Of a stretch of 64,000 nucleotides of DNA, positions 1-64,000 are shown in pieces; the stretch's first letter is position 1, and the number at the start of each line of letters is the position of its first letter. The position numbers were made by a program, and so were the translations under genes. Below the pieces are notes generated by a model. That model did no database searches. It was not told where the DNA came from and saw only the letters and a program-made list of their open reading frames with translations. Where the stretch lies: NCBI RefSeq assembly GCF_003206065.1, contig NZ_PZJQ01000003.1, forward strand, positions 136,099 through 200,098. The letters run 5' to 3'. Source of the DNA: Salinicola halimionae. Its GTDB lineage: Bacteria; Pseudomonadota; Gammaproteobacteria; Pseudomonadales; Halomonadaceae.

Positions 1-420
1 CGTTTCCAGCACCACTTCACCCCCCAGCGTCGTCAGGCACAGCGGTAGCTCGGCGCTGGGATCGGCGTGGGCAATGGATCCGCAGACGGTGCCGCGGTTA
101 CGGGTCTGAAAATGGCCGATCCAGGGCAGCACGCTGGCCACAAGCGGGACTTCCTCTGTGAGTGAGGCGTACTCGGCCAGTTCGGCCTGGGTCGTGGCAG
201 CGCCGACGGCGAGATAATCATCGCGCCGTTCGATATAACGCAGCTCTTCAATGGCACTGATGTCGATCAGCACGCGGGGTTGGCTCAAGCGCATGTTGAG
301 AACGGCCATCAGCGATTGGCCACCGGCAATGATGCGAGCGTCCTCACCGGATTCGATCAGTTTCTCGATAGCCTCGCGTCGAGTCGTGGGTCGGTAATAG
401 TCAAAGGCAGCCGGTTTCAT
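1..420 (-). CDS. Xanthine dehydrogenase/CO dehydrogenase family FAD-binding (medium) subunit, partial
   Basis: This is the first 140 residues of a FAD-binding subunit of a molybdenum hydroxylase; the gene runs off the left edge. It should pass electrons from the molybdenum subunit through FAD in a cytoplasmic three-subunit enzyme. The start reads MKPAAFDYYRP, typical of CoxM-like proteins, followed by the FAD-pyrophosphate motif IIAGGQSLMAVLNMR near residue 33 and the conserved TRNRGTVCGSIAHADPSAEL near residue 105. Its ATG overlaps the stop of the upstream large-subunit gene by 4 bp (ATGA), so the two are translationally coupled. The substrate is unknown. The small 2Fe-2S subunit is not in the window and probably lies further left. 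Confidence 0.93.
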   Translation of the reverse strand, partial: MKPAAFDYYRPTTRREAIEKLIESGEDARIIAGGQSLMAVLNMRLSQPRVLIDISAIEELRYIERRDDYLAVGAATTQAELAEYASLTEEVPLVASVLPWIGHFQTRNRGTVCGSIAHADPSAELPLCLTTLGGEVVLET

Positions 421-3419
421 GCGTCACCTCCGCGCTTGCCGAGCAGGCCGCGTAATCGTTGCCACAGCGACCCCTTGATCCTGTCGCCACTGACCTGCTG
501 CGAAAGCCGCGAGAAGATCTGGCCAATCAGCATCTTCGACGCGCTGGAAAGCATGCGCCCGCCCACCGAGGCGATCTTGCCGCCGATCGTGACTTCGTAG
601 TCGTAATCCAGACGGGTCCGACCGCCATCGATTTCAGTAAATCGAATTGTCGCGGCGCCGGTAGCGTCACCCATGCCGCTCTTGCCCGCGCCGGAGAGGC
701 GCAGCGAGTGCGGCGGCTCGAGGTCGGTCAATTCGACGCGGGCATCGAAGCGGGCGCGAATCATCCCTACGCCGACGGTGACGTCAGCGCGGTAGGCGTT
801 GTCGCCGGTCAGCTCCAGTGAGTGGCAGCCAGGAATCATGGCTTTCAGCGTTTCGGGCTCGAGAATGCTGTCGAAGACCTGCTGCGGCGACGCGGGGATC
901 TCGACACTGTCGCTGGCGCTCAGTTTCGATCCACCGCCGGCCGAGGCCGAGACACTATCTGCCCCCACACCTTCCGGCTGGGGGGGCTCCTCGATGCCCA
1001 TGAGCGTGCGGACCCTTGACGGTGTCAGCGGCAGTTCAATGGCTCCCGGCTCAACCGTTTCACCCAGCGCATCCGCCACGGCGTTGGCGATACACACTGG
1101 CGTACTCATGTTGTTACCTTCCCCCACCCCTTTCGCGCCCAGCGGCGTAAAGGGCGAAGGCGTTTCCATGTGCAGAATGTGCGGGTCCGGCACTTCCATG
1201 GTGGTGGGAATCAGGTAGTCGGCCAGGGTACCGGAGGCAAAGCTGCCATCCTCGTGGTAATGAAAAGTCTCGTAGAGCGCCGCGCCCACCGCCTGGGCGA
1301 AGGCGCCGCGGACCTGACCATCCACCAGTTGTGGATTGAGCATGCGCCCCGCGTCGTGAAGCGTGACGTAGCGGTCGATCATCACGCGCCCGGTGAGCGA
1401 GTCGATCTCCACCCCGCAATAATCAAAAATGAAGCCGTAGCACAGGGAGCTATTGATACGCTCGTCATCATCGGGCGCTGTCAATTCGGCCGGGGTCCAG
1501 AACGCGGTCTCGCGCAACCCACCGGTTTCGCCTTGCGGTAGCGTTCCCGGTGCCCAGTGAGTGGCACCGGCCAAACGATGAAACGATGTCGAATGCTCGC
1601 CGTCCGCGGTCTGGATTCGCCCCTCGCTGAACACGACGTCCTCGACCGGCACCTGCCACTGCTGCGCGGCAATGGCCTTGAGCCGGCCACGGATTTTGAG
1701 CGCCGCATTGTGGACCGCCCCCGCCACCGCACCGGCAAAACGACTGGAATAGTTGCCCGAGGCGATCGACCACGCATCCTTGCCGGTATCGAGTTCCACA
1801 TCGACACGAATACTCTCGAGCGGCAGCCCCAGCACCTCGCCAACGACCTGCGCAGCGACCGTTCGGTGCCCCTGACCCTGGGGCGTAGAAGAGATATGCA
1901 CGCTGACGCTACCCAAGGGGTCGACGTTGATCGTGGCGGTGCTTACCGCACCGTTCTTGGGGCCGGCACGCCGCCTCTCTTCCGGCGTCTGCGCCATGGT
2001 GATGTAACCCATGTTGGAGATCGATGGCTCCACGGCCACGGTATAGCCGATTCCATAATGACGCCCCGCCTGACGCGCGACGTCACGCCGCTGTCTCAGC
2101 TCAGCCAGGCCACCCTGCTCGATGCCGAGTTCGAGACCCCGTTGATAATCACCGGAATCCAGCAGTGCCCCGGCCGCACAGCGATAGGGAAACGCCTGCG
2201 ACGGCACCAGGTTGCGACGAATAATCTCAAGAGGGTCGATGTCCAGCGTCACCGCGATGCGCTGCATCAGGCGCTCCAGCGCAAAGTAGACCTGCGGCCC
2301 GCCAAAGCCCCGGTTGAGGCCGGTCGGCGTCTTGTTGGTCATGACGATGCGATTGCGAACCTGAAGATGACGAATGTCATAGGCGCCAGTGAGATTGCCG
2401 TGCATTCGATAGGTGGTAGCGGGCTCCGGCGCTCGCAGGTAAGCCCCGCAGTCATCGAGCTGATCGAAGCGCAATGCCGAGACTCGCCCGTCGCTGGCGA
2501 AGGCAGCTTCGATCGTGGTGACCCGGTTGGTCGCCGACGACGCACCCGACAAATGCTCGAGCCGATCCTCAACCCACTTCACCGGCGCTCCGACCTTGCG
2601 CGCCGCCAGGCCCATCATCACGACGTACGGGAAAACGCCCTGCTTGATTCCGAAACTGCCGCCGGAATCCGGGGGCGTGCGCAGTCGCAATCGGTTGGCA
2701 GGAACCCGCAGAGCACGTGCCATGACCGAATGAATCGCGTAAGGCCCCTGGAAGTTGGCCATGACGTCGTAGCCGCCCTCGGCGGGATCGTACTGACCCA
2801 CAACGACGTAACATTCGATCGGCGTACAGGCGCTACGGGGGTAACGCACCTTGAGTGAGAGCGTGTGCTCTGCCTGCTCAAAGGCGCTATCCGCCTCGCC
2901 GTAACTGAAATGGCGGTCGTTGACGACGTTACTGCCGACGGCCTCGTGCAGAATACTGGCATCGTCATGAGTCGCGGTTTCAGGATCAATGGCCACGGCA
3001 AGAATGTCGTACTCGACCTTGACGGCATCCAGCGCATCCTCGGCCAGATACCGGTCTTCGGCGATGACCACCGCCACCGGCTCACCCACGTAGCGGACCT
3101 TGTCGACCGCCAGACACCAATGCTCCATGGGTTGGCGCACTCCCACGGGGAACGGCGACGCCCAGCGCTTGACGTCGGCTCCGGTCAATATTCCCCGCAC
3201 GCCAGGCATCGCCAGAGCGGCGTCTATCGTGACCTGCTTGACGACAGCATGGGCATGAGGAGAGCGAACGATTGCCGCGTAAAGCGTTCCTGGCAGAACG
3301 GCAAGGTCGTCAGCGTAGCGCCCCAGCCCTCGCAGCAAAGCCTCGTCCTCGACACGCGGTTGGCGCTTGCCGATATAGGCGTGCTGCGGATCCTGGTAGA
3401 GCGAGACCTCTGAATGCAT
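417..3419 (-). CDS. Molybdopterin-binding large subunit of a xanthine dehydrogenase-family enzyme with fused C-terminal CoxG domain
   Basis: A 1000-residue protein. Residues about 17-815 are a molybdenum hydroxylase large subunit: the a/b hammerhead domain is followed by the cofactor-binding region (GGSFGIKQGVFPYVVMMGLA) and the active-site glutamate in GAKGVGEGNN (Glu767). The loop that carries AYxCSFR in true CO dehydrogenase reads PTGLNRGFGGPQ here, so CO is unlikely as substrate. Residues about 835-970 are an SRPBCC/CoxG domain (EIPASPQQVFDSI to MLIGQIFSRLSQQV), normally a separate gene that recruits or matures CO dehydrogenase-type enzymes at the membrane. A Gly/Ser/Ala-rich linker joins the two. 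The ATG at 3419 follows GGGGAG at a suitable distance. It is the first gene of the operon visible here, followed by the FAD subunit. Confidence 0.9.
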   Translation of the reverse strand: MHSEVSLYQDPQHAYIGKRQPRVEDEALLRGLGRYADDLAVLPGTLYAAIVRSPHAHAVVKQVTIDAALAMPGVRGILTGADVKRWASPFPVGVRQPMEHWCLAVDKVRYVGEPVAVVIAEDRYLAEDALDAVKVEYDILAVAIDPETATHDDASILHEAVGSNVVNDRHFSYGEADSAFEQAEHTLSLKVRYPRSACTPIECYVVVGQYDPAEGGYDVMANFQGPYAIHSVMARALRVPANRLRLRTPPDSGGSFGIKQGVFPYVVMMGLAARKVGAPVKWVEDRLEHLSGASSATNRVTTIEAAFASDGRVSALRFDQLDDCGAYLRAPEPATTYRMHGNLTGAYDIRHLQVRNRIVMTNKTPTGLNRGFGGPQVYFALERLMQRIAVTLDIDPLEIIRRNLVPSQAFPYRCAAGALLDSGDYQRGLELGIEQGGLAELRQRRDVARQAGRHYGIGYTVAVEPSISNMGYITMAQTPEERRRAGPKNGAVSTATINVDPLGSVSVHISSTPQGQGHRTVAAQVVGEVLGLPLESIRVDVELDTGKDAWSIASGNYSSRFAGAVAGAVHNAALKIRGRLKAIAAQQWQVPVEDVVFSEGRIQTADGEHSTSFHRLAGATHWAPGTLPQGETGGLRETAFWTPAELTAPDDDERINSSLCYGFIFDYCGVEIDSLTGRVMIDRYVTLHDAGRMLNPQLVDGQVRGAFAQAVGAALYETFHYHEDGSFASGTLADYLIPTTMEVPDPHILHMETPSPFTPLGAKGVGEGNNMSTPVCIANAVADALGETVEPGAIELPLTPSRVRTLMGIEEPPQPEGVGADSVSASAGGGSKLSASDSVEIPASPQQVFDSILEPETLKAMIPGCHSLELTGDNAYRADVTVGVGMIRARFDARVELTDLEPPHSLRLSGAGKSGMGDATGAATIRFTEIDGGRTRLDYDYEVTIGGKIASVGGRMLSSASKMLIGQIFSRLSQQVSGDRIKGSLWQRLRGLLGKRGGDA

Positions 3420-3820
3420 CGAAAACTCCCCGATGGGTGCGAACCTGTATCGAGGAGTCTAGGGGTGGGGCTGATTGGGATGCATTGCCGCTCCATCCGG
3501 CATTTATCCATGGAGTCTGTGCATTTGCCCCTAAGTCTGATTTCAAGACCAAAGTTCAAGAGCCGAAATGAGTGTTAATCAGCGACTCAATACCAATCTG
3601 AAAACGTATATCAGGGCGGAAGACAGAAAATCCGCATAAAGCCAGCGGAGAAACCATGAGAGAAACCAGGGCCCCGGAGCAAGCGGGGAAAGATTCAGGC
3701 GGGAGCGATTAAAACGAGGCTGGCAAGACACACTTCCTCCGCTCAGGCAGACAGGCGGAGGAAGAGAATAAGAGGGAACCCATCAGGGCTCGACGCTAAA
3801 CAAGGGAAACGAGGAGGCCA
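3420..3820. other. Non-coding stretch between yajQ and the molybdenum hydroxylase operon
   Basis: About 400 bases without a convincing gene. It should hold the promoter of the minus-strand molybdenum hydroxylase operon and the 3' end of yajQ. The part from about 3560 to 3700 is purine-rich on the plus strand. The only clear structure is the inverted repeat at 3733-3764. Short open frames here have no ribosome-binding site or recognisable protein. Confidence 0.5.
3733..3764 (-). terminator. Hairpin downstream of yajQ, possible terminator
   Basis: A perfect 10-bp inverted repeat (cttcctccgc/gcggaggaag) with a 12-base loop lies about 57 bases past the yajQ stop. On the minus strand it is followed by TGTGTCTTG, a poor U-tract, so intrinsic termination is uncertain. 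Confidence 0.4.
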
Positions 3821-4306
3821 TCAATCGCGGAAGTTGTTGTACTGCAGCGCGAGATCCGGACCCTGCTCCCCCTTCAACAGGGCAATCGCCTGTTGCAGAT
3901 CGTCGCGCTTCTTGCCGGTCACGCGGACCTTGTCGCCTTGGATCGCCGACTGCACCTTGAGCTTCGAATCCTTGAGCAGCTTGACGATCGCCTTGGCGTC
4001 GGGCTGTTCGAGACCCTGCTTGAGCTTGACCTCCTGGCGCGCCTTGACGCCGGAAGTCTGCGCATCCTGAATATCCATGCAGCGCGGGTCGATGCCGCGA
4101 GCGATCAACTTATTGCGCAGCACGTCGATCATCTGTTGCAGCTGGAATTCGGCGTCCGCCTCGAGTGAAACGGTCTCACCCTCGAGCGCGAAACTGGCGT
4201 CGACGCCGCGAAAGTCGAAACGGGTCTGAATTTCCCGATTCGCCTGATCGACGGCATTGGTCGCTTCATGGCGATCGAATTCGGAAACGATGTCGAAAGA
4301 TGGCAT
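3821..4306 (-). CDS. yajQ: YajQ family nucleotide-binding protein (UPF0234)
   Basis: 161 residues, full family length. The start MPSFDIVSEFDRHEATNAVDQA and the later NKLIARGIDPRC and VRVTGKKRDDLQQAIALLK blocks are diagnostic for YajQ. The protein has two small ferredoxin-like domains, binds nucleotides (cyclic di-GMP in some relatives) and has been linked to tRNA or RNA binding and to transcriptional control in pseudomonads and xanthomonads. It stands alone on the minus strand, 39 bases downstream of the GNAT gene, and may be co-transcribed with it. Confidence 0.96.
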   Translation of the reverse strand: MPSFDIVSEFDRHEATNAVDQANREIQTRFDFRGVDASFALEGETVSLEADAEFQLQQMIDVLRNKLIARGIDPRCMDIQDAQTSGVKARQEVKLKQGLEQPDAKAIVKLLKDSKLKVQSAIQGDKVRVTGKKRDDLQQAIALLKGEQGPDLALQYNNFRD

Positions 4307-4345
4307 ATCAATCCCCTAAAAATAATGGCCGGCGTGCGGCCGAAA

Positions 4346-4831
4346 TCATTCGATAGACGAGGCATCCAGTGTCTCGGACACCTCGAGTCGCTTGTCCATC
4401 TGCCAGGCGGCACAGCCGTCGGCATAGTAGTCATCCAGCCAGCGGCGGGCGATGAATCCCATCCGCCGATAGAGCCCCATCGCCACGCGATTGTCGGCAC
4501 GGACTTCCAGCAGTAAACGCTGGCTGCCCCGCTCGCGCGCGGCATCTTCCAGCGCCTGCAGCAGCTCTCGTCCCAGACCGCTACCGCGAGCGGCCGGATC
4601 GACACAGAAGGAGTAGAGTCTGGCCGTGACACTGTTACGTCGGAACAGCAGCGTGCCGTAGCCGACGACACGCTGCTCATCGCTGACAGCTAGCAGATTG
4701 ACGGCATTGGCTCGGGTCAGCAGGTGCGCAATCTGGCGGCGGCTGAAACGATCGTCGTCGAAACAACGTTCTTCCAATTGATACAAGGCGTCGCAGTCGG
4801 CGGGCAGACCGGAGCGAAGAGTGCGGAGCAT
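4346..4831 (-). CDS. GNAT family N-acetyltransferase
   Basis: 161 residues with a single GNAT fold. The acetyl-CoA loop is FCVDPAARGSGLGRELLQALE (Q/RxxGxG/A type) at about residues 76-96, followed by LLLEVRADNRVAMGLYRRMGF, the usual strand 5 and helix 4. It transfers an acetyl group to an amine, but the acceptor cannot be read from the sequence. It is divergent from the RimK-like ATP-grasp gene with about 237 bases between starts. In other proteobacteria that ligase is often paired with a GNAT protein carrying a C39-like peptidase domain; the peptidase part is absent here. RimI-like protein acetylation is an alternative. Confidence 0.88.
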   Translation of the reverse strand: MLRTLRSGLPADCDALYQLEERCFDDDRFSRRQIAHLLTRANAVNLLAVSDEQRVVGYGTLLFRRNSVTARLYSFCVDPAARGSGLGRELLQALEDAARERGSQRLLLEVRADNRVAMGLYRRMGFIARRWLDDYYADGCAAWQMDKRLEVSETLDASSIE

Positions 4832-5068
4832 GCGTGCGCTCTCATCTAGGATTTCGGTTGCGGACAGCCCTTCGGCGGTAATCTTTTGACGTACTACACG
4901 ACGTACTCACTCGATGGGCTGACCGATCAGACTGAAATTATTTCACGCCGGCAACGGCTTGTCGTCGCCTTCGCATCATCGCACGCTGTTTTCCCTTGCA
5001 GTTCCGGCCGCTTTTTCGTATCAACGCCGAATACCCTCGGGCAACGTCGGAAAAGGAGTCACCCATTC

Positions 5069-6556
5069 ATGTCTCGCCTGCGTATCGTCGTTGACCGCCT
5101 CACCGACTGGCAACCTTACTATCCTTCCGAGGATCTTACCGCCGCCGACGACTTCCTGGCGCTGGCAGGTTCGGCAACGGCCGATGATGCCACTCACGTC
5201 ATCAATCTGTGCGCCAACCTCGACTATCTGGAAACCGGCTACTACGTCTCGCTACTGGCCCAGGCCCGCGATCAGCGCGTTCTGCCCAGCGTGGAAACGC
5301 TCAATCAGTTGTCGCGCAAGGCGCTGATCGATATGCAGCTGGCAGCGATCGACCCACTGCTGATGGAGTTGGACAAACGCGGCGTACTCGCGGGAGATAC
5401 CTTCACCCTGCGCGTCTTCTTCGGCGAGTGCCTTGAACCGGAGCTACAGCGCTTGGCGCGTCGCCTATTCGAGCGCCTGCCTCAACCACTGATGGAAGCC
5501 CGCTTCGAGAAGCGACAGAACGTCTGGCGACTGGTGCGCCTCAAACCCTTGGCACTGACGGCATTGCAGCCGGGCGAGGAGGATCTCTTCGCGACGGCGC
5601 TGAACCGACACTCGACTCGGGTCTGGCGCACGCCGCGCGCTCGTCGTCGCTACCGTTTCGATCTGGCGATTCTGGTCGATCCACAGGAGGCGTTGCCGCC
5701 CAGCAACCGAGGCGCGATAAAACGATTCATCCGCGCCGGGCGCCGCTTGGGCATTGATGTCAACCTGATCACGCACCGCGACGCCGGCCGGCTGGCCGAG
5801 TTCGACGCCCTGTTTATCCGCGAAACGACGCGACTGGACCATCATACTTACCGCATGGCCAAAAAAGCCGAGCATGAAGGCATGGTCGTGATCGACGATC
5901 CGCAGTCGATCCTGCGTTGTACCAACAAAATTTTCCTCCATGAGCTGCTTGGCACCCACAAGATTCCGGCGCCTCGAGGGCAACTGCTGTATCGCGGCGA
6001 CATGAACCGCCTCGACGAAAAGCTCGCGCACCTGGAATACCCGCTGGTACTGAAAGTGCCGGACGGCGCCTTTTCCAAGGGCGTGGTCAAGATCCGCTCG
6101 CGGGAGGAGCTGGTCACGGAAGCGCCCAAGCTATTCGAGTCGTCCGCCCTGCTGCTGCTGCAGGAATGGCTGCCCACCGACTTCGACTGGCGTATCGGGG
6201 TCCTCGACGGCCAGATCCTGTTCGCCAGTCGCTACTACATGGCGCGCGGCCATTGGCAGATTTACGACCACTCCAGCGGGAAGACCCGGAGTGGCGGATT
6301 CACCACCCACGATCCGTCGGAAGTGCCGTCACAGGTCGTCAAGGCAGCCCTGAGAGCGACCAAGTTGATCGGCAACGGGCTCTACGGCGTCGATCTCAAG
6401 CAGATCGGCGATCGCGTCGTGATCATCGAGGTGAACGACAACCCCAATCTGGACGCCGGCGTGGAGGATCTGGTGTTGAAGGATGCGCTCTACGAGCAGG
6501 TCATGGCGGTGTTTCTGAAGCGCATGGAACGCCAGCTCGAACACAAACCGCGCTGA
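5069..6556 (+). CDS. RimK-like ATP-grasp ligase with RLAN N-terminal domain
   Basis: 495 residues. The N-terminal about 170 residues (RIVVDRLTDWQPYYPSEDL, HVINLCANLDYLETGYYVSLLAQ) match the RimK-like ATP-grasp N-terminal (RLAN) domain. The rest is an ATP-grasp ligase: FIRETT, NKIFLHELLGTHKIPAPRG, PLVLKVPDGAFSKGVVKI (ATP-binding lysine and glycine loop), LLLQEWLPTDFDWRIGVLDG and the metal-binding VIIEVNDNPNLDAGVED. Such enzymes join an amine to a carboxylate at the cost of ATP; the product is unknown. I chose the ATG at 5069 because AAAAGGAG lies just upstream and the family starts here; the frame is open to 4886. It is divergent from the GNAT gene and convergent with DUF2797. Confidence 0.92.
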   Translation: MSRLRIVVDRLTDWQPYYPSEDLTAADDFLALAGSATADDATHVINLCANLDYLETGYYVSLLAQARDQRVLPSVETLNQLSRKALIDMQLAAIDPLLMELDKRGVLAGDTFTLRVFFGECLEPELQRLARRLFERLPQPLMEARFEKRQNVWRLVRLKPLALTALQPGEEDLFATALNRHSTRVWRTPRARRRYRFDLAILVDPQEALPPSNRGAIKRFIRAGRRLGIDVNLITHRDAGRLAEFDALFIRETTRLDHHTYRMAKKAEHEGMVVIDDPQSILRCTNKIFLHELLGTHKIPAPRGQLLYRGDMNRLDEKLAHLEYPLVLKVPDGAFSKGVVKIRSREELVTEAPKLFESSALLLLQEWLPTDFDWRIGVLDGQILFASRYYMARGHWQIYDHSSGKTRSGGFTTHDPSEVPSQVVKAALRATKLIGNGLYGVDLKQIGDRVVIIEVNDNPNLDAGVEDLVLKDALYEQVMAVFLKRMERQLEHKPR

Positions 6557-6570
6557 GGCCGTCGCCGGCG

Positions 6571-7455
6571 TCAGGCAGCTTTAGCAGTCACTGCGACCTG
6601 ATAGCCGGCGAATTTACGCAGATTGATGACTCCGACATCGAGGATAAGATACTGACCTTTGAGTCCCATCAGGGTGCCCTCGATCAGCGGCGTCTTGTCG
6701 AAATTCAACGAGACGATTTTGCGTGGCCACTCGAGCACCGGATAGTCGATCGTCCGCGGCGCAACGTCGTCGACCGACTGGATGGCGTCGCTGCCGAAGC
6801 GCTGGCGCAATGTTTCGAGGCCGGGTTCGAGCTCGGCCAGTAGACGATCTCGCTCGGCGATCAGATCGAGCGGTTCGACCTCCCCCTTGAGCATGGCCCG
6901 CCAGTTGGTGCGATCGGAAACATGGGACTTGAACAGCGTTTCCACCAACCCTGACTGCTGACGCGTATCGACATCGAGAATCGGCAGCGCCTGGATCGCG
7001 CCCTGGTCCAGCCAGCGCGTCGGCATGTTGGTGCCTCGCGTGATGCCGACCTTCAGTCCGGAAGCATTGGCCAGGTAGACGGTGTGCGGTCGAAAGCAGT
7101 GACGTTCGCCCCAGGCCGGATCGCGACAGGTGCCCTGGAAATAGTGGCAGGTCTCCGGGCGCATCATGCAGAGATCGCAGTGTGCCAGCGATGAGAAGCA
7201 GGGATAGCAGTGGCCCTGACCGAAGCTCTTGCGTGTCGCTCGTCCGCACTCGACGCAGTGAATCTGACCGGTGGAATGCAAGCGAACTCGCTGCCCCACC
7301 CATCCATTGATCGCCAGGCGATGCTCACCGGTACGCAGATGGTAGTCGGCTCGGCCGGTGTCCGACGACAGCCGGATATCGAGCTTTCGAAGCTGACCGC
7401 TGGCGGCCTGACCCTGTTGCTTCGATCCGGACTGGCCCAGAATCAATTGATCCAT
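6571..7455 (-). CDS. DUF2797 domain protein with zinc-finger-like cysteines and GIY-YIG-like segment
   Basis: 294 residues, matching the DUF2797 family of unknown function. Cysteine pairs CVEC and CYPC near residues 68-88, followed by CDLCMMRPETCHYFQGTC, suggest one or two bound zinc ions. The segment VYLANASGLKVGITRGTN, followed by RWLDQGA, resembles the core strands and helix of GIY-YIG folds. The start overlaps the end of the DUF1315 gene by 13 bp, so this is the last gene of the rhomboid-DUF1315-DUF2797 operon. The function is unknown; a nucleic-acid role is only suggested by the two motifs. Confidence 0.88.
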   Translation of the reverse strand: MDQLILGQSGSKQQGQAASGQLRKLDIRLSSDTGRADYHLRTGEHRLAINGWVGQRVRLHSTGQIHCVECGRATRKSFGQGHCYPCFSSLAHCDLCMMRPETCHYFQGTCRDPAWGERHCFRPHTVYLANASGLKVGITRGTNMPTRWLDQGAIQALPILDVDTRQQSGLVETLFKSHVSDRTNWRAMLKGEVEPLDLIAERDRLLAELEPGLETLRQRFGSDAIQSVDDVAPRTIDYPVLEWPRKIVSLNFDKTPLIEGTLMGLKGQYLILDVGVINLRKFAGYQVAVTAKAA

Positions 7456-7709
7456 TTGACCGCGGCTTCCTCGGCCGAGGAGCTACTGCCGGAAGCACAC
7501 TCATTGCGCTCCAGGTAGCCGACGCGCTGCTCCGCGGGCACGTCGTGGATCATCTCATACTTGATCACCGCTTCCAGACAAAGCTCGGTCTGTTCGGCGC
7601 TTAGACGACGACCATCGGGCCACTTGCGCAACTGAATGGCTTGCTTGAAGTTCTCGTACATTTCCGGCGTCATCTGCGCGACCATGCGGTCGAAATTCAT
7701 ATCGCTCAT
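7443..7709 (-). CDS. DUF1315 (YeaC-like) small protein
   Basis: 88 residues with the start MSDMNFDRMVAQMTPEMYEN and the motif LRKWPDGRRLSAEQTELCLEAVI, characteristic of the DUF1315/YeaC family. No function is known. Its ATG overlaps the stop of the rhomboid gene by 4 bp (ATGA) and its end overlaps the DUF2797 start, so all three are translated from one message. The C-terminal Ser/Glu-rich tail (SGSSSSAEEAA) is extra compared with the conserved core. Confidence 0.9.
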   Translation of the reverse strand: MSDMNFDRMVAQMTPEMYENFKQAIQLRKWPDGRRLSAEQTELCLEAVIKYEMIHDVPAEQRVGYLERNECASGSSSSAEEAAVKWIN

Positions 7710-8587
7710 TTGTCTTCTCCTGAAGCGTCGCGACCTGCGCTGCCCGACGCGCCACGGCTGGCAAACCAGCCCATGACCAGCCCGATCAACAGCCCACCCA
7801 GATGCGCCTCGTTGGCGACATTGCCGAAGCCGAACGCATCTCCCAGACCCGTCATGGTAAAGACCATCCAGACCAGCATGAAGACCATCAGCATCTGTGG
7901 CACGAAAAATCCGCTGCCCGGGCGGCGACGCGACAACAGCCAGACGTAGCCCAGCAACGCGTAGTCGACCCCCGACATACCGCCGAACAGGACGGTGCCG
8001 GTGAAGTATTGCGCAAGGTTGGAAAACAGTGCCGCGATCAGAACGATGATCCCGAGCCGACGCCAACCTTGAACCGACTCGACCTGCCGACCGAAATACC
8101 ACACCCACAACATGTTGAAGATCAGATGCATCCAGCCGAAGTGCAGAAGCGCCGGGGTAAACAGGCGCCAGATCTGACCACCGGCCAAGGTATCGGAGAT
8201 CAGATCTCCCGGCACGATCCGCTGACCGACCACGTCGAGCGGGACGATGGTAAAAGCACGAACGATGGCATCGCCGGCAAGGAACATGACGAGGAACACA
8301 GCGACACAGACGGCAATCAGTCCGGCCGCAAACGGTGCCTGGCCGAACGCCTGACCGGTGACGCTGGGCCGACGCCGAGGGGCAACGCTGGCCGCCGATG
8401 CATCCAGCTCACCACGATGCCAGAGTTCGATCAACCGGGCAGCCGCATCTCGCTGTTCGGGATCGGCCAGCCACAGCACCTGCTGATTCTCCTGCTGGGT
8501 GAATCGATGCCCGATATGGTGCGCCCACAGCGCTTGCCGCAATGGACGTGTGTCCAGATCACCGGCCAGTTCGAGGAGTTTATACAT
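7706..8587 (-). CDS. Rhomboid family intramembrane serine protease (GlpG-like)
   Basis: 293 residues. An N-terminal cytoplasmic domain of about 75 residues (RFTQQENQQVLWLADPEQRD) resembles that of GlpG, followed by about six membrane segments. The catalytic serine is in GGMSGVDYALLGY and the catalytic histidine in NEAHLGGLLIGLVMGW; the oxyanion-side LLHFGWMHLIFNMLWVWYFG is conserved. It cleaves membrane proteins within the bilayer of the inner membrane. It is the first gene of a tight three-gene operon with DUF1315 and DUF2797. Calling it glpG itself would need comparison with other rhomboids in the genome. Confidence 0.94.
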   Translation of the reverse strand: MYKLLELAGDLDTRPLRQALWAHHIGHRFTQQENQQVLWLADPEQRDAAARLIELWHRGELDASAASVAPRRRPSVTGQAFGQAPFAAGLIAVCVAVFLVMFLAGDAIVRAFTIVPLDVVGQRIVPGDLISDTLAGGQIWRLFTPALLHFGWMHLIFNMLWVWYFGRQVESVQGWRRLGIIVLIAALFSNLAQYFTGTVLFGGMSGVDYALLGYVWLLSRRRPGSGFFVPQMLMVFMLVWMVFTMTGLGDAFGFGNVANEAHLGGLLIGLVMGWFASRGASGSAGRDASGEDK

Positions 8588-8710
8588 GGAAGACGTCCGA
8601 CCCGCTTGCCGAGAGAGTATCGACGCTCGTGCATCGAAAATGCCAGGCAGTCAAAACCTGCATTGAGTAAGTGCCATAGCCCGCCGAACGCTGATGCCGT
8701 TCGGGATCGC

Positions 8711-8742
8711 CATTCTACAGGCCCTACATTCTACAAGCCCAA
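8711..8742. repeat. 16-bp tandem duplication
   Basis: Two adjacent units, cattctacaggcccta and cattctacaagcccaa, differ at two positions. They lie in the gap between the rhomboid start and the terminator of the nadK operon. Confidence 0.85.
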
Positions 8743-8773
8743 CAAAGAAAAATCCGGCGGTAGGGCCGCCGGA
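8741..8773 (-). terminator. Rho-independent terminator of the nadK-metallophosphatase operon
   Basis: A perfect 8-bp stem (tccggcgg/ccgccgga) with a 5-base loop is followed on the minus strand by TTTTTCTTTGTT. It lies about 200 bases past the metallophosphatase stop. Confidence 0.85.
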
Positions 8774-8970
8774 TAAGAGCAAGGGATCATTCAAGGGAAC
8801 ACTGACTTCGAGGGCAATCGTCGGAAGGAGTTCCCAGCTGCTGCGAAAAAAATCGAATTTTTTTCATAATCCCCCCAGTAATCACCCCCGGGAGCGCATA
8901 ACACCGGCACCGAATCAGATCTCTGAGGCCGATGTGGAAAATGAAAACTCGCGATCGCAGGGGGAAGGTA

Positions 8971-9948
8971 TCAATCACGGATGCCCTCCTGCGACACATC
9001 GACCCAGACAAAGCGATTGGCATCGAGTCGTTGCTCGCCCTCCCAACGATAAGCCACCAAACGACCGTACTTCACCGCGCTATAATCGAGGCAGGCAATA
9101 TTCGCCCGCGGCAATGCTGGTACGCCCTTGCACCAGTAATGACCAACGAACAGTGGCGGTGCCGACTCCGGATAATAGGCTAGTCGCTCCCGTTCTTGAG
9201 GACTCAGCGGCCGATCCTCTAGCCCCATTGGCAGGTTGTCGGGCTGGAAGACCACATCGCCGTAGGTACGCGGGTGACGACACCAGAAATGGGTACGGAA
9301 AGATCGCCGTGTAAATCCATCCCCCGATCTTATCTCCACACCGGATGGCAACGGCATCTGCGTGCCCCGAGTCAAACGGTCCATCACTCGGTGCGCGAAA
9401 CTGCCGGGATGAGTCGACTCGACCAGGAACTCGCGGTCGATACGGGCATCGGGGCTCTGTTCGAGGAAAGCGTTGACCAGGGGGTCGTCCCAGCACGCAT
9501 GCACCACCCGCAGCCCCTCCAGGTCGAGACACAGCGGTAACGTCATGAACCACGAAAGGCAGCTTTCCCACTCCAGCGGAAAGGCGTGAAACTGCTCCAG
9601 CGTTCGGCCGATGATGCGATTGTTGCGCGGAGTATGATCCCGCAGCCAGTCTCGCTCACTATCGCTCGGGGCCTGATGACAGTAGGCCAGAGCGTTGTAC
9701 TCATGGTTGCCCATCACGATGTGCGCCTCGCCGGCATCGACCATGCGTTTGGCAATGGAAACGGCGAGCCGGATGTTGGGGCCGCGATCGATCAGATCGC
9801 CCAGAAAGATCACCTGCCGGCGCGGATGACGAAACACCCCGTCTTCCGCCCGATAGCCAAGCTTTTCGAGCAGTCGGATCAGGCTTTGACCGCAGCCGTG
9901 GACATCTCCGATCAGATCGTAGCCATCAATATCGGTTGGCTGGGTCAC
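8971..9948 (-). CDS. Metallophosphoesterase of the PrpE/ApaH-like group
   Basis: 325 residues with the full calcineurin-type signature: DLIGDVHGC, FLGDLIDRGPN, IVMGNHEYNA, a later VVHACWD and the closing FVGHYWCKG. These residues bind a two-metal centre that hydrolyses phosphate esters. The PrpE/ApaH-like arrangement suggests dinucleoside polyphosphates or phosphoprotein substrates, but neither can be proven here. It follows nadK with a single base between the genes, so a shared message and perhaps a nucleotide-related role are likely. It is longer than ApaH, with a C-terminal extension after the last histidine motif. Confidence 0.9.
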   Translation of the reverse strand: MTQPTDIDGYDLIGDVHGCGQSLIRLLEKLGYRAEDGVFRHPRRQVIFLGDLIDRGPNIRLAVSIAKRMVDAGEAHIVMGNHEYNALAYCHQAPSDSERDWLRDHTPRNNRIIGRTLEQFHAFPLEWESCLSWFMTLPLCLDLEGLRVVHACWDDPLVNAFLEQSPDARIDREFLVESTHPGSFAHRVMDRLTRGTQMPLPSGVEIRSGDGFTRRSFRTHFWCRHPRTYGDVVFQPDNLPMGLEDRPLSPQERERLAYYPESAPPLFVGHYWCKGVPALPRANIACLDYSAVKYGRLVAYRWEGEQRLDANRFVWVDVSQEGIRD

Positions 9949-9949
9949 A

Positions 9950-10831
9950 TCAGTCTCCCAACCTGCTGCTCCAACCCAGCTTGGAGCGACAGGCCTCGAA
10001 GAAACTGTGCCCGCGCGGGTGAATCAGCGTCAGTCGCTCAGCGTGGCGTCGTACATAGAGCACATCGTCAGGCTTGCAGACGACGCGGGTCTGACCGTCG
10101 CAGCTGACATGCGGATAAGCCTGGTTGATATCGCCGATATGCACGCGAATTTCACTGGCGGCATCGATCACGATCGGCCGGCTGGAGAGCGTATGCGGGA
10201 ACATCGGCACCAGGGTGATGGCTTCCAATCCCGGGTGCACGATCGGCCCGCCGCCGGAGAGCGCATAGGCCGTTGAGCCGGTGGGCGTCGCCATGATCAG
10301 CCCATCGGATCGCTGGGAGTAGACGAAACGATCGTCGACGAAGAGTTCGAACTCGATCATCCGCGCGGCCTTGCCGGGATGCACCACGACATCGTTGAGA
10401 CTGGTGCCGGAGCCGATCAAGCGTTCGCCGCGATAGAGTTCCGCCTCGAGCAGAAAACGGCGCTCGGTGTCGTACTGGCCATCGAGCACCTCGGCGACCT
10501 TCTGTTCGACTTCGTCTGGAGAGATGTCGGTCAGAAAACCCAACCGCCCACGATTGATACCGAGTACCGGCGTTGCGCTGTGACATAGCGCCCTCGCCGC
10601 TCCCAGGAGACTACCATCGCCCCCCACCACGATCACCAGATCGCATAGCGTACCAAGCTCTCGGCGCTTGGCTTCACGATAGCCATGGCCGGCAAGCAGT
10701 GCGGCGGTGCGATCCTCGATGATCAGATCGAGACCGCGACGCTCCAGGAAGATCACCAGGCGCTTGAGTGTCTCGACCACCTTGTCGCTGCCCAGGCGGC
10801 CGATCAGGCCGATGGTGTTGAACGATTCCAT
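9950..10831 (-). CDS. nadK: NAD kinase
   Basis: 293 residues, the usual length. It phosphorylates NAD to NADP in the cytoplasm. The GGDGS motif lies in LVIVVGGDGSLLGAAR near residue 73, and NDVVVHPG and the catalytic-loop segment SDGLIMATPTGSTAYALSGGGP follow. The start MESFNTIGLIGR is typical of proteobacterial NadK. It heads a two-gene minus-strand operon with the metallophosphatase. It is divergent from the PQQ dehydrogenase genes, with 275 bases between starts. Confidence 0.97.
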   Translation of the reverse strand: MESFNTIGLIGRLGSDKVVETLKRLVIFLERRGLDLIIEDRTAALLAGHGYREAKRRELGTLCDLVIVVGGDGSLLGAARALCHSATPVLGINRGRLGFLTDISPDEVEQKVAEVLDGQYDTERRFLLEAELYRGERLIGSGTSLNDVVVHPGKAARMIEFELFVDDRFVYSQRSDGLIMATPTGSTAYALSGGGPIVHPGLEAITLVPMFPHTLSSRPIVIDAASEIRVHIGDINQAYPHVSCDGQTRVVCKPDDVLYVRRHAERLTLIHPRGHSFFEACRSKLGWSSRLGD

Positions 10832-10952
10832 ACTACGTGTCTCTAGCAGCGTGACGGTCGCCCATTATGCTGGCTGCTATTACCTGCCGGCAAACTGAGC
10901 TGAATTCGCTAAAAAAACGAAATAGTTGCTCTGCTAACTTCCAAAAATCCTC

Positions 10953-10958
10953 TATACT
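10953..10958 (+). promoter_or_regulatory. Possible -10 element upstream of the PQQ dehydrogenase pair
   Basis: TATACT stands in an A/T-rich patch about 150 bases before the membrane-protein start. No good -35 element was seen at 16-18 bases, so this is only a candidate. Confidence 0.25.
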
Positions 10959-11106
10959 TTGGTCGGCTTGGAATGTGGAATACGAGCAAGCGTAGCCACA
11001 CCATCGAGCTGTTTCGTCGATGTTTTTTGGCCTGATGCAATATCAGAGCAACGCAGAAGCAGCCGCCAAGTGCACCAAACCGCTCTCATCAGGAGACAAC
11101 AACCTC

Positions 11107-11472
11107 ATGTCGCAATCTCGATCATTCAGGGCGGGCATCATCGTGCTGCTGGTGGGCTCGCTCGTCGGGCTCGCCGTGTCACTTTATGCCTATTTCACTC
11201 CGCTGACCGGTGTCAACGACACGCTCGGCGCGCTCGTCGTCATCCTCTCGACGATCGCGCTGGTCGTTCTGACGCTGGTGCTGGCACCGCTGTCATGTCG
11301 TAGCGGCCGCGTCGCGCTACGCGTGCTGATCCTGCTGGCACTCGTCGGTACCGGCTTCGCTGGGTTGCTGCTGCATCAGTGGTGGCTGACGGCCGCCATG
11401 GTGGTTGGCCTTATCGGTCTGCTGATGGACATGGCCAGCCCGACCGCCTCCACCAAAACAGTTCATTCATGA
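11107..11472 (+). CDS. Small multi-spanning membrane protein, probable anchor of the adjacent PQQ dehydrogenase
   Basis: 121 residues made almost entirely of four hydrophobic segments (about residues 9-31, 37-60, 68-85 and 90-110). The ATG at 11107 follows AGGAGA at 11091; the frame stays open upstream to 11020 but that part is not membrane-like. In membrane glucose and quinate dehydrogenases the PQQ domain is preceded by four or five membrane helices in the same chain. Here this gene sits directly before a PQQ dehydrogenase that has a signal peptide instead. The likely role is to anchor it and deliver electrons to ubiquinone, by analogy. Its stop TGA overlaps an ATG of the next reading frame. 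Confidence 0.8.
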   Translation: MSQSRSFRAGIIVLLVGSLVGLAVSLYAYFTPLTGVNDTLGALVVILSTIALVVLTLVLAPLSCRSGRVALRVLILLALVGTGFAGLLLHQWWLTAAMVVGLIGLLMDMASPTASTKTVHS

Positions 11473-11483
11473 GGAGCCGATTC

Positions 11484-13670
11484 ATGCCCATACCCTCGCC
11501 GACGCTGTCCATCCCCACGCTGAAATCCACGGCTCAGCGGCTGGGAATGGCCACGGCACTCGCGCTCTTGATCGCTCCCGCACCGCTGTTGGCGCAAGAT
11601 CAGCCCACCGAATCCAGTCAGTCTTCGGCCAACAGCAGTGCCGATGATTCGTCAGCCGGGACTCAGGGCGTCACTCAGTCCGATGCCACTCAGAGCGGGT
11701 CTACTCAAAGCGAGTCGACTCAGAGCGACAGCGCTGCCGACGCTCAGGATTCCGAAGACGTTGCCACGACGAACACCGGTGGCCGCAAGGACAGCGATCG
11801 CCCTTCGATTCCGCTGGTTCCCGAAAACGCTACCTGGGACAGCTTTCACGGTCAGCTCAACGCGCAGAAATACAGCCCGCTCGACCAGATCACGGCGGAC
11901 AACGTCGGCGATCTCGAGAAAGTCTGGGAATTCCATACCGGTGACGTCTCCGATGGCTCCGGTGACACGCCGGCCACGGTGTGGTCCGCGACCCCGGTAT
12001 TCGCCAACGACACCATCTATATCGGCACGCCCTTCTATCGCCTGATCGCGCTGGATCCGGGCACCGGTAAAGAGAAGTGGAGCTTCGACACCCAGTCCTC
12101 GCGCAAGGCGCTGACCCAGCCGGTGTTGAAGAATCGCGGGGTCTCCTACTGGGAGGCTGAAAACCCGGTCGCCGGCGAGCCGTGCCAGAAGATCGTCTAC
12201 ATGGGAACCATGGACGCTCAGCTGTTCGCGCTGGACGCCGACACCGGCAAACTCTGCAAGGGCTTTGCCGACAACGGCGTGCTTAATGTCAACCAGTGGA
12301 ACGACACCCACGCCGAGTGGCCGCTTTCCGTGCTTCAGCCACCGACCGTGGTCGGCGACCATCTGATGCTCGGTTGGGCCGGCATGGACTGGGCCTACGA
12401 ACAGGCACCGCCGGGAACGATCTTCTCGCTCAACGCCCAGACCGGCGAGCTCGAATGGACGTTCCAGGCGCTCTCCGATGAGATGCGTGAGAAGAGCGGT
12501 ACCGCCAACGTCTGGACGCACATGTCCGCCGATCGCGAGAACGGCCTGCTCTATCTGCCGGTCTCCTCGCCGTCACCGAACTACTGGGGCGGCAACCGCA
12601 CTGAAGAGGCGCCGCTGGCGACCTCGACCACCGCGCTCGATATCGAGACCGGTAAAGTGGTGTGGTCTCGTCAGTGGGTTCACCACGATATCTGGGACTA
12701 CGACATCAACTCCGCCCCGACGCTGATGGACATCACCGTCGATGGCAAGCAGATCCCGGCACTCGTTCAGGCGACCAAGCAGGGCTTCCTGTTCGTGGTC
12801 AATCGCCTGACCGGCGAGGACGTCTGGCCGATCGAGGAGCGTCCGGTACCCCAAGGCGATGGCACTGTCGAAGGCGAAGTCTATGCCCCGACACAGCCGT
12901 TCCCGACCAAGCCCGCGCCGCTGCTGGATCAGTCCGAGAAGCCCAAGATCTGGGGTCTCGCCGACGCCGTGGGTGGCGGTCAGTGCTCGCGCCTGTGGGA
13001 CGATCTCTGGTACGAAGGCATGTACACGCCGCCGACTACCAAAGGTGAAGGTGCGCTGACTTATCCGGACAGCTCGGGTGGCGTGCAGTGGGGTGGCGTG
13101 GCGTTCGATCCCCAGAGCCAGACCGCCATCGTCAACACCTCGCATATCGTGCAGACCCTCAAGCTGTACAACCGCGAAGACTACGAAAAAGCAGATAGCG
13201 GCTCCGGTAACGAGAGTGGCTTCGCGCCGCAGAAAGGCGCGCCGTACGGCATGCGCCTGCAAGTGGCAACCAACTGGCTCGGCATGCCCTGCTGGGAGCC
13301 ACCCTTCGGCGAAATCGTCGCCATCGACATGCATACCGGTGACGTGAAATGGCGTCGTCCGGTGGGCGCGTCGCAGCAGTTCGGCTTCTTCATGCCGGAA
13401 AAATGGGGTTCGCCGACCATCGGTGGCCCGGCCGTGACTGCCGGTGGTGTCGTGTTCATCGGTGCCTCGATGGACGCCAAGCTGCGCGCCTACTCGCTCG
13501 AGACCGGTGAAGAGTTGTGGGAAGACCAGGCCGAAGCACCGGCCGTGGCCAATCCCTCGGTCTACGAGTACAAGGGCCGCCAGTACGTTGCCTTCGTCGC
13601 CGGCGGCAACACGATCCTCAAGGATCAGGTTGGCGATCAGGTCGTGGTGTACGCCCTGCCGGAGGATTGA
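11484..13670 (+). CDS. Periplasmic PQQ-dependent dehydrogenase of the membrane glucose/quinate dehydrogenase family
   Basis: 728 residues. Residues 1-37 form a signal peptide (core ALALLIAPAPLLA before QDQ), 38-105 a Ser/Thr/Gln-rich linker with five-residue repeats, and about 114-728 an eight-bladed PQQ beta-propeller (WDSFHGQLNAQKYSPLDQI, WVHHDIWDYDINSAP, GGPAVTAGGVVFIGAS, VFVNRLTGE-like tryptophan-docking motifs). The WVHHDIWDYD block is typical of membrane glucose and quinate dehydrogenases. The enzyme should oxidise a sugar or polyol in the periplasm and pass electrons to quinone, probably with the upstream membrane protein. I chose ATG 11484 because GAGGAG lies 7 bases before it; ATG 11469 is the alternative. 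A terminator follows at 13718. Confidence 0.9.
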   Translation: MPIPSPTLSIPTLKSTAQRLGMATALALLIAPAPLLAQDQPTESSQSSANSSADDSSAGTQGVTQSDATQSGSTQSESTQSDSAADAQDSEDVATTNTGGRKDSDRPSIPLVPENATWDSFHGQLNAQKYSPLDQITADNVGDLEKVWEFHTGDVSDGSGDTPATVWSATPVFANDTIYIGTPFYRLIALDPGTGKEKWSFDTQSSRKALTQPVLKNRGVSYWEAENPVAGEPCQKIVYMGTMDAQLFALDADTGKLCKGFADNGVLNVNQWNDTHAEWPLSVLQPPTVVGDHLMLGWAGMDWAYEQAPPGTIFSLNAQTGELEWTFQALSDEMREKSGTANVWTHMSADRENGLLYLPVSSPSPNYWGGNRTEEAPLATSTTALDIETGKVVWSRQWVHHDIWDYDINSAPTLMDITVDGKQIPALVQATKQGFLFVVNRLTGEDVWPIEERPVPQGDGTVEGEVYAPTQPFPTKPAPLLDQSEKPKIWGLADAVGGGQCSRLWDDLWYEGMYTPPTTKGEGALTYPDSSGGVQWGGVAFDPQSQTAIVNTSHIVQTLKLYNREDYEKADSGSGNESGFAPQKGAPYGMRLQVATNWLGMPCWEPPFGEIVAIDMHTGDVKWRRPVGASQQFGFFMPEKWGSPTIGGPAVTAGGVVFIGASMDAKLRAYSLETGEELWEDQAEAPAVANPSVYEYKGRQYVAFVAGGNTILKDQVGDQVVVYALPED
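11679..11723. repeat. 15-bp in-frame tandem repeats in the PQQ dehydrogenase linker
   Basis: Three consecutive 15-bp units encode SDATQ, SGSTQ and SESTQ, with weaker copies on both sides. They form part of the flexible linker between signal peptide and propeller. Confidence 0.85.
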
Positions 13671-13717
13671 TTCTCCAGTTCGGCAACACTGATGCGGCAA
13701 CAGCCGCAATCGTCGTA

Positions 13718-13747
13718 ACGGGGTGGGCCTTTGGCCCGCCCCGTTTT
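13718..13747 (+). terminator. Rho-independent terminator after the PQQ dehydrogenase
   Basis: A 12-bp stem (acggggtgggcc/ggcccgccccgt, one G-U pair) with a TTT loop is followed by TTTT. It starts 48 bases past the dehydrogenase stop. Confidence 0.88.
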
Positions 13748-13855
13748 GCGTCAGGCCATCCAATAAACAGAACACCTCGCGCCTTTCATTCGATCACGCT
13801 CTCTCTCGATACTCGGTCAATCACCTCTCCACCAACAATAAAGAGGTCGCGACCG

Positions 13856-15163
13856 ATGTCCCTCTCCCAACTGCTCAACTGGCGCCTGCACCTGCTGGTC
13901 GTCGTACTCTCGCTGTTCAGCGAATGGATCGGCATTCTCAAGATCCCGCTGGGGCCCGGCGCCCTGCTGCTGTTGCCGTTGTTCTATGCCTTTATCCTCG
14001 GTGTACTACTCAACCCCCATCTGTTTGCGGGAACGAAGCGATTCCTGCCGGAAAGCGTCAGCCAGGCGGCTACCCCGCTGATCCTGATTTCGATCATGCC
14101 CTTCATCGCGCGCTTCGGCTCGACCATCGGCCCAGCCATCGACCAGCTCATCAGCGCCGGCCCGGCGCTGATCCTGCAGGAACTGGGTAACCTCGGCACC
14201 ATGCTGGTGGCGCTACCGGTTGCGGTGCTGGTGCTAAAAATGGGCCGGGAGGCGATCGGTGCGACCTACTCGATCGCCCGCGAACCCAATATCGCGATCA
14301 TCTCCGACAAGTACGGTCTTAAGGGGCCGGAAGGAATCGGTGTGATGGGCGTGTATGTCGTCGGCACCATGTTCGGCACGCTGTGGTTCGCGCTGATGGC
14401 CGGCTACCTGGCCTCGCTGGACTGGTTTGATCCGCGCGCGCTGGCGATGGCCTGCGGTGTCGGCAGCGGCAGCATGGTTGCGGCCTGCTCCGGAGCCCTT
14501 GCCGGGGCGCTGCCCGATCTCGCCGATGATCTGCTTGCCTTCGCCGGCGCCAGCAACCTGCTGACCTATGCCACGGGGCTTTACGTGTCACTGTTCATCG
14601 CGCTGCCCGTCGCGGAATGGCTTTATCGCCGCCTGGGCGGGCGCAGCCGCGCCGATAGCATGGCGGATGATACGGCAACCGATGGTGGCAGTCAGGGTGA
14701 AAACGACGACCTGGCCGCCGAAGAACGCCCCGAAACGAATCTCGGCAAGACCGCCGCGGTGCTGGCAATGGCCTGCGCCGTCGGCTGGATCGCCAATACC
14801 ATCAATGGCGCCTCGCTGATCGATGCCCTGCCGGGCATGATCATTCTTTACGTCATGACCATGATCGGCCTGGTCATCACCCGATTGGCGCCGTTCTATC
14901 TGCCCGGCGTCGCCTGGGTGTCACTGGTCAGTATCCTCATGACGTTGCCGTTCTTCCCGGACAGCGGCTGGATCGTCGATCAGCTCGCCGCGGTCAACTT
15001 CCTCGCCATCGTCACGCCGGTGCTGGCTTACGCTGGCCTGGCACTCAGTCGCCGCGAGTTCAGCATGTTCCGCCGGACCGGCTGGAAACTGATCATCATC
15101 TCGCTGCTGGTGTTCACCGGAACCTACGTGGGTTCGGCCGTCGTGGCTCAGGTGCTGCTATGA
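13856..15163 (+). CDS. DUF3100 membrane protein, possible transporter
   Basis: 435 residues with about ten or eleven hydrophobic segments and a polar, acidic central loop (about residues 270-300, DDTATDGGSQGENDD). Blocks such as SIAREPNIAIISDKYGLKGPEGIGVMGVYV and ACGVGSGSMVAACSGAL match the DUF3100 family, which often neighbours M20 amidohydrolases. A transport role for the substrate of the downstream enzymes is inferred from this association. The ATG at 13856 follows AAAGAGG; upstream residues in the frame are not family-like. It is the first gene of the cluster that runs to 21158. Confidence 0.87.
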   Translation: MSLSQLLNWRLHLLVVVLSLFSEWIGILKIPLGPGALLLLPLFYAFILGVLLNPHLFAGTKRFLPESVSQAATPLILISIMPFIARFGSTIGPAIDQLISAGPALILQELGNLGTMLVALPVAVLVLKMGREAIGATYSIAREPNIAIISDKYGLKGPEGIGVMGVYVVGTMFGTLWFALMAGYLASLDWFDPRALAMACGVGSGSMVAACSGALAGALPDLADDLLAFAGASNLLTYATGLYVSLFIALPVAEWLYRRLGGRSRADSMADDTATDGGSQGENDDLAAEERPETNLGKTAAVLAMACAVGWIANTINGASLIDALPGMIILYVMTMIGLVITRLAPFYLPGVAWVSLVSILMTLPFFPDSGWIVDQLAAVNFLAIVTPVLAYAGLALSRREFSMFRRTGWKLIIISLLVFTGTYVGSAVVAQVLL

Positions 15164-15278
15164 ATCAAGAGCTGCACTAAACGTCTTTTCACTCGGCGGC
15201 GCGCTCGGCGTATTCCACTCCATGTCGGGGCGCCTCTCGATGATTCGAGCCGATCATGAACCATTGTCGGAGGACATC

Positions 15279-16439
15279 ATGAACCAACCCGCTTCCTATC
15301 CCGATCCTGAAACGTTGACCGAGTGGAGACACGACTTCCATCGGCACCCCGAGATCGCGTTCGAAGAGACCCGCACCAGCCAGCGCATCGTCGAGATTCT
15401 GCGTGAGCACGGCCTCGATCCGGTCACCGGTCTTGGCGGTGGTACCGGTATCGTTGTCACCATCGAGGGTAACCGAGGACCGGGCCGTGCCATCGGCTTG
15501 CGCGCCGATATCGATGCACTACCGATCGAGGAGCTCAACGACGTCGACTATCGCTCGACGATACCGGGCCGCATGCATGCCTGCGGCCACGACGGCCATA
15601 CCACCATGCTGCTCGGCGCGGCCTGCGCGCTGGCAGGAAACCCGGACTTCGCAGGGCAGGTGCACTGCATCTTTCAGCCCGCCGAAGAGAGCGAGGGTGG
15701 CGGCCGCGTGATGGTCGAAGAGGGATTGTTCGAGCGCTTCCCGATGGCGGCGGTCTACGGTCTGCACAACTGGCCGGGGCTCGCCGTGGGCGAAGCTGCC
15801 GTCCACGATGGTGCGGTGATGGCGGCGTTCGATGTTTTCACCCTGCGCCTGACGGGGCGTGGCTGCCACGCCGCGATGCCGCATCTGGGCACGGACGTGG
15901 TGCTTGCCGCCTGCCAGCTGGCCAATCAATTGCAGGGGCTGATCAGCAGGGAGACCCCGCCACATCAATCTGCCGTGCTGAGTGTTACTCAGTTTCACGC
16001 CGGTGACGCCTACAACGTCATCCCCGAGACGGCCGAATTGCGCGGCACAGTGCGCTGCTTCGATGCGACGCTCAAGGCCAGGCTGGAGCAGCGCTTTCGT
16101 GATGCCATCGATGCCACCGCACAGTTCCACGGCCTCAAGGCCGAGTTCGACTACCAGGCGCGCTATCCGGCAACGATCAACAATCCTGAACACGCAGCAC
16201 GTTGCGCCGAAGTCCTCGATACGCTCCCCGGTATCGTCAAGGTCCACCGCGACATGGCGCCCAGCATGGGATCGGAGGATTTCGCCTTCATGCTGAATCA
16301 ATGCCCCGGCGCTTATATCTGGCTGGGCAACGGCGATAGCGCCGCGCTGCACAACCCGGCCTATGACTTCAACGATGCCATCGCTCCCCTCGGCGTTGCC
16401 TACTGGCAGACGCTGGTAAGGGAACTGCTGAACAACTGA
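15279..16439 (+). CDS. M20 family amidohydrolase (aminoacylase/hippurate hydrolase type)
   Basis: 386 residues. It hydrolyses an amide bond with a metal centre in the cytoplasm. Metal ligands are visible in MHACGHDGHTTMLLGAA (residues about 98-114), QPAEESEGGGRVM (catalytic Glu pair), GLHNWPG and the final MGSEDFAFML. The dimerisation lid domain is present (RLTGRGCHAAMPH). The ATG at 15279 follows CGGAGGA; an in-frame ATG at 15222 lacks a comparable site. The neighbours suggest that it releases an amine or amino acid from an N-acyl compound, which the later dehydrogenases process. The actual substrate is unknown. Confidence 0.94.
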   Translation: MNQPASYPDPETLTEWRHDFHRHPEIAFEETRTSQRIVEILREHGLDPVTGLGGGTGIVVTIEGNRGPGRAIGLRADIDALPIEELNDVDYRSTIPGRMHACGHDGHTTMLLGAACALAGNPDFAGQVHCIFQPAEESEGGGRVMVEEGLFERFPMAAVYGLHNWPGLAVGEAAVHDGAVMAAFDVFTLRLTGRGCHAAMPHLGTDVVLAACQLANQLQGLISRETPPHQSAVLSVTQFHAGDAYNVIPETAELRGTVRCFDATLKARLEQRFRDAIDATAQFHGLKAEFDYQARYPATINNPEHAARCAEVLDTLPGIVKVHRDMAPSMGSEDFAFMLNQCPGAYIWLGNGDSAALHNPAYDFNDAIAPLGVAYWQTLVRELLNN

Positions 16440-16491
16440 AACGACGCTCCGACCAGAACGCTTAATTTCAAGACCAAGCCAGGAGAACTCC

Positions 16492-17403
16492 ATGAAAATC
16501 ACCGTCATCGGTCTTGGCCAGATGGGCGGAAACATGGCGCTGACGCTAAAGCGCGCCGGTTTCGATATCACCGGCAGCGACGTTTTCGAAGCCGCCCGAC
16601 AGCGCCTGGGCAATCAGGGTCTCGACACCGTCACGCCCGACGCGATTCCGGCCAGCGACGTTTATCTGTTGTCACTGCCGACCTCCGATCACGTGCGTGA
16701 AGTCATCGAGACGTCCCCAGGTCTGCTCACCCTGGCGCCCAAGGGCAGCGTGATCGTCGATACCTCCACCAGCGATCCGGTGGTGAGCCGCGAACTGGCG
16801 GCCAAGGTGATCGATGCCGGCCTCGAATGGTTGGATGCGCCGGTCAGCGGCGGCCCGCTGGGAGCAGCGAATGGGAAGCTCGGCATGCTGTTGGGCGGCG
16901 ACATGACAACGATCGAACGAGTCATGCCGATGCTCGAGGCGATGTCCGCCAAACGCACGCATGTGGGCGGTCCGGGCAGCGGCCACGTCGTCAAGCTGGC
17001 CAACAACTATCTCTGCGCCACCCATCTGATCGCGACTGCGGAGGCGGTAACGCTGGCCGCCAAGGCCGGCGTCGATCCGGCGGCCTGCCTGGCCGGCCTC
17101 AACAGCGGTTCCGGCCGGAGCGCCATCAGCGAGGTCAATTTCCCCGAATGGATCCTGTCCGGACGTTTCGATTCCGGATTTACCAGCGGCTTGATGCGTA
17201 AGGACCTGCGTCTGGCGCGCGATGCCGCCGAGGGTCTCGACCTCGATCTGGCGTTGTTGGATCAGGTGGTCGCTGGCTGGCACGCCAACGTCGATCAGCC
17301 GGCGGATGCCGACGATTTCAATCACATCACCTCGGCGATTCTGGCCCAGGCCGGTATGGATTTCGCGCATTCCGCCGCCAGCGACGAAGGAACCCCCGCA
17401 TGA
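16492..17403 (+). CDS. NAD(P)-dependent beta-hydroxyacid dehydrogenase (3-hydroxyisobutyrate dehydrogenase family)
   Basis: 303 residues. The N-terminal Rossmann motif is VIGLGQMGGNMALTLKRAG, the substrate-binding block is DAPVSGGPLGAANGKLGMLLGG and the catalytic lysine is in GHVVKLANNYLCATHL. It should oxidise a beta-hydroxyacid to the semialdehyde with NAD(P). The next gene, an aldehyde dehydrogenase, overlaps its stop by 4 bp (ATGA) and would oxidise that semialdehyde. It follows the amidohydrolase by 52 bases with AGGAGAA before the ATG. Confidence 0.92.
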   Translation: MKITVIGLGQMGGNMALTLKRAGFDITGSDVFEAARQRLGNQGLDTVTPDAIPASDVYLLSLPTSDHVREVIETSPGLLTLAPKGSVIVDTSTSDPVVSRELAAKVIDAGLEWLDAPVSGGPLGAANGKLGMLLGGDMTTIERVMPMLEAMSAKRTHVGGPGSGHVVKLANNYLCATHLIATAEAVTLAAKAGVDPAACLAGLNSGSGRSAISEVNFPEWILSGRFDSGFTSGLMRKDLRLARDAAEGLDLDLALLDQVVAGWHANVDQPADADDFNHITSAILAQAGMDFAHSAASDEGTPA

Positions 17404-18959
17404 ATGAACTGAACAGTCAGGCTCAGCAAACCTTGCGTCGTCTTCTCACCCAATTCGGTTTATCGCTGGAAGCCGGGGACACCCCCTGCTCCAACTGGAT
17501 CAATGGGGACCTGGTCACCGGTCAGGGTGATGCCATCAGGCTGACGAATCCGGCCACCGGCGGTGAGCTGATCAACTATCGAGATGCCGGTGCCGAACTG
17601 CTGAACCAAGCCGTCGAGGCCGCTTCACGCGCACAAACCGAATGGATGGCACTGACCGCCAGCGAACGGGGTCGCCGCATGAACACGGCCATCCGCCGAC
17701 TGGAAGGTCATGAGGAAGATCTGGCCCAGCTCGAGAGTGTGGTCGCTGGCAAGCCGATTCGCGACTGCCGCGGCGAAGTCGGCAAGGTCCGCGAAATGTT
17801 CGAGTACTACGCCGGCTGGTGCGACAAGCAGCACGGCGAGGTCATTCCGGTGCCCACCTCACATCTCAACTACGTGCGCCACGTGCCGTTCGGCGTCGTC
17901 GGCCAGATCACGCCCTGGAACGCGCCGATGTTCACCTGCGCCTGGCAGCTGGCCCCGGCCCTCGCCGCGGGTAACGGTGTCGTGCTCAAACCCTCCGAGC
18001 TAACGCCGTTCTCCTCGGTGGTGATTGCTCGCCTGCTCGAATCCGGCGGCCTGCCGCAAGGCCTGATCAACATCGTCAACGGTCTCGGCCCGACCACCGG
18101 CGCGGCACTGACCGGCCATGACGGCATCAGCAAGCTGGTATTCGTCGGCTCGCCCGACAGCGGCCGTCTGATTGCGGAAGCCGGTGCCCGTCGACTAGTG
18201 CCCAGCGTGCTCGAGCTCGGCGGCAAATCCGCCAACATCGTGTTCGACGATGCCAAGCTCGACGATGTCGTGGCCGGCGCCCAGGCCGCGATTTTCGCGG
18301 CGGCCGGGCAGAGCTGCGTCGCCGGCTCGCGCCTGCTGATCCAGCGCGACATTTTCGACGCCGTGGTCGAACGCGTCGGCCGAGCTGCCAGCGAAATCGC
18401 CGTCGGCCTGCCGGCGGATGAAGCGACCCGCATGGGCCCGCTGCAGAACGCGCGCCAGTTCGAACGCGTCACCGCAATGATCGAACGTGCCCGTGCTGCC
18501 GGTGCTCGCATCATTACCGGAGGTACCCGTCCCGAGGGCTTGCCGGAAGGGGCGGACGGTTACTATCTCGCGCCCACGGTCATCGCCGATGTCGATGCCT
18601 CGATGGAGATAGCCTGCGAGGAGGTATTCGGCCCGGTCGTCGTCGCCCTGCCGTTCGATGACGAAGCCGATGCGATTCGACTCGCCAACAGCACCCGCTT
18701 CGGACTGGCCGGTGCGGTGTGGACGCAGGATCCGGCCAGGGCACACCGTGTCGCAGGTCAACTGCGTGCCGGCACCGTCTGGATCAACAGCTACAAGGCC
18801 ATCAACGTGATGTCGCCCTTCGGCGGCTTTCGCGACAGCGGCTTTGGCCGTTCGAGCGGACTCGATGGTTTGCGGGAATACACGATTCCGCAAAGCGTGT
18901 GGGTCGAGACCGGAGTCGAAGCCAGCGTCGCCATGGGTTACGGCAGCGGCCAGGCGTAG
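17400..18959 (+). CDS. Aldehyde dehydrogenase family protein
   Basis: 519 residues. The NAD-binding GQITPWNAPMFTCAWQLAPAL, the general base in LELGGKSANIVFDD, the nucleophile in AAAGQSCVAGSR and CEEVFGPVVVALPFD are all intact. The enzyme oxidises an aldehyde to the acid with NAD(P). A C-terminal DSGFGRSSGLDGLREYT is standard for the class. It is translationally coupled to the preceding beta-hydroxyacid dehydrogenase, so the two probably act in sequence. Specificity cannot be assigned. Confidence 0.95.
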   Translation: MNELNSQAQQTLRRLLTQFGLSLEAGDTPCSNWINGDLVTGQGDAIRLTNPATGGELINYRDAGAELLNQAVEAASRAQTEWMALTASERGRRMNTAIRRLEGHEEDLAQLESVVAGKPIRDCRGEVGKVREMFEYYAGWCDKQHGEVIPVPTSHLNYVRHVPFGVVGQITPWNAPMFTCAWQLAPALAAGNGVVLKPSELTPFSSVVIARLLESGGLPQGLINIVNGLGPTTGAALTGHDGISKLVFVGSPDSGRLIAEAGARRLVPSVLELGGKSANIVFDDAKLDDVVAGAQAAIFAAAGQSCVAGSRLLIQRDIFDAVVERVGRAASEIAVGLPADEATRMGPLQNARQFERVTAMIERARAAGARIITGGTRPEGLPEGADGYYLAPTVIADVDASMEIACEEVFGPVVVALPFDDEADAIRLANSTRFGLAGAVWTQDPARAHRVAGQLRAGTVWINSYKAINVMSPFGGFRDSGFGRSSGLDGLREYTIPQSVWVETGVEASVAMGYGSGQA

Positions 18960-19050
18960 CGATCTGAAAAATTCCGCACGACGCGGACATGTCCTTTTCC
19001 GACTTCGGTTAACATGACCGCAAGATCCCGAACCCGGAAAAGGGCCTCCC

Positions 19051-20178
19051 GTGCTGCCATCCGATTTGTGCTATCTCAATAACGCCTCCGTCGGTCTGCA
19101 AAGCCCGGCGGTATCGGCATGTCTGAAGGAGTGGCTGGAGGCGGAGATGGCGGCCTATCCGCGCCAGCGCCTCGAAAGTGCAATCTGGGATCTGCCGACG
19201 ACGAGAACCCGGCTGGCCACCATGATCGGAGCCCCCGAAGCTCAGGTCGCGTTTGGCGCGAGTACGTCTCAGCTCATGGCGCAGGTGGTCGGTAGCCTGA
19301 ATCTCGCCGGCCGGCGCCTACTGATCGCACCGGGCGAGTGGGCCTCGAATATCGTCCTGCTGCGGCGCCTGGGCAGCGAATCGCCACGCAACATCGAGCT
19401 GCTGGCAACCGATGCCGACGGCCAGTTCGATCCCGCAGCCATCGCGCATCAGATCGACGAGGACGTCGCGGCGATCCTGACGCCGCTGGTCACCAGCATC
19501 GAAGGTCGCCGTTACGATATCGAGGCACTGGGGAGCCTGCCCCGTCCGTCACACTGCCCGCTCATCGTGGACGCCGCCCAGGGCCTGGGCCAGGTCGAAG
19601 TCGATGTGCGTCGACTCGGCTGCGACGTACTGGTCGCCACCACCCGTAAATGGCTTCGCGGTCCTCGTGGAATGGCACTGCTCTACGTCAGTCAGCCGGC
19701 AATGGCCATGATGCATCCCAACCCGGCCCCGGAGCTGGCGGGATTACGCCTGAATCTGGAAACTCAACGTTTTATCGATCTTCCTCAAGCACGACGCTTC
19801 GATGCTTCGGACGTCTCCGTCATGAACCAGATCGCGCTCACAGCGGCGGTCGGCGAACTCCAGCAGATCACGCTGGATCATTTGCAGAGACACGTGACGA
19901 CGCTGACCGAGCGGGTCTACGAGCTTGCTCGCGACCGCGGATTTCGTCCGCTGCTGCAGCATCCCGAGAGCGGCATCGCCACGATCCACCTGCCGGATGC
20001 CGCGCCCTTGCAGACTCGCCAGAAACTCGATGCGGCCAGTATCGTGGCCAAGGTGTGCGACACGGCCGCCGAACCGCTGAACATTCGCCTGCCGGCGACC
20101 GGCTCGCTGTTGAGAATTTCGCCGCATTGGCACAATACGCTGGAGGATATCGACCGTGCCATGGCAGCGCTGGAATGA
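19051..20178 (+). CDS. Class V aminotransferase-fold PLP enzyme
   Basis: 375 residues beginning with GTG at 19051 (preceded by GGAAAAGGG). The fold is that of class V aminotransferases and cysteine desulfurases: YLNNASVGLQSP near the start, ILTPLVTSIEGRRYDIE, the PLP aspartate in PLIVDAAQGLGQVEVD and the Schiff-base lysine in TTRKWLRGPRGMALLYV. The KWLRGPRG motif is shared with EgtE-like lyases and isopenicillin-N epimerase relatives, so a carbon-sulfur or carbon-nitrogen lyase or racemase activity is possible. It lies 91 bases after the aldehyde dehydrogenase. A perfect 17-bp duplication spans its stop codon. Confidence 0.88.
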   Translation: MLPSDLCYLNNASVGLQSPAVSACLKEWLEAEMAAYPRQRLESAIWDLPTTRTRLATMIGAPEAQVAFGASTSQLMAQVVGSLNLAGRRLLIAPGEWASNIVLLRRLGSESPRNIELLATDADGQFDPAAIAHQIDEDVAAILTPLVTSIEGRRYDIEALGSLPRPSHCPLIVDAAQGLGQVEVDVRRLGCDVLVATTRKWLRGPRGMALLYVSQPAMAMMHPNPAPELAGLRLNLETQRFIDLPQARRFDASDVSVMNQIALTAAVGELQQITLDHLQRHVTTLTERVYELARDRGFRPLLQHPESGIATIHLPDAAPLQTRQKLDAASIVAKVCDTAAEPLNIRLPATGSLLRISPHWHNTLEDIDRAMAALE

Positions 20179-20197
20179 GAGCAGCGCTGGAATGAGA
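20164..20197. repeat. Perfect 17-bp tandem duplication across a stop codon
   Basis: gcagcgctggaatgaga occurs twice without a gap. The first copy holds the last four codons and the TGA of the PLP enzyme gene; the second is non-coding. Confidence 0.95.
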
Positions 20198-20285
20198 AAA
20201 AGCGAGGCCGATCCCGTACCCTATCTCCCTCGAATCTCGATATTAGGCAATACTGCAGACAACGACACCATCGGACGGACGGCTC

Positions 20286-21158
20286 ATGAGCTTCGGTATC
20301 GATCACCCTTTACTGGCGGTCAGTAATCTCGATCATGCCGCCCAGGCAGCCACGGATCTTGGTTTCACCGTCAACTCACGCCATCAGCATCCGTGGGGCA
20401 CGGACAATCATTTGCTGTTCTTCAGCAATAATTTCATCGAATTGATCGGTATCGGACGGCCCGAGTGTCTCGACTTTCAGGACGATAACGGCTTCCAGTT
20501 CGGCCGTCTGATCGAGGCCCGTTTGAAGACGGTAGGCGATGGCATCGCCATGGTGGCTCTCGATAGCCACAGCATTCAGCGCGATCATGCGCTGGTGTCG
20601 GCGCGAGGATTTACCGAAGCCTGTCCTATCGTCTTCCGACGCACGGCACACCTCCCAGGTGGACGCGACGAGGAGGTCAGCGTGGCACTGGACATCCTGC
20701 ATGATGCGGAACGCCCCTTTCTGACCCAGTTCCTGTGCCAGCAGTTGCGTCCGGAGCTGTTTCGCGTCGATCCGACGCAGGAATCGCATGCCAATACCGC
20801 CACCTCGATCGCCGATATCTGGTACGTCAGCGACGATCCCGGCTATGACGTCGAATACTTTAGACGCATTCATGGCAACGGTTCGGTACGGGGTAGCGAC
20901 TCTCGCTGGACCATCCATACCCACAAGGGTGATTGCCACCTGCTTGATCGCCGAACCCTGGCAGAAACCTTCCCGACGCTGGGGGATCTGGAAGAGCAGC
21001 CACCACGGGCCGTAGCGCTTACGTTGACCTGCCGCGACCTGAATGCCGCTATCATGCAGTGGGAAGCTGTCGGCATCGACTACCACCGCCACAGCGAAAC
21101 CCAAGCCGATATCGCGCCAGGCGTGCTCGGCACGCTGCTGCGTTTCGAGCAGCGCTGA
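20286..21158 (+). CDS. VOC superfamily (glyoxalase-like) protein
   Basis: 290 residues with two related halves. The first begins GIDHPLLAVSNLDHAAQAATDLGFTV, with a metal-ligand-type histidine in GIDH and the glutamate in NNFIELIGIG. The second repeats the pattern (RAVALTLTCRDLNAAIMQWEAVGIDYHRH). It resembles the Glyoxalase_3 group. Such proteins catalyse metal-dependent lyase, dioxygenase or isomerase reactions, and the reaction here is unknown. It is the last plus-strand gene of the cluster and converges with the LysR regulator, 14 bases apart. Confidence 0.87.
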   Translation: MSFGIDHPLLAVSNLDHAAQAATDLGFTVNSRHQHPWGTDNHLLFFSNNFIELIGIGRPECLDFQDDNGFQFGRLIEARLKTVGDGIAMVALDSHSIQRDHALVSARGFTEACPIVFRRTAHLPGGRDEEVSVALDILHDAERPFLTQFLCQQLRPELFRVDPTQESHANTATSIADIWYVSDDPGYDVEYFRRIHGNGSVRGSDSRWTIHTHKGDCHLLDRRTLAETFPTLGDLEEQPPRAVALTLTCRDLNAAIMQWEAVGIDYHRHSETQADIAPGVLGTLLRFEQR

Positions 21159-21172
21159 ACATCTCGATCAAG

Positions 21173-22090
21173 TCAGCCTGACAGCGAGCGGAATGCCTGC
21201 ATCCACGAACCGAGATGACGCAGCAGCTTGAGACTCGCTTGAGGTTGGCGCCGACCCACCCGAGTGATCATGTGGGCCTGGGAATTCTGAAACAGTGCCG
21301 ATCCCACCGCCAACGCGACGACAGAGCCCTCGGCCAGTTCCTGAGCAACGGCAAAGCGAGGCAGCAGCGTGATGCCCATTCCCGCCACCACGGCGCGACG
21401 CAGCACGGCCATCGAATTGGTCTCCACGGCCACCTGCGGCCGGAGCCCCGCCTGCACGAAGGCCTGATCCACCAATCGACGCACACCGTGTCCCGGTTTC
21501 CAGAGTGCCATGGGCGTCTCGCTGAGCCGTTGCAGCGAGATCGGCTGCGGTTCCCGAGCCAGCAAATGATCGACGGGGCAGATCGCCAGCAGCGGCTGGC
21601 CACTGGAGGCCCAGAAACGAATCTGCGGGTGTACTCGCTCATGGAACATCAATCCGATATGCGCCCGATCTTCGACCACGGATTCGATGATCTCGTCGGT
21701 ACTGCCCTGCTCGATGTCCAGGCGGACGCCTCGATAGCGCTCGGCAAAGGCTTTCAGCGGGGCATCGATCAGATCGTTGATGAACCCTTCGCCAACGACC
21801 AGCGAGATGGTGCCGGTCTCGAGCCGCTGATACGCCTCCAGCCGACCGATGAACGCATCGTCCAGGTTGCCGCGCTGGCGACAGTAATCCAGCGCCATCT
21901 CGCCAACGGGCGTCGGTCGAATCCCTCTAGAGGTGCGTTCGAGCAGCGGCGCTTCGAAGGCAGCTTCCAACAACGCAATCTGCCGGCTTACCGCCGATGG
22001 CGCTATGTCGAGTCTCGCCGCGGCCTTGCGCAGCGAGCCGGATTCGACCGTGACGCGAAAGTAGACTAGGCGCTGGTGGGGAATATCCAT
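21173..22090 (-). CDS. LysR family transcriptional regulator
   Basis: 305 residues. The N-terminal helix-turn-helix is LRKAAARLDIAPSAVSRQIALLEAAF (residues about 20-45), followed by a type 2 periplasmic-binding-like effector domain (LVVGEGFINDLI, VAGMGITLLPRFA). The ATG at 22090 puts the family-typical YFRVTVESGSLRKAA near the N terminus; the frame is open for 41 more codons upstream without homology. It is oriented against the DUF3100-to-VOC cluster, so control of that cluster is plausible but not shown. The site for autoregulation would be in the 225-base gap to 22316. Confidence 0.94.
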   Translation of the reverse strand: MDIPHQRLVYFRVTVESGSLRKAAARLDIAPSAVSRQIALLEAAFEAPLLERTSRGIRPTPVGEMALDYCRQRGNLDDAFIGRLEAYQRLETGTISLVVGEGFINDLIDAPLKAFAERYRGVRLDIEQGSTDEIIESVVEDRAHIGLMFHERVHPQIRFWASSGQPLLAICPVDHLLAREPQPISLQRLSETPMALWKPGHGVRRLVDQAFVQAGLRPQVAVETNSMAVLRRAVVAGMGITLLPRFAVAQELAEGSVVALAVGSALFQNSQAHMITRVGRRQPQASLKLLRHLGSWMQAFRSLSG

Positions 22091-22275
22091 GGATGATGAC
22101 CAGGAAGCGGGAACTGTTGCCTCGATTAGCCCACTAACTCCCAGTGGCGTCAACGCCTCACTCGCCGCTGGCTGAGCCTTTCCGACTCGACTTTTGCCAC
22201 AGGATGCTGGCAATGTATCCGGTCATGCCTGAAAACTGGCGGCGAGGGTCTTCAAACGGTGCCTTTCGTTGAGCC

Positions 22276-22309
22276 GATGTCCTAACCGGGATGATGTCCT
22301 AACCAGGAG
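22276..22309. repeat. 17-bp tandem duplication of a ribosome-binding region
   Basis: gatgtcctaaccgggat and gatgtcctaaccaggag are adjacent. The second copy carries the AGGAG that serves the ATG at 22316; the first has GGGAT at the same place. Confidence 0.88.
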
Positions 22310-22315
22310 TAATTC

Positions 22316-22651
22316 ATGTTCATCGCCATGAACCGCTTTCGCGTCAATCCTGAACGCACCCAGGAATTCGAGACGATATGGCTGGAGCGAGAAACGCACC
22401 TTCAAGATCTGCCCGGATTCGTCGAATTCCAGATGCTGCGTGGCCCCGCGGAAGAAGATCACGTGCTCTACGCGTCTCATACCGTCTGGCGCAGCCGCCA
22501 GCACTTCGAGGATTGGACGCATTCGGAAGCCTTCCGTGCCGCCCATGCCAATGCTGGCCAAAGCCGACGCGAAGGTCTTTATCTAGGTCCGCCCAAGTTC
22601 GAGGGTTTCGAGGTCATTCAAACGATCGGCCCCGATGACCAGGCCGTCTAG
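22316..22651 (+). CDS. Antibiotic biosynthesis monooxygenase-fold protein, heme-degrading (HmoA/IsdG-like) type
   Basis: 111 residues forming a ferredoxin-like dimeric alpha/beta barrel. MNRFRVNPERTQEFETIWLERE and the LPGFVEFQMLRGP, ASHTVWRSRQHFEDWTHSEAF and AAH blocks match IsdG/HmoA-like proteins, where the N-terminal Asn, the Trp and the C-terminal His act on heme. Heme degradation is therefore likely but not certain, since many ABM proteins have other roles. AGGAG precedes the ATG. Its end overlaps the start of the cell-wall hydrolase gene by 17 bp. Confidence 0.86.
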   Translation: MFIAMNRFRVNPERTQEFETIWLERETHLQDLPGFVEFQMLRGPAEEDHVLYASHTVWRSRQHFEDWTHSEAFRAAHANAGQSRREGLYLGPPKFEGFEVIQTIGPDDQAV

Positions 22652-23270
22652 TCGTTTACACCGGCGTCTGACGAGCTACCTTGCGCTGACATGTCTGCTG
22701 CTAGGCAGTACCTCAGCGCTGGCTGGACCGTCGCCCACAAAAGCCGAAATCGCCAGGCAGAAGGCCGAAAAACTCGAGCAGCGCGTCGTTGACATGGATG
22801 AGATAGCGCCGGCCCCCGCAGCGATAAGACTAACGCCCGAGGGCACGCGTGCCGTCGACCCCAGCGGGCAGGCGCCGCTGGACGATGCGATTACCTGTCT
22901 GGCACGATCGATCTACTGGGAGGCCAAGGGCACCGACTCGCGAGAAATGCAGGCGGTCGCCAATGTGATCATGAATCGACTCGGCGATCCGGTCTTCCCT
23001 TCCACGCTGTGTGGCGTCGTTCAGCAGGGTTCGGAGACCGGGCGCTGTCAGTTTTCCTGGTGGTGTGACGGACGCCCCGATGAAGCCGACGAACCCAAGG
23101 AATATACGACGGCCAGAGAGATGGCTCGCCGCGCGCTCAACGGCATGCTCCCGGACATCACTCATGGCGCGCAGTTCTTTCATCATCGCAGCATCGGGCC
23201 AGGCTGGATGGCGACGCTGGTCAAGACAACGCAAACGCATGAGTTCAGTTTCTATCGCCTCCCGGGATAA
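22635..23270 (+). CDS. Secreted cell-wall hydrolase, SleB family
   Basis: 211 residues. A signal peptide (LTSYLALTCLLLGSTSALA, cut before GPSP) is followed by a charged linker and a SleB-type domain: LARSIYWEAKGTDSREMQAV, in which the glutamate is catalytic, and CQFSWWCDGRPDE. The protein should act as a lytic transglycosylase or amidase on periplasmic peptidoglycan. It is translated from a start within the end of the ABM gene and precedes cysE by 4 bases, suggesting one message. Confidence 0.9.
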   Translation: MTRPSSRLHRRLTSYLALTCLLLGSTSALAGPSPTKAEIARQKAEKLEQRVVDMDEIAPAPAAIRLTPEGTRAVDPSGQAPLDDAITCLARSIYWEAKGTDSREMQAVANVIMNRLGDPVFPSTLCGVVQQGSETGRCQFSWWCDGRPDEADEPKEYTTAREMARRALNGMLPDITHGAQFFHHRSIGPGWMATLVKTTQTHEFSFYRLPG

Positions 23271-23274
23271 GGGC

Positions 23275-24117
23275 ATGAACCACCGGGATTACCGAATCAG
23301 CCAGGATATCGACGCCATGGCAAGCCAAATCCAGCGCGACGCTTGCACTTCTTCCGAGCGGTCCAGTGCCGAGAGTTCAGCGTCGTGTGCCCCAACCTCG
23401 CGCACGTTATGGCCAATCCTGGTTGCCGCCGCGCGAGCGGCGGTACAAAGAGATCCGCTACTCGCAGCCGTTTACCGGCGCTATCTTTTCGACGCCAGTG
23501 ACTTCGCCGCCGCCTTGGCGCGGATCATCGCCGACACGCTGACGACGCCTGAGTTACCCAACGAAGTCGCGCTTGCACGAATCGAGACCACGCTCAAAGA
23601 TGCCCCCACCATCGTGACCGCTGCAGAACGCGATCTGATCACCCTGCTGCGTGAAGATGCCGCCATCCCCGAGCCATTCACCCCCCTTCTGTTCTTCCCT
23701 GGTTACCGGGCCGTGCAGTGCCACCGCATCGCGAATCAGTGGTGGCGGGAAGGCCTGACCGACCTTGCCAGCTATATCCAGTATCGGGTTGCCGTTCAAT
23801 TCAGCGCCGATATCCACCCCGCCGCGACCCTGGGGTCGGGGCTCTTCGTCGATCACGGCGCCGGTATCGTCATCGGCGAGACCGTGGTGATCGAGGACGA
23901 CGTCACCCTTTTCCACGGGATAACACTGGGTAGCGCGGGAAAGTTGAACGGCGACCGTCATCCCAAGGTGCGCCGCGGGGCCTTTCTAGGAGCGGGCGCG
24001 ACCGTTCTGGGCAACATCGAGATCGGAGAGAATGCGCGAATCGGTGCCGGCGCCGTGGTGACTCGCACCGTCACCGCCGGTGCGACAGTCATCGGTCCTG
24101 CGGCCAAACCGCGCTGA
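23275..24117 (+). CDS. cysE: Serine O-acetyltransferase
   Basis: 280 residues. It acetylates serine with acetyl-CoA in the first step of cysteine synthesis. The N-terminal helical domain (WPILVAAARAAVQRDPLLAA) is followed by PGYRAVQCHRIANQWW and a left-handed beta-helix with ISADIHPAATLGSGLFVDHGAG-type hexapeptide repeats containing the catalytic His-Asp. TLGSAGKLNGDRHPK is the standard acetyl-CoA site. I chose ATG 23275; an ATG at 23317 could also serve. The C terminus is short after the helix, ending GPAAKPR, without the usual Ile-terminated tail that binds cysteine synthase. Confidence 0.93.
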   Translation: MNHRDYRISQDIDAMASQIQRDACTSSERSSAESSASCAPTSRTLWPILVAAARAAVQRDPLLAAVYRRYLFDASDFAAALARIIADTLTTPELPNEVALARIETTLKDAPTIVTAAERDLITLLREDAAIPEPFTPLLFFPGYRAVQCHRIANQWWREGLTDLASYIQYRVAVQFSADIHPAATLGSGLFVDHGAGIVIGETVVIEDDVTLFHGITLGSAGKLNGDRHPKVRRGAFLGAGATVLGNIEIGENARIGAGAVVTRTVTAGATVIGPAAKPR

Positions 24118-24127
24118 GCGGGCCCTG

Positions 24128-25177
24128 ATGCTCCCTCACTCGGAATCGGACCCGCTACTCGACGCCTTTCACGCCATGGAGGCGTCGTTGCGGGAAGATC
24201 TGGCACCACTTCGCCAGTTCTGGGTCCGCGACATCGCCTGGCTGCTACACGCGCCGGATATGGCGACACTCGATGCCACGTCCGATTATTCCGGTCGCCC
24301 CTCGCTGCTAGAGCTCGGCCTCGCTGAGCCGCAACGACGACGTCGCTGGCTACTGGCGCAGGAATTTCGGACAGCCAGTTTCGAGGCCCATCACCAGGCA
24401 CGCCGCTCCCATCGCCTGGGCATCTATCACGAGTCGCTGTGGCAATGGATCCTGGATCACGCGCCTCGCACCCGGTTACTGGCGCACAACGTAGCGCTGC
24501 GAGAGAACAGGCAGACGCTCGGCGAACTCGATCTGCTGTATGGCACCGATTCTGGCACGGCGGCGACCGGAGCCGAGCAGGAGCCGCTGATCTATCATGC
24601 CGAACTGGCCATCAAGTTCTTTCTCGGTTTACCCGACGGCCCCGGCGACGAACGGGATGCCGCGCGCTGGATCGGCATCGGCAGTTTCGACTCCCTGGCC
24701 ATCAAATGCCATCGCCTCCAGTTCCATCAGTTACCCAGGGGCCAATCGCCAGCCGCCCAGCTTCAGCGACAGAGTCTCGGTGCCGATGGACCGCTGCGAC
24801 AGCGGATCATCATGCCAGGGGTTCTCTATCACCCCTGGCGAAAGCGCCTGGTACTGCCGACACTCGCCAATGAGGACGCCTGGCAGGGCCTATGGTGCTC
24901 TCACCGCTGCTGGACCATCCTGGCTCAGCGGCTCCCCGAGGCGACTACCGGCCATTGGTTGATCAAACCCCACTGGCTCGCCCCGCCCCTGGTGGCACCA
25001 CTGTCCCTGGCAGAGCTGAGTGCCGCGCTCGTCGACCACTTCTCACTTCACGTTTCACCCAGACATCTGATGCTGATGTTGCCGGACGGACGCCATTGCC
25101 GGATTTTCGTGGTCAGGGACGGCTGGCCGCCGGCACTGCCGCTACCGCCCCGCCGCGCTTGGCCCAACGGGCGTTGA
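24128..25177 (+). CDS. DUF1853 family protein
   Basis: 349 residues. LRQFWVRDIAWLLHAPDM, YHESLWQWIL, RTLGELDLLYG-like and YHAELAIKFFLGLPDG blocks match DUF1853, whose function is unknown; the GELD...E/K arrangement resembles restriction-endonuclease-like nuclease folds (inference). ATG 24128 lies 10 bases after cysE and is preferred over a GTG at 24080 inside cysE. Its 3' end overlaps the convergent DMT transporter gene by 65 bp. Confidence 0.87.
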   Translation: MLPHSESDPLLDAFHAMEASLREDLAPLRQFWVRDIAWLLHAPDMATLDATSDYSGRPSLLELGLAEPQRRRRWLLAQEFRTASFEAHHQARRSHRLGIYHESLWQWILDHAPRTRLLAHNVALRENRQTLGELDLLYGTDSGTAATGAEQEPLIYHAELAIKFFLGLPDGPGDERDAARWIGIGSFDSLAIKCHRLQFHQLPRGQSPAAQLQRQSLGADGPLRQRIIMPGVLYHPWRKRLVLPTLANEDAWQGLWCSHRCWTILAQRLPEATTGHWLIKPHWLAPPLVAPLSLAELSAALVDHFSLHVSPRHLMLMLPDGRHCRIFVVRDGWPPALPLPPRRAWPNGR

Positions 25178-26003
25178 GCCACAGCGAACCCACGAGAATG
25201 GCGGCGCCGATGCACAACCGGGTCAAATCGGCATCCCGGTTCCAGATCAGCAGGTTGACGATCAATCCCGCGGGAATCAGCGCATTGTTCATGATGGCCA
25301 AGGTACCGGCGTCGACGCGACAGGCACCCTTGTTCCAGAGGAAATATCCCAACCCTGAGGCGGCGATGCCTAGCCAGCCCAGCACGCCCCATTGCAGCGG
25401 CGTGGACGGCAGTTTCGTCGCATCGCCGAGAATCCAGAATGCCGGTATCGCGAGACATAGCGCTCCCAGATAGAACCAGCCAAAAAGGTGGCGATGCGCC
25501 ACGCCAGTTGGCAAACTGCGCGCCAGATGGCGGTACCCGACCTGTCCGAACGCGAAACTCAGGTTAGCCCCCTGCACGACCACAAAACCCAACCAGTAAT
25601 CGCTGGTCACGCCGTCGTAGCGAATGACCGCGGCTCCTGCCACGGCCACCATCGCGACCAGCAAATATCGCGGCGAAAAGCGTCGTGCCAGCAAATCATC
25701 GATCAGCGTGATGTACATCGGCGTGAAGATGGTAAACAGCAGTACTTCGGGTACGCTCAGCAGCAGGAAGGACTGATAGAAGAAGAGATACATGACGCCA
25801 AGCTGCACGCTACCGATCGCCATTAGGCCCAGGCGGACAGACCAACGCAGTGCAGCAGGTCGCAAGAATGGCAGAAAGACCACTGTCGCCAGGATGATGC
25901 GGGTCATGACGGCAAAATAGCTGTCGACTTGCCCTGAGAGATAGACGCCGATCAGACTGAACGAAAAAGCCCATAACGCCGTGACACCAACGAGATACGA
26001 CAT
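25113..26003 (-). CDS. DMT superfamily (EamA) transporter
   Basis: 296 residues with ten predicted membrane helices arranged as two EamA repeats (LLFTIFTPMYITLIDDLL in the first, GYFLWNKGACRVDAGTLAIMNN in the second). It resembles the carboxylate/amino acid/amine exporter group and probably exports a small metabolite across the inner membrane. The ATG at 26003 shares bases with the start of the divergent gene at 26002. The last 20 residues overlap the end of the DUF1853 gene on the other strand. Confidence 0.9.
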   Translation of the reverse strand: MSYLVGVTALWAFSFSLIGVYLSGQVDSYFAVMTRIILATVVFLPFLRPAALRWSVRLGLMAIGSVQLGVMYLFFYQSFLLLSVPEVLLFTIFTPMYITLIDDLLARRFSPRYLLVAMVAVAGAAVIRYDGVTSDYWLGFVVVQGANLSFAFGQVGYRHLARSLPTGVAHRHLFGWFYLGALCLAIPAFWILGDATKLPSTPLQWGVLGWLGIAASGLGYFLWNKGACRVDAGTLAIMNNALIPAGLIVNLLIWNRDADLTRLCIGAAILVGSLWLNARWAKRGGAVAAVPAASRP

Positions 26004-26487
26004 GAATGGTCAACCTTGCAGGGATAAAAAGTTGACGGCCATTATACGGCTACGCCGACTTTTGCCCAAGCTCTCCCGCTTCGAATTCGATGCATGCTCT
26101 GGCGAAGCATCACACGTGGGCTGGAACGGTCACGGTCAAGGTACGCTCGAGATCACGCAGGATGACGATCGGGTGCGATTTTTCGAGTCGGGCACCTTCA
26201 CCGTCGCCGGAGGAAGTCGCAGCGTTCCCATGCGTAACGTCTATCGCTGGGAGCTATTTGATGACCGTATCGGACTCTTCCATGAACGACGCGGTGTCGA
26301 AGCGGCCGTCGCACTGTTTGATCTGATTCCGGAGGATGACGACAGCCTGGTCAACGCCGAGGTTCATCAGTGCGCGGCAGATGCCTACAGCGCCAGATTG
26401 GTGCTGACCTCGGAGGGACTGGATCTTGAATGGCGAATCGTGGGTCCACACAAGGACGAGCGGATTCTCTACCACTATCGACAGTGA
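26002..26487 (+). CDS. DUF6314-like protein
   Basis: 161 residues from ATG 26002. The pattern W-G-G-L-I...RFFESGTFTV...RNVYRWELFDDRIGLFHER...FDL and a final LEWRIVGPHKDERILYHYRQ resembles DUF6314 proteins, which look like small beta-barrel binding proteins of unknown role. The start is uncertain. ATG 26002 overlaps the ATG of the divergent transporter, whereas TTG 26032, in frame, follows AGGG by 8 bases and begins closer to the conserved region. Confidence 0.75.
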   Translation: MNGQPCRDKKLTAIIRLRRLLPKLSRFEFDACSGEASHVGWNGHGQGTLEITQDDDRVRFFESGTFTVAGGSRSVPMRNVYRWELFDDRIGLFHERRGVEAAVALFDLIPEDDDSLVNAEVHQCAADAYSARLVLTSEGLDLEWRIVGPHKDERILYHYRQ

Positions 26488-26499
26488 AGACGACTAGCG

Positions 26500-26539
26500 G
26501 AAAATTCTTGGAGAGATCAGAAAATTCCTTGAGTCAATC
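26500..26539. repeat. 20-bp degenerate tandem duplication
   Basis: gaaaattcttggagagatca is followed directly by gaaaattccttgagtcaatc, just after the DUF6314-like stop and before the terminator hairpin. Confidence 0.7.
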
Positions 26540-26553
26540 GTGGCGCTAAAACG

Positions 26554-26581
26554 ACGACGGCTTCCCGAAGGAAGCCGTCGT
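26554..26581 (-). terminator. Strong hairpin between convergent genes, terminator of the Pmp3-like gene
   Basis: A perfect 12-bp stem (acgacggcttcc/ggaagccgtcgt) with a CGAA loop is followed on the minus strand by CGTTTTAGC. It may also stop plus-strand transcription, though no U-run is present on that side. Confidence 0.8.
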
Positions 26582-26601
26582 GTTCGCATCGAAGCCGTAC
26601 T

Positions 26602-26760
26602 TCAACGCGTTGCGATGATCCAGATCGCATGGATGATGCCGGGTATATAACCCAGCAGCGTCAGCACGATATTGATCCAGAATTGCAGCCCTAGACCCAC
26701 CTGCAGGAATACCCCCACCGGCGGTAGAATGATAGCGACAATAATGCGAATGATGTCCAT
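26602..26760 (-). CDS. Pmp3/UPF0057 family small membrane protein
   Basis: 52 residues with two hydrophobic segments, MDIIRIIVAIILPPVGVFLQ and FWINIVLTLLGYIPGIIHAI, the complete Pmp3 (YqaE-like) pattern. Relatives are induced by salt, cold or envelope stress and affect membrane potential, which would suit a halotolerant host (inference). AAAGGAGG precedes the ATG at 26760 by a good distance, which decides this start over longer frames. Confidence 0.95.
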   Translation of the reverse strand: MDIIRIIVAIILPPVGVFLQVGLGLQFWINIVLTLLGYIPGIIHAIWIIATR

Positions 26761-26927
26761 GTAGCCTCCTTTGCTCAGAACGACATCGTTATTGGTATTC
26801 GACAATCCCTTGCGACGATTCGAGGAGTCTGACAACCCTCTCTCGAAGGCCAATTGACGAAACTCTTTGAAAATTCTTGCTTCACCCCGTGTAGAGCATA
26901 GTGCCCTTTAGCCTCGAACGCAGCCTC

Positions 26928-27173
26928 TCATTGATCACGCCGCGCCTTGGTGCGATCTCGATCACCGACCTTGCTGTGGATCGAGCGCGACCCGGATGCC
27001 AGCTCCTCGTGGTGGCGCTCCCAATCTTCCCAGTCATGCGGAGTACCACTACGGGGGCCATGTTCGGCAGCTTCGCGAGCACGAGCCCAAGCTTTTTCCT
27101 CGAGCGACTGAGGCTTTTCCTCCTCCTTGTCGAGCGGAATTCCCTGCTTGGCCAGATAGTCTCTTGCATTCAT
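26928..27173 (-). CDS. Small charged protein of unknown function
   Basis: 81 residues, strongly hydrophilic, starting MNARDYLAKQGIPLDKEEEK, with EEKAWARAREAAEHGP and DWEDWERHHEELASGSR. No membrane segment or known domain is recognised. GAGGAGA precedes the ATG at 27173. The Trp/Glu/Arg-rich middle looks helical. The gene lies between the Pmp3-like gene and an acidic secreted protein, perhaps a stress-response neighbourhood; this is only suggested by the company. Confidence 0.7.
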   Translation of the reverse strand: MNARDYLAKQGIPLDKEEEKPQSLEEKAWARAREAAEHGPRSGTPHDWEDWERHHEELASGSRSIHSKVGDRDRTKARRDQ

Positions 27174-27405
27174 GGACTGATTCTCCTCTTCGCGGCCTGA
27201 GCCGGACGGCGCATGACAGGCAGCGCTCTCTCGGTGGCCTGAGGTTAGATGGCGACGACGTGGCGATAGTTCAATGATCCCGGGCCTCACCAGGCTGCGA
27301 AAATGATGAGTACAAATTCTCCGGACAAATGAATCCCATGAACTATAGTTAACCTGTTTCAACCGAAACGCTCGACGCGGCTCTCCTCCACAAAAGGAAT
27401 TTGTC

Positions 27406-27726
27406 ATGAGAAAGAACCTGATCACTGCCTCCTTGACCGCCATGATGTTGATGGGATTTGCAGGTGGCGCCTTCGCGCAGAGCGATGCGATGCAGGAAGC
27501 CGAGAACGCCAACGATAAACCTCTCGCTGAAGGCAGCGGTGTCACTGCCTCGGGCAAGGAGAGCTCAGACAAGGAGAGCGGCCACAGCGACGCTGCTAAC
27601 CAATCACTCGATGCCGTTGAATCCGAAACCGATGAAGCGACCGATGTTACCAATTCGGAAGAGCTGGATGACATCAACGCCGAGGGACAGAGCGACGCTG
27701 CCGGGGACGCTATCGAGAGCCAATAA
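27406..27726 (+). CDS. Small acidic secreted protein of unknown function
   Basis: 106 residues. The signal peptide MRKNLITASLTAMMLMGFAG ends in GAFAQ, so the mature part is about 82 residues. It is almost all Asp, Glu, Ser, Ala and Asn, without aromatic residues or cysteine, and is probably disordered. AAAGGAA precedes the ATG, and a terminator lies 44 bases after the stop, so the unit looks like a real single-gene message. High acidity is common among exported proteins of halophiles. No family is recognised. Confidence 0.8.
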   Translation: MRKNLITASLTAMMLMGFAGGAFAQSDAMQEAENANDKPLAEGSGVTASGKESSDKESGHSDAANQSLDAVESETDEATDVTNSEELDDINAEGQSDAAGDAIESQ

Positions 27727-27769
27727 TCTTACTGCAGGATCGATAGATTCATCGATGACTGGAGCGAGT

Positions 27770-27802
27770 GACGAACCCACCGATTTCGGTGGGCTCGTCT
27801 TT
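27770..27802 (+). terminator. Rho-independent terminator after the acidic secreted protein
   Basis: A 14-bp stem with one mismatch (gacgaacccaccga/tcggtgggctcgtc) and a TT loop is followed by TTT. Confidence 0.8.
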
Positions 27803-27835
27803 ACAGGCAGCGGATGACCTTGACCAGTCTTGCCG

Positions 27836-27875
27836 CGTTTACACCCGATTCGTTACTCCCGGATCGTTACACCTT
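27836..27875. repeat. Three degenerate 14-15-bp tandem units before trmJ
   Basis: cgtttacacccgatt, cgttactcccggat and cgttacaccttcca follow each other in the intergenic region between the terminator and trmJ. Confidence 0.65.
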
Positions 27876-28007
27876 CCAATCGCCCCCTTCTCGTTTGCAT
27901 CTGTGCATCTCGCGCGATTTAGAGATGATTGCCGCAGCTAACTCCCTCCAGATTTCCATCTATGTCAGACTTCGCCTTCTTCTTTTGTCATCAGGAGCTT
28001 TCCACGC

Positions 28008-28736
28008 ATGCTGGATCGCATTCGCATCGTTCTCGTCCAGACCTTTCATCCCGGCAACATCGGTGCCAGCGCGCGTGCCATGAAGACCATGGGTCTGAGC
28101 GATCTCGTACTGGTGTCGCCTCGCCAGTTTCCCGATGAGGAGGCCACTCGGCTCGCCGCAGGCGCTGCGGATCTCATCGATGACTGTCGTGTCGTCGAAT
28201 CCCTTGCCGAAGCGATTGGCGACTGCGTCCAGGTCATCGGTGCCAGCGCTCGTTTGCGCAGCTTGCCACTTCCGTGTTACCACGCGCCGGATCTCATGGC
28301 GGCGGAGCTGTGGCAGCGTCTGCCGGAGGGACCTGTCGCAATTGTCTTCGGGCGAGAGCGCTACGGGCTGACCAACGACGAAATCGGCCACTGCACCCAT
28401 CAGCTGAATATTCCCGCCAATCCCGACTATGGCGTTTTGAATCTCTCCCAGGCGGTACAAATCGTCGCCTACGAAGCATTCCAGCAGTCTCGAATACAGG
28501 GAACGGCAGATCAGGTACCCAGAGCCAATGGGCCCTATCCCACGGTCGAGCAGTTGGAACATTTCTACGGACATCTACACCGAGCCCTGGATAGCGCGGG
28601 ATTTCTGACTCAACCCCATGCCAAGACCGAGGCCCATTTACGGGCGCTGTTTACCCGCGCCGAACCGAGCCGCAAGGAGCTATCGATCCTGCGTGGCGTC
28701 CTCAATGCGCTGGAGAGCCGCAATCAGCCAGATTGA
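28008..28736 (+). CDS. trmJ: tRNA (cytidine/uridine-2'-O-)-methyltransferase TrmJ
   Basis: 242 residues, close to the E. coli length of 246. It methylates the ribose of position 32 in tRNA with S-adenosylmethionine. The SPOUT fold motifs are IRIVLVQTFHPGNIGASARAM at the N terminus, IVFGRERYGLTNDEI in the middle and PDYGVLNLSQAVQIVAYE in the knot region. The C-terminal helical extension (HAKTEAHLRALFTRAEPSRKELSILRGVL) is typical. AGGAG stands 13 bases before the ATG. It forms its own unit. Confidence 0.96.
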   Translation: MLDRIRIVLVQTFHPGNIGASARAMKTMGLSDLVLVSPRQFPDEEATRLAAGAADLIDDCRVVESLAEAIGDCVQVIGASARLRSLPLPCYHAPDLMAAELWQRLPEGPVAIVFGRERYGLTNDEIGHCTHQLNIPANPDYGVLNLSQAVQIVAYEAFQQSRIQGTADQVPRANGPYPTVEQLEHFYGHLHRALDSAGFLTQPHAKTEAHLRALFTRAEPSRKELSILRGVLNALESRNQPD

Positions 28737-28853
28737 GGCCGAGATCCCACCTTGAAAAACTCCTTTAAAGAGTTAACCGCAAAGCGCCCTCTTGAAGGTG
28801 GCCTTTGACACGGCGGTCACCGAGATAGAGAATGGGAATCAGTCTCATTATAA

Positions 28854-29267
28854 ATGGCGATGACAACGATGATTACCGAGCGTTCCCAGCTCTACTATAC
28901 CTGCGTCTTTCTGCAGGTTTCGTTCCGGGCCATCGAAAATTCGGTAACCGCGGCAGCCGATGAAACTCGGCGTTGCTGGCTGGACGCCCAGACGCTGCAA
29001 ATGCTACTCGGCGAACTCAAGCGCTGCCGTCAGAATGCCATGCCGTTTCGAGACATTCACATCCCTCTGGATCAAGCAATCTACCACTGCGGGCTACTGA
29101 TGGCGAAGTGCCCAGGCGCACTCGACCAGCGCCTGTGTCGACATCATCTCGAAGCCATCATCGCCCCGCTAGAGCAAGCCATCAGCCATCTTGCGGGAAA
29201 ACCGAAAGTTCCGACGAGCCAGGCTACCGTCGCTGACCGAGGTCTTCGCCACTGGTTCGGGCGCTGA
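28854..29267 (+). CDS. Hypothetical protein
   Basis: 137 residues from ATG 28854, with no recognised family. The sequence is helical in character (RAIENSVTAAADETRRCWLDAQTLQMLLGELKRCRQ) with several cysteines and histidines (YHCGLLMAKCPG, RLCRHHLEAI) and no signal or membrane segment. ATG 28869 (MITERSQ) is an alternative start. It is convergent with rpsA and occupies the place next to rpsA where ihfB lies in many relatives, but it does not resemble IHF and is on the opposite strand. Confidence 0.65.
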   Translation: MAMTTMITERSQLYYTCVFLQVSFRAIENSVTAAADETRRCWLDAQTLQMLLGELKRCRQNAMPFRDIHIPLDQAIYHCGLLMAKCPGALDQRLCRHHLEAIIAPLEQAISHLAGKPKVPTSQATVADRGLRHWFGR

Positions 29268-29436
29268 GATTTTTCCTGCCCCTCGGCTCGACCAAGTGGC
29301 ATTCGGGCCCAACGGCTGGAAGCCCGAATGGACGGATGTGTCGAGGTGGCTGCCAAGTGGCTGTTGAGTGATACATTCTACCGTTCCACTCATTCGTCCG
29401 TTTATCCATTTCGCCGCTCCACTAACGACGACCCAT

Positions 29437-29465
29437 AAAAAAACAGCGCCCGGAGGCGCTGTTTT
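29437..29465 (-). terminator. Rho-independent terminator of rpsA
   Basis: A 10-bp stem (aaacagcgcc/ggcgctgttt) with a four-base loop is followed on the minus strand by a run of T residues. It lies about 30 bases past the rpsA stop. Confidence 0.92.
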
Positions 29466-29490
29466 CAGTGAAGCGGTCTAATTCAGAGAA

Positions 29491-31170
29491 TCAGTCCTGC
29501 CCCATCTGTTGCTTGATCAGATCACCAATGGTGGTCGGGCCGTTAGGCTCGGCTTCCTGATCACGCGATTTACCCGGCGCGCGACGCGGCGGCTCGACCT
29601 GATCTTTCGCTTTGATCGAGAGATTGATGACGCGGCTCTTGCGATCCACGCTCACGATTCTCGCTTCGACGCTATCGCCTTCGTTCAGCACGTTACGCGC
29701 GTCTTCGACACGGTCGGCGCTGATTTCAGAAGCCTTGAGTACGGCTACGACATCGGTCGCCAGCTCGACGTGGGCTTCCTTGGCATCGACTTCGACGATA
29801 CGGCCCGTGACGAGCGCGCCCTTGTCGTTGACGGCCAGGAACTCGGAGACCGGATCGGAATCGAGCTGCTTGACGCCCAGCGAGATGCGCTCACGCTCTG
29901 GATCGATCGACAGGATGACCGCTTCCGCTTCATCGCCCTTCTTGAACTGACGAACCGCTTCTTCGCCGGTTTCGCTCCAGGAGATGTCGGAGAGATGAAC
30001 CAGACCGTCGATACCGCCTTCCAGACCGATGAAGATGCCGAAGTCAGTAATTGACTTGATGGTGCCGGCAACCTTATCGCCCTTGTTATAGCGGCCGCTG
30101 AAGTCTTCCCACGGGTTGGTGGTGCACTGCTTGATACCCAGGGAAATACGACGACGCTCTTCGTCGATGTCGAGAATCATGACTTCGACTTCGTCACCGA
30201 CCTGAACCACCTTGGACGGATGGATATTCTTGTTGGTCCAGTCCATTTCGGAAACGTGGACCAGACCTTCGACACCCTCTTCCAACTCGGCAAAGCAGCC
30301 GTAGTCGGTCAGATTGGTGACGCGAGCGTTGACCTTCATGCCTTCCGGATAACGGTCGACGATGTTGACCCACGGATCTTCGCCCAGCTGCTTCAGGCCT
30401 AGAGAAACGCGGTTACGCTCACGATCGAACTTGAGTACCTTGACATTGATCTCGTCGCCAACAGCAACGATTTCGCTCGGATGCTTGATACGCTTCCAGG
30501 CCATGTCGGTGATGTGCAGCAAGCCATCGACGCCGCCGAGGTCGACGAAAGCGCCGTAGTCGGTCAGGTTCTTGACGATACCGTTGATCTGCTGGCCTTC
30601 CTGCAAAGTGGCGAGCAGCGCTTCACGCTCGGCACTGTTCTCGGCTTCGAGAACGGCACGGCGGGAAACGACAACGTTGTTGCGTTTCGGATCGAGCTTG
30701 ATGACCTTGAAGTCCAGCTCTTTGTGCTCGAGGTGCGCGGTATCGCGAACCGGACGCACGTCGACCAGTGAACCCGGCAGGAAGGCACGGATGGAGGCTA
30801 CATCGACGGTGAAGCCACCCTTGACCTTGCCGTTGATCACGCCCTTGACGATCTCGTCCTTCTCGAAGGCCGCTTCCAGCTCTTTCCACGCTTCGGCACG
30901 CTTGGCCTTCTCGCGTGACAGGCGGGTCTCACCGAAGCCATCTTCGACGGCTTCCAGCGCGACCTTGACTTCGTCACCGACCGCAATGGTCATTTCGCCA
31001 TTGTCGTCGCGGAACTGCGCCACGGGGATCTGCCCCTCGGACTTCAGGCCAGCGTTAACAGTGATCCAGTCGCCTTCGATGTCAACCACGGTCGCCATGA
31101 CAATGGCACCGGGTTCCATATTGATGTCCTGGAGAGACTGTTCAAATAACTCAGCAAAGCTTTCGCTCAT
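29491..31170 (-). CDS. rpsA: 30S ribosomal protein S1
   Basis: 559 residues, six S1 RNA-binding repeats. Examples are [26 protein letters not shown] for the first, [29 protein letters not shown] and [30 protein letters not shown] in the middle. The protein docks mRNA on the small subunit and is the essential bridge for most initiation. A lone gene with its own terminator here; the 227 bases upstream after cmk probably carry an rpsA promoter. The ihfB gene that commonly follows rpsA is absent. Confidence 0.98.
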
Positions 31171-31397
31171 GTGATTCCTACGTGATCAACGTTGATGACG
31201 GTCAAACCGTCTTCCTCCGTACCACCAGCGAGCACGGGCCTTATCGACATATCCCTGGGGATGTTAGCGCTGGTTCGACCTGCAACGACTTGCCAGTCGG
31301 ATCGTCGCACGTCATGACATCTTGCCAGGGGCCCCGGAACGGAAGTGCGTCGTCAGCTGTTGCCGTTCGAGCCTAGTCATGGCCGATATTATCGGCG

Positions 31398-32078
31398 TTA
31401 AACCAAGTTTCGTTCGGCGAGTAGCGTCTCGATACGCTCCACGACTTCCGGTATATCCAACTGCGTCGTGTCCAGCTCTACCGCATCTTCGGCGGGTTTG
31501 AGCGGAGCCACGGCGCGTTGCATATCACGCGCATCGCGCGCTTGTATTTCTTTCAAAAGGGTCGAGAGTCTAGCATCTTCCCCTGCCTGCTGCAATTGGA
31601 GCAGGCGCCGCCGCGCCCGCTCTTCGGCGGAGGCGGTAAGATAGATCTTAAGGGATGCATCGGGAAATACCACCGTCCCCATGTCGCGACCGTCAGCCAC
31701 CAGGCCGGGCGCCTGGCGGAAATCACGCTGACGCTGGAGCAACGCTTCGCGTACCGGCGGTAGCGCCGCGACCTGGGAAGCCGCGTTACCGACTCCCTCG
31801 CTGCGAATCGCCTGGGTCACGTCGTCGCCTTCCAGCAGAATCTGCATTGCCCCATTCTCGACCGCGAACACCACGTTCAGACTCTGGGCCTGGTCGGAGA
31901 GCGCCTGGGCATCATCGACCGCAACGCCCTTGCGCAACGCCGACAACGCGGTCAACCGGTAGAGTGCCCCGGAATCCAACAGGTGCCAGCCCATGTGTTC
32001 GGCGATCATTCGACTGATGGTGCCCTTCCCGGCGCCACCCGGCCCATCGATGGTCACGATTGGCGCTGACTGCATCAT
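31398..32078 (-). CDS. cmk: Cytidylate kinase
   Basis: 226 residues. It phosphorylates CMP and dCMP with ATP. The P-loop is [23 protein letters not shown], with [31 protein letters not shown] (the NMP-binding RDxGTVVFP) and the lid [11 protein letters not shown] following. The ATG overlaps the stop of the tyrA-aroA gene by 4 bp. A 7-bp palindrome (gccgata/tatcggc) lies just after its stop. Confidence 0.97.
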
Positions 32079-34312
32079 ATCGAGGCCTCCGTCAGTTCGA
32101 GCCCGACCTTGTTCGCCAGCGTGACGAACCCCGGGAAAGAAGTCGCCACATTGGCACAGTCGTCGATAGTGATCGGTCCGTCGGCTCGTAGCGCGGCAAT
32201 GGCGAAGGCCATGGCGATACGATGATCGCCCAGACTGTCGACCTGTCCACCCGAATAGTTAGGCCGTTCACCGCCCTTGCCGACGACATCGATACCGTCG
32301 TCATAGACCGTCGCCTCGACGCCCAGAATCTCCAAGCCATCCGCCATCGCCTGAATGCGGTCGGACTCCTTGACGCGAAGCTCCTCGGCACCGCGCAGAC
32401 GGGTCGTGCCTTCGGCATTGGCCGCGGCGACGAACAGCGCCGGGAACTCGTCGATCGCCAGCGGCACCTGATCAACGGGAATTTCGATCCCTCTCAATGG
32501 TGCATAGCGGATGTGCAGATCAGCGACCGGCTCGCCGCCGACTTCACGCGGGTTGTCCAGGTGCAGGTCGGCGCCCATCGCCTTGAGAATATTGATCACG
32601 CCGATACGGGTCGGGTTGACGCCGACATGTTCGAGCACCAGATCCGACCCCGGCGTGATGGCCGCCGCCACCAGAAAGAAAGTGGCAGACGAAATATCGG
32701 AAGGTACATCGATCGGCGCACTGGTCAGCTCGCCGCCACCCTGCAACGTCGCCAGATCACCGTCGCGGGCCACCGGATAGCCGAAGCCATTGAGCATACG
32801 CTCGGTATGATCACGGGTCGGTGCCGGTTCGCGAACGCGTGTCTCGCCCTCGGCATAGAGACCGGCCAGCAGCAGGCAGGATTTGACCTGGGCGCTGGCC
32901 ATCGGCATGTCGTAGTCGATGCCTTTCAGCGGCTGACCGCCATGAATCTTCAGCGGCGGGCGTCCGCCTTCCGCTGTATCGATTTTAGCGCCCATCAGCC
33001 GCAGCGGATCGGCGACCCGTGCCATCGGCCGCTTGGTCAGCGAGGCATCGCCGGTCAACTCGGTGTCGAAGGCCTGTCCGGCAAGAAGACCGGTAAACAG
33101 ACGCATGGCAGTACCCGAGTTGCCCACGTAGATCGGCCCGGCCGGCTTCTTCAGCCCATGCAGGCCCACGCCATGGATGGTCACTCGACCCTGATGCGGG
33201 CCTTCGATCGCCACGCCCATGTCACGGAACGCCTGCAGCGTCGCCAGACTATCCTCGCCCTCGAGGAAGCCCTTGACCTCGGTAATACCGTTGGCCAGCG
33301 CCCCGAGCATGATCGAGCGATGAGAAATGGACTTGTCGCCGGGAACGCGAATTCGGCCGCTGACCGAACCGCCGGGCGACACCCGGTACTGAACCTGTCG
33401 TGCTTCCATGGTCTGATAACTCGTCTGATTCAACAGCGTTTCAAAATAGTGTCTTGCATGGCTGGCGCGATCGAACGTGCCCAGCATGGCGTCGCTATCG
33501 CCCTGCTCTACCGCCGTCCGCAGCCGGGCGAGCCCGGTCTCGAAATCGTCCAGCGCCGCCAGCAATGCGCCGCGATTGGCCGTGAAGATATCGCGCCACA
33601 TGACCGGATCGCTGCCGGCGATCCGGGTGAAGTCGCGAAACCCGCCGGCCGCGTAGCGAAAGATATCCAGGCGCTCGTCTTGCCGTGCCAGGGTATCCAC
33701 CAGCGAGAATGCCAGCAGATGCGGCAGGTGGCTGGTACGCGCCAGCACTTGATCATGCCGGTCGACCGGCATCTCCAGCACTTCGGCGCCGCAGCGCTGC
33801 CACAACGCACGCACTGCATCTACGGCGTTAGGCGAAGTGACAGCTTCCGGCGTCAGAATGACCTTGTGATGACGGTAGAGCTCGGGGTTGGCCGCGGCCA
33901 CACCGCTCTTTTCGGAGCCGGCGATCGGGTGGCCGGGCACGAAATGCGGCGGCAGATAGCCAAAGGCTTCCCGCGCTGCATCGCACACCCTACGCTTTGT
34001 GCTGCCGACATCTGTCAGGATGCGCTCGCCGATCAGCGGCACCAATTGCGCGAAAACCTGATTCATGGCCAACACCGGCACCGCCAGCACGACGAGATCA
34101 CTCTGGGCGACTAGCGGCGCCAGCTCACGGCCGCCGTCGTCGATCAATCCCATCTCGAGCCCGGTCGCGATCTCGTCGGCATTCGGGTCGCATGCCAGGA
34201 TCCGCCCACGATAGCCATTGACCTTGAGCGCGGCGGCCAGCGAGCCACCAATCATGCCGAGCCCCACGATCAGCAGCGTCGACGCACCAACCGGCGTATC
34301 GTCTGCCCGCAT
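32075..34312 (-). CDS. Bifunctional prephenate dehydrogenase / 3-phosphoshikimate 1-carboxyvinyltransferase
   Basis: 745 residues, a TyrA-AroA fusion as in Pseudomonas. The TyrA part (about 1-290) has [19 protein letters not shown], the NAD motif, and [15 protein letters not shown]. The AroA part (from about 305) has [66 protein letters not shown] and VKESDRI. The two reactions are far apart in the pathway: EPSP formation, and prephenate oxidation toward tyrosine. The four class II EPSP synthase motifs are present. I chose ATG 34312, one base past the pheA stop; a GTG at 34324 is alternative. Confidence 0.95.
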
Positions 34313-34313
34313 C

Positions 34314-35414
34314 TTAAAGCACACCCACCGGATAGGAGCCGAGCACTTTCATGTCCTGAGCGCGACGGCGAACTTCATCCAGCACGCTGGCGATCTCGGG
34401 CTGATCGAGATGGCCCTTGAAGTCGATGAAGAACACGTAGTTCCATGCACCGGTTCGAGACGGCCGCGTCTCCAGCCGCGTCATGTCGACACGATGACGA
34501 TGGAACGGCTCGAGTAGATCATGAAGCACGCCGGGCTCGTTACGCATGGCGACCACCACCGTGGTCTTGTCGGTACCCGAGGGCGGCACCAACTCGTTAC
34601 CGATGATCAGAAAGCGCGTGGAGTTGTCCGGGCGGTCCTCGATCTTCTCGGCAACATGGTCGAGCCCATAGAGCTGAGCCGCCATGTCGCCTGCGATCGC
34701 CGCACTGTGCCATTCGGTCTTGACCAGTCTCGCGGCTTCGGCGTTGGACGACACCGCGATACGCTCGGCGTGCGGATAATGCGCGTCCAGCCACTTGCGG
34801 CACTGGGCGAAGGACTGCGGATGCGAGTAGATCCGCGAGATCTTGTCCTGGCGGGTGACGCTGGATATCAACAGATGTTGATGGATTCGCAGCACCACCT
34901 CGCCACTGATGTGCAGGCCGGAATCCATGAAGGAGTCCAGCGTGTTGTTGACTACGCCTTCGGTAGAGTTCTCGACCGGCACCACGCCGTAGTTGACCGC
35001 GCCCGCCTCGACCTCGCGAAAGACCTCGTCGATCGCCGCCATCGGCAGACTGATCGCACTATGACCGAAGTGCTTGAGCGCCGCCTGCTGGGTAAACGTC
35101 CCTTCCGGGCCGAGATACGCGACCTTGATCGGTTTTTCCAGCGCCAGGCAGGCCGACATGATCTCGCGAAACAGCCGTGCCATCTCCTCGCCATGAAGCG
35201 GCCCGGGATTGTCCTCCATCACTCGGCGCAGCACCTGGGCCTCGCGCTCGGGGCGATAGAACACGGCGTCCGGATCGTCGGCCGTCTTGACGTGGGCGAC
35301 CTGCTGAGCACAATCGGCGCGCTCGCTGATCAAGCGCAGCAGCTCGCTGTCGATGGTATCGATGCGTTGCCGCAGAGCAGCAAGGTCCAGCGGCGAATTC
35401 GAGGAGTCACTCAT
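34314..35414 (-). CDS. pheA: Bifunctional chorismate mutase / prephenate dehydratase
   Basis: 366 residues, as in pseudomonads. The N-terminal AroQ-type mutase (LAALRQRIDTIDSELLRLISERADCAQQVAHVK) is followed by the prephenate dehydratase domain (VAYLGPEGTFTQQAALKHFG, VPVENSTEGVVNNTLD, NSTRFLIIG) and a C-terminal ACT domain (RNEPGVLHDLLEPFHRHRVDMTRLETRPS) for phenylalanine feedback. The domain set makes phenylpyruvate from chorismate. A triplicated 14-bp ribosome-binding segment lies immediately before the ATG. The downstream tyrA-aroA is coupled with one base between them. Confidence 0.97.
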   Translation of the reverse strand: MSDSSNSPLDLAALRQRIDTIDSELLRLISERADCAQQVAHVKTADDPDAVFYRPEREAQVLRRVMEDNPGPLHGEEMARLFREIMSACLALEKPIKVAYLGPEGTFTQQAALKHFGHSAISLPMAAIDEVFREVEAGAVNYGVVPVENSTEGVVNNTLDSFMDSGLHISGEVVLRIHQHLLISSVTRQDKISRIYSHPQSFAQCRKWLDAHYPHAERIAVSSNAEAARLVKTEWHSAAIAGDMAAQLYGLDHVAEKIEDRPDNSTRFLIIGNELVPPSGTDKTTVVVAMRNEPGVLHDLLEPFHRHRVDMTRLETRPSRTGAWNYVFFIDFKGHLDQPEIASVLDEVRRRAQDMKVLGSYPVGVL

Positions 35415-35456
35415 GACATTATCCTGATGATCATATCCTGATGCCCATATCCTGAT
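35415..35456. repeat. Three 14-bp tandem units carrying the pheA ribosome-binding site
   Basis: On the minus strand the units are ATCAGGATATGGGC, ATCAGGATATGATC and ATCAGGATAATGTC, the last ending directly at the pheA ATG. Each contains an AGGA that could act as a Shine-Dalgarno sequence; only the last is well spaced. Confidence 0.92.
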
Positions 35457-35489
35457 TAACTGTATCCAGGGCGTTGGGTAACGCTGTGT

Positions 35490-36629
35490 TCAGCCGCGAC
35501 GGCGCTCGAAGTCCTGCATGAAGGTTAGCAGCGCCTGAACGTCGGCCTCACTGACCGCATTGTAGAGGCTCGCACGCATCCCGCCGACGCTACGATGCCC
35601 CTTCAGATTGAGAAGTCCTGCCGACTCGGCTTCGCTCAGAAAAACGGAATTCAACGACTCGTCCGCCAGCGTGAACGGTACGTTCATGATCGAGCGGTTG
35701 ACCGGTTCGATCGGGTTGGCGTAGAAATCGCTGGTATCGATCGCGGTATAGAGCGCCTCGCATTTGCGTCGGTTGATCGCCTCCATCTCCGCCAGGCCGC
35801 CGATGTCGTGCTTGAGCCACTGAAACACCAGTCCAGCCAGATACCAGGCGTAGGTCGGCGGCGTGTTGATCATCGAGTCGTTGTCGGCATAGACCTTCCA
35901 GCCCAGCAGCGAAGGCGTCTGCGGCAAGGCGCGCTCGAGCAGATCGTCGCGCACGATGACCACGGTGATACCCGCGGGGCCAATATTTTTCTGCGCGCCG
36001 GCGTAGATCACGCCATAACGACTGACATCCAACGGCGTCGACAGAATGGAAGACGACATGTCGCAGACCAGCGGCACCTCACCATTCGCCCCGCCGACTT
36101 GGGGAACGTAGTCGTAAGCCAGACCACCGATGGTCTCGTTATGACAGTAATGCAGATACGCCGCGTCGCCGGAGAGCGCGATCTCGTCTGGTCGCGGTAC
36201 GTGAACGTAACCGTTGCCCCGGGTCGATCCGGCAATGTGAGAACCCGCGAGATGCTCATTCGCGATGCTCAGATGCTTATTCGCGAGATTCAGATGCTCG
36301 GCTTCCTTGATCGCCTTGCCGGACCAGATGCCGGTATCCAGGTAATTGGGTGTACCACCCAGACCCAGCAGATTGAGCGGAACGCAGGCGAACTGCATCG
36401 TCGCGCCGCCCTGCATGAACAGCACGCGATAGTTATCGGGGATCGACAGTAGATCGCGAAAGTCCTGCTCGGCCTGGGCGGCAATCGCCTCGAACGTCGG
36501 GCTGCGATGACTCATCTCCATCACCGACGCCCCCTGCCCGCGATAGTCGAGCAGCTCTTCACGAGCGCGTTCCAGAACGGCGGTCGGCATCGCCGCCGGG
36601 CCCGCGCAGAAATTATGCAGACGTTTCAT
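35490..36629 (-). CDS. serC: Phosphoserine aminotransferase
   Basis: 379 residues, about 18 longer than usual. It makes 3-phosphoserine, and the related pyridoxine precursor, with PLP. The start MKRLHNFCAGPAAMPTAVLE, MEMSHRSPTFEAI, VLFMQGGATMQFA, DMSSSILSTPLDVS and the PLP lysine in YAGAQKNIGPAG are conserved. Extra residues at about 112-130 contain two copies of a seven-residue unit, HLNLANK and HLSIANE, where other SerC proteins have a short loop. It is followed by pheA after 75 bases, the common order for aromatic and serine synthesis after gyrA. Confidence 0.96.
   Translation of the reverse strand: MKRLHNFCAGPAAMPTAVLERAREELLDYRGQGASVMEMSHRSPTFEAIAAQAEQDFRDLLSIPDNYRVLFMQGGATMQFACVPLNLLGLGGTPNYLDTGIWSGKAIKEAEHLNLANKHLSIANEHLAGSHIAGSTRGNGYVHVPRPDEIALSGDAAYLHYCHNETIGGLAYDYVPQVGGANGEVPLVCDMSSSILSTPLDVSRYGVIYAGAQKNIGPAGITVVIVRDDLLERALPQTPSLLGWKVYADNDSMINTPPTYAWYLAGLVFQWLKHDIGGLAEMEAINRRKCEALYTAIDTSDFYANPIEPVNRSIMNVPFTLADESLNSVFLSEAESAGLLNLKGHRSVGGMRASLYNAVSEADVQALLTFMQDFERRRG
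36251..36292. repeat. 21-bp in-frame tandem duplication inside serC
   Basis: Two adjacent 21-bp units (36251-36271 and 36272-36292), 17 of 21 identical, encode the repeated heptapeptides HLSIANE and HLNLANK. Confidence 0.85.
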
Positions 36630-36735
36630 TGCCTGGGTTCCTGAAGTTTGTCCAAAACGCATCAACGGCTGAGAACCCGCCTGAAAAAACGGCCATGCTC
36701 GCACCCCGGGCAAAATGGCCAGAGGCGCGATTTCC

Positions 36736-39525
36736 TCAGTCGTCGTCCGACTCACCATCAGTCGATTCGCTGCCGCTCGTTTCACCACTACCGACGCCAT
36801 CGGCAGCGCCGTCGTCAGCAACCGAATCCGCATCGGCGCCCGAGTCGACCGCGTCACCCTCAACGGCTTCGCCATCGACCACGTCACCCTCGATCAGTTC
36901 GTCTTCCTGAGGCTCGTCGACGCGCACGGTCTTGACCAAATGCTCATCGTCACCCGTTCGGATCAGCGTGACACCCTGGGTATTACGCGAGCTGATCGAG
37001 ACTTCGGCGACACGTGTGCGGACCAGCGTGCCGCGATCGGTGATCAGCATCATCTCGTCGCTCGAGCGCACCTGCATCGCCGCCACCAGCGCACCGTTGC
37101 GCGCCGTGGTCTGCATCGCGATCACGCCTTGGCCCCCGCGGCCGCGAATCGGGAATTCCTCGAGCCGGGTACGCTTGCCGTAACCGTTCTCAGAGCCGGT
37201 CAGAATGTAGATCTGCTCGTCGTTGACACCGTTGCTCTCGCCTTCGGCGACGTCCGGCTGACTGTCAGCCTCGGCGTCGGCATTGGCATCGATGGTCTGG
37301 CTCTGCGGGATGATCAGACTGATCACCTCGGCGCCACCGAGCAGACGCATGCCGCGCACGCCGCGTGCAGTACGGCCCATCGCGCGCACGTTGCCCTCCT
37401 CGAACCGGATCGCTTTGCCATTGGAAGAGAGCATCATCGCGTGATCCGAGCCCGAGGTGATCGCGGCGCCGATCAAGCGATCCCCTTCGTCGATATCGAT
37501 GGCGATCAGACCGACGCTACGGGGGCGAGAGAACTGATCCAGCGAGGTCCGCTTGACCGTGCCGTTCGCCGTGGCAAAGAAGATGTAGCTGTCCGCGCGA
37601 TACTCACGCACCGGCAGGATCGCGCTGATCGACTCGTCGGCGTCCAGCGGCAGCAGATTGACCAGCGGCTTGCCGCGCGAACCGCGGCTGGCGTTGGGCA
37701 TCTCGTAGGTCTTGAGCCAGTACACCTTGCCGCGACTGGAGAACAGCAGCATGGTGTCGTGGGTCGAGGCGACCACCAGATGTTCGATGACGTCCTCGTC
37801 CTTCATGCTGGTCGCCGACTTGCCGCGGCCACCGCGCTTCTGTGCCTGATAGTCGGTGATCGGCTGAGTCTTGGCGTAACCGCCACGCGAAAGCGTGACC
37901 ACCATGTCTTCTTCGGCGATCAGGTCTTCCATGGAGAGGTCGAGACGGCTGGTGTGGATCTCCGTCCGGCGCTCGTTGCCGTACTGATCGCGGACCGCCT
38001 CCAGCTCCTCGCGGATGACCTCGAGCAGCCGATCCGGCGAGGCCAGAATATGATTGAGTTCGGCGATTTTCTCGAGAATGCTCAGGTACTCGTCGAGCAG
38101 CTTCTCGGTCTCCAACCCGGTCAGACGGTGCAGCCGCAGCTCCAGAATCGCCTGAGCCTGCGCCGGGGAGAGCCGATACATTGCGCTGTCGTCGGTCAGG
38201 CCGTAGCCCTCTTCGAGATCCTCCGGCTTGCACGACGTGGCACCTGCTCGCTCGAGCATGCCGGTCACCTGCCCCGGCTGCCAATCGCGGCCCAGCAGCT
38301 TTTCCTTGGCCTCGGCGGCGTTGGGCGAGGCCTTGATCAGCTCGATCACTTCATCGATGTTGGAGATCGCGACCGTCAGACCTTCGAGGAGGTGGCCTCG
38401 CTCGCGGGCCTTGCGCAGCTCATAGAGCGTCCGGCGGGTGACGACTTCACGCCGGTGACGCACGAAGGCTTCGAGCAGCTGCTTGAGATTGAGCGTCTTG
38501 GGCTGGCCATCGTCGAGCGCGACGATGTTGATCCCGAACACGTTCTCGAGCTGGGTATGTGCGAACAGGTTGTTGACGACGACGTCGCCGGACTCGCCGC
38601 GCTTGATCTCGATCACCACGCGCAGCCCGTCCTTGTCGGACTCGTCGCGCAGTTCGGCGATGCCCTCGACCCGCTTCTCTTTCACCAGCTCGGCGATCTT
38701 CTCGATCAGCCGGGCCTTGTTGACCTGATAAGGCAGCTCGGTAATGACGATGTGGTCACGACCGCTCTTCTTGTCGAATTCGACGGTGTGCTTGGCTCGC
38801 ACGTAAATGCGCCCGCGCCCCGTGCGATACGCCTCGAGGATACCCGCGCGGCCATTGATGATGCCGGCGGTGGGGAAATCGGGACCGGGAATGTACTCCA
38901 TCAGGTCGTCGACCGTCAGGGTGTAATCCTCGATCAGCGCCAGACAGCCGTTGATCACTTCGACCATGTTGTGCGGCGGAATGTTGGTCGCCATGCCGAC
39001 CGCGATGCCGGAGGCGCCGTTGATCAGCAGGTTCGGCACCCTGGTCGGCAGCACCTCGGGAATCCGCTCGGTGCCGTCGTAGTTGTCGACCCAGTCGACG
39101 GTGTCCTTCTCGAGATCGGCGAGTAGCTCATGGGACAGGCGCGACATGCGCACCTCGGTGTAACGCATCGCGGCGGCGTTGTCGCCATCGATGGAACCGA
39201 AGTTGCCCTGACCGTCGATCAGCACGTGACGCATCGAGAAGTGCTGGGCCATACGTACGATGGTGTCGTAGACCGCACTGTCGCCGTGGGGATGATATTT
39301 ACCGATTACATCGCCGACCACGCGCGCCGATTTCTTGTAGGCCTTGTTCCAGTCGTTGCCGAGTTCGTGCATGGCGTAAAGCACACGCCGGTGGACCGGC
39401 TTCAAGCCATCGCGGACGTCAGGCAGTGCCCGCCCGATGATGACGCTCATCGCATAGTCCAGGTAGGACTGCTTGAGCTCATCTTCGATGTTGACTGGCA
39501 GAATTTCTCTGGCGATATCACCCAT
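36736..39525 (-). CDS. gyrA: DNA gyrase subunit A
   Basis: 929 residues, about 54 more than E. coli. The N-terminal breakage-reunion domain has the catalytic Tyr122 (MRYTEVRM) and a wild-type quinolone-resistance region with Ser83 and Asp87 ([10 protein letters not shown]). The GyrA-box is QKRGGRG. The C-terminal beta-pinwheel carries an acidic insert ([20 protein letters not shown]) between blades and a long acidic tail after [12 protein letters not shown]. It cuts and passes duplexes to supercoil DNA together with GyrB. A hairpin lies in its leader. Confidence 0.98.
36844..36903. repeat. 30-bp in-frame repeat in the gyrA acidic tail
   Basis: Two adjacent 30-bp units encode [10 protein letters not shown]-like decapeptides ([10 protein letters not shown] and [10 protein letters not shown]) in the disordered C-terminal tail. 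Confidence 0.65.
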
Positions 39526-39548
39526 GGGTCGTCAAATCCTTTGCACCG

Positions 39549-39577
39549 CTGCCACGACCGGAGTCCGGCCGTGGCAG
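39549..39577 (-). promoter_or_regulatory. Hairpin between the thioesterase gene and gyrA
   Basis: A 13-bp stem with one mismatch (ctgccacgaccgg/ccggccgtggcag) and a three-base loop lies in the gyrA leader, about 24 bases before the start. No U-run follows on either strand, so it may be an mRNA structure rather than a terminator. Confidence 0.5.
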
Positions 39578-39686
39578 CGTTAATAAAGCCCCGGCAAGGC
39601 GACTGAGAGGCTCAGCCGCACAATCACGGGATCATACCATTTCAGGGGCTCCAAAGGCAGGCGTTGACGCGCTTTGACCGGGTTTT

Positions 39687-40118
39687 CTATGTCGCTTCGG
39701 GTGTCGCCACTACCAACGGCCCCAAACGCTCTGCCCATTCGCCCGTCATCGGGATCACCTGACCGCTCTGTTGATCGAGCAGCACGAATACCAGCGAGGC
39801 CGCCACCACCAATTCGCCGCTGCCGACGTGGGTAATCCGATGACCGACGATACCACTGCGCCCACCGATCCGGGTGAGGCACGTCTCGACCTCGAGATCG
39901 TCGTTCATCACCGCGGCACGGCGGTAGTCGATATTGAGGTTGACCGCGACCAGTGCCACGCCTTTCGCCAGCCCGTCAGCGAACTCGGGATGGGCATCGA
40001 CGTAGGCCCAACGGCCCTCCTCGAGAAATTCCAGGTAGCGGGCATGATTGACGTGGCCGTAGCCGTCGAGATGAAAACCGCGAACGCGGACCTGGGTGAC
40101 GGTAATGCGTGAATCCAT
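39687..40118 (-). CDS. Hotdog-fold acyl-CoA thioesterase (YbgC/FadM-like)
   Basis: 143 residues. VRGFHLDGYGHVNHARYLEFLEEGRW contains the catalytic aspartate and the GHVNH motif of 4-hydroxybenzoyl-CoA-type thioesterases; the later NIDYRRAAVMNDDLEVET matches the second hotdog strand pair. It hydrolyses acyl-CoA thioesters in the cytoplasm; chain-length preference is unknown. ATG 40118 follows GAGGGG and gives the family-typical length; longer frames to 40223 have no homology. Confidence 0.9.
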   Translation of the reverse strand: MDSRITVTQVRVRGFHLDGYGHVNHARYLEFLEEGRWAYVDAHPEFADGLAKGVALVAVNLNIDYRRAAVMNDDLEVETCLTRIGGRSGIVGHRITHVGSGELVVAASLVFVLLDQQSGQVIPMTGEWAERLGPLVVATPEAT

Positions 40119-40261
40119 GGAACCCCTCGGCTCAGTTGCAAGTTCAGAGCCCAAAAACATACGCTCGTTTGAAACTGGCGCGCAAATATCAAAGGTCCAC
40201 CTCGGTGGTAACAGCTGGGTCATTTCGCCATAATATGCCTCCTTTCAAACGGAACTGGCGC

Positions 40262-41188
40262 ATGTGGTTCAAGCATTGTCATCTGTATCGCTGCCATGAC
40301 GTCGAGATTCTCTCGTTAGAGGATCTGGAAACCGCATTGGCAGAATTCGCATTTCGCCCCGTCTCGCCACGCGAGGCGCGTCGGGTCGGCTGGAGCGCGC
40401 CGGCCGGCCGTCGCAGTGAACAGCGCGCACACGAAATCCAGGGCCATCGGCTGTTGTCGATGCTGCGCCAGGAGCGCCTGCTGCCGGCAGCGGTGATCAA
40501 CGACGAAGTCAACGAACGCAGCGAGGAGCGCGAGCAGGCCGAGGGCCAGCCGCTGTCGCGGCGCGAACGTCAACTGCTCAAGGAGCAGGTGATGGAGGAG
40601 CTGCTGCCGCAGGCTTTCACTCGCACGCAGCGGGTCGAACTGTGGTGGGACACTCGCAATCGCCTGATTGGCATCAACGCCTCCAGCCGCAAGCGCGCCG
40701 AAGAGGTGCTCGATCTGCTGCGTCAGTCGTTGGGCTCGCTCAAGGTCACCCCGCTGGCGACCAAGACGCCGCCGGCGCGCGGCATGACCCAGTGGCTGAG
40801 CGATCCGAGTAGCCGCCCCGAAAACCTGTTGCTGGGCGATCAGGTCGAGTTACGTGCCGCCGAGGACGACGGCGTGCTCCGCGCACGCAAGGTCGATCTG
40901 GACAGCGAAGAGATCCAGTCGCTGCTCGAGAACGGGCGTCAGGCGAGCCAACTGAGCCTGGGTAGCGAAGGTCAGCTCCGCGTCATGCTGCACGACGATC
41001 TGGCGCTCAAGTCGCTGCAGTTCGACGACGCGCTGCTGGACGAAGCCAGCCAGAACGACAATGGCGACGATCCGATCGTGAGTCTGGAGACGGACTTCGC
41101 GCTGATGTCGCAGACGCTTTCCACTTTCGTCGACCAACTCATCGAATGGCTGGGCGGTGAAGCCGACCCGGCAGCGCCGACACCATGA
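40262..41188 (+). CDS. rdgC: Recombination-associated protein RdgC
   Basis: 308 residues. MWFKHCHLYRCHDVEILSLEDLETALAEFAF, with GWSAPAGR, VMEELLPQAFTRTQ and LLRQSLGSLKVTPL, follows the E. coli protein closely. RdgC forms a ring around duplex DNA and limits RecA activity. ATG 40262 aligns with the E. coli start MLWFKN; ATG 40235 would add nine residues. The stop overlaps the acyltransferase start by 4 bp. Confidence 0.95.
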   Translation: MWFKHCHLYRCHDVEILSLEDLETALAEFAFRPVSPREARRVGWSAPAGRRSEQRAHEIQGHRLLSMLRQERLLPAAVINDEVNERSEEREQAEGQPLSRRERQLLKEQVMEELLPQAFTRTQRVELWWDTRNRLIGINASSRKRAEEVLDLLRQSLGSLKVTPLATKTPPARGMTQWLSDPSSRPENLLLGDQVELRAAEDDGVLRARKVDLDSEEIQSLLENGRQASQLSLGSEGQLRVMLHDDLALKSLQFDDALLDEASQNDNGDDPIVSLETDFALMSQTLSTFVDQLIEWLGGEADPAAPTP

Positions 41189-42462
41189 CGCCCCGTTCCG
41201 ATACCCACAACAGCACCGCGCCCGACGATCGCCCTGTGAACAACAACAGCGCCGCAACCGACGATCGTCCCGCGACCGGCAACACACATAGCGCCGAGGC
41301 GGCGATCGATCTCGATCGCTTCGCCGATATCCGCCCCTATCATGACGAAGAAGTCGAGGCCGTACTGGCCCGACTGGCGCATGACAGCGAGCTGCTGGAT
41401 GCGATCACCCGCTTCCGTCTGCCTCGGTTGGCGCGCTTCGCCCCGCCGCTGGCGCGGGCGCTGGCGAGTTTTCGGCTACAGCGCGAGATGCGTGGCGTCA
41501 AGACCGTGCGCGACCTCCAGTTGCGAATCGCCGACTACATGGCGCACATGATCAGCCACACCACTCGCGGCTTTACGGTCGAGGGTCTCGATCGACTGGC
41601 CTCGGATCAGGCCTATCTGTTCATCGGCAATCATCGCGATATCGCCATGGATCCGGCCTTCGTCAATTACGCACTGTATAGCGAAGGCCACGACACCGTG
41701 CGCATCGCCATCGGTGACAACCTGCTGCAGAAACCTTTCGTCACCGATCTGATGCGGCTCAACAAGAGCTTCATCGTACCGCGATCGGTCAAGGGAAAAC
41801 GCGCGATGCTGGCGGCATACCAGTCGCTCTCGGGCTATATCCGACATTCGATCACCGATGACAACCACTCGGTGTGGCTGGCCCAGCGTGAAGGCCGAGC
41901 CAAGAACGGCATCGATCGCACCGACAGCGCCATCGTCAAGATGCTGTGCATTGCCCGTCGGCTGGAAGAAGGCGACAGCGAGATCGGCAGCGCCGTACGC
42001 GAACTCAAGATCGTACCGGTCTCGATCAGCTACGAGTACGATCCATGCGCGATCAACAAGGCACGCGAGCTGCACGCCAAGGAAACCGACGGCGCCTACG
42101 AAAAGGTCGAGTTCGAGGACATCTTTTCGATCGTTGCCGGCATCACCGGCGACAAGGGCCGCGTCAAGCTCAAGTTCGGTACGCCGCTCCCCGGAGACTT
42201 CGACAACGCCGACCAGGTCGCCGAAGAGATCGACCGCCAGGTACTGGAAAACTACTCGACTTTCCCCAGCCACCAGCTCGCGCTGGCGGAGACCGGACTG
42301 GCGCCCGAACTGGTCGATTTGACCGGCGTGACCCCGGAAGACCGCGAGCGCTTCCAGGCGCAACTGGCCAAGGTCCCCGAGACGCTGCGTCCCTGGTGGC
42401 TGCTGCAATACGCCAATCCGATTCTGAACCGGGCCGGTAAGGCGCGCCCTCAGGACGCCTGA
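41185..42462 (+). CDS. PlsC-like 1-acyl-glycerol-3-phosphate acyltransferase, variant type
   Basis: 425 residues. The segment YLFIGNHRDIAMDPAFVNYAL corresponds to the catalytic NHxxxxD motif, but the spacing here is H-x5-D rather than H-x4-D. SVWLAQREGRAKNGIDRTD corresponds to the later FPEGxR block with Glu retained. It should acylate a glycerolipid precursor at the inner membrane, or a related alcohol. The first about 40 residues are a low-complexity Asn/Thr/Asp-rich stretch encoded by a 36-bp duplication. Coupled to rdgC by an ATGA overlap and closed by a strong terminator. Confidence 0.83.
   Translation: MTPRSDTHNSTAPDDRPVNNNSAATDDRPATGNTHSAEAAIDLDRFADIRPYHDEEVEAVLARLAHDSELLDAITRFRLPRLARFAPPLARALASFRLQREMRGVKTVRDLQLRIADYMAHMISHTTRGFTVEGLDRLASDQAYLFIGNHRDIAMDPAFVNYALYSEGHDTVRIAIGDNLLQKPFVTDLMRLNKSFIVPRSVKGKRAMLAAYQSLSGYIRHSITDDNHSVWLAQREGRAKNGIDRTDSAIVKMLCIARRLEEGDSEIGSAVRELKIVPVSISYEYDPCAINKARELHAKETDGAYEKVEFEDIFSIVAGITGDKGRVKLKFGTPLPGDFDNADQVAEEIDRQVLENYSTFPSHQLALAETGLAPELVDLTGVTPEDRERFQAQLAKVPETLRPWWLLQYANPILNRAGKARPQDA
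41209..41280. repeat. 36-bp tandem duplication at the start of the acyltransferase
   Basis: Two 12-residue units, NSTAPDDRPVNN and NSAATDDRPATG, are encoded in tandem (41209-41244 and 41245-41280) within the disordered N-terminal stretch. Confidence 0.8.
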
Positions 42463-42494
42463 CGCCCGGTCGACCTCGAGCATACCGTCTCCCG

Positions 42495-42524
42495 CCGCCA
42501 TCGCCTCGCGATGGCGGTTTTTTT
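42495..42524 (+). terminator. Rho-independent terminator after rdgC-acyltransferase
   Basis: A perfect 9-bp stem (ccgccatcg/cgatggcgg) with a five-base loop is followed by seven T residues, 32 bases past the acyltransferase stop. Confidence 0.95.
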
Positions 42525-42561
42525 ATGGGCGCTCGATAAGTGGCGACCGAAGAACCTCGAT

Positions 42562-42601
42562 GCCAATGAAAAAACATTGGCGCCACCGAGCGAACGCTCG
42601 G
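42562..42601 (-). terminator. Two hairpins downstream of trkH
   Basis: Inverted repeats ccgagcg/cgctcgg (42586-42601) and gccaatg/cattggc with an all-A loop (42562-42581) lie after the trkH stop. Either could help to end the trkH message; no clear U-run follows. Confidence 0.35.
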
Positions 42602-42634
42602 GGCGATGAAAAACGTTCGTGACGATGACAGATG

Positions 42635-44086
42635 TCACTTGCGCCAGAAGAACGGCGTCATCAACACCAGCACGGTCAGGATTTCGAGACGCCCCATTAG
42701 CATGCCGATGGAGAGCAGCCACTTGGCGGCATCCGGAAGCGAGGCGAAGTTGCCGGCAGGGCCGATCGTCTCCCCCAGCCCCGGGCCAACATTGGCCAGC
42801 GCCGTGGCCGCGCCGGTAATCGCGGTGACCATATCGAGCCCCAGCGCCGCCAGTGCCAGTGACAGTACCGCCACGGTGAGGAAGAAGAAGAACGAGAAGG
42901 CGATGACGGCCCGCACCACCTCGTCGTTAAGCGGCCGGCCGTTGTAACGCTGGGCGAATACGCCGCTGGGATGCACCAGGTAGCGCAGTTGGTTGGCCAG
43001 CAGCAGACCGCCGATCTGAAAGCGGAAAATCTTCATGCCGCCACTGGTCGAACCGCTGCAACCACCGATGAACGTGATGAAGAAGAACGTCGTGACGGCC
43101 AGCGGCCCCCACTGGGTGTAATCCGCGCTGGCGTAGCCCGTAGTCGTCACCACCGAGATCACGTTGAAGGCGACATCCGTCAATGCCTGGAAAGGCGCAT
43201 CGGAGAAAGCCAGCACCCGATAGAGCGTCAGCGCCGTGATCACCAGAAGCAGCAGCCCGACCAGCCCTCGCACCTGCTGGTCCTGCCACAGCGCACCCCG
43301 GCTATCTCGCAGCAGGCGAATATAGAGCACGAACGGCAGTGCGCCGCCGAGCATGAACAGACAGCCCAGCCACAAGATCAGCGGGTTATCGTGGTAGATA
43401 CCGAAAGACGCGTCATAGTTGGCGAAACCGCCGGTGGACACCGAACTCATGGCATGCACGACGGCGTCCAGCGTGCCCATGCCCGCCAGCCGGTAGCTCA
43501 GGATCGCCGCCAGCGTAAAGCCGAGATAGATGATGGTCGACGCCTTGGCGATACCGCCGGCCCGCGGCAGCACCTTGTCCGACCAGTCGGAGGATTCGGT
43601 CTGGAACAGCCGCATGCCGCCGACCTTCAGGAACGGCAGGATCGCGATCGCCATCACGATGATCCCGATGCCGCCCAGCCACTGCATCAGCCCGCGCCAA
43701 AGCTTCAACCCATCCGACAGATTCTCGATCCCGGAGAGCACGGTGGAACCGGTGGTGGTGATCGCCGATACCGACTCGAATACCGCATCGGTGAACGACA
43801 GTTGCGGCGCACCCAGCACCAGCGGCAGGCTGGCGAAGGCGCTGATCACCGCCCAGCTCGACGTGGTCAGGATGAACATGTGGCGCGTCTTCAACTCCAC
43901 CGGCGTGCGCCAGGTCCAGATCAGCAGCGTCGTCGAAACGCCGGCCACCAACCCCATCGACTTGAGAAACGCCCACAGATCAGGGTCGTTCTCCAACCCC
44001 AGCATGATCACCGGCGGCACCATGAACAGCGCCAATACGATCAACAGCAGCGCCAGAATCTTGAAAATTGGCTTGGCGTCTTGCAA
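42635..44086 (-). CDS. trkH: TrkH family potassium uptake protein
   Basis: 483 residues with four membrane-pore-membrane repeats. The selectivity-filter segments are AITTTGSTVLSG, SSVSTGGFANYD, SVVTTTGYASADY and ALANVGPGLGETIG. It imports potassium across the inner membrane with the cytoplasmic TrkA regulator, which is not in this window. Potassium uptake is the first response to salt in halophilic gammaproteobacteria, where TrkH and TrkI paralogues occur; which of the two this is cannot be told here. Stands alone on the minus strand. Confidence 0.95.
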   Translation of the reverse strand: MQDAKPIFKILALLLIVLALFMVPPVIMLGLENDPDLWAFLKSMGLVAGVSTTLLIWTWRTPVELKTRHMFILTTSSWAVISAFASLPLVLGAPQLSFTDAVFESVSAITTTGSTVLSGIENLSDGLKLWRGLMQWLGGIGIIVMAIAILPFLKVGGMRLFQTESSDWSDKVLPRAGGIAKASTIIYLGFTLAAILSYRLAGMGTLDAVVHAMSSVSTGGFANYDASFGIYHDNPLILWLGCLFMLGGALPFVLYIRLLRDSRGALWQDQQVRGLVGLLLLVITALTLYRVLAFSDAPFQALTDVAFNVISVVTTTGYASADYTQWGPLAVTTFFFITFIGGCSGSTSGGMKIFRFQIGGLLLANQLRYLVHPSGVFAQRYNGRPLNDEVVRAVIAFSFFFFLTVAVLSLALAALGLDMVTAITGAATALANVGPGLGETIGPAGNFASLPDAAKWLLSIGMLMGRLEILTVLVLMTPFFWRK

Positions 44087-44343
44087 GACTTCCTCCTGAT
44101 CCCGTTACCGCTCGGCCGCCATCACTGCGACAAGCCGAATAAACCGCAGCGATAATAGGCCATCCCGACGCGCAAGACACGACCCGGACACCATTTGTTA
44201 TCGATATGCCTTGCCCGAGACTGGCGGCACAAAGCCGCCGAAAGCTACGGACCGGATCCGCTCTGGGCCCGCAGCGAGATATGCTATGGTGGCGCCAATC
44301 AGCACTGCCGAACATGACCCGCCAAGCACGAGAGGAAAACCCC

Positions 44344-44628
44344 ATGAGTTCCGCTTCGGAAATGCAGAAGACCCGCGTCATTCAGGAGCTTCGCGCCTTC
44401 ATCAAGAAACTGCTGCAGGAACCCGGCATTCTCGAGAACTCGCTGACCATCGCCAAGCGCCACTCCGACGGCAGCAACGACGCCGCGGCCTGGGCGACCA
44501 TCGCCAACGAAATTTCGGATACCACCAGCGTGCATATTCCGGAAGACCCGGCCGAGCACTCGGAAGCGGACCGGCTGTTTCTGGAGGTGTTGCGGGAAGT
44601 TGTGGGGGAAGAGAAGGCGCTTTATTGA
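44344..44628 (+). CDS. Small hypothetical protein
   Basis: 94 residues, soluble and mostly helical: TRVIQELRAFIKKLLQEPG, then IAKRHSDGSNDAAAWATIAN, and an acidic C terminus (EVLREVVGEEKALY). GAGAGGAAAA precedes the ATG at 44344, which is chosen over the upstream start at 44206 for this reason. No known domain is recognised. It sits between trkH and pilA and ends just before a shared hairpin. Confidence 0.72.
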   Translation: MSSASEMQKTRVIQELRAFIKKLLQEPGILENSLTIAKRHSDGSNDAAAWATIANEISDTTSVHIPEDPAEHSEADRLFLEVLREVVGEEKALY

Positions 44629-44652
44629 AGCCTACGATTCTTTGAACAAATA

Positions 44653-44674
44653 GGGGCCGGCAGACGCCGGCCCC
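44653..44674. terminator. Bidirectional hairpin between the small protein gene and pilA
   Basis: A perfect 9-bp stem (ggggccggc/gccggcccc) with an AGAC loop. On the minus strand (after pilA) it is followed by TATTTGTT, a moderate U-tract; on the plus strand none follows. Confidence 0.65.
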
Positions 44675-44680
44675 GACTAT

Positions 44681-45151
44681 TCAAGGCGTTGTCGTAGTTC
44701 CTTCACAGCTATCAGGAACCGCAGGATCACCGGCATCTATAGATGTTGCACAAGTCCAGCCCCCACTGCCACTGCGAGTCAGAGTCATAGTGTCGTTGGC
44801 AGTGCCATAAGGGCCATCTTGGAATGTATAGGTTAGTGCCGCTCCCTCAAGCACGCCGTTTTCCCTTGTACCAGAAGTAGCGGTGATAATACCTGTGTAG
44901 TCCGTCGAATCGAGGCCTAAGTCGCTTAAGTCAGTCGCAAGCTGTCCGTTCTCTTGAATATATAACTCAGCGGGCGTTTGTAAGCCTTTCAGAGTCGCCA
45001 GACCAGACGCCACCTGAGACCTCGCCACATAGTTCTGATACTGCGGAATCGCGATGGCGGCGAGGATGCCGATGATCGCGACAACGATCATGAGTTCGAT
45101 CAGGGTGAAACCGCCCTGCCGGCGTGACATATTCTTTCGTGATTGCTGCAT
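44681..45151 (-). CDS. pilA: Type IV pilin (major pilin-like)
   Basis: 156 residues. A 14-residue leader ends in Gly before FTLIELMIVVAIIGILAAIA, with the canonical Phe1 and Glu5 for PilD cleavage and methylation. A cysteine pair near the C terminus (CATSIDAGDPAVPDSC) should form the pilin disulfide loop. The mature head is rich in Gly, Thr and Asp. AGGGA precedes ATG 45151; ATG 45130 is possible. It is divergent from pilB and its AT content is higher than that of pilBCD, as is common for pilins exchanged between strains. Confidence 0.95.
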   Translation of the reverse strand: MQQSRKNMSRRQGGFTLIELMIVVAIIGILAAIAIPQYQNYVARSQVASGLATLKGLQTPAELYIQENGQLATDLSDLGLDSTDYTGIITATSGTRENGVLEGAALTYTFQDGPYGTANDTMTLTRSGSGGWTCATSIDAGDPAVPDSCEGTTTTP

Positions 45152-45540
45152 CGTGGTTCCCTGCCTTGCTGTTTGTTGGATCGATCGCTGAATCGATCGT
45201 TAAGCCAATTGTCGAACCGCTCGGCGTGATCCCTTCGTCATTCCCCGCCGTGCGCCCCCGAATTTTGCGTTCTGCCCGCCTGCCTTGTTCAAGTTCATCG
45301 CGCCCCGCTGAACCCGCCCGAGACACTTGAAATCCGCACACGCACAGATACACAAAATTACCTTTGATGACACATCAGTCGCTTTATCGGCCGATTGCGA
45401 AGAATACTTAAAGAAAAAATGGTCTTCGCCGATAGCTAAGCTATCCGAACACGATATTCGACTAGCCATTCGGGTCGTTGTTGGCCCGCTTTCAGACCAT
45501 TTGCCTGCGACTCCACCGCTACACTGGGACACCCAATTCC
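45152..45540. other. Intergenic region between divergent pilA and pilB
   Basis: About 390 bases, the most AT-rich part (about 45345-45430) lying on the pilB side. It must hold promoters for both genes. No clear sigma-54 -24/-12 pair (TGGCAC-N5-TTGC) was seen by eye in either direction. Near pilA the sequence ATCGATCG occurs twice (45177-45200). Short open frames across this region have no ribosome-binding site. Confidence 0.5.
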
Positions 45541-47268
45541 ATGCCGGACGCCATCGCATCGCGCGCGCAGAGCAGTCTCGCCCAGCGCTTTATCGAGCAG
45601 CAGTTGATCAGCGCGGAGGCATGCGAACAGGCATTTCACGAAGCAGCCAGCAAACAGCTGACGTTGCTGGAATTCCTGATTCGCGAAGGCCGGGTCGATG
45701 CGCGTGAGGCCGGCATCCTGGCAGCGCGCGAATATGGCCTGCCGTTCATGGACCTGAAGCACGTCGACTGGGACAAGTTGCCGATCATCGAACCGGTGGC
45801 GGACAAGGTCATTCGACGCTTCCAGGTACTGCCGTTGGCTCGCGACGATCGCCGCCTCACCGTGGCGATCGCCTTCCCCGCGACGCTAGCGAGCCTGGAC
45901 GAGCTGCAGTTCACCACCGGTCTGGCGATCGAGGGCGTACTGGTGCCGTTCGATCAGTTGGAACGGGCGCTGGCCAAGCGCTACCAGCACCACGAGACCT
46001 CCGGCATGCTGGAAGCGTTGGGAGAAGCCAGCGAATCGCTGACGCTGGATACCAGCGAGGCCGACCTGGCGAGCGAGGCCGCTGCTTTCGACAAGGGCGG
46101 GGAAGACGACGAACCGGTGGTGCGCTTCGTCAACAAGATTCTGCGCGACGCCATTCATCGCGGCGCGTCGGACATCCACTTCGAACCCTATGAAGCCAGC
46201 TACCGGATTCGCTTTCGCATCGACGGAATGCTGATCGAGATCGCCCGCCCGCCGCTCAACCTGCGCACCCGTCTGGCGGCCCGCCTCAAGGTCATGGCGC
46301 GGCTGGATATCTCCGAACGACGCCTGCCGCAGGATGGCGCGATGAAGATTCGCCTGGATGCCCAGCGTGCCATCGATTTCCGCGTCAACACGCTGCCGAC
46401 CGTGTTCGGCGAGAAGATCGTGCTGCGTCTGCTGGATGCCCGGACCGCCAGTTTCGGTATCGATGCGCTGGGCTTTGCGCCGGATCAGCGCCGTCTATTC
46501 GAGGCCGCGCTGGCCGAACCCCAGGGCATGATTCTGGCCACCGGCCCCACTGGCAGCGGCAAGACGGTGACGCTCTACACCGGCATCAATCTGCTCAATA
46601 CCGAGGAGCGCAACATCTCGACGGCCGAGGACCCGGTGGAACTCAAGGTTCCCGGCGTCAATCAGGTCAACGTGCAGCCGCGTATCGGCCTCGATTTCGC
46701 CAGCGCGCTGCGTGCCTTCCTGCGCCAGGATCCGGACGTGGTGATGGTCGGCGAGATCCGCGATCTGGAGACCGCCGAAATCGCAGTCAAGGCAGCGCAG
46801 ACCGGTCACCTGGTGCTGTCGACCCTGCATACCAATTCCGCCGCCGAGACGCTGACGCGCCTTCGCAACATGGGCGTCGCGAGCTTCAATATCGCAAGCT
46901 CGGTGTCGCTGATCATCGCCCAGCGCCTGGCGCGCCTGCTTTGTCCGCGCTGCAAGGCCCCGGCGGAAGTCCCCTTGGATGTACTGCGGGGGGAAGGCGT
47001 CTCATCGGAGCTGCTGGCAAGTGCCACCCTTTACCGCGCCGTGGGCTGCGATCACTGCACGCTGGGCTACAAGGGGCGCATCGGGATCTATGAGGTCGTG
47101 GCGGTGGACGACGCCATGAGCCAACTGATCATGACCGATAGTCACGCTCTGGAACTGGCCCGTGCGGCGCGTAATGCCGGCTTCCCGGGGTTGCGGCAGA
47201 GCGGGATCGACAAGGTGCTCCAGGGCCTGACCAGCCTCGAGGAGATCAACCGCGTAACGACAGACTAA
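45541..47268 (+). CDS. pilB: Type IV pilus assembly ATPase PilB
   Basis: 575 residues. It is the cytoplasmic motor for pilus extension. The N-terminal MshEN domain (LTLLEFLIREGRVDAREAGILA) precedes the ATPase core, with Walker A GPTGSGKTVTLYTG, the Asp box and Walker B (DPDVVMVGEIRDLETAEIAVKAAQTGH), and a zinc site CPRCKAP...CDHCTLG. ATG 45541 (MPDAIASRAQ) gives the usual length; an upstream start at 45478 lacks a binding site. PilC and PilD follow. Confidence 0.97.
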   Translation: MPDAIASRAQSSLAQRFIEQQLISAEACEQAFHEAASKQLTLLEFLIREGRVDAREAGILAAREYGLPFMDLKHVDWDKLPIIEPVADKVIRRFQVLPLARDDRRLTVAIAFPATLASLDELQFTTGLAIEGVLVPFDQLERALAKRYQHHETSGMLEALGEASESLTLDTSEADLASEAAAFDKGGEDDEPVVRFVNKILRDAIHRGASDIHFEPYEASYRIRFRIDGMLIEIARPPLNLRTRLAARLKVMARLDISERRLPQDGAMKIRLDAQRAIDFRVNTLPTVFGEKIVLRLLDARTASFGIDALGFAPDQRRLFEAALAEPQGMILATGPTGSGKTVTLYTGINLLNTEERNISTAEDPVELKVPGVNQVNVQPRIGLDFASALRAFLRQDPDVVMVGEIRDLETAEIAVKAAQTGHLVLSTLHTNSAAETLTRLRNMGVASFNIASSVSLIIAQRLARLLCPRCKAPAEVPLDVLRGEGVSSELLASATLYRAVGCDHCTLGYKGRIGIYEVVAVDDAMSQLIMTDSHALELARAARNAGFPGLRQSGIDKVLQGLTSLEEINRVTTD

Positions 47269-47302
47269 AGGCACCGACTAACAGCACCGACTGACGACGA
47301 AC
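47264..47302. repeat. 13-bp tandem units at the pilB stop codon
   Basis: actaaaggcaccg, actaacagcaccg and a weaker actgacgacgaac follow each other; the first unit contains the pilB TAA. Confidence 0.75.
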
Positions 47303-47361
47303 GCGCTCGTCGCAGGTCGGGTTTCCACTTTTTCCGTCGATTCACTGTCAGGAACGCAATC

Positions 47362-48615
47362 ATGGCGACCACGCTCAAGTCAGCCAAATCGTTGAAGCCC
47401 TCCAAATCGCCAAAGCGAGTGGTGATGCACCGCTGGCAGTGGCGTGGAAAGAATCTGCGTGGGGAAGCCGTCTCAGGCGAACTCATTGCCAGCGATATCG
47501 GAGAGGTCCGCAGTGAGCTGACGCGCCAGAAGATCATCGTCAAGCGCATCACCCGCAAGACCGGAATGTTCGGTCTGGGCCGGATCAAGTCAAAGGACAT
47601 CACGCTGTTCTCGCGTCAGCTGGCGACCATGATCCGCGCCGGCGTTCCGCTGCTGCAAGGCTGCAAGGTCGTGGCCGAAACCCTCAAGAACCCGGCCATG
47701 CGCAATCTGGTCGAGACGTTGGCCAACGATATCAGCGCCGGCTCCAGCTTCTCGGAAGCGTTGGCCAAGCATCCTTCGCGATTTGATCGCATGTTCGTCA
47801 ACATGGTGGCGGCCGGCGAACAGGCCGGCGCCCTGGACAAGATGCTCGAGCGTGTCGCCAGTTATCGCGAGAAGGTCGAGACGCTCAAGAGCCGGGTCAA
47901 GAAAGCGCTCTACTACCCGACTGCGGTGGTTCTCGTAGGTCTGGGGGTGACCGCCCTGCTGCTGGTCAAAGTCGTTCCTCAGTTCCAGAGTCTGTTCAAC
48001 GGTTTCGGTGCCGAACTGCCGGCGTTCACCCAGTTCACCGTGCATCTCTCCGAACTGACCCAGGCTTATTGGTGGCAGGCGATTCTGGCAGTAGCGCTGG
48101 TCATTTTCGGCCTACGCCAGGTGATGAAACGCTCTCCTGCCTTCACCTATCGCGTTCATCAATTGGCACTCAAGCTGCCGGTGATCGGCAATATCGTCGA
48201 CAAGAGTTCGATCGCGCGCTTCTCGCGTACGTTGGCGACGACGTTCAATGCCGGCATCCCGCTGGTCGAAGCGCTCGAGACCGCCGCAGGGGCAACCGGT
48301 AACCAGGTCCACCAGCGTGCGATCGCCAGTATTCGCGAAGACGTCGGTACCGGCCAGCAGCTCAACTTTGCCATGCGCCGGACAAAAATCTTCCCCGTGA
48401 TGGCCATCCAGATGGTCAGCATCGGCGAGGAGGCCGGCGAACTGGATACCATGCTCGACAAGGTGGCGGAGTTCTACGAGGAAGAGGTCGACAACCAGGT
48501 CGATGCGCTGACGTCATTGATGGAGCCGTTCATTCTGGTGGTGTTGGGAACGCTGGTCGGTGGGCTGGTGGTGTCGATGTATTTGCCTATTTTCCAGATG
48601 GGTTCCGCCATCTAG
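47362..48615 (+). CDS. pilC: Type IV pilus inner-membrane platform protein PilC
   Basis: 417 residues with two GspF domains. Segments such as DITLFSRQLATMIRAGVPLLQGCK, SALYYPTAVVLVGLGVTALLLV-like helices, RFSRTLATTFNAGIPLVEALE and IQMVSIGEEAGELDTMLDKVAEFYEEEVD are diagnostic. It anchors the extension motor in the inner membrane. It follows pilB by 93 bases, and pilD follows, as in Pseudomonas. Confidence 0.97.
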   Translation: MATTLKSAKSLKPSKSPKRVVMHRWQWRGKNLRGEAVSGELIASDIGEVRSELTRQKIIVKRITRKTGMFGLGRIKSKDITLFSRQLATMIRAGVPLLQGCKVVAETLKNPAMRNLVETLANDISAGSSFSEALAKHPSRFDRMFVNMVAAGEQAGALDKMLERVASYREKVETLKSRVKKALYYPTAVVLVGLGVTALLLVKVVPQFQSLFNGFGAELPAFTQFTVHLSELTQAYWWQAILAVALVIFGLRQVMKRSPAFTYRVHQLALKLPVIGNIVDKSSIARFSRTLATTFNAGIPLVEALETAAGATGNQVHQRAIASIREDVGTGQQLNFAMRRTKIFPVMAIQMVSIGEEAGELDTMLDKVAEFYEEEVDNQVDALTSLMEPFILVVLGTLVGGLVVSMYLPIFQMGSAI

Positions 48616-48737
48616 GGTTGTTATTCATGACTGCGCGCATCCGCCGCGTTGTTGCCCGCCACCTCGAAATCCTCACGGACAACCGCGTCCGCTCCGGGTT
48701 CTCGGCGTCGGGCGCCTAGCGGCAAAAGCGCTCGACA

Positions 48738-49685
48738 ATGAATCTCGACCTCAGCGCACTCAAAAGCCAGCTTTCATATGCGTTACCCTTAGCGCTGACT
48801 ATTTATTCGATGTTCGTGGAGCTTCCGTTGTCCGACCTTCCCCCTCTATTTATCTGGCCGCTGGCGTTTCTATTCGGCGCGGCGCTTGGCAGCTTTCTCA
48901 ATGTCGTCATCGTACGGCTGCCGGTGATGCTGATGCGGCGGTGGCGAGCCGAGGCGCTGGAAGCCCTGGAGCAGCCGACGGAAGCCAACGCGCCTTACAA
49001 CTTGGCGACGCCACGCTCGCACTGCCCGAGCTGCGGCCATTTCATCGCCTGGCACGATAATCTACCGCTGATCGGCTGGCTCAAGCGTCGCGGCCGCTGT
49101 GCGGCCTGCGGCACGTCGATCAGCGCCCAGTATCCGCTGGTCGAACTGGCCTCGGCGCTACTGACGGTGGCAGTCATCGCACTGCACGGTTTGAGCTGGC
49201 AAAGCCTGTGGTTGATCGGCGCCTGCCTGACGTTGTTGACCCTGGCCGTCATCGATTGGCGAACCCAACTGTTGCCGGATGCATTGACCTTGCCGCTACT
49301 CTGGGCCGGACTGCTCTATCAATGGCTGTTCGACCAGCTGATGCTGGGTAGCGCCGTGCTGGGTGCGGTCGCCGGGTATCTATCGCTGTGGTCGGTCTAC
49401 TGGCTATTCAAGCTGACCACCGGCAAGGAGGGCATGGGCTACGGTGACTTCAAGCTGATGGCGGCGCTCGGCGCCTGGTTAGGCTGGCAGAATCTGCCGC
49501 TGCTGCTGTTGCTTTCCGCAGGCCTCGGCGCAATTGTGGGCTTGATCCTGATCGCCTCGCGACGGCAGAACCGAGACCAGTCAATGCCGTTCGGGCCCTA
49601 CATCGCGCTGGCCGGGTGGATCTCGCTGCTGGTCGGCGCTCCGCTGCTGGCCGGCTATCAGGCGTTGCTGATGGGAGGCTGGTAA
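48738..49685 (+). CDS. pilD: Prepilin peptidase / N-methyltransferase PilD
   Basis: 315 residues with about eight membrane segments. The N-terminal methylase-like region has two zinc cysteine pairs (CPSCGH and CAACGT). Catalytic aspartates are in IDWRTQLLPDALTLPLL and GMGYGDFKLMAALGAWLG. It cuts prepilin leaders after glycine and methylates the new N terminus, acting on PilA. Its TAA overlaps the coaE ATG by one base. The N-terminal extension is about 20 residues longer than average. Confidence 0.96.
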   Translation: MNLDLSALKSQLSYALPLALTIYSMFVELPLSDLPPLFIWPLAFLFGAALGSFLNVVIVRLPVMLMRRWRAEALEALEQPTEANAPYNLATPRSHCPSCGHFIAWHDNLPLIGWLKRRGRCAACGTSISAQYPLVELASALLTVAVIALHGLSWQSLWLIGACLTLLTLAVIDWRTQLLPDALTLPLLWAGLLYQWLFDQLMLGSAVLGAVAGYLSLWSVYWLFKLTTGKEGMGYGDFKLMAALGAWLGWQNLPLLLLLSAGLGAIVGLILIASRRQNRDQSMPFGPYIALAGWISLLVGAPLLAGYQALLMGGW

Positions 49686-50338
49686 TGCACACGAGCGGTA
49701 CGCAAAGCGAAGCCGAGACCGCCACCCTGGTGGTCGGGGTTACCGGCGGAATCGGCTCGGGCAAGAGCGCGGTGGCGGATGCCTTTGGCGCGCTGGGGAT
49801 CGGGTGGGTCGATGCCGACCAGGTGGCGCGGGAAATCGTCATGCCGGGTGAACCGGCACTGGCCGCTATTGCCGAACGCCATGGTCCGACGATCCTGCAG
49901 CGGGACGGCACGCTCGACCGACGCGCCCTGCGCGCTCGGATATTCGACGACGAGGCGGAACGCCGGTGGCTGGAACACGAGACCCACCCGCGTATCCGTC
50001 AGGGTCTGATGAGGCACCTGGAACGGCTGGCCGGCAGCGGCGCGCCGTACTGCCTGCTGGTCTCGCCGCTGCTGATCGAGTCAGGGCAGCGCGAGCTGGT
50101 CGATCGGATTCTGGTGGTCGACGTGCCGCAGGAACTCCAGATTTCCCGCACCCTGGCACGCGATGGTGTCGATCGACGTCAGGTGGAATCCATCATTGCC
50201 GCCCAGAGCCCGCGGGAACGTCGTCTTGCAGCCGCCGATGACGTCATCGACAATGGACGCGACCACCAACATCTACTCGAACAGGTCGCCCGGCTGGATA
50301 TCCGCTATCGTCAACTGGCTCGTTCACGGGAACGATAG
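49685..50338 (+). CDS. coaE: Dephospho-CoA kinase
   Basis: 217 residues. It performs the last step of coenzyme A synthesis. The P-loop is [22 protein letters not shown], with [11 protein letters not shown] and the substrate loop [20 protein letters not shown] and [18 protein letters not shown] complete the family pattern. GGGAGG precedes the ATG, which overlaps the pilD stop (TAATG). The pilD-coaE-yacG order is typical of gammaproteobacteria. Confidence 0.97.
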
Positions 50339-50373
50339 CGGCCGATACCCAAGCCGCCGCGCCAATCTCCGAC

Positions 50374-50673
50374 ATGAAAGCCACCGACACGACACCTCTC
50401 GCCATGACCCGACGTAACGACCCCAGTAATGATGCAACCCCGGGTGCCGGCCCCGCCTCCGGCAAGAAGCCGTTGACGGTACCCTGCCCTCAGTGCCAGA
50501 AACCGATCGCCTGGACGACCGAAAATCTCTATCGGCCATTCTGCTCGAAACGCTGCAAGCTACTCGATCTCGGGGCCTGGGCCGACGGCTCCCACCGCAT
50601 TGCCGGCGAGCCGCATATGGATGAAACCGAACTCGACGAATTGATCGACCGCCTCGAGCGCGGCCAGGACTGA
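50374..50673 (+). CDS. yacG: DNA gyrase inhibitor YacG
   Basis: 99 residues. A zinc site is formed by CPQC and FCSKRC ([22 protein letters not shown]), diagnostic for YacG. The E. coli protein binds GyrB and blocks DNA binding. The first 30 residues are low complexity, so ATG 50404 could be the true start, giving 89 residues. It is the last gene of the pil-coaE unit. Confidence 0.93.
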
Positions 50674-50737
50674 CACTCGCAGCGAGGCCGCCACCTCGAG
50701 CCTCCTCCGGCAAACCCACGGTCCGCCCACCGAAACG

Positions 50738-50769
50738 AAAGACGCCGCACGAATTCGCGCGGAGTCTTT
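50738..50769. terminator. Bidirectional terminator between yacG and the Nudix gene
   Basis: An 11-bp stem with one mismatch (aaagacgccgc/gcggagtcttt). It carries A-rich and T-rich ends, so both convergent messages could stop here. Confidence 0.75.
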
Positions 50770-50786
50770 GTTCGTGTCAATGCCTT

Positions 50787-51743
50787 TCAATCCTGATCGT
50801 TGCGCCAGAAATCACGGATCGACGCGATGCCCTGGGCGCCGACAGCCCGCGCCTGACTGGCGTGGTGGCGCGTCATGCCGCCCAGTGCGAATACCGGCAT
50901 CGCAGCCATTTCCACCATCTGCTGGAAATCGTGCCAGCCGATGGTGACCGCATCAGGATGCGATGGCGTTGGCGCCAACGGCGACAGTGTGACGAAATCG
51001 CAGTCGATCGCGCCGGCCTGAGTCAGCTGCTCATCGCCGTGAGTCGATGCGCCCAGCCACTTGTTGCTGGGGACGGGGCGATGCTTGAGCGACATCAGCC
51101 GCGCACTGGTCAGATGAATGCCGTCGGCATCGACGCGCTGCAGCCATTCGGGGTCCGCATTGAGCAGCAGTCGGGCCGCGTATCGATGACACAGCTCGAG
51201 AGTCTTCTCCGCTCGCGCCTGATAGGCGGCGTCGTCCAGCCCCTTCGCGCGCAGCTGGACCAGCCGAACGTTGTCTTCCTTCAGCGCGTGCTCGAGCCGC
51301 TGCAGAAAGACCGTATCGTCGGTCTCTTCCGCGGTAATCAGATACTCCTGGGGGAGCGCCACCGCTTGCAGAATCGGCAGGTTGGCCGCCGGAAACGGAT
51401 AATTGGGCAGGTCATCGACCTCGACCCAGCGTACCGGCTGGCCTTCTCGGCCGTAAGGATCGCCGTCATATTCGCGCACCTGCCACACGTCCAGCAGAAT
51501 ATGCTTGTCGGGATATTCGTGGTGCACCCGAATCAGCGGTTGCGCGCGCACGATCTGGATGCCGAGTTCTTCGCTCAGTTCCCGCTTGAGTGCCTCGAGC
51601 CCGGTCTCGTAGGGCGCCAGCTTGCCCCCCGGGAACTCCCACAGACCACCTTGATCGGCAGTCGCGGGGCGCTTGGCGATCAGCACCCGTCCGTCGCCGC
51701 GAATGACAGCGGCTGCCGCTACATGGACCCGTCTTTTGATCAT
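50787..51743 (-). CDS. Nudix hydrolase (MutT-like) fused to a ThiE/TenI-like domain
   Basis: 318 residues. Residues 1-130 contain the full Nudix box, GGKLAPYETGLEALKRELSEELGI, and the FPGGK start of MutT; the role is probably to destroy oxidised nucleotides such as 8-oxo-dGTP. Residues about 145-310 form a thiamine-phosphate-synthase-like barrel (RLVQLRAKGLDD, WLGASTHGDEQL, PVFALGGM). The fusion is common in gammaproteobacteria, and the barrel probably does not make thiamine. It lies 132 bases after argJ, across the repeat region. Confidence 0.93.
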   Translation of the reverse strand: MIKRRVHVAAAAVIRGDGRVLIAKRPATADQGGLWEFPGGKLAPYETGLEALKRELSEELGIQIVRAQPLIRVHHEYPDKHILLDVWQVREYDGDPYGREGQPVRWVEVDDLPNYPFPAANLPILQAVALPQEYLITAEETDDTVFLQRLEHALKEDNVRLVQLRAKGLDDAAYQARAEKTLELCHRYAARLLLNADPEWLQRVDADGIHLTSARLMSLKHRPVPSNKWLGASTHGDEQLTQAGAIDCDFVTLSPLAPTPSHPDAVTIGWHDFQQMVEMAAMPVFALGGMTRHHASQARAVGAQGIASIRDFWRNDQD

Positions 51744-51788
51744 CTCGCTATGTCTCTCGCACCACTGCAGTGTTTAACGTCGACGCGC

Positions 51789-51878
51789 GCCCGTGGAAAG
51801 CGTCGGTCGTTCGAATGGCGCTCATCCCCTGGATCGCGCTCGTCGTCGGGATAGCGCCCATCTTTTGGATAGCGCTCA
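51789..51878. repeat. Five 18-bp tandem units starting at the argJ stop codon
   Basis: On the minus strand the units are TGAGCGCTATCCAAAAGA, TGGGCGCTATCCCGACGA, CGAGCGCGATCCAGGGGA, TGAGCGCCATTCGAACGA and a weaker fifth. The first unit begins with the argJ TGA. Confidence 0.9.
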
Positions 51879-53084
51879 ACTGCGGTAATCCGCGTTGATC
51901 GATACGTAATCGTGAGAGAGATCGGAAGTCCAGACCGTCGCGCTGGCCGCGCCCCGGCCAAGTCGAATCCGGATGGGAATCTCTTCCTGCGCCATGACCC
52001 GACTGCCGATCTCTTCGGTATAGCTGTCGGCACGCCCACCGTGTTCGACCAGACGTTCGCCACCCAGATCGATGACGATACGCTCGACGTCGAGCGCTTC
52101 CACTGGCGCACGGCCCACGGCCGCGAGAATCCGGCCCCAGTTGGCATCGCAGGCGTAGAGCGCCGTCTTGACCAGCGGCGAGTGGGCCACCGTAAACGCG
52201 ACCGCACGGGCCTCGTCGACGCTGGCCGCCTGTTCGACGTTGAGCGTGACGAACTTGGTCGCCCCTTCGCCATCGCGGATGATCGCCTGGGCCAGTTCGG
52301 TCAATACCGCCGTCAGGGCCTCGCGGAAGCGTCGCTCGTCATCGGCGGACTCGACAGCCGGGCCGCGGCCCGTGGCGATCAGGGTGCAGGCGTCGTTAGT
52401 GGAGGTATCGGAATCCACGGTGATCGAATTGAACGATACCTGAACGGATTCGCGCAGCCAGTGTTGAAGCTTCGCCGGTTCCACGGCCGCATCGCAAGCG
52501 ACGAAGCCGAGCATGGTCGCCATGTTGGGCTGGATCATGCCCGAGCCTTTGCTGATGCCGTTGAGGGTAACGGTGCCACCGCTGAGCTCGACCTGAATCG
52601 AAGCGCCCTTGATTCGGGTATCGGTGGTCATGATGCCCTCGGCAGCCAGCGCCCAGCCGGCTTCGTCAAGCGACTCCATCGCCGCCGGCAAGCCAGCGGC
52701 AATGCGTCCCACCGGCAAGGGCTCGCCGATCACGCCGGTCGAGAACGGCAGTATCTGGTGGGGACCGACACCGGCCAGATCCGCCAACGAGGTACAGCAG
52801 CTTTCGGCATCCTGGCGGCCACGAACGCCCGTCCCGGCATTGGCGTTTCCGGTATTGATCAGCAGATAGCGCGGAGCGGACTGCTGCAAGTGCTCACGCG
52901 CCACCTGTACCGGCGCGGCACAGAAGGCGTTGCGCGTGAACGTTGCCGCGACCGCGGCATCTTCCGGTATCTCGATCACTACCAGATCGCGGCGATCGGG
53001 CTTCTTGATCCCGGCCATCGCCGTACCCAGACGCACGCCCCCGATGGCTGGCATCTCCGGAAATACTGACTGTCCTACGGCCAT
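51876..53084 (-). CDS. argJ: Bifunctional glutamate N-acetyltransferase / amino-acid acetyltransferase ArgJ
   Basis: 402 residues. It recycles the acetyl group in arginine synthesis and can also make N-acetylglutamate. It is self-processed between Ala and Thr at PNMATMLGFVACDA, with the Thr as new nucleophile. FTRNAFCAAPVQVAREHL, NANAGTGVRGRQDAE and SNTSTNDA-type SDTSTNDACTLIATG blocks fit. AAGGAGA precedes ATG 53084, which rejects the longer frame to 53243. The stop overlaps the 18-bp repeats. Confidence 0.96.
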   Translation of the reverse strand: MAVGQSVFPEMPAIGGVRLGTAMAGIKKPDRRDLVVIEIPEDAAVAATFTRNAFCAAPVQVAREHLQQSAPRYLLINTGNANAGTGVRGRQDAESCCTSLADLAGVGPHQILPFSTGVIGEPLPVGRIAAGLPAAMESLDEAGWALAAEGIMTTDTRIKGASIQVELSGGTVTLNGISKGSGMIQPNMATMLGFVACDAAVEPAKLQHWLRESVQVSFNSITVDSDTSTNDACTLIATGRGPAVESADDERRFREALTAVLTELAQAIIRDGEGATKFVTLNVEQAASVDEARAVAFTVAHSPLVKTALYACDANWGRILAAVGRAPVEALDVERIVIDLGGERLVEHGGRADSYTEEIGSRVMAQEEIPIRIRLGRGAASATVWTSDLSHDYVSINADYRS

Positions 53085-53130
53085 CTCGATTCTCCTTGAA
53101 AGGCCCGGGCTTGCCGGGCCCTGCATCGCC

Positions 53131-55863
<2,733 letters not shown>

Positions 55864-55870
55864 GATGTAG

Positions 55871-55975
55871 TTCCTGCCTAACTCTGTTCTTGTGCTGCGC
55901 TGGGGCAACGACACGACGAACGACCCGCATCGGCTGCCGATATGATGAAACGTGTAACCAGAGATCAGACAGAAA
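55871..55975 (-). promoter_or_regulatory. Possible arrest-controlled structure masking the secA ribosome-binding site
   Basis: The secA Shine-Dalgarno region AGGCAGGAA (55871-55879) can pair over nine consecutive bases, with three G-U pairs, with UUUCUGUCU (55967-55975), which encodes the last codons of the SecM-like leader. A small hairpin ATCGGC-A-GCCGAT lies in the loop. This is read by eye; no folding was calculated. Confidence 0.45.
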
Positions 55976-56309
55976 TCGGCGGGCCGCGACGGGAGATGAC
56001 GTCCAGCGCAGCACTGAGAGTGATGACGGGTTCGACATAGACGGAGCGTTGCGACAGAGCGGCCGCGGCTTGCGGGTGCGTGGGGCGCTTGGCGGCAACG
56101 CGCGCAACACGCCGGGATTCCGCACGGATGGCCTCCGGAGCCATCAGATAGACCTGGGTGAGGCGCTCGGCCAGCCGCAATGCCTCGGCGTGAATCAGGC
56201 CCGCGGGCAACAGACAGCCGACCAGCACACTGGCCAGCCACCAATGGGCTCGCTGCCGGGGGCGCCAGATTGCGCCACGCTGACCGGACTGCGCTTTGGC
56301 CGAAGTCAT
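55965..56309 (-). CDS. SecM-like secretory leader with C-terminal RRGPP motif, putative arrest peptide
   Basis: 114 residues in the position of secM, directly before secA. Residues 22-41 are hydrophobic ([20 protein letters not shown], followed by EA), a likely signal peptide. The middle is basic and Ala-rich. The C terminus is [10 protein letters not shown] and then TGA: Arg107, Arg108, Gly109, Pro110, Pro111. E. coli SecM arrests at an RAGP, and RAPP-type motifs act in other monitors of the export system; RGPP is a close variant. The proposed role is to sense Sec activity by stalling and to raise secA translation. GGAG lies about 12 bases before the ATG. Divergent from dciA. Confidence 0.72.
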
Positions 56310-56371
56310 GCTGTCGACGAACTCCGCGTCGTGATAGGTTTAGCGGGTCATTTCCCACTGCGTGCAAGCCG

Positions 56372-56857
56372 ATGAGTATAAAGGCTAAGCGTTTACGAGC
56401 CCAGCCCGTTTCCCGACTGCTGGAACAACCCGGCGGATTGGGTGACGTCATGCGCATGGCGACACTGATCGAACGCGCCCAGACCCATCTGCGAAGCCAC
56501 GTGCCACCGGACGTCGCCGAACATCTCTACGTGGGCGGCTATCACGACGGCGTGCTGACGCTGATCACCGATCGAGCCGCCTGGCTGACCTGGCTACGCT
56601 ACGAGCAGCCGCGCCTGCTCAAGCTGTTGCATCAGTTGCCGGGGTTCGAGGCGATCATGAAATTCTCGCTGAAGGTACGCCCCATACGTCCCGTCAAGGC
56701 AGTGCCGCGCCAAACCCGCCGCCTGTCGCCGGCCGGCGCCGAGGCGCTCTCTCACTGCGCGGAGAGTCTCGATGATTCGCCACTCAAGCGATCGTTGAAT
56801 CGACTGGCCTCCCACGCCGATGTGCCATCCGAGTCTGGCGACGAGCCCTCAGCGTGA
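56372..56857 (+). CDS. DUF721 protein, DciA-like helicase loader
   Basis: 161 residues. The conserved half is [64 protein letters not shown] in character: the KH-like DUF721 domain, with the [19 protein letters not shown] portion most typical. DciA recruits the replicative helicase DnaB in bacteria without DnaC. ATG 56372 lacks a strong ribosome-binding site, but longer frames are not homologous. The gene is divergent from the SecM-like leader, 62 bases apart, and convergent with lpxC. Confidence 0.85.
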
Positions 56858-56965
56858 CCTTGGCACGAGTCGAGCGTTGGCAAGATCCTAGTCTTCTTAC
56901 GAGCCATGAATGAGTGCGGGCTGGCCGTCATGACCGCTGACGATTTGCAAACCGCAGAAACGACA

Positions 56966-56987
56966 ACGCCGATCCGGAGATCGGCGT
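56966..56987 (-). terminator. Hairpin downstream of lpxC
   Basis: A perfect 9-bp stem (acgccgatc/gatcggcgt) with a CGGA loop lies about 50 bases past the lpxC stop. On the minus strand TGTCGTTTCTG follows, a weak U-tract. Confidence 0.55.
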
Positions 56988-57036
56988 CTGGCCAAGCGGC
57001 AAGCAGGACAGCCTGAAGTGATCGGCTGCCGGAGCC

Positions 57037-57948
57037 CTACGCCATGGCAGGTGCTGCATAAGAGATAGGGGCGGCCTGAGTCGACTCTTCGAAAGTCACG
57101 ATCTCGTAAGCCTCGGGATGAGCCAGCAGCTCGCGGCAAAGCTGGTTGTTGAGTCCATGGCCGGATTTGTAGCCTTTGAACTCGCCGATGAGACTGCAAC
57201 CCAATTGATAGAGGTCACCGATCGCATCCAGCATCTTGTGCTTCACGAACTCATCGTCGTAACGCAAGCCATCCTGGTTGACGATGCGGTAATCATCGAC
57301 AACGATCGCATTGTCGAGACTGCCACCCAGCGCCAGATTCTGTGAGCGCAGAAACTCCAGATCACGCATGAACCCGAAAGTGCGGGCACGGGAAACTTCC
57401 TTGACAAAAGACGTGGTCGAGAAATCGACGCTGGCCGTCTGCTTCTGCTGCTCGAAGACAGGGTGATCGAAGTCGATCGCGAAGCTGACCTTGAAGCCGT
57501 TATGCGGCAGGAAGGTCGCCTGCTTGCCATCATCGTTGACCGTCACTTCGCGCTTGATACGAATGAACCGCTTAGGGGCCGCCTGCTCGGCGATGCCCGC
57601 CGACTGAATCAGGAAGACGAACGGTCCGGCACTGCCGTCCATGATCGGCACTTCCGGCGCGCTCAGTTCGACATAGGCATTATCGATGCCCAAACCTGCA
57701 AACGCTGACATCAAGTGCTCGACCGTGGCCACCTTGACGCCATCCTTGGACAGCGCGGTGCACAGGTTAGTGTCGGTAACACTTTCGGCGTGAGCCGGAA
57801 TGTGCACTACCGGGTCGAGATCGGTACGCACGAACACGATGCCCGTGTTGGGCGCCGCAGGACGCAGCGTCAGATACACTTTCTCTCCGGAGTGGAGCCC
57901 CACGCCAGTGGCGCGAATCGTGTTCTGCAACGTTCGTTGTTTGATCAT
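57037..57948 (-). CDS. lpxC: UDP-3-O-acyl-N-acetylglucosamine deacetylase
   Basis: 303 residues. It catalyses the committed step of lipid A synthesis with zinc. The start [28 protein letters not shown] is canonical. Zinc ligands and the catalytic base are in [18 protein letters not shown] and in [17 protein letters not shown], with the catalytic histidine in [12 protein letters not shown]. It ends the division cluster, about 110 bases after ftsZ, which probably allows its own promoter. Confidence 0.98.
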
Positions 57949-58061
57949 GGCATCGACCTAACAGTCAAATGGTTTGGAAACGGTGTTCACTATAACACCA
58001 AACCAAAGGCCTACCAACCATATCGACGTTACAGAATGATGATCGGCAGTTTAAAATACTA

Positions 58062-59231
58062 TCAATCAGCCTGACGACGCAGGAACGCAGGAATGTCCAG
58101 GTAGTCATCCATGTCAGACGACTTGCGCCGATCCTGCTGCGGCTTCTTCGCCGCGGCTTCCTGCTCGGCACGCGCGGCCTGCTGACGCATTACCGCCGGC
58201 TGCTGCAGCTTGCGATAGTCCGTCGTTTCCGGACGCGAGGCAGCGGTTTCGCGAGGAATCGCCTTCTCTTTCTGCGCGTCGAGACCTGCGGCCACGACCG
58301 TCACCCTCAGTTCGTCGGACATCTCCATGTCAATGGAAGTCCCCACGACGATGGTGGCATCCTGCGAAGCGAACTCCTGAACCGTGGCACCCACATCGTT
58401 GAATTCACCGATGGAGAGATCCGGACCAGCAGTGATATTGACCAGAATGCCGCGAGCGCCATGAAGGTCGATATCTTCGAGTAGCGGGCTACGAATGGCT
58501 TTCTCGGCAGCTTCGCGCGCGCGGTTTTCACCGGTGGCGGCGCCAGTGCCCATCATCGCCATGCCCATTTCCGACATCACCGTCCGCACGTCAGCAAAGT
58601 CGACGTTGATGATACCGGGGCTGGTGATCAGCTCAGCGATCCCCTGGACGGCGCCCAACAGCACGTCGTTGGCAGCGCTGAACGCCGTCAGCAGGCTGGC
58701 ATTTTTGCCCAGTACCGACAGCAGCTTCTCGTTGGGAATGGTGATCAGCGAATCGACGTACTCGGACAGCTCCTTCATTCCCTCTTCGGCTGCGCGCATG
58801 CGCTTAGGACCTTCGAACGGGAACGGGCGAGTGACGACCGCAACCGTCAGGATGCCGAGCTCCTTCGCCACCTGCGCAACGACGGGTGCACCGCCGGTGC
58901 CGGTGCCGCCGCCCATGCCGGCCGTGATGAAGACCATGTCCGCACCCTGGAGCATTTCCGCGATGCGTTCGCGATCTTCCATCGCCGCCTGGCGACCAAC
59001 ATCAGGGTTGGCTCCCGCGCCCAACCCTTTGGTGATCTCGCCACCCAGCTGAAGCACGGTCTTGGCCGCCACGCGCTTGAGCGCCTGGGCATCGGTGTTG
59101 GCGCAGATGAACTCGACGCCTTCGATGTTGCTCTCGACCATGTGGTTGACAGCGTTGCCGCCGCCGCCGCCGACACCGATGACTTTGATGACTGCACTAC
59201 TAGAAGGTGCGTTATCTACTAGTTCGAACAT
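58062..59231 (-). CDS. ftsZ: Cell division protein FtsZ
   Basis: 389 residues. The GTPase forms the division ring. [19 protein letters not shown], the tubulin signature [22 protein letters not shown], the [11 protein letters not shown] synergy loop and the C-terminal anchor [15 protein letters not shown], which binds FtsA and ZipA, are all present. A spacer rich in Gln, Ala and Lys precedes the anchor. It follows ftsA by 30 bases. Confidence 0.98.
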
Positions 59232-59261
59232 TGCCCCGTCTCCAAGACCGCTTGCGGCCTG

Positions 59262-60533
59262 TCAGAAATTTCCTTTAAACCAGCCTTTGAGTCGCTCCAG
59301 CGTCGAAACCTCATCCCTGGTTGCGCGCCGGGGAAGTGAGTCTTCCCGTTGAGGCTGGGCTGATACTGCGCGAGAGTGCTTGGCGTCTTTCATTCCGTAG
59401 AATAGCAAACCAACCCCCGTCGAATAAATCGGGTTACGCACCACGTCCGCCAAGCCGCGGACATTGTACGGGCAAGCGATGCGTACCGGCATATGGAATA
59501 TCTCCTCAGCCAGCTCCACGACGCCTTCCATGCGAGAGGTGCCACCCGTCAGTACGACACCGGCCGCCACCAGGTCCTCGTACCCACTACGACGCAGCTC
59601 TTCGCGCACCAGGGTGAAGAGTTCCTCGTAACGGGGCTCCACGACTTCCGCCAATGCCTGGCGGGAGAGGTCCCGCGCCGGGCGGTCACCGACACTGGGA
59701 ACCTTTATCATTTCGTCGCTGCTCGCCAACTGTGTCAGCGCGCAGGCATATTTGACCTTGATGTCTTCGGCATACTGGGTCGGCGTACGCAACGCCATGG
59801 CGATATCATTGGTCACCTGATCGCCGGCGATCGGAATCACTGCGGTGTGTCGAATCGCGCCTTCGGTAAATACGGCAATATCCGTGGTACCACCACCGAT
59901 GTCGACCATGCACACGCCGAGCTCACGTTCGTCCTCGGTCAACACCGCATGACTGGAGGCGAGCTGCTCAAGAATGATGTCATCCACTTCCAGCCCGCAA
60001 CGCCGCACACATTTCTCGATATTCTGAACGGCATTCATGGCCGCCGTCACCAGATGCACGCGAGCCTCGAGGCGTACGCCGGACATGCCAAGGGGTTCGC
60101 GGATCCCCTCTTGGGTATCGATCGCGAACTCCTGCGGGATGACGTGAAGCACCCGCTGTCCTTCAGAGATGGCGCGGGCGCGAGCGGAATCGATGACACG
60201 CTCTATGTCGGCCTGCGCGACTTCGCGGTCCTTGATCGCCACGACCCCATCGGAATTCATGGAGCTGATATGGCTACCGGCGATACCGACATACACGGAA
60301 TGAATGTCGCAGCCAGCCATCAATTCGGCTTCTTCCACGGCGCGCTGAATCGACTGAACGGTTGATTCGATATTGATCACGACGCCCTTCTTCATACCAC
60401 GAGAAGGATGTGAACCAATCCCGGCGATTTCCAACCCGCCATCGTCAGTGGGTTGCCCCACGATGGCGACCACCTTGGATGTTCCGATATCCAGCCCGAC
60501 CACCATATTGGAAGCGTTGGATTGTCCTGCCAT
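59262..60533 (-). CDS. ftsA: Cell division protein FtsA
   Basis: 423 residues. An actin-like ATPase that fixes FtsZ to the inner membrane. NMVVGLDIGTSKVVAIVGQ, VYVGIAGSHISSMNSDGVVAI, VDIGGGTTDIAVFTEG and AAGVVLTGGTSRMEGV are the actin-fold phosphate and adenosine motifs. The amphipathic membrane helix ends the protein (LERLKGWFKGNF). ATG 60533 follows GAGGAG; a GTG at 60560 would add nine residues. Confidence 0.97.
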   Translation of the reverse strand: MAGQSNASNMVVGLDIGTSKVVAIVGQPTDDGGLEIAGIGSHPSRGMKKGVVINIESTVQSIQRAVEEAELMAGCDIHSVYVGIAGSHISSMNSDGVVAIKDREVAQADIERVIDSARARAISEGQRVLHVIPQEFAIDTQEGIREPLGMSGVRLEARVHLVTAAMNAVQNIEKCVRRCGLEVDDIILEQLASSHAVLTEDERELGVCMVDIGGGTTDIAVFTEGAIRHTAVIPIAGDQVTNDIAMALRTPTQYAEDIKVKYACALTQLASSDEMIKVPSVGDRPARDLSRQALAEVVEPRYEELFTLVREELRRSGYEDLVAAGVVLTGGTSRMEGVVELAEEIFHMPVRIACPYNVRGLADVVRNPIYSTGVGLLFYGMKDAKHSRAVSAQPQREDSLPRRATRDEVSTLERLKGWFKGNF

Positions 60534-60871
60534 AGGTCGGGGTCGCTCCTCAAACTTCACCAGTAAACCGGATGAAAATAGGCTAATAAAGACTCGCGCT
60601 TATTATAGGAACAAGACGACCTTTTTCACCAGCCCATCGTTGAAACAAAAGCCACATTAAGCTCTTTTTCTTTAAAAGGGAAATAAGGAAGGAGGCTAGC
60701 GGCTATTTACGAGCTTGCGAAATAACGAAATGGGTCGATAGTCGTGATGAAGAGCGAGGCTGAACAAGCCTGTTGCCCCGCTTCTCACGGCGTCTATCGC
60801 TCAAGATAATATTCTCTCAGAAGCGCCGGCCAAGGGGTCAGGACTGGCTAAACGAACCGCGATGACGAGAA
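60534..60871. other. Long gap between ftsQ and ftsA with a probable ftsA promoter
   Basis: About 338 bases between ftsQ and ftsA, which in E. coli overlap. The part at 60540-60700 is AT-rich. On the minus strand TATAAT occurs at 60602-60607, about 70 bases before ftsA, with a weak -35. No gene is seen in it; short frames lack binding sites. The left part (60700-60870) has no clear structure. Confidence 0.55.
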
Positions 60872-61591
60872 CTAATCACCCGACGTCATTGTCGTTTCGC
60901 CATGACGTGCCACCGAAACTCCGTTGGGATAACGCAAGTCGATGTAGCGTATCTGCGACGCCTCTTCACTTAACTGTCGCTTCCATGCAGCAATAAAACG
61001 AGCCAATCGTGCATCCAAGTCGGCACGCCCCAGAATTACCCAGACGCCATCATTGACTTGGAAACGCCAGGCGCCTCGGGGTTCCAATCTCAACTGCGTG
61101 ATCGACAGTCCGAGATTCGACAGCGTGCGGCGCAACGAGTCGTAATAACCGAGCACCTCTCGACCCGATCCCTGGGGCCCCCCGAGATCAGGCAGGCGGC
61201 GACCAAGATCCGTCACCGGGCCGGGCGCGAACGACTGCCCCCGGCTATTCAGCAATCGGTCATCGTTCCAGCGAGCAACCGGATCCTGTTCATAGAGAAC
61301 GAATCTCAGGGTATTCGGCCATTCCCGCGAGACCGTCACTTCCCGCAACCATCCAATCGCGCGCGCTTCATTGCGTAGATCGGTCAAGGACAAGGAGAGC
61401 CAGGTGTGTCCCCTCACCAGCGGCGCCAGCTCCTTCTGAAGATAACTCGCACTCACGTAATTCAAGTCGCCACTGATCGAGACTCGCTCGATGGGCTTGT
61501 CCAACCACAGCCACAGCGCCCTGCCGCCGGCACCAATGAGGACCACGAGCATGAGCACACCCAGCAACGTGCCCCGCGCGTTCGTGTTCAT
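60872..61591 (-). CDS. ftsQ: Cell division protein FtsQ
   Basis: 239 residues. A short cytoplasmic part and one membrane segment (LLGVLMLVVLIGAGG, about 9-30) precede the POTRA domain (IERVSISGDLNYVSASYLQKEL) and the beta domain (REWPNTLRFVLYEQDPVARWNDDRLLNSRG). It links FtsB/FtsL to the divisome in the periplasm. Its ATG overlaps the stop of a 41-codon frame by 4 bp. ddlB, which usually precedes it, is absent. Confidence 0.95.
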   Translation of the reverse strand: MNTNARGTLLGVLMLVVLIGAGGRALWLWLDKPIERVSISGDLNYVSASYLQKELAPLVRGHTWLSLSLTDLRNEARAIGWLREVTVSREWPNTLRFVLYEQDPVARWNDDRLLNSRGQSFAPGPVTDLGRRLPDLGGPQGSGREVLGYYDSLRRTLSNLGLSITQLRLEPRGAWRFQVNDGVWVILGRADLDARLARFIAAWKRQLSEEASQIRYIDLRYPNGVSVARHGETTMTSGD

Positions 61592-61713
61592 GACGGTCGC
61601 CCCATGTTCGCGTCATCGAGACGCCAAACGTCACGGGACTCGGTGACGTCATCGAAACCTGAGGTACCGTCGAGAGCCGAAACAACCCGGCCCTGTCGCG
61701 TCATGACGCGCAC
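61588..61713 (-). CDS. Putative 41-codon open frame in the place of ddlB
   Basis: A frame from GTG 61713 to TGA 61588-61590, preceded by GGAGA 6 bases upstream and ending in an ATGA overlap with ftsQ. It begins 20 bases after the murC stop. The peptide starts MRVMTRQGRVVSALDGTSG and ends DANMGRPS; ATG 61704 is an alternative start. It is short, hydrophilic and without a recognised family. It may be a small protein or only a leader that couples murC and ftsQ translation. Confidence 0.5.
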   Translation of the reverse strand: MRVMTRQGRVVSALDGTSGFDDVTESRDVWRLDDANMGRPS

Positions 61714-61733
61714 GTTCTTCTCCGATAACCCGC

Positions 61734-63188
61734 TCAAAGGCTCACCTCGTCGAGATCGAGCGCGCTCTGGGCGAGTCGCTGAGCAATCCCGCCGATATCG
61801 CCAGCGCCCTGGGTCAACAGAATGTCTCCGGGGAGCAGGACTCGCGACAGGATCGCCGGCAAGGCCGACTTGTCTTCGACGAACAACGGATCGACCTGGC
61901 CTCGCTGACGAATCGAGCCTGCCAGCGTCTTGCCCTCCGCCCCGGGGATCGGCGCCTCGCCGGCACCGTATACGTCCAGCAACAGCAGCGTGTCGACCCC
62001 GGAAAGCACGCGCACGAAATCCTCGTAGAGATCACGCGTACGACTGTAACGGTGCGGCTGATAGATCATCACCAGACGACGCTGCGGCCAGCCCGCCCGC
62101 ACCGCCCGGATGACCATCTCGACTTCCCGAGGATGATGGCCATAGTCGTCGACCAGCATCACCTCGCCCCCGCGAGGCAGCGAGTAATGACCATGGACCT
62201 GGAACCGTCGGCCGACGCCTCCGAAAGATGCGAGCCCCTTGACGATATCATCGTCGCTGACGCCCGCATCGGTAGCGACAGCGATCGCCGCCAGCGCGTT
62301 CAGCGCGTTGTGAGTACCGGGCATTGCCAGAGTGATCCGCAAGGACGCCAGTCCGTCGGGGCGTTCGGCGATGAATCGAATGGTCTCGGCGGTCTGCTGG
62401 AAGTTCGTCACCCGATAATCGGCTTCCTCGCTGAAGCCATAAGTCACGAACTGGCGCTGAACCTGGGGCAGCAATTCCCGCACGTTATCATCGTCGAGAC
62501 ACAGCACGGCACGGCCGTAGAACGGCAGATTGTGAAGGAACTCGATGAAAGTCGTCTTCAATCGCGAAAAATCGCCATCATAGGTCGCCATATGGTCGGC
62601 ATCGATGTTGGTGACGATCGATGTCATCGGCTGCAGATGGAGAAAAGACGCGTCGGATTCGTCGGCCTCGGCAACCAGAAAATCCCCGGAACCCAATCGT
62701 GCGTTGGTGCCGGCACTGGTCAGTTTGCCACCGATGACGAAAGTCGGATCGAGCCCGGCTTCGGCGAATAGCGTCGACAACAGACTCGTGGTCGTGGTCT
62801 TGCCGTGGGTACCGGCAACCGCGATCCCGTGGCGAAAGCGCATCAGTTCGGCCAGCATCTCCGCTCGCCGCACGACCGGAATGCGATGCTCGCGCGCCCA
62901 CTGGATCTCGGGGTTGGTCGGGTCGACCGCGGTCGAAACCACGATGACATTGGCACCCTCGGCGTTGACCGCCGCATGGCCGATGGCCACCCGAATGCCG
63001 CATTGGCGCAAATGCTGCGTCACCGCGGATTCCCGCAGGTCACTGCCACTGACCTCGTAGCCTTCATTGACCAGGACTTCGGCGATACCGCACATACCGG
63101 CTCCACCGATCCCGACGAAATGAATGCCTCGAATGCGGCGCATCCCGAGATGCGATCGCGTCGGCCGCGTCTGAATGCTATCGCTCAA
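61734..63188 (-). CDS. murC: UDP-N-acetylmuramate--L-alanine ligase
   Basis: 484 residues. It adds L-Ala to UDP-MurNAc. The motifs are [22 protein letters not shown], the P-loop [49 protein letters not shown] and [14 protein letters not shown] chose TTG 63188 because GGAG lies 7 bases upstream and it places 15 residues before [11 protein letters not shown], as in E. coli MurC; ATG 63143 would remove them. It overlaps murG by 11 bp. Confidence 0.93.
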
Positions 63189-64000
63189 AATCGATCTCCA
63201 TGCAGCCGTCGACCAGACGTTCGACGGCATCGAGGTGGGCTACCCGACGTGCCTGGATCGCCATCCGCGCCAGCACCTCGGGCTGCAAAAGTGACTCGAG
63301 AGCTGCCTGCAGGCGCTCAGACGTCAACTCGGCCTGCTGTATCAGCTCGGCGCCACCGGCTTCGACCAGGTGACGCGCATTGTGGGTCTGGTGATCGTCG
63401 ACCGCGTGAGGAAACGGCACCAGCAACGACGGCTTGGCTGCCGCCGTCAGTTCGGCGATGGTCAGCGCACCGGCGCGACATACGATAATATCCGCCCAGT
63501 CATAGGCCTCGGCCATATCGTCGATGAAAACGCTGACATCCGCCTCGACGCCGGCCCCGCGATAGGCTTCTCGCGTGACATCGTCCTTGTCACGTCCGGC
63601 CTGATGACGAACCTCGGGACGCCGCGCCACCGGCAATGCCGCCAGCGCCTCCGGCAATTTCTGATTCAGAGACTGCGCGCCCAGCGAACCACCCAATACC
63701 AACAAGTGCAGGCTACGCCCGTCCATCTGCCCGGCCGTTCTGGGTTGTTCACCCAGCGTAGCGATGTCGGCACGCACGGGGTTGCCCACTACCTCGGCCT
63801 GCTTGCCGGGAAAAGCACCGGGGAACGCCGCATAGACGCGCGTTGCCAGTCGCGCCAATGACCGGTTGGTCAACCCGGCGACTGCATTCTGCTCATGCAC
63901 GATCAATGGCTTGCCGCTCAATCGCGCCGCCAGCCCGCCGGGGCCGCTGGCAAAACCACCCAGTCCGACGACCAGCTGCGGATCGAAGCGTCGGATCACC
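63178..64000 (-). CDS. murG: UDP-GlcNAc:lipid I transferase MurG, partial
   Basis: The C-terminal about 273 residues; the N terminus lies beyond the right edge. It makes lipid II at the inner leaflet. [75 protein letters not shown] (GGSxGA), [13 protein letters not shown] and [16 protein letters not shown] define MurG. It ends in EIDFER and overlaps the murC start. Confidence 0.95.

Follow-up and report, generated by a model that had tools for sequence, protein, structure and literature searches.

The secA gene analysed here is directly preceded by a short leader ORF that ends close to an Arg-Gly-Pro-Pro (RGPP) motif, and one such leader has persisted upstream of secA in most of the Halomonadaceae. 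It is highly probable that this ORF encodes an arrest peptide of the RAPP/RGPP class that monitors Sec export. By analogy with relatives that have been tested, its ribosome would very probably stall at Arg-Gly-Pro-Pro, as a means of sensing secretion trouble. Since the leader is found in 20 of the 24 family genera sampled, the Halomonadaceae probably regulate SecA by secretion sensing, through an analogue of SecM that has no detectable homology to it. The leader is a new case of a kind of secA leader already described in 2024, so that the kind itself is not new; what is added here, from folding models, is detail on how the leader mRNA may conceal the start site of secA.

The leader ORF and its surroundings

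The window, i.e., the whole stretch of 64,000 nucleotides that was analysed, contains the following features around the leader:

55965-56309, minus strand: leader ORF, 114 codons with an ATG start, putative monitoring substrate of the arrest-peptide type
56187-56246, minus strand: signal-sequence region, residues 22-41, from hydropathy and conservation, with the core L29-x-G-C32-L33-L-P35
55977-55988, minus strand: putative arrest motif R108-G109-P110-P111, from the sequence and from R[G/A]PP in 130/130 fetched homologs
55977-55982, minus strand: predicted stall site, with the P110 codon in the P-site (55980-55982) and the P111 codon in the A-site (55977-55979), by extension from toeprints of RQH members (PMC10987492)
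55872-55879, minus strand: secA Shine-Dalgarno region AGGCAGGA, from the sequence
53131-55863, minus strand: secA, with Pfam matches to SecA_DEAD, P-loop_SecA, SecA_SW, SecA_PP_bind, and SEC-C
56372-56857, plus strand: dciA, divergent and flanking the leader (PF05258, E 7e-12)

A sequence-only reading of this DNA had pointed to a 114-residue ORF directly upstream of secA, with a signal-like N-terminus and an RGPP tail three codons from the stop, and all three observations hold. The ORF ends 101 nt before the secA ATG at 55863, and its C-terminus consists of R108-G109-P110-P111, three further residues, and the stop codon. Its hydrophobic maximum covers residues 25-39, with a mean Kyte-Doolittle value of 2.32, and is preceded by a basic N-terminus. 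The signal region ends near residue 41 and the motif lies at residue 108, leaving a spacer of more than 30 residues. The leader is without a match in Pfam or NCBIfam; it is 92% identical to that of Salinicola halophyticus, and Salinicola, a genus of the Halomonadaceae, provides the nearest named relatives. Farther upstream on the minus strand, genes resembling lpxC, ftsZ, and ftsA were recognized by eye only. A scan of 55700-56500 returned no consensus promoter and no terminator-like site between the leader and secA; the single terminator-like match in this region (56219-56240) lies inside the leader, and shuffled sequences give 0.7.

A motif present by chance is unlikely. Only 3 of the 264 ORFs of 60-300 aa mechanically called in the window carry R[AG]PP in their last 20 residues, and the leader is the sole ORF among the 264 that combines the motif with a strongly hydrophobic N-terminus, in addition to which R[G/A]PP is found in every fetched homolog. 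Elsewhere in the window, a 153-codon ORF (49450-49911, minus strand) has the C-terminus RRRAPPSA; it overlaps a long ORF of the opposite strand, its N-terminus is not strongly hydrophobic, and it is probably fortuitous.

Spread and conservation of the leader in Halomonadaceae

Of 151 Halomonadaceae genomes, 135 contain a homolog of the leader, the genome of the window being counted, and the loci of 130 of these were fetched, five being left out. All 130 adjoin secA directly, and their motif is RGPP in 124 cases and RAPP in 6. Scanning the ORFs upstream of secA for the motif gave R[AG]PP in 128 loci (122 RGPP and 6 RAPP), and the remaining two loci were both read by hand as RGPP. The sole change at the second position of the motif is thus from G to A, which yields the other strong arrest motif. 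Among 128 homologs, the motif is preceded by R in 104, P in 12, Q in 10, and C in 2, and several homologs have the motif arginine at R109 vs R108 in the leader of the window.

The family alignment amounts to a natural variant series, with RGPP or RAPP motifs, tails of 1 to 44 residues, and a single leader frame that meets no stop before reaching SecA. The RAPP-bearing variants, which lend themselves to a comparison of arrest strength, are L054, L057, L114, L115, L119, and L123. The 44-residue tail belongs to the RGPP leader of L118, where it overlaps the secA start. In L065, a locus of 1501 bases from genome G071, the frame of the RGPP leader lacks a stop and reads in frame into SecA; a leader-SecA fusion is possible there, and a sequencing error may also explain this arrangement.

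The signal core is strikingly conserved as well. Residues L29, C32, L33, and P35 are invariant in the 128 tabulated homologs, all of which display the core pattern L-x-[GST]-C-L-[LFW]-P, and the distance from the cysteine of this core to the RGPP arginine is 75-82 residues (median 78) in 128/128. The invariant cysteine follows G, S, or T, is in a lipobox-like context in 126/128 homologs, and is itself followed by L-L/F/W-P; the core may be a lipoprotein signal or serve another purpose.

The sequence-only reading had proposed an alignment of relatives as a check on whether the signal peptide and the RGPP tail are what is kept, and this is the pattern obtained. Among 47 representative leaders, mean pairwise identity reaches 97% over RGPP and 76% over the signal core (residues 21-38); it is 41% over residues 39-65 and likewise over 99-106, 28% over residues 1-20, and lowest in the spacer (residues 66-98, 22%) and in the tail that follows the motif (11%). 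Judged from sequence, a signal, a fixed spacing, and an arrest motif are together the pattern foreseen for a Sec monitor.

These data also bear on the alternative that the ORF encodes an ordinary small exported or membrane protein, with a fortuitous C-terminal RGPP and an incidental proximity to secA. The signal core is indeed conserved beyond the apparent need of a plain signal peptide, a feature that arrest alone leaves unexplained. However, RGPP/RAPP is the best conserved part of the protein while its mature region drifts, and RGPP, one of the most avoided tetrapeptides in bacteria (PMC12992588), is nonetheless represented with RAPP in 130/130 homologs that all lie directly before secA. An ordinary protein is thus most improbable, and the conservation pattern argues instead for a Sec-monitoring arrest peptide.

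Genomes without the leader and relationship to SecM

Loss of the motif or of the open frame in close relatives had been named in the sequence-only reading as a refutation of its call. The motif turned out to be retained in every fetched homolog, but the leader as a whole is missing from 16 of the 151 family genomes (genera g3, g4, g22, and g24; loci L131-L146), in which a motif scan found no R[AG]PP leader either. All 16 possess secA, and in all 16 the nearest long ORF upstream of it ends, as judged by eye, in an M23-peptidase-like HxH sequence; the four such ORFs that were checked all have a Pfam M23 match, and in L134 the M23-type ORF ends about 550 nt before secA. The genome of the window has five M23 matches elsewhere.

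GTDB places the Halomonadaceae in the Pseudomonadales, and the leader was also sought in the rest of this order. A leader profile gave 23 matches in 390 sampled genomes of the order; 18 were full length and all of these came from Halomonadaceae, the other five being weak and partial, or interrupted by stops. In addition, 83 genomes of other families (23 plus 60 chosen, out of 185 non-family genomes with secA) were scanned for ORFs that span 50 codons or more and end close to secA. In none of these ORFs did the last 25 residues include a RAPP-like motif, within the roughly 600 bases fetched per locus (206 only for L321), so that a leader starting farther out could escape. One LPPP was seen among these 83 loci and is probably due to chance.

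The absence of resemblance to SecM noted from the sequence alone was confirmed: the SecM family PF06558 matches neither the leader, nor 47 of its homologs, nor anything in the whole genome, whereas the E. coli control does match. Descent from E. coli SecM in the sense of membership of that family was consequently rejected. A looser version, in which the leader would be a true but diverged SecM homolog of common descent, is compatible with arrest and can draw on the shared place before secA, the signal sequence, the short tail, and a C-terminal R-x-G-P-like motif, as RRGP overlaps RGPP. It is nevertheless exceedingly improbable given that, besides the negative PF06558 searches, the F-x4-W-I-x4-G-I element is missing, the 83 genomes of other families yielded no RAPP-like leader, and full-length profile matches were restricted to Halomonadaceae. 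With the leader confined to this family within the samples of the order, no bridge to Enterobacterales is seen.

Predicted masking of the secA Shine-Dalgarno sequence

Structure predictions suggest that the 3' codons of the leader hide the secA Shine-Dalgarno sequence beyond what synonymous recodings do, across 20 genera, which is the new and computational part of this work. The energy needed to open the Shine-Dalgarno sequence was calculated for the native leader-secA RNA and for 40 synonymous recodings per locus, in 124 of the 125 distinct loci. Its mean was 3.95 kcal/mol for native vs 2.71 kcal/mol for recoded RNAs, and the native RNA had the higher genus mean in 16 of the 20 (Wilcoxon p=1.3e-4); no excess over synonymous recodings was seen in genera g10, g11, g13, and g15. 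Native RNAs ranked below 0.05 among their recodings in 24 loci and below 0.25 in 67 loci. Folding of a shorter stretch agrees (5.2 vs 3.4 kcal/mol, in 75 of 77 chosen loci with at most eight per genus), and the ranks of single loci shift with the stretch folded, as for L010 (0.03 vs 0.5).

Predicted partners of the Shine-Dalgarno sequence lie within 24 nt of the RGPP arginine codon in 47% of cases vs 22% for an equally long upstream stretch, a count over 121 loci of 20 genera that is made without a recoding control, and they peak at the V-L codons, at the proline codons, and in the tail. When the D-V-L codons, which span 15 to 6 nt upstream of the arginine codon, are set against a Shine-Dalgarno sequence anchored on GGA, 6.42 of 10 positions match (genus mean; 120/125 loci, 19 genera). 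This register is the top one of 73 shifts (3.68 for the others, sd 0.57), and at least 8 of 10 pairs are found in 27/120 loci at register 0 vs 46/8640 at other shifts. Synonymous recoding lowers the match only to 5.95, with 14 of the 19 genera favouring the own sequence (p 0.02), and the match is thus mostly encoded by the amino acids, with a small part due to codon choice. It is 9.1/10 in g19 and only 5.5/10 in g1, the genus of the window. In g1, the tail and stop codons form the arm in 8 of 18 minimum-energy folds inspected by eye (L002, L004, L005, L010, L011, L012, L014, and L018), with 18 pairs in L002.

Other measures gave weaker signals. Arms score 6.64 against their own Shine-Dalgarno sequence vs 6.43 after swapping between genera (110 loci); covariation is thus weak, and strong covariation is not claimed. 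A table of the third base of the D codon vs the facing Shine-Dalgarno base gives a Fisher p of 0.005, a test that takes no account of relatedness and omits the cells containing C or T. The energy of the arm-Shine-Dalgarno duplex stands out only weakly from synonymous controls (mean z -0.31, with 8% of 121 loci at p<0.05), and this measure was replaced by the opening energies of the folded region. A comparison of opening in the native and stalled states was set aside as evidence, since removal of upstream RNA loosens any fold.

Three elements of the RNA of the window itself relate to this proposed masking:

55994-56003, minus strand: codons D103-V104-I105 and the first base of S106; this arm is complementary to the secA Shine-Dalgarno sequence in several other genera and weakly so in the genus of the window
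55959-55975, minus strand: tail and stop codons, with 16 possible base pairs (one bulge) to the secA Shine-Dalgarno region at 55871-55886; predicted duplex of -21.0 kcal/mol, outside the minimum-energy fold
56003-56014, minus strand: 5' arm of a helix of 12 perfect base pairs in the predicted fold, with its partner at 55892-55903, before the secA Shine-Dalgarno sequence

The helix between the tail and the Shine-Dalgarno sequence lies 11.5 kcal/mol above the minimum-energy fold, and masking in this RNA is not stronger than in its synonymous controls (ranks 0.94, 0.97, and 0.38, for different stretches folded). In the full fold, the GGC and GG of AGGCAGGA are mostly paired, with unpaired probabilities of 0.05-0.13. 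As for the 12-bp helix, it was dropped as a regulatory mechanism because the results for the remaining leaders of the genus list no such helix.

A possible mechanism for secretion-dependent control of secA

By extension from the tested relatives, once R108-G109-P110 has been made, P110 would sit in the P-site and the Pro-tRNA for P111 in the A-site, no peptide bond would form, and the ribosome would stall. The exported N-terminus, some 70-80 residues ahead of the stall site, would then be pulled by SecA/SecYEG, thereby releasing the stall, which would last when export is slow. Computational results for the family, though not for the window, support a further step, in which leader codons shortly upstream of, within, and downstream of RGPP would pair with the secA Shine-Dalgarno sequence and hide it. 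A ribosome with P110 in its P-site would, from its geometry, cover or abut these masking arms; parked at RGPP, it would block their pairing, and secA would thus be translated more when secretion is impaired. That export frees the stall and that the stall raises secA expression is inferred, both ideas being carried over from SecM and from the RGPP leader of Alteromonas secDF2.

A bolder possibility, judged somewhat less likely than not, is that the final conserved segment of the leader has a dual role in Halomonadaceae. Its D-V-L-x-R-R-G-P-P codons would encode the arrest peptide and at the same time a GAYGUCCUGA-type anti-Shine-Dalgarno strand that hides the secA start, so that the switch would lie under the rear edge of the very ribosome that is stalled. 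In leaders with a weakened D-V-L, among them part of the genus of the window, the arm would move to the tail and stop codons. The family alignment makes this proposal of a dual-coded mask testable.

Masking by leader codons across the family would also fit a control of secA that involves no programmed arrest and acts only through RNA structure and translational coupling, with RGPP kept for slow decoding of prolines relieved by EF-P. Pro-Pro slows ribosomes generally, and the published in vitro assay of uA_RQH_Pseudomonadales, the group of secA leaders considered below, was performed without EF-P (PMC10987492). Yet the arginine, which mere Pro-Pro slowing does not need, is as invariant as the prolines, and RAPP and RGPP arrests survive EF-P in the contexts tested (PMC12992588), which makes control without arrest very unlikely. 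Programmed arrest at RGPP remains the preferred reading.

Comparison with known arrest peptides

The sequence-only reading had envisaged an undescribed arrest sequence, a suggestion that did not survive comparison with the literature: RGPP is already described and tested as a strong arrest motif, and a group with R109GPP stalls in vitro (PMC10987492; PMC12992588). The latter group, uA_RQH_Pseudomonadales, comprises secA leaders of some members of the Pseudomonadales and stalls both E. coli and B. subtilis ribosomes in the PURE system, with an arrested fraction above 0.9 (Fujiwara et al. 2024, PMC10987492). According to the same study, RQH members stall with the third residue of the motif in the P-site, as seen by toeprinting, the majority also bring about arrest in living E. 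coli cells, and peptides of this kind are without overall similarity outside the motif. In the contexts tested elsewhere, RGPP generally gives the strongest and most robust arrest of the class (PMC12992588), and RAPP arrest reflects a blocked peptide bond with the Pro-tRNA fully accommodated (PMC10951233). In the literature searched, no report was found that links Halomonas or Halomonadaceae to an arrest peptide or to translation arrest, and a single paper uses the group name uA_RQH_Pseudomonadales.

As far as tested on its sequence, the leader has the features that define uA_RQH_Pseudomonadales, namely a uORF position before secA, a predicted N-terminal signal, a C-terminal RAPP-like motif, and a spacer between the two. 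Leaders with RGPP before secA were found only in Halomonadaceae in the sampled part of the order, and the published group is therefore very likely the Halomonadaceae one. The two share a uORF of secA, an N-terminal export signal, RGPP near the C-terminus (R109 there vs R108 here, with R109 also in several of the present homologs), and the lack of an annotated function; the published group lies in the order Pseudomonadales, to which GTDB assigns the Halomonadaceae.

With E. coli SecM, the leader shares its place before secA, an export signal, a C-terminal arrest motif, and a presumed induction of secA through exposure of the Shine-Dalgarno sequence. In contrast to SecM, whose arrest sequence is defined as F-x4-W-I-x4-G-I-R-A-G-P (PMC10987492), it has RGPP rather than RAGP, is without the F-x4-W-I-x4-G-I element, and lacks a PF06558 match. 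ApdA and ApdP, the RAPP leaders of secDF, have the same Arg-small-Pro-Pro core and the expected P-site/A-site geometry (PMC10951233), but their downstream gene is secDF and they belong to other lineages. Lastly, uDF_RQH_Enterobacterales of Alteromonas, with R125GPP before secDF2, is also an RGPP leader; its stall exposes a masked Shine-Dalgarno sequence, and it thereby induces secDF2 via a stem-loop that masks this site (PMC10987492). Here the difference lies in the downstream gene, secDF2, and in the masking arm, which in Halomonadaceae is often predicted to reside either in the D-V-L codons, shortly upstream of the stall site, or farther on, in the tail and stop codons.
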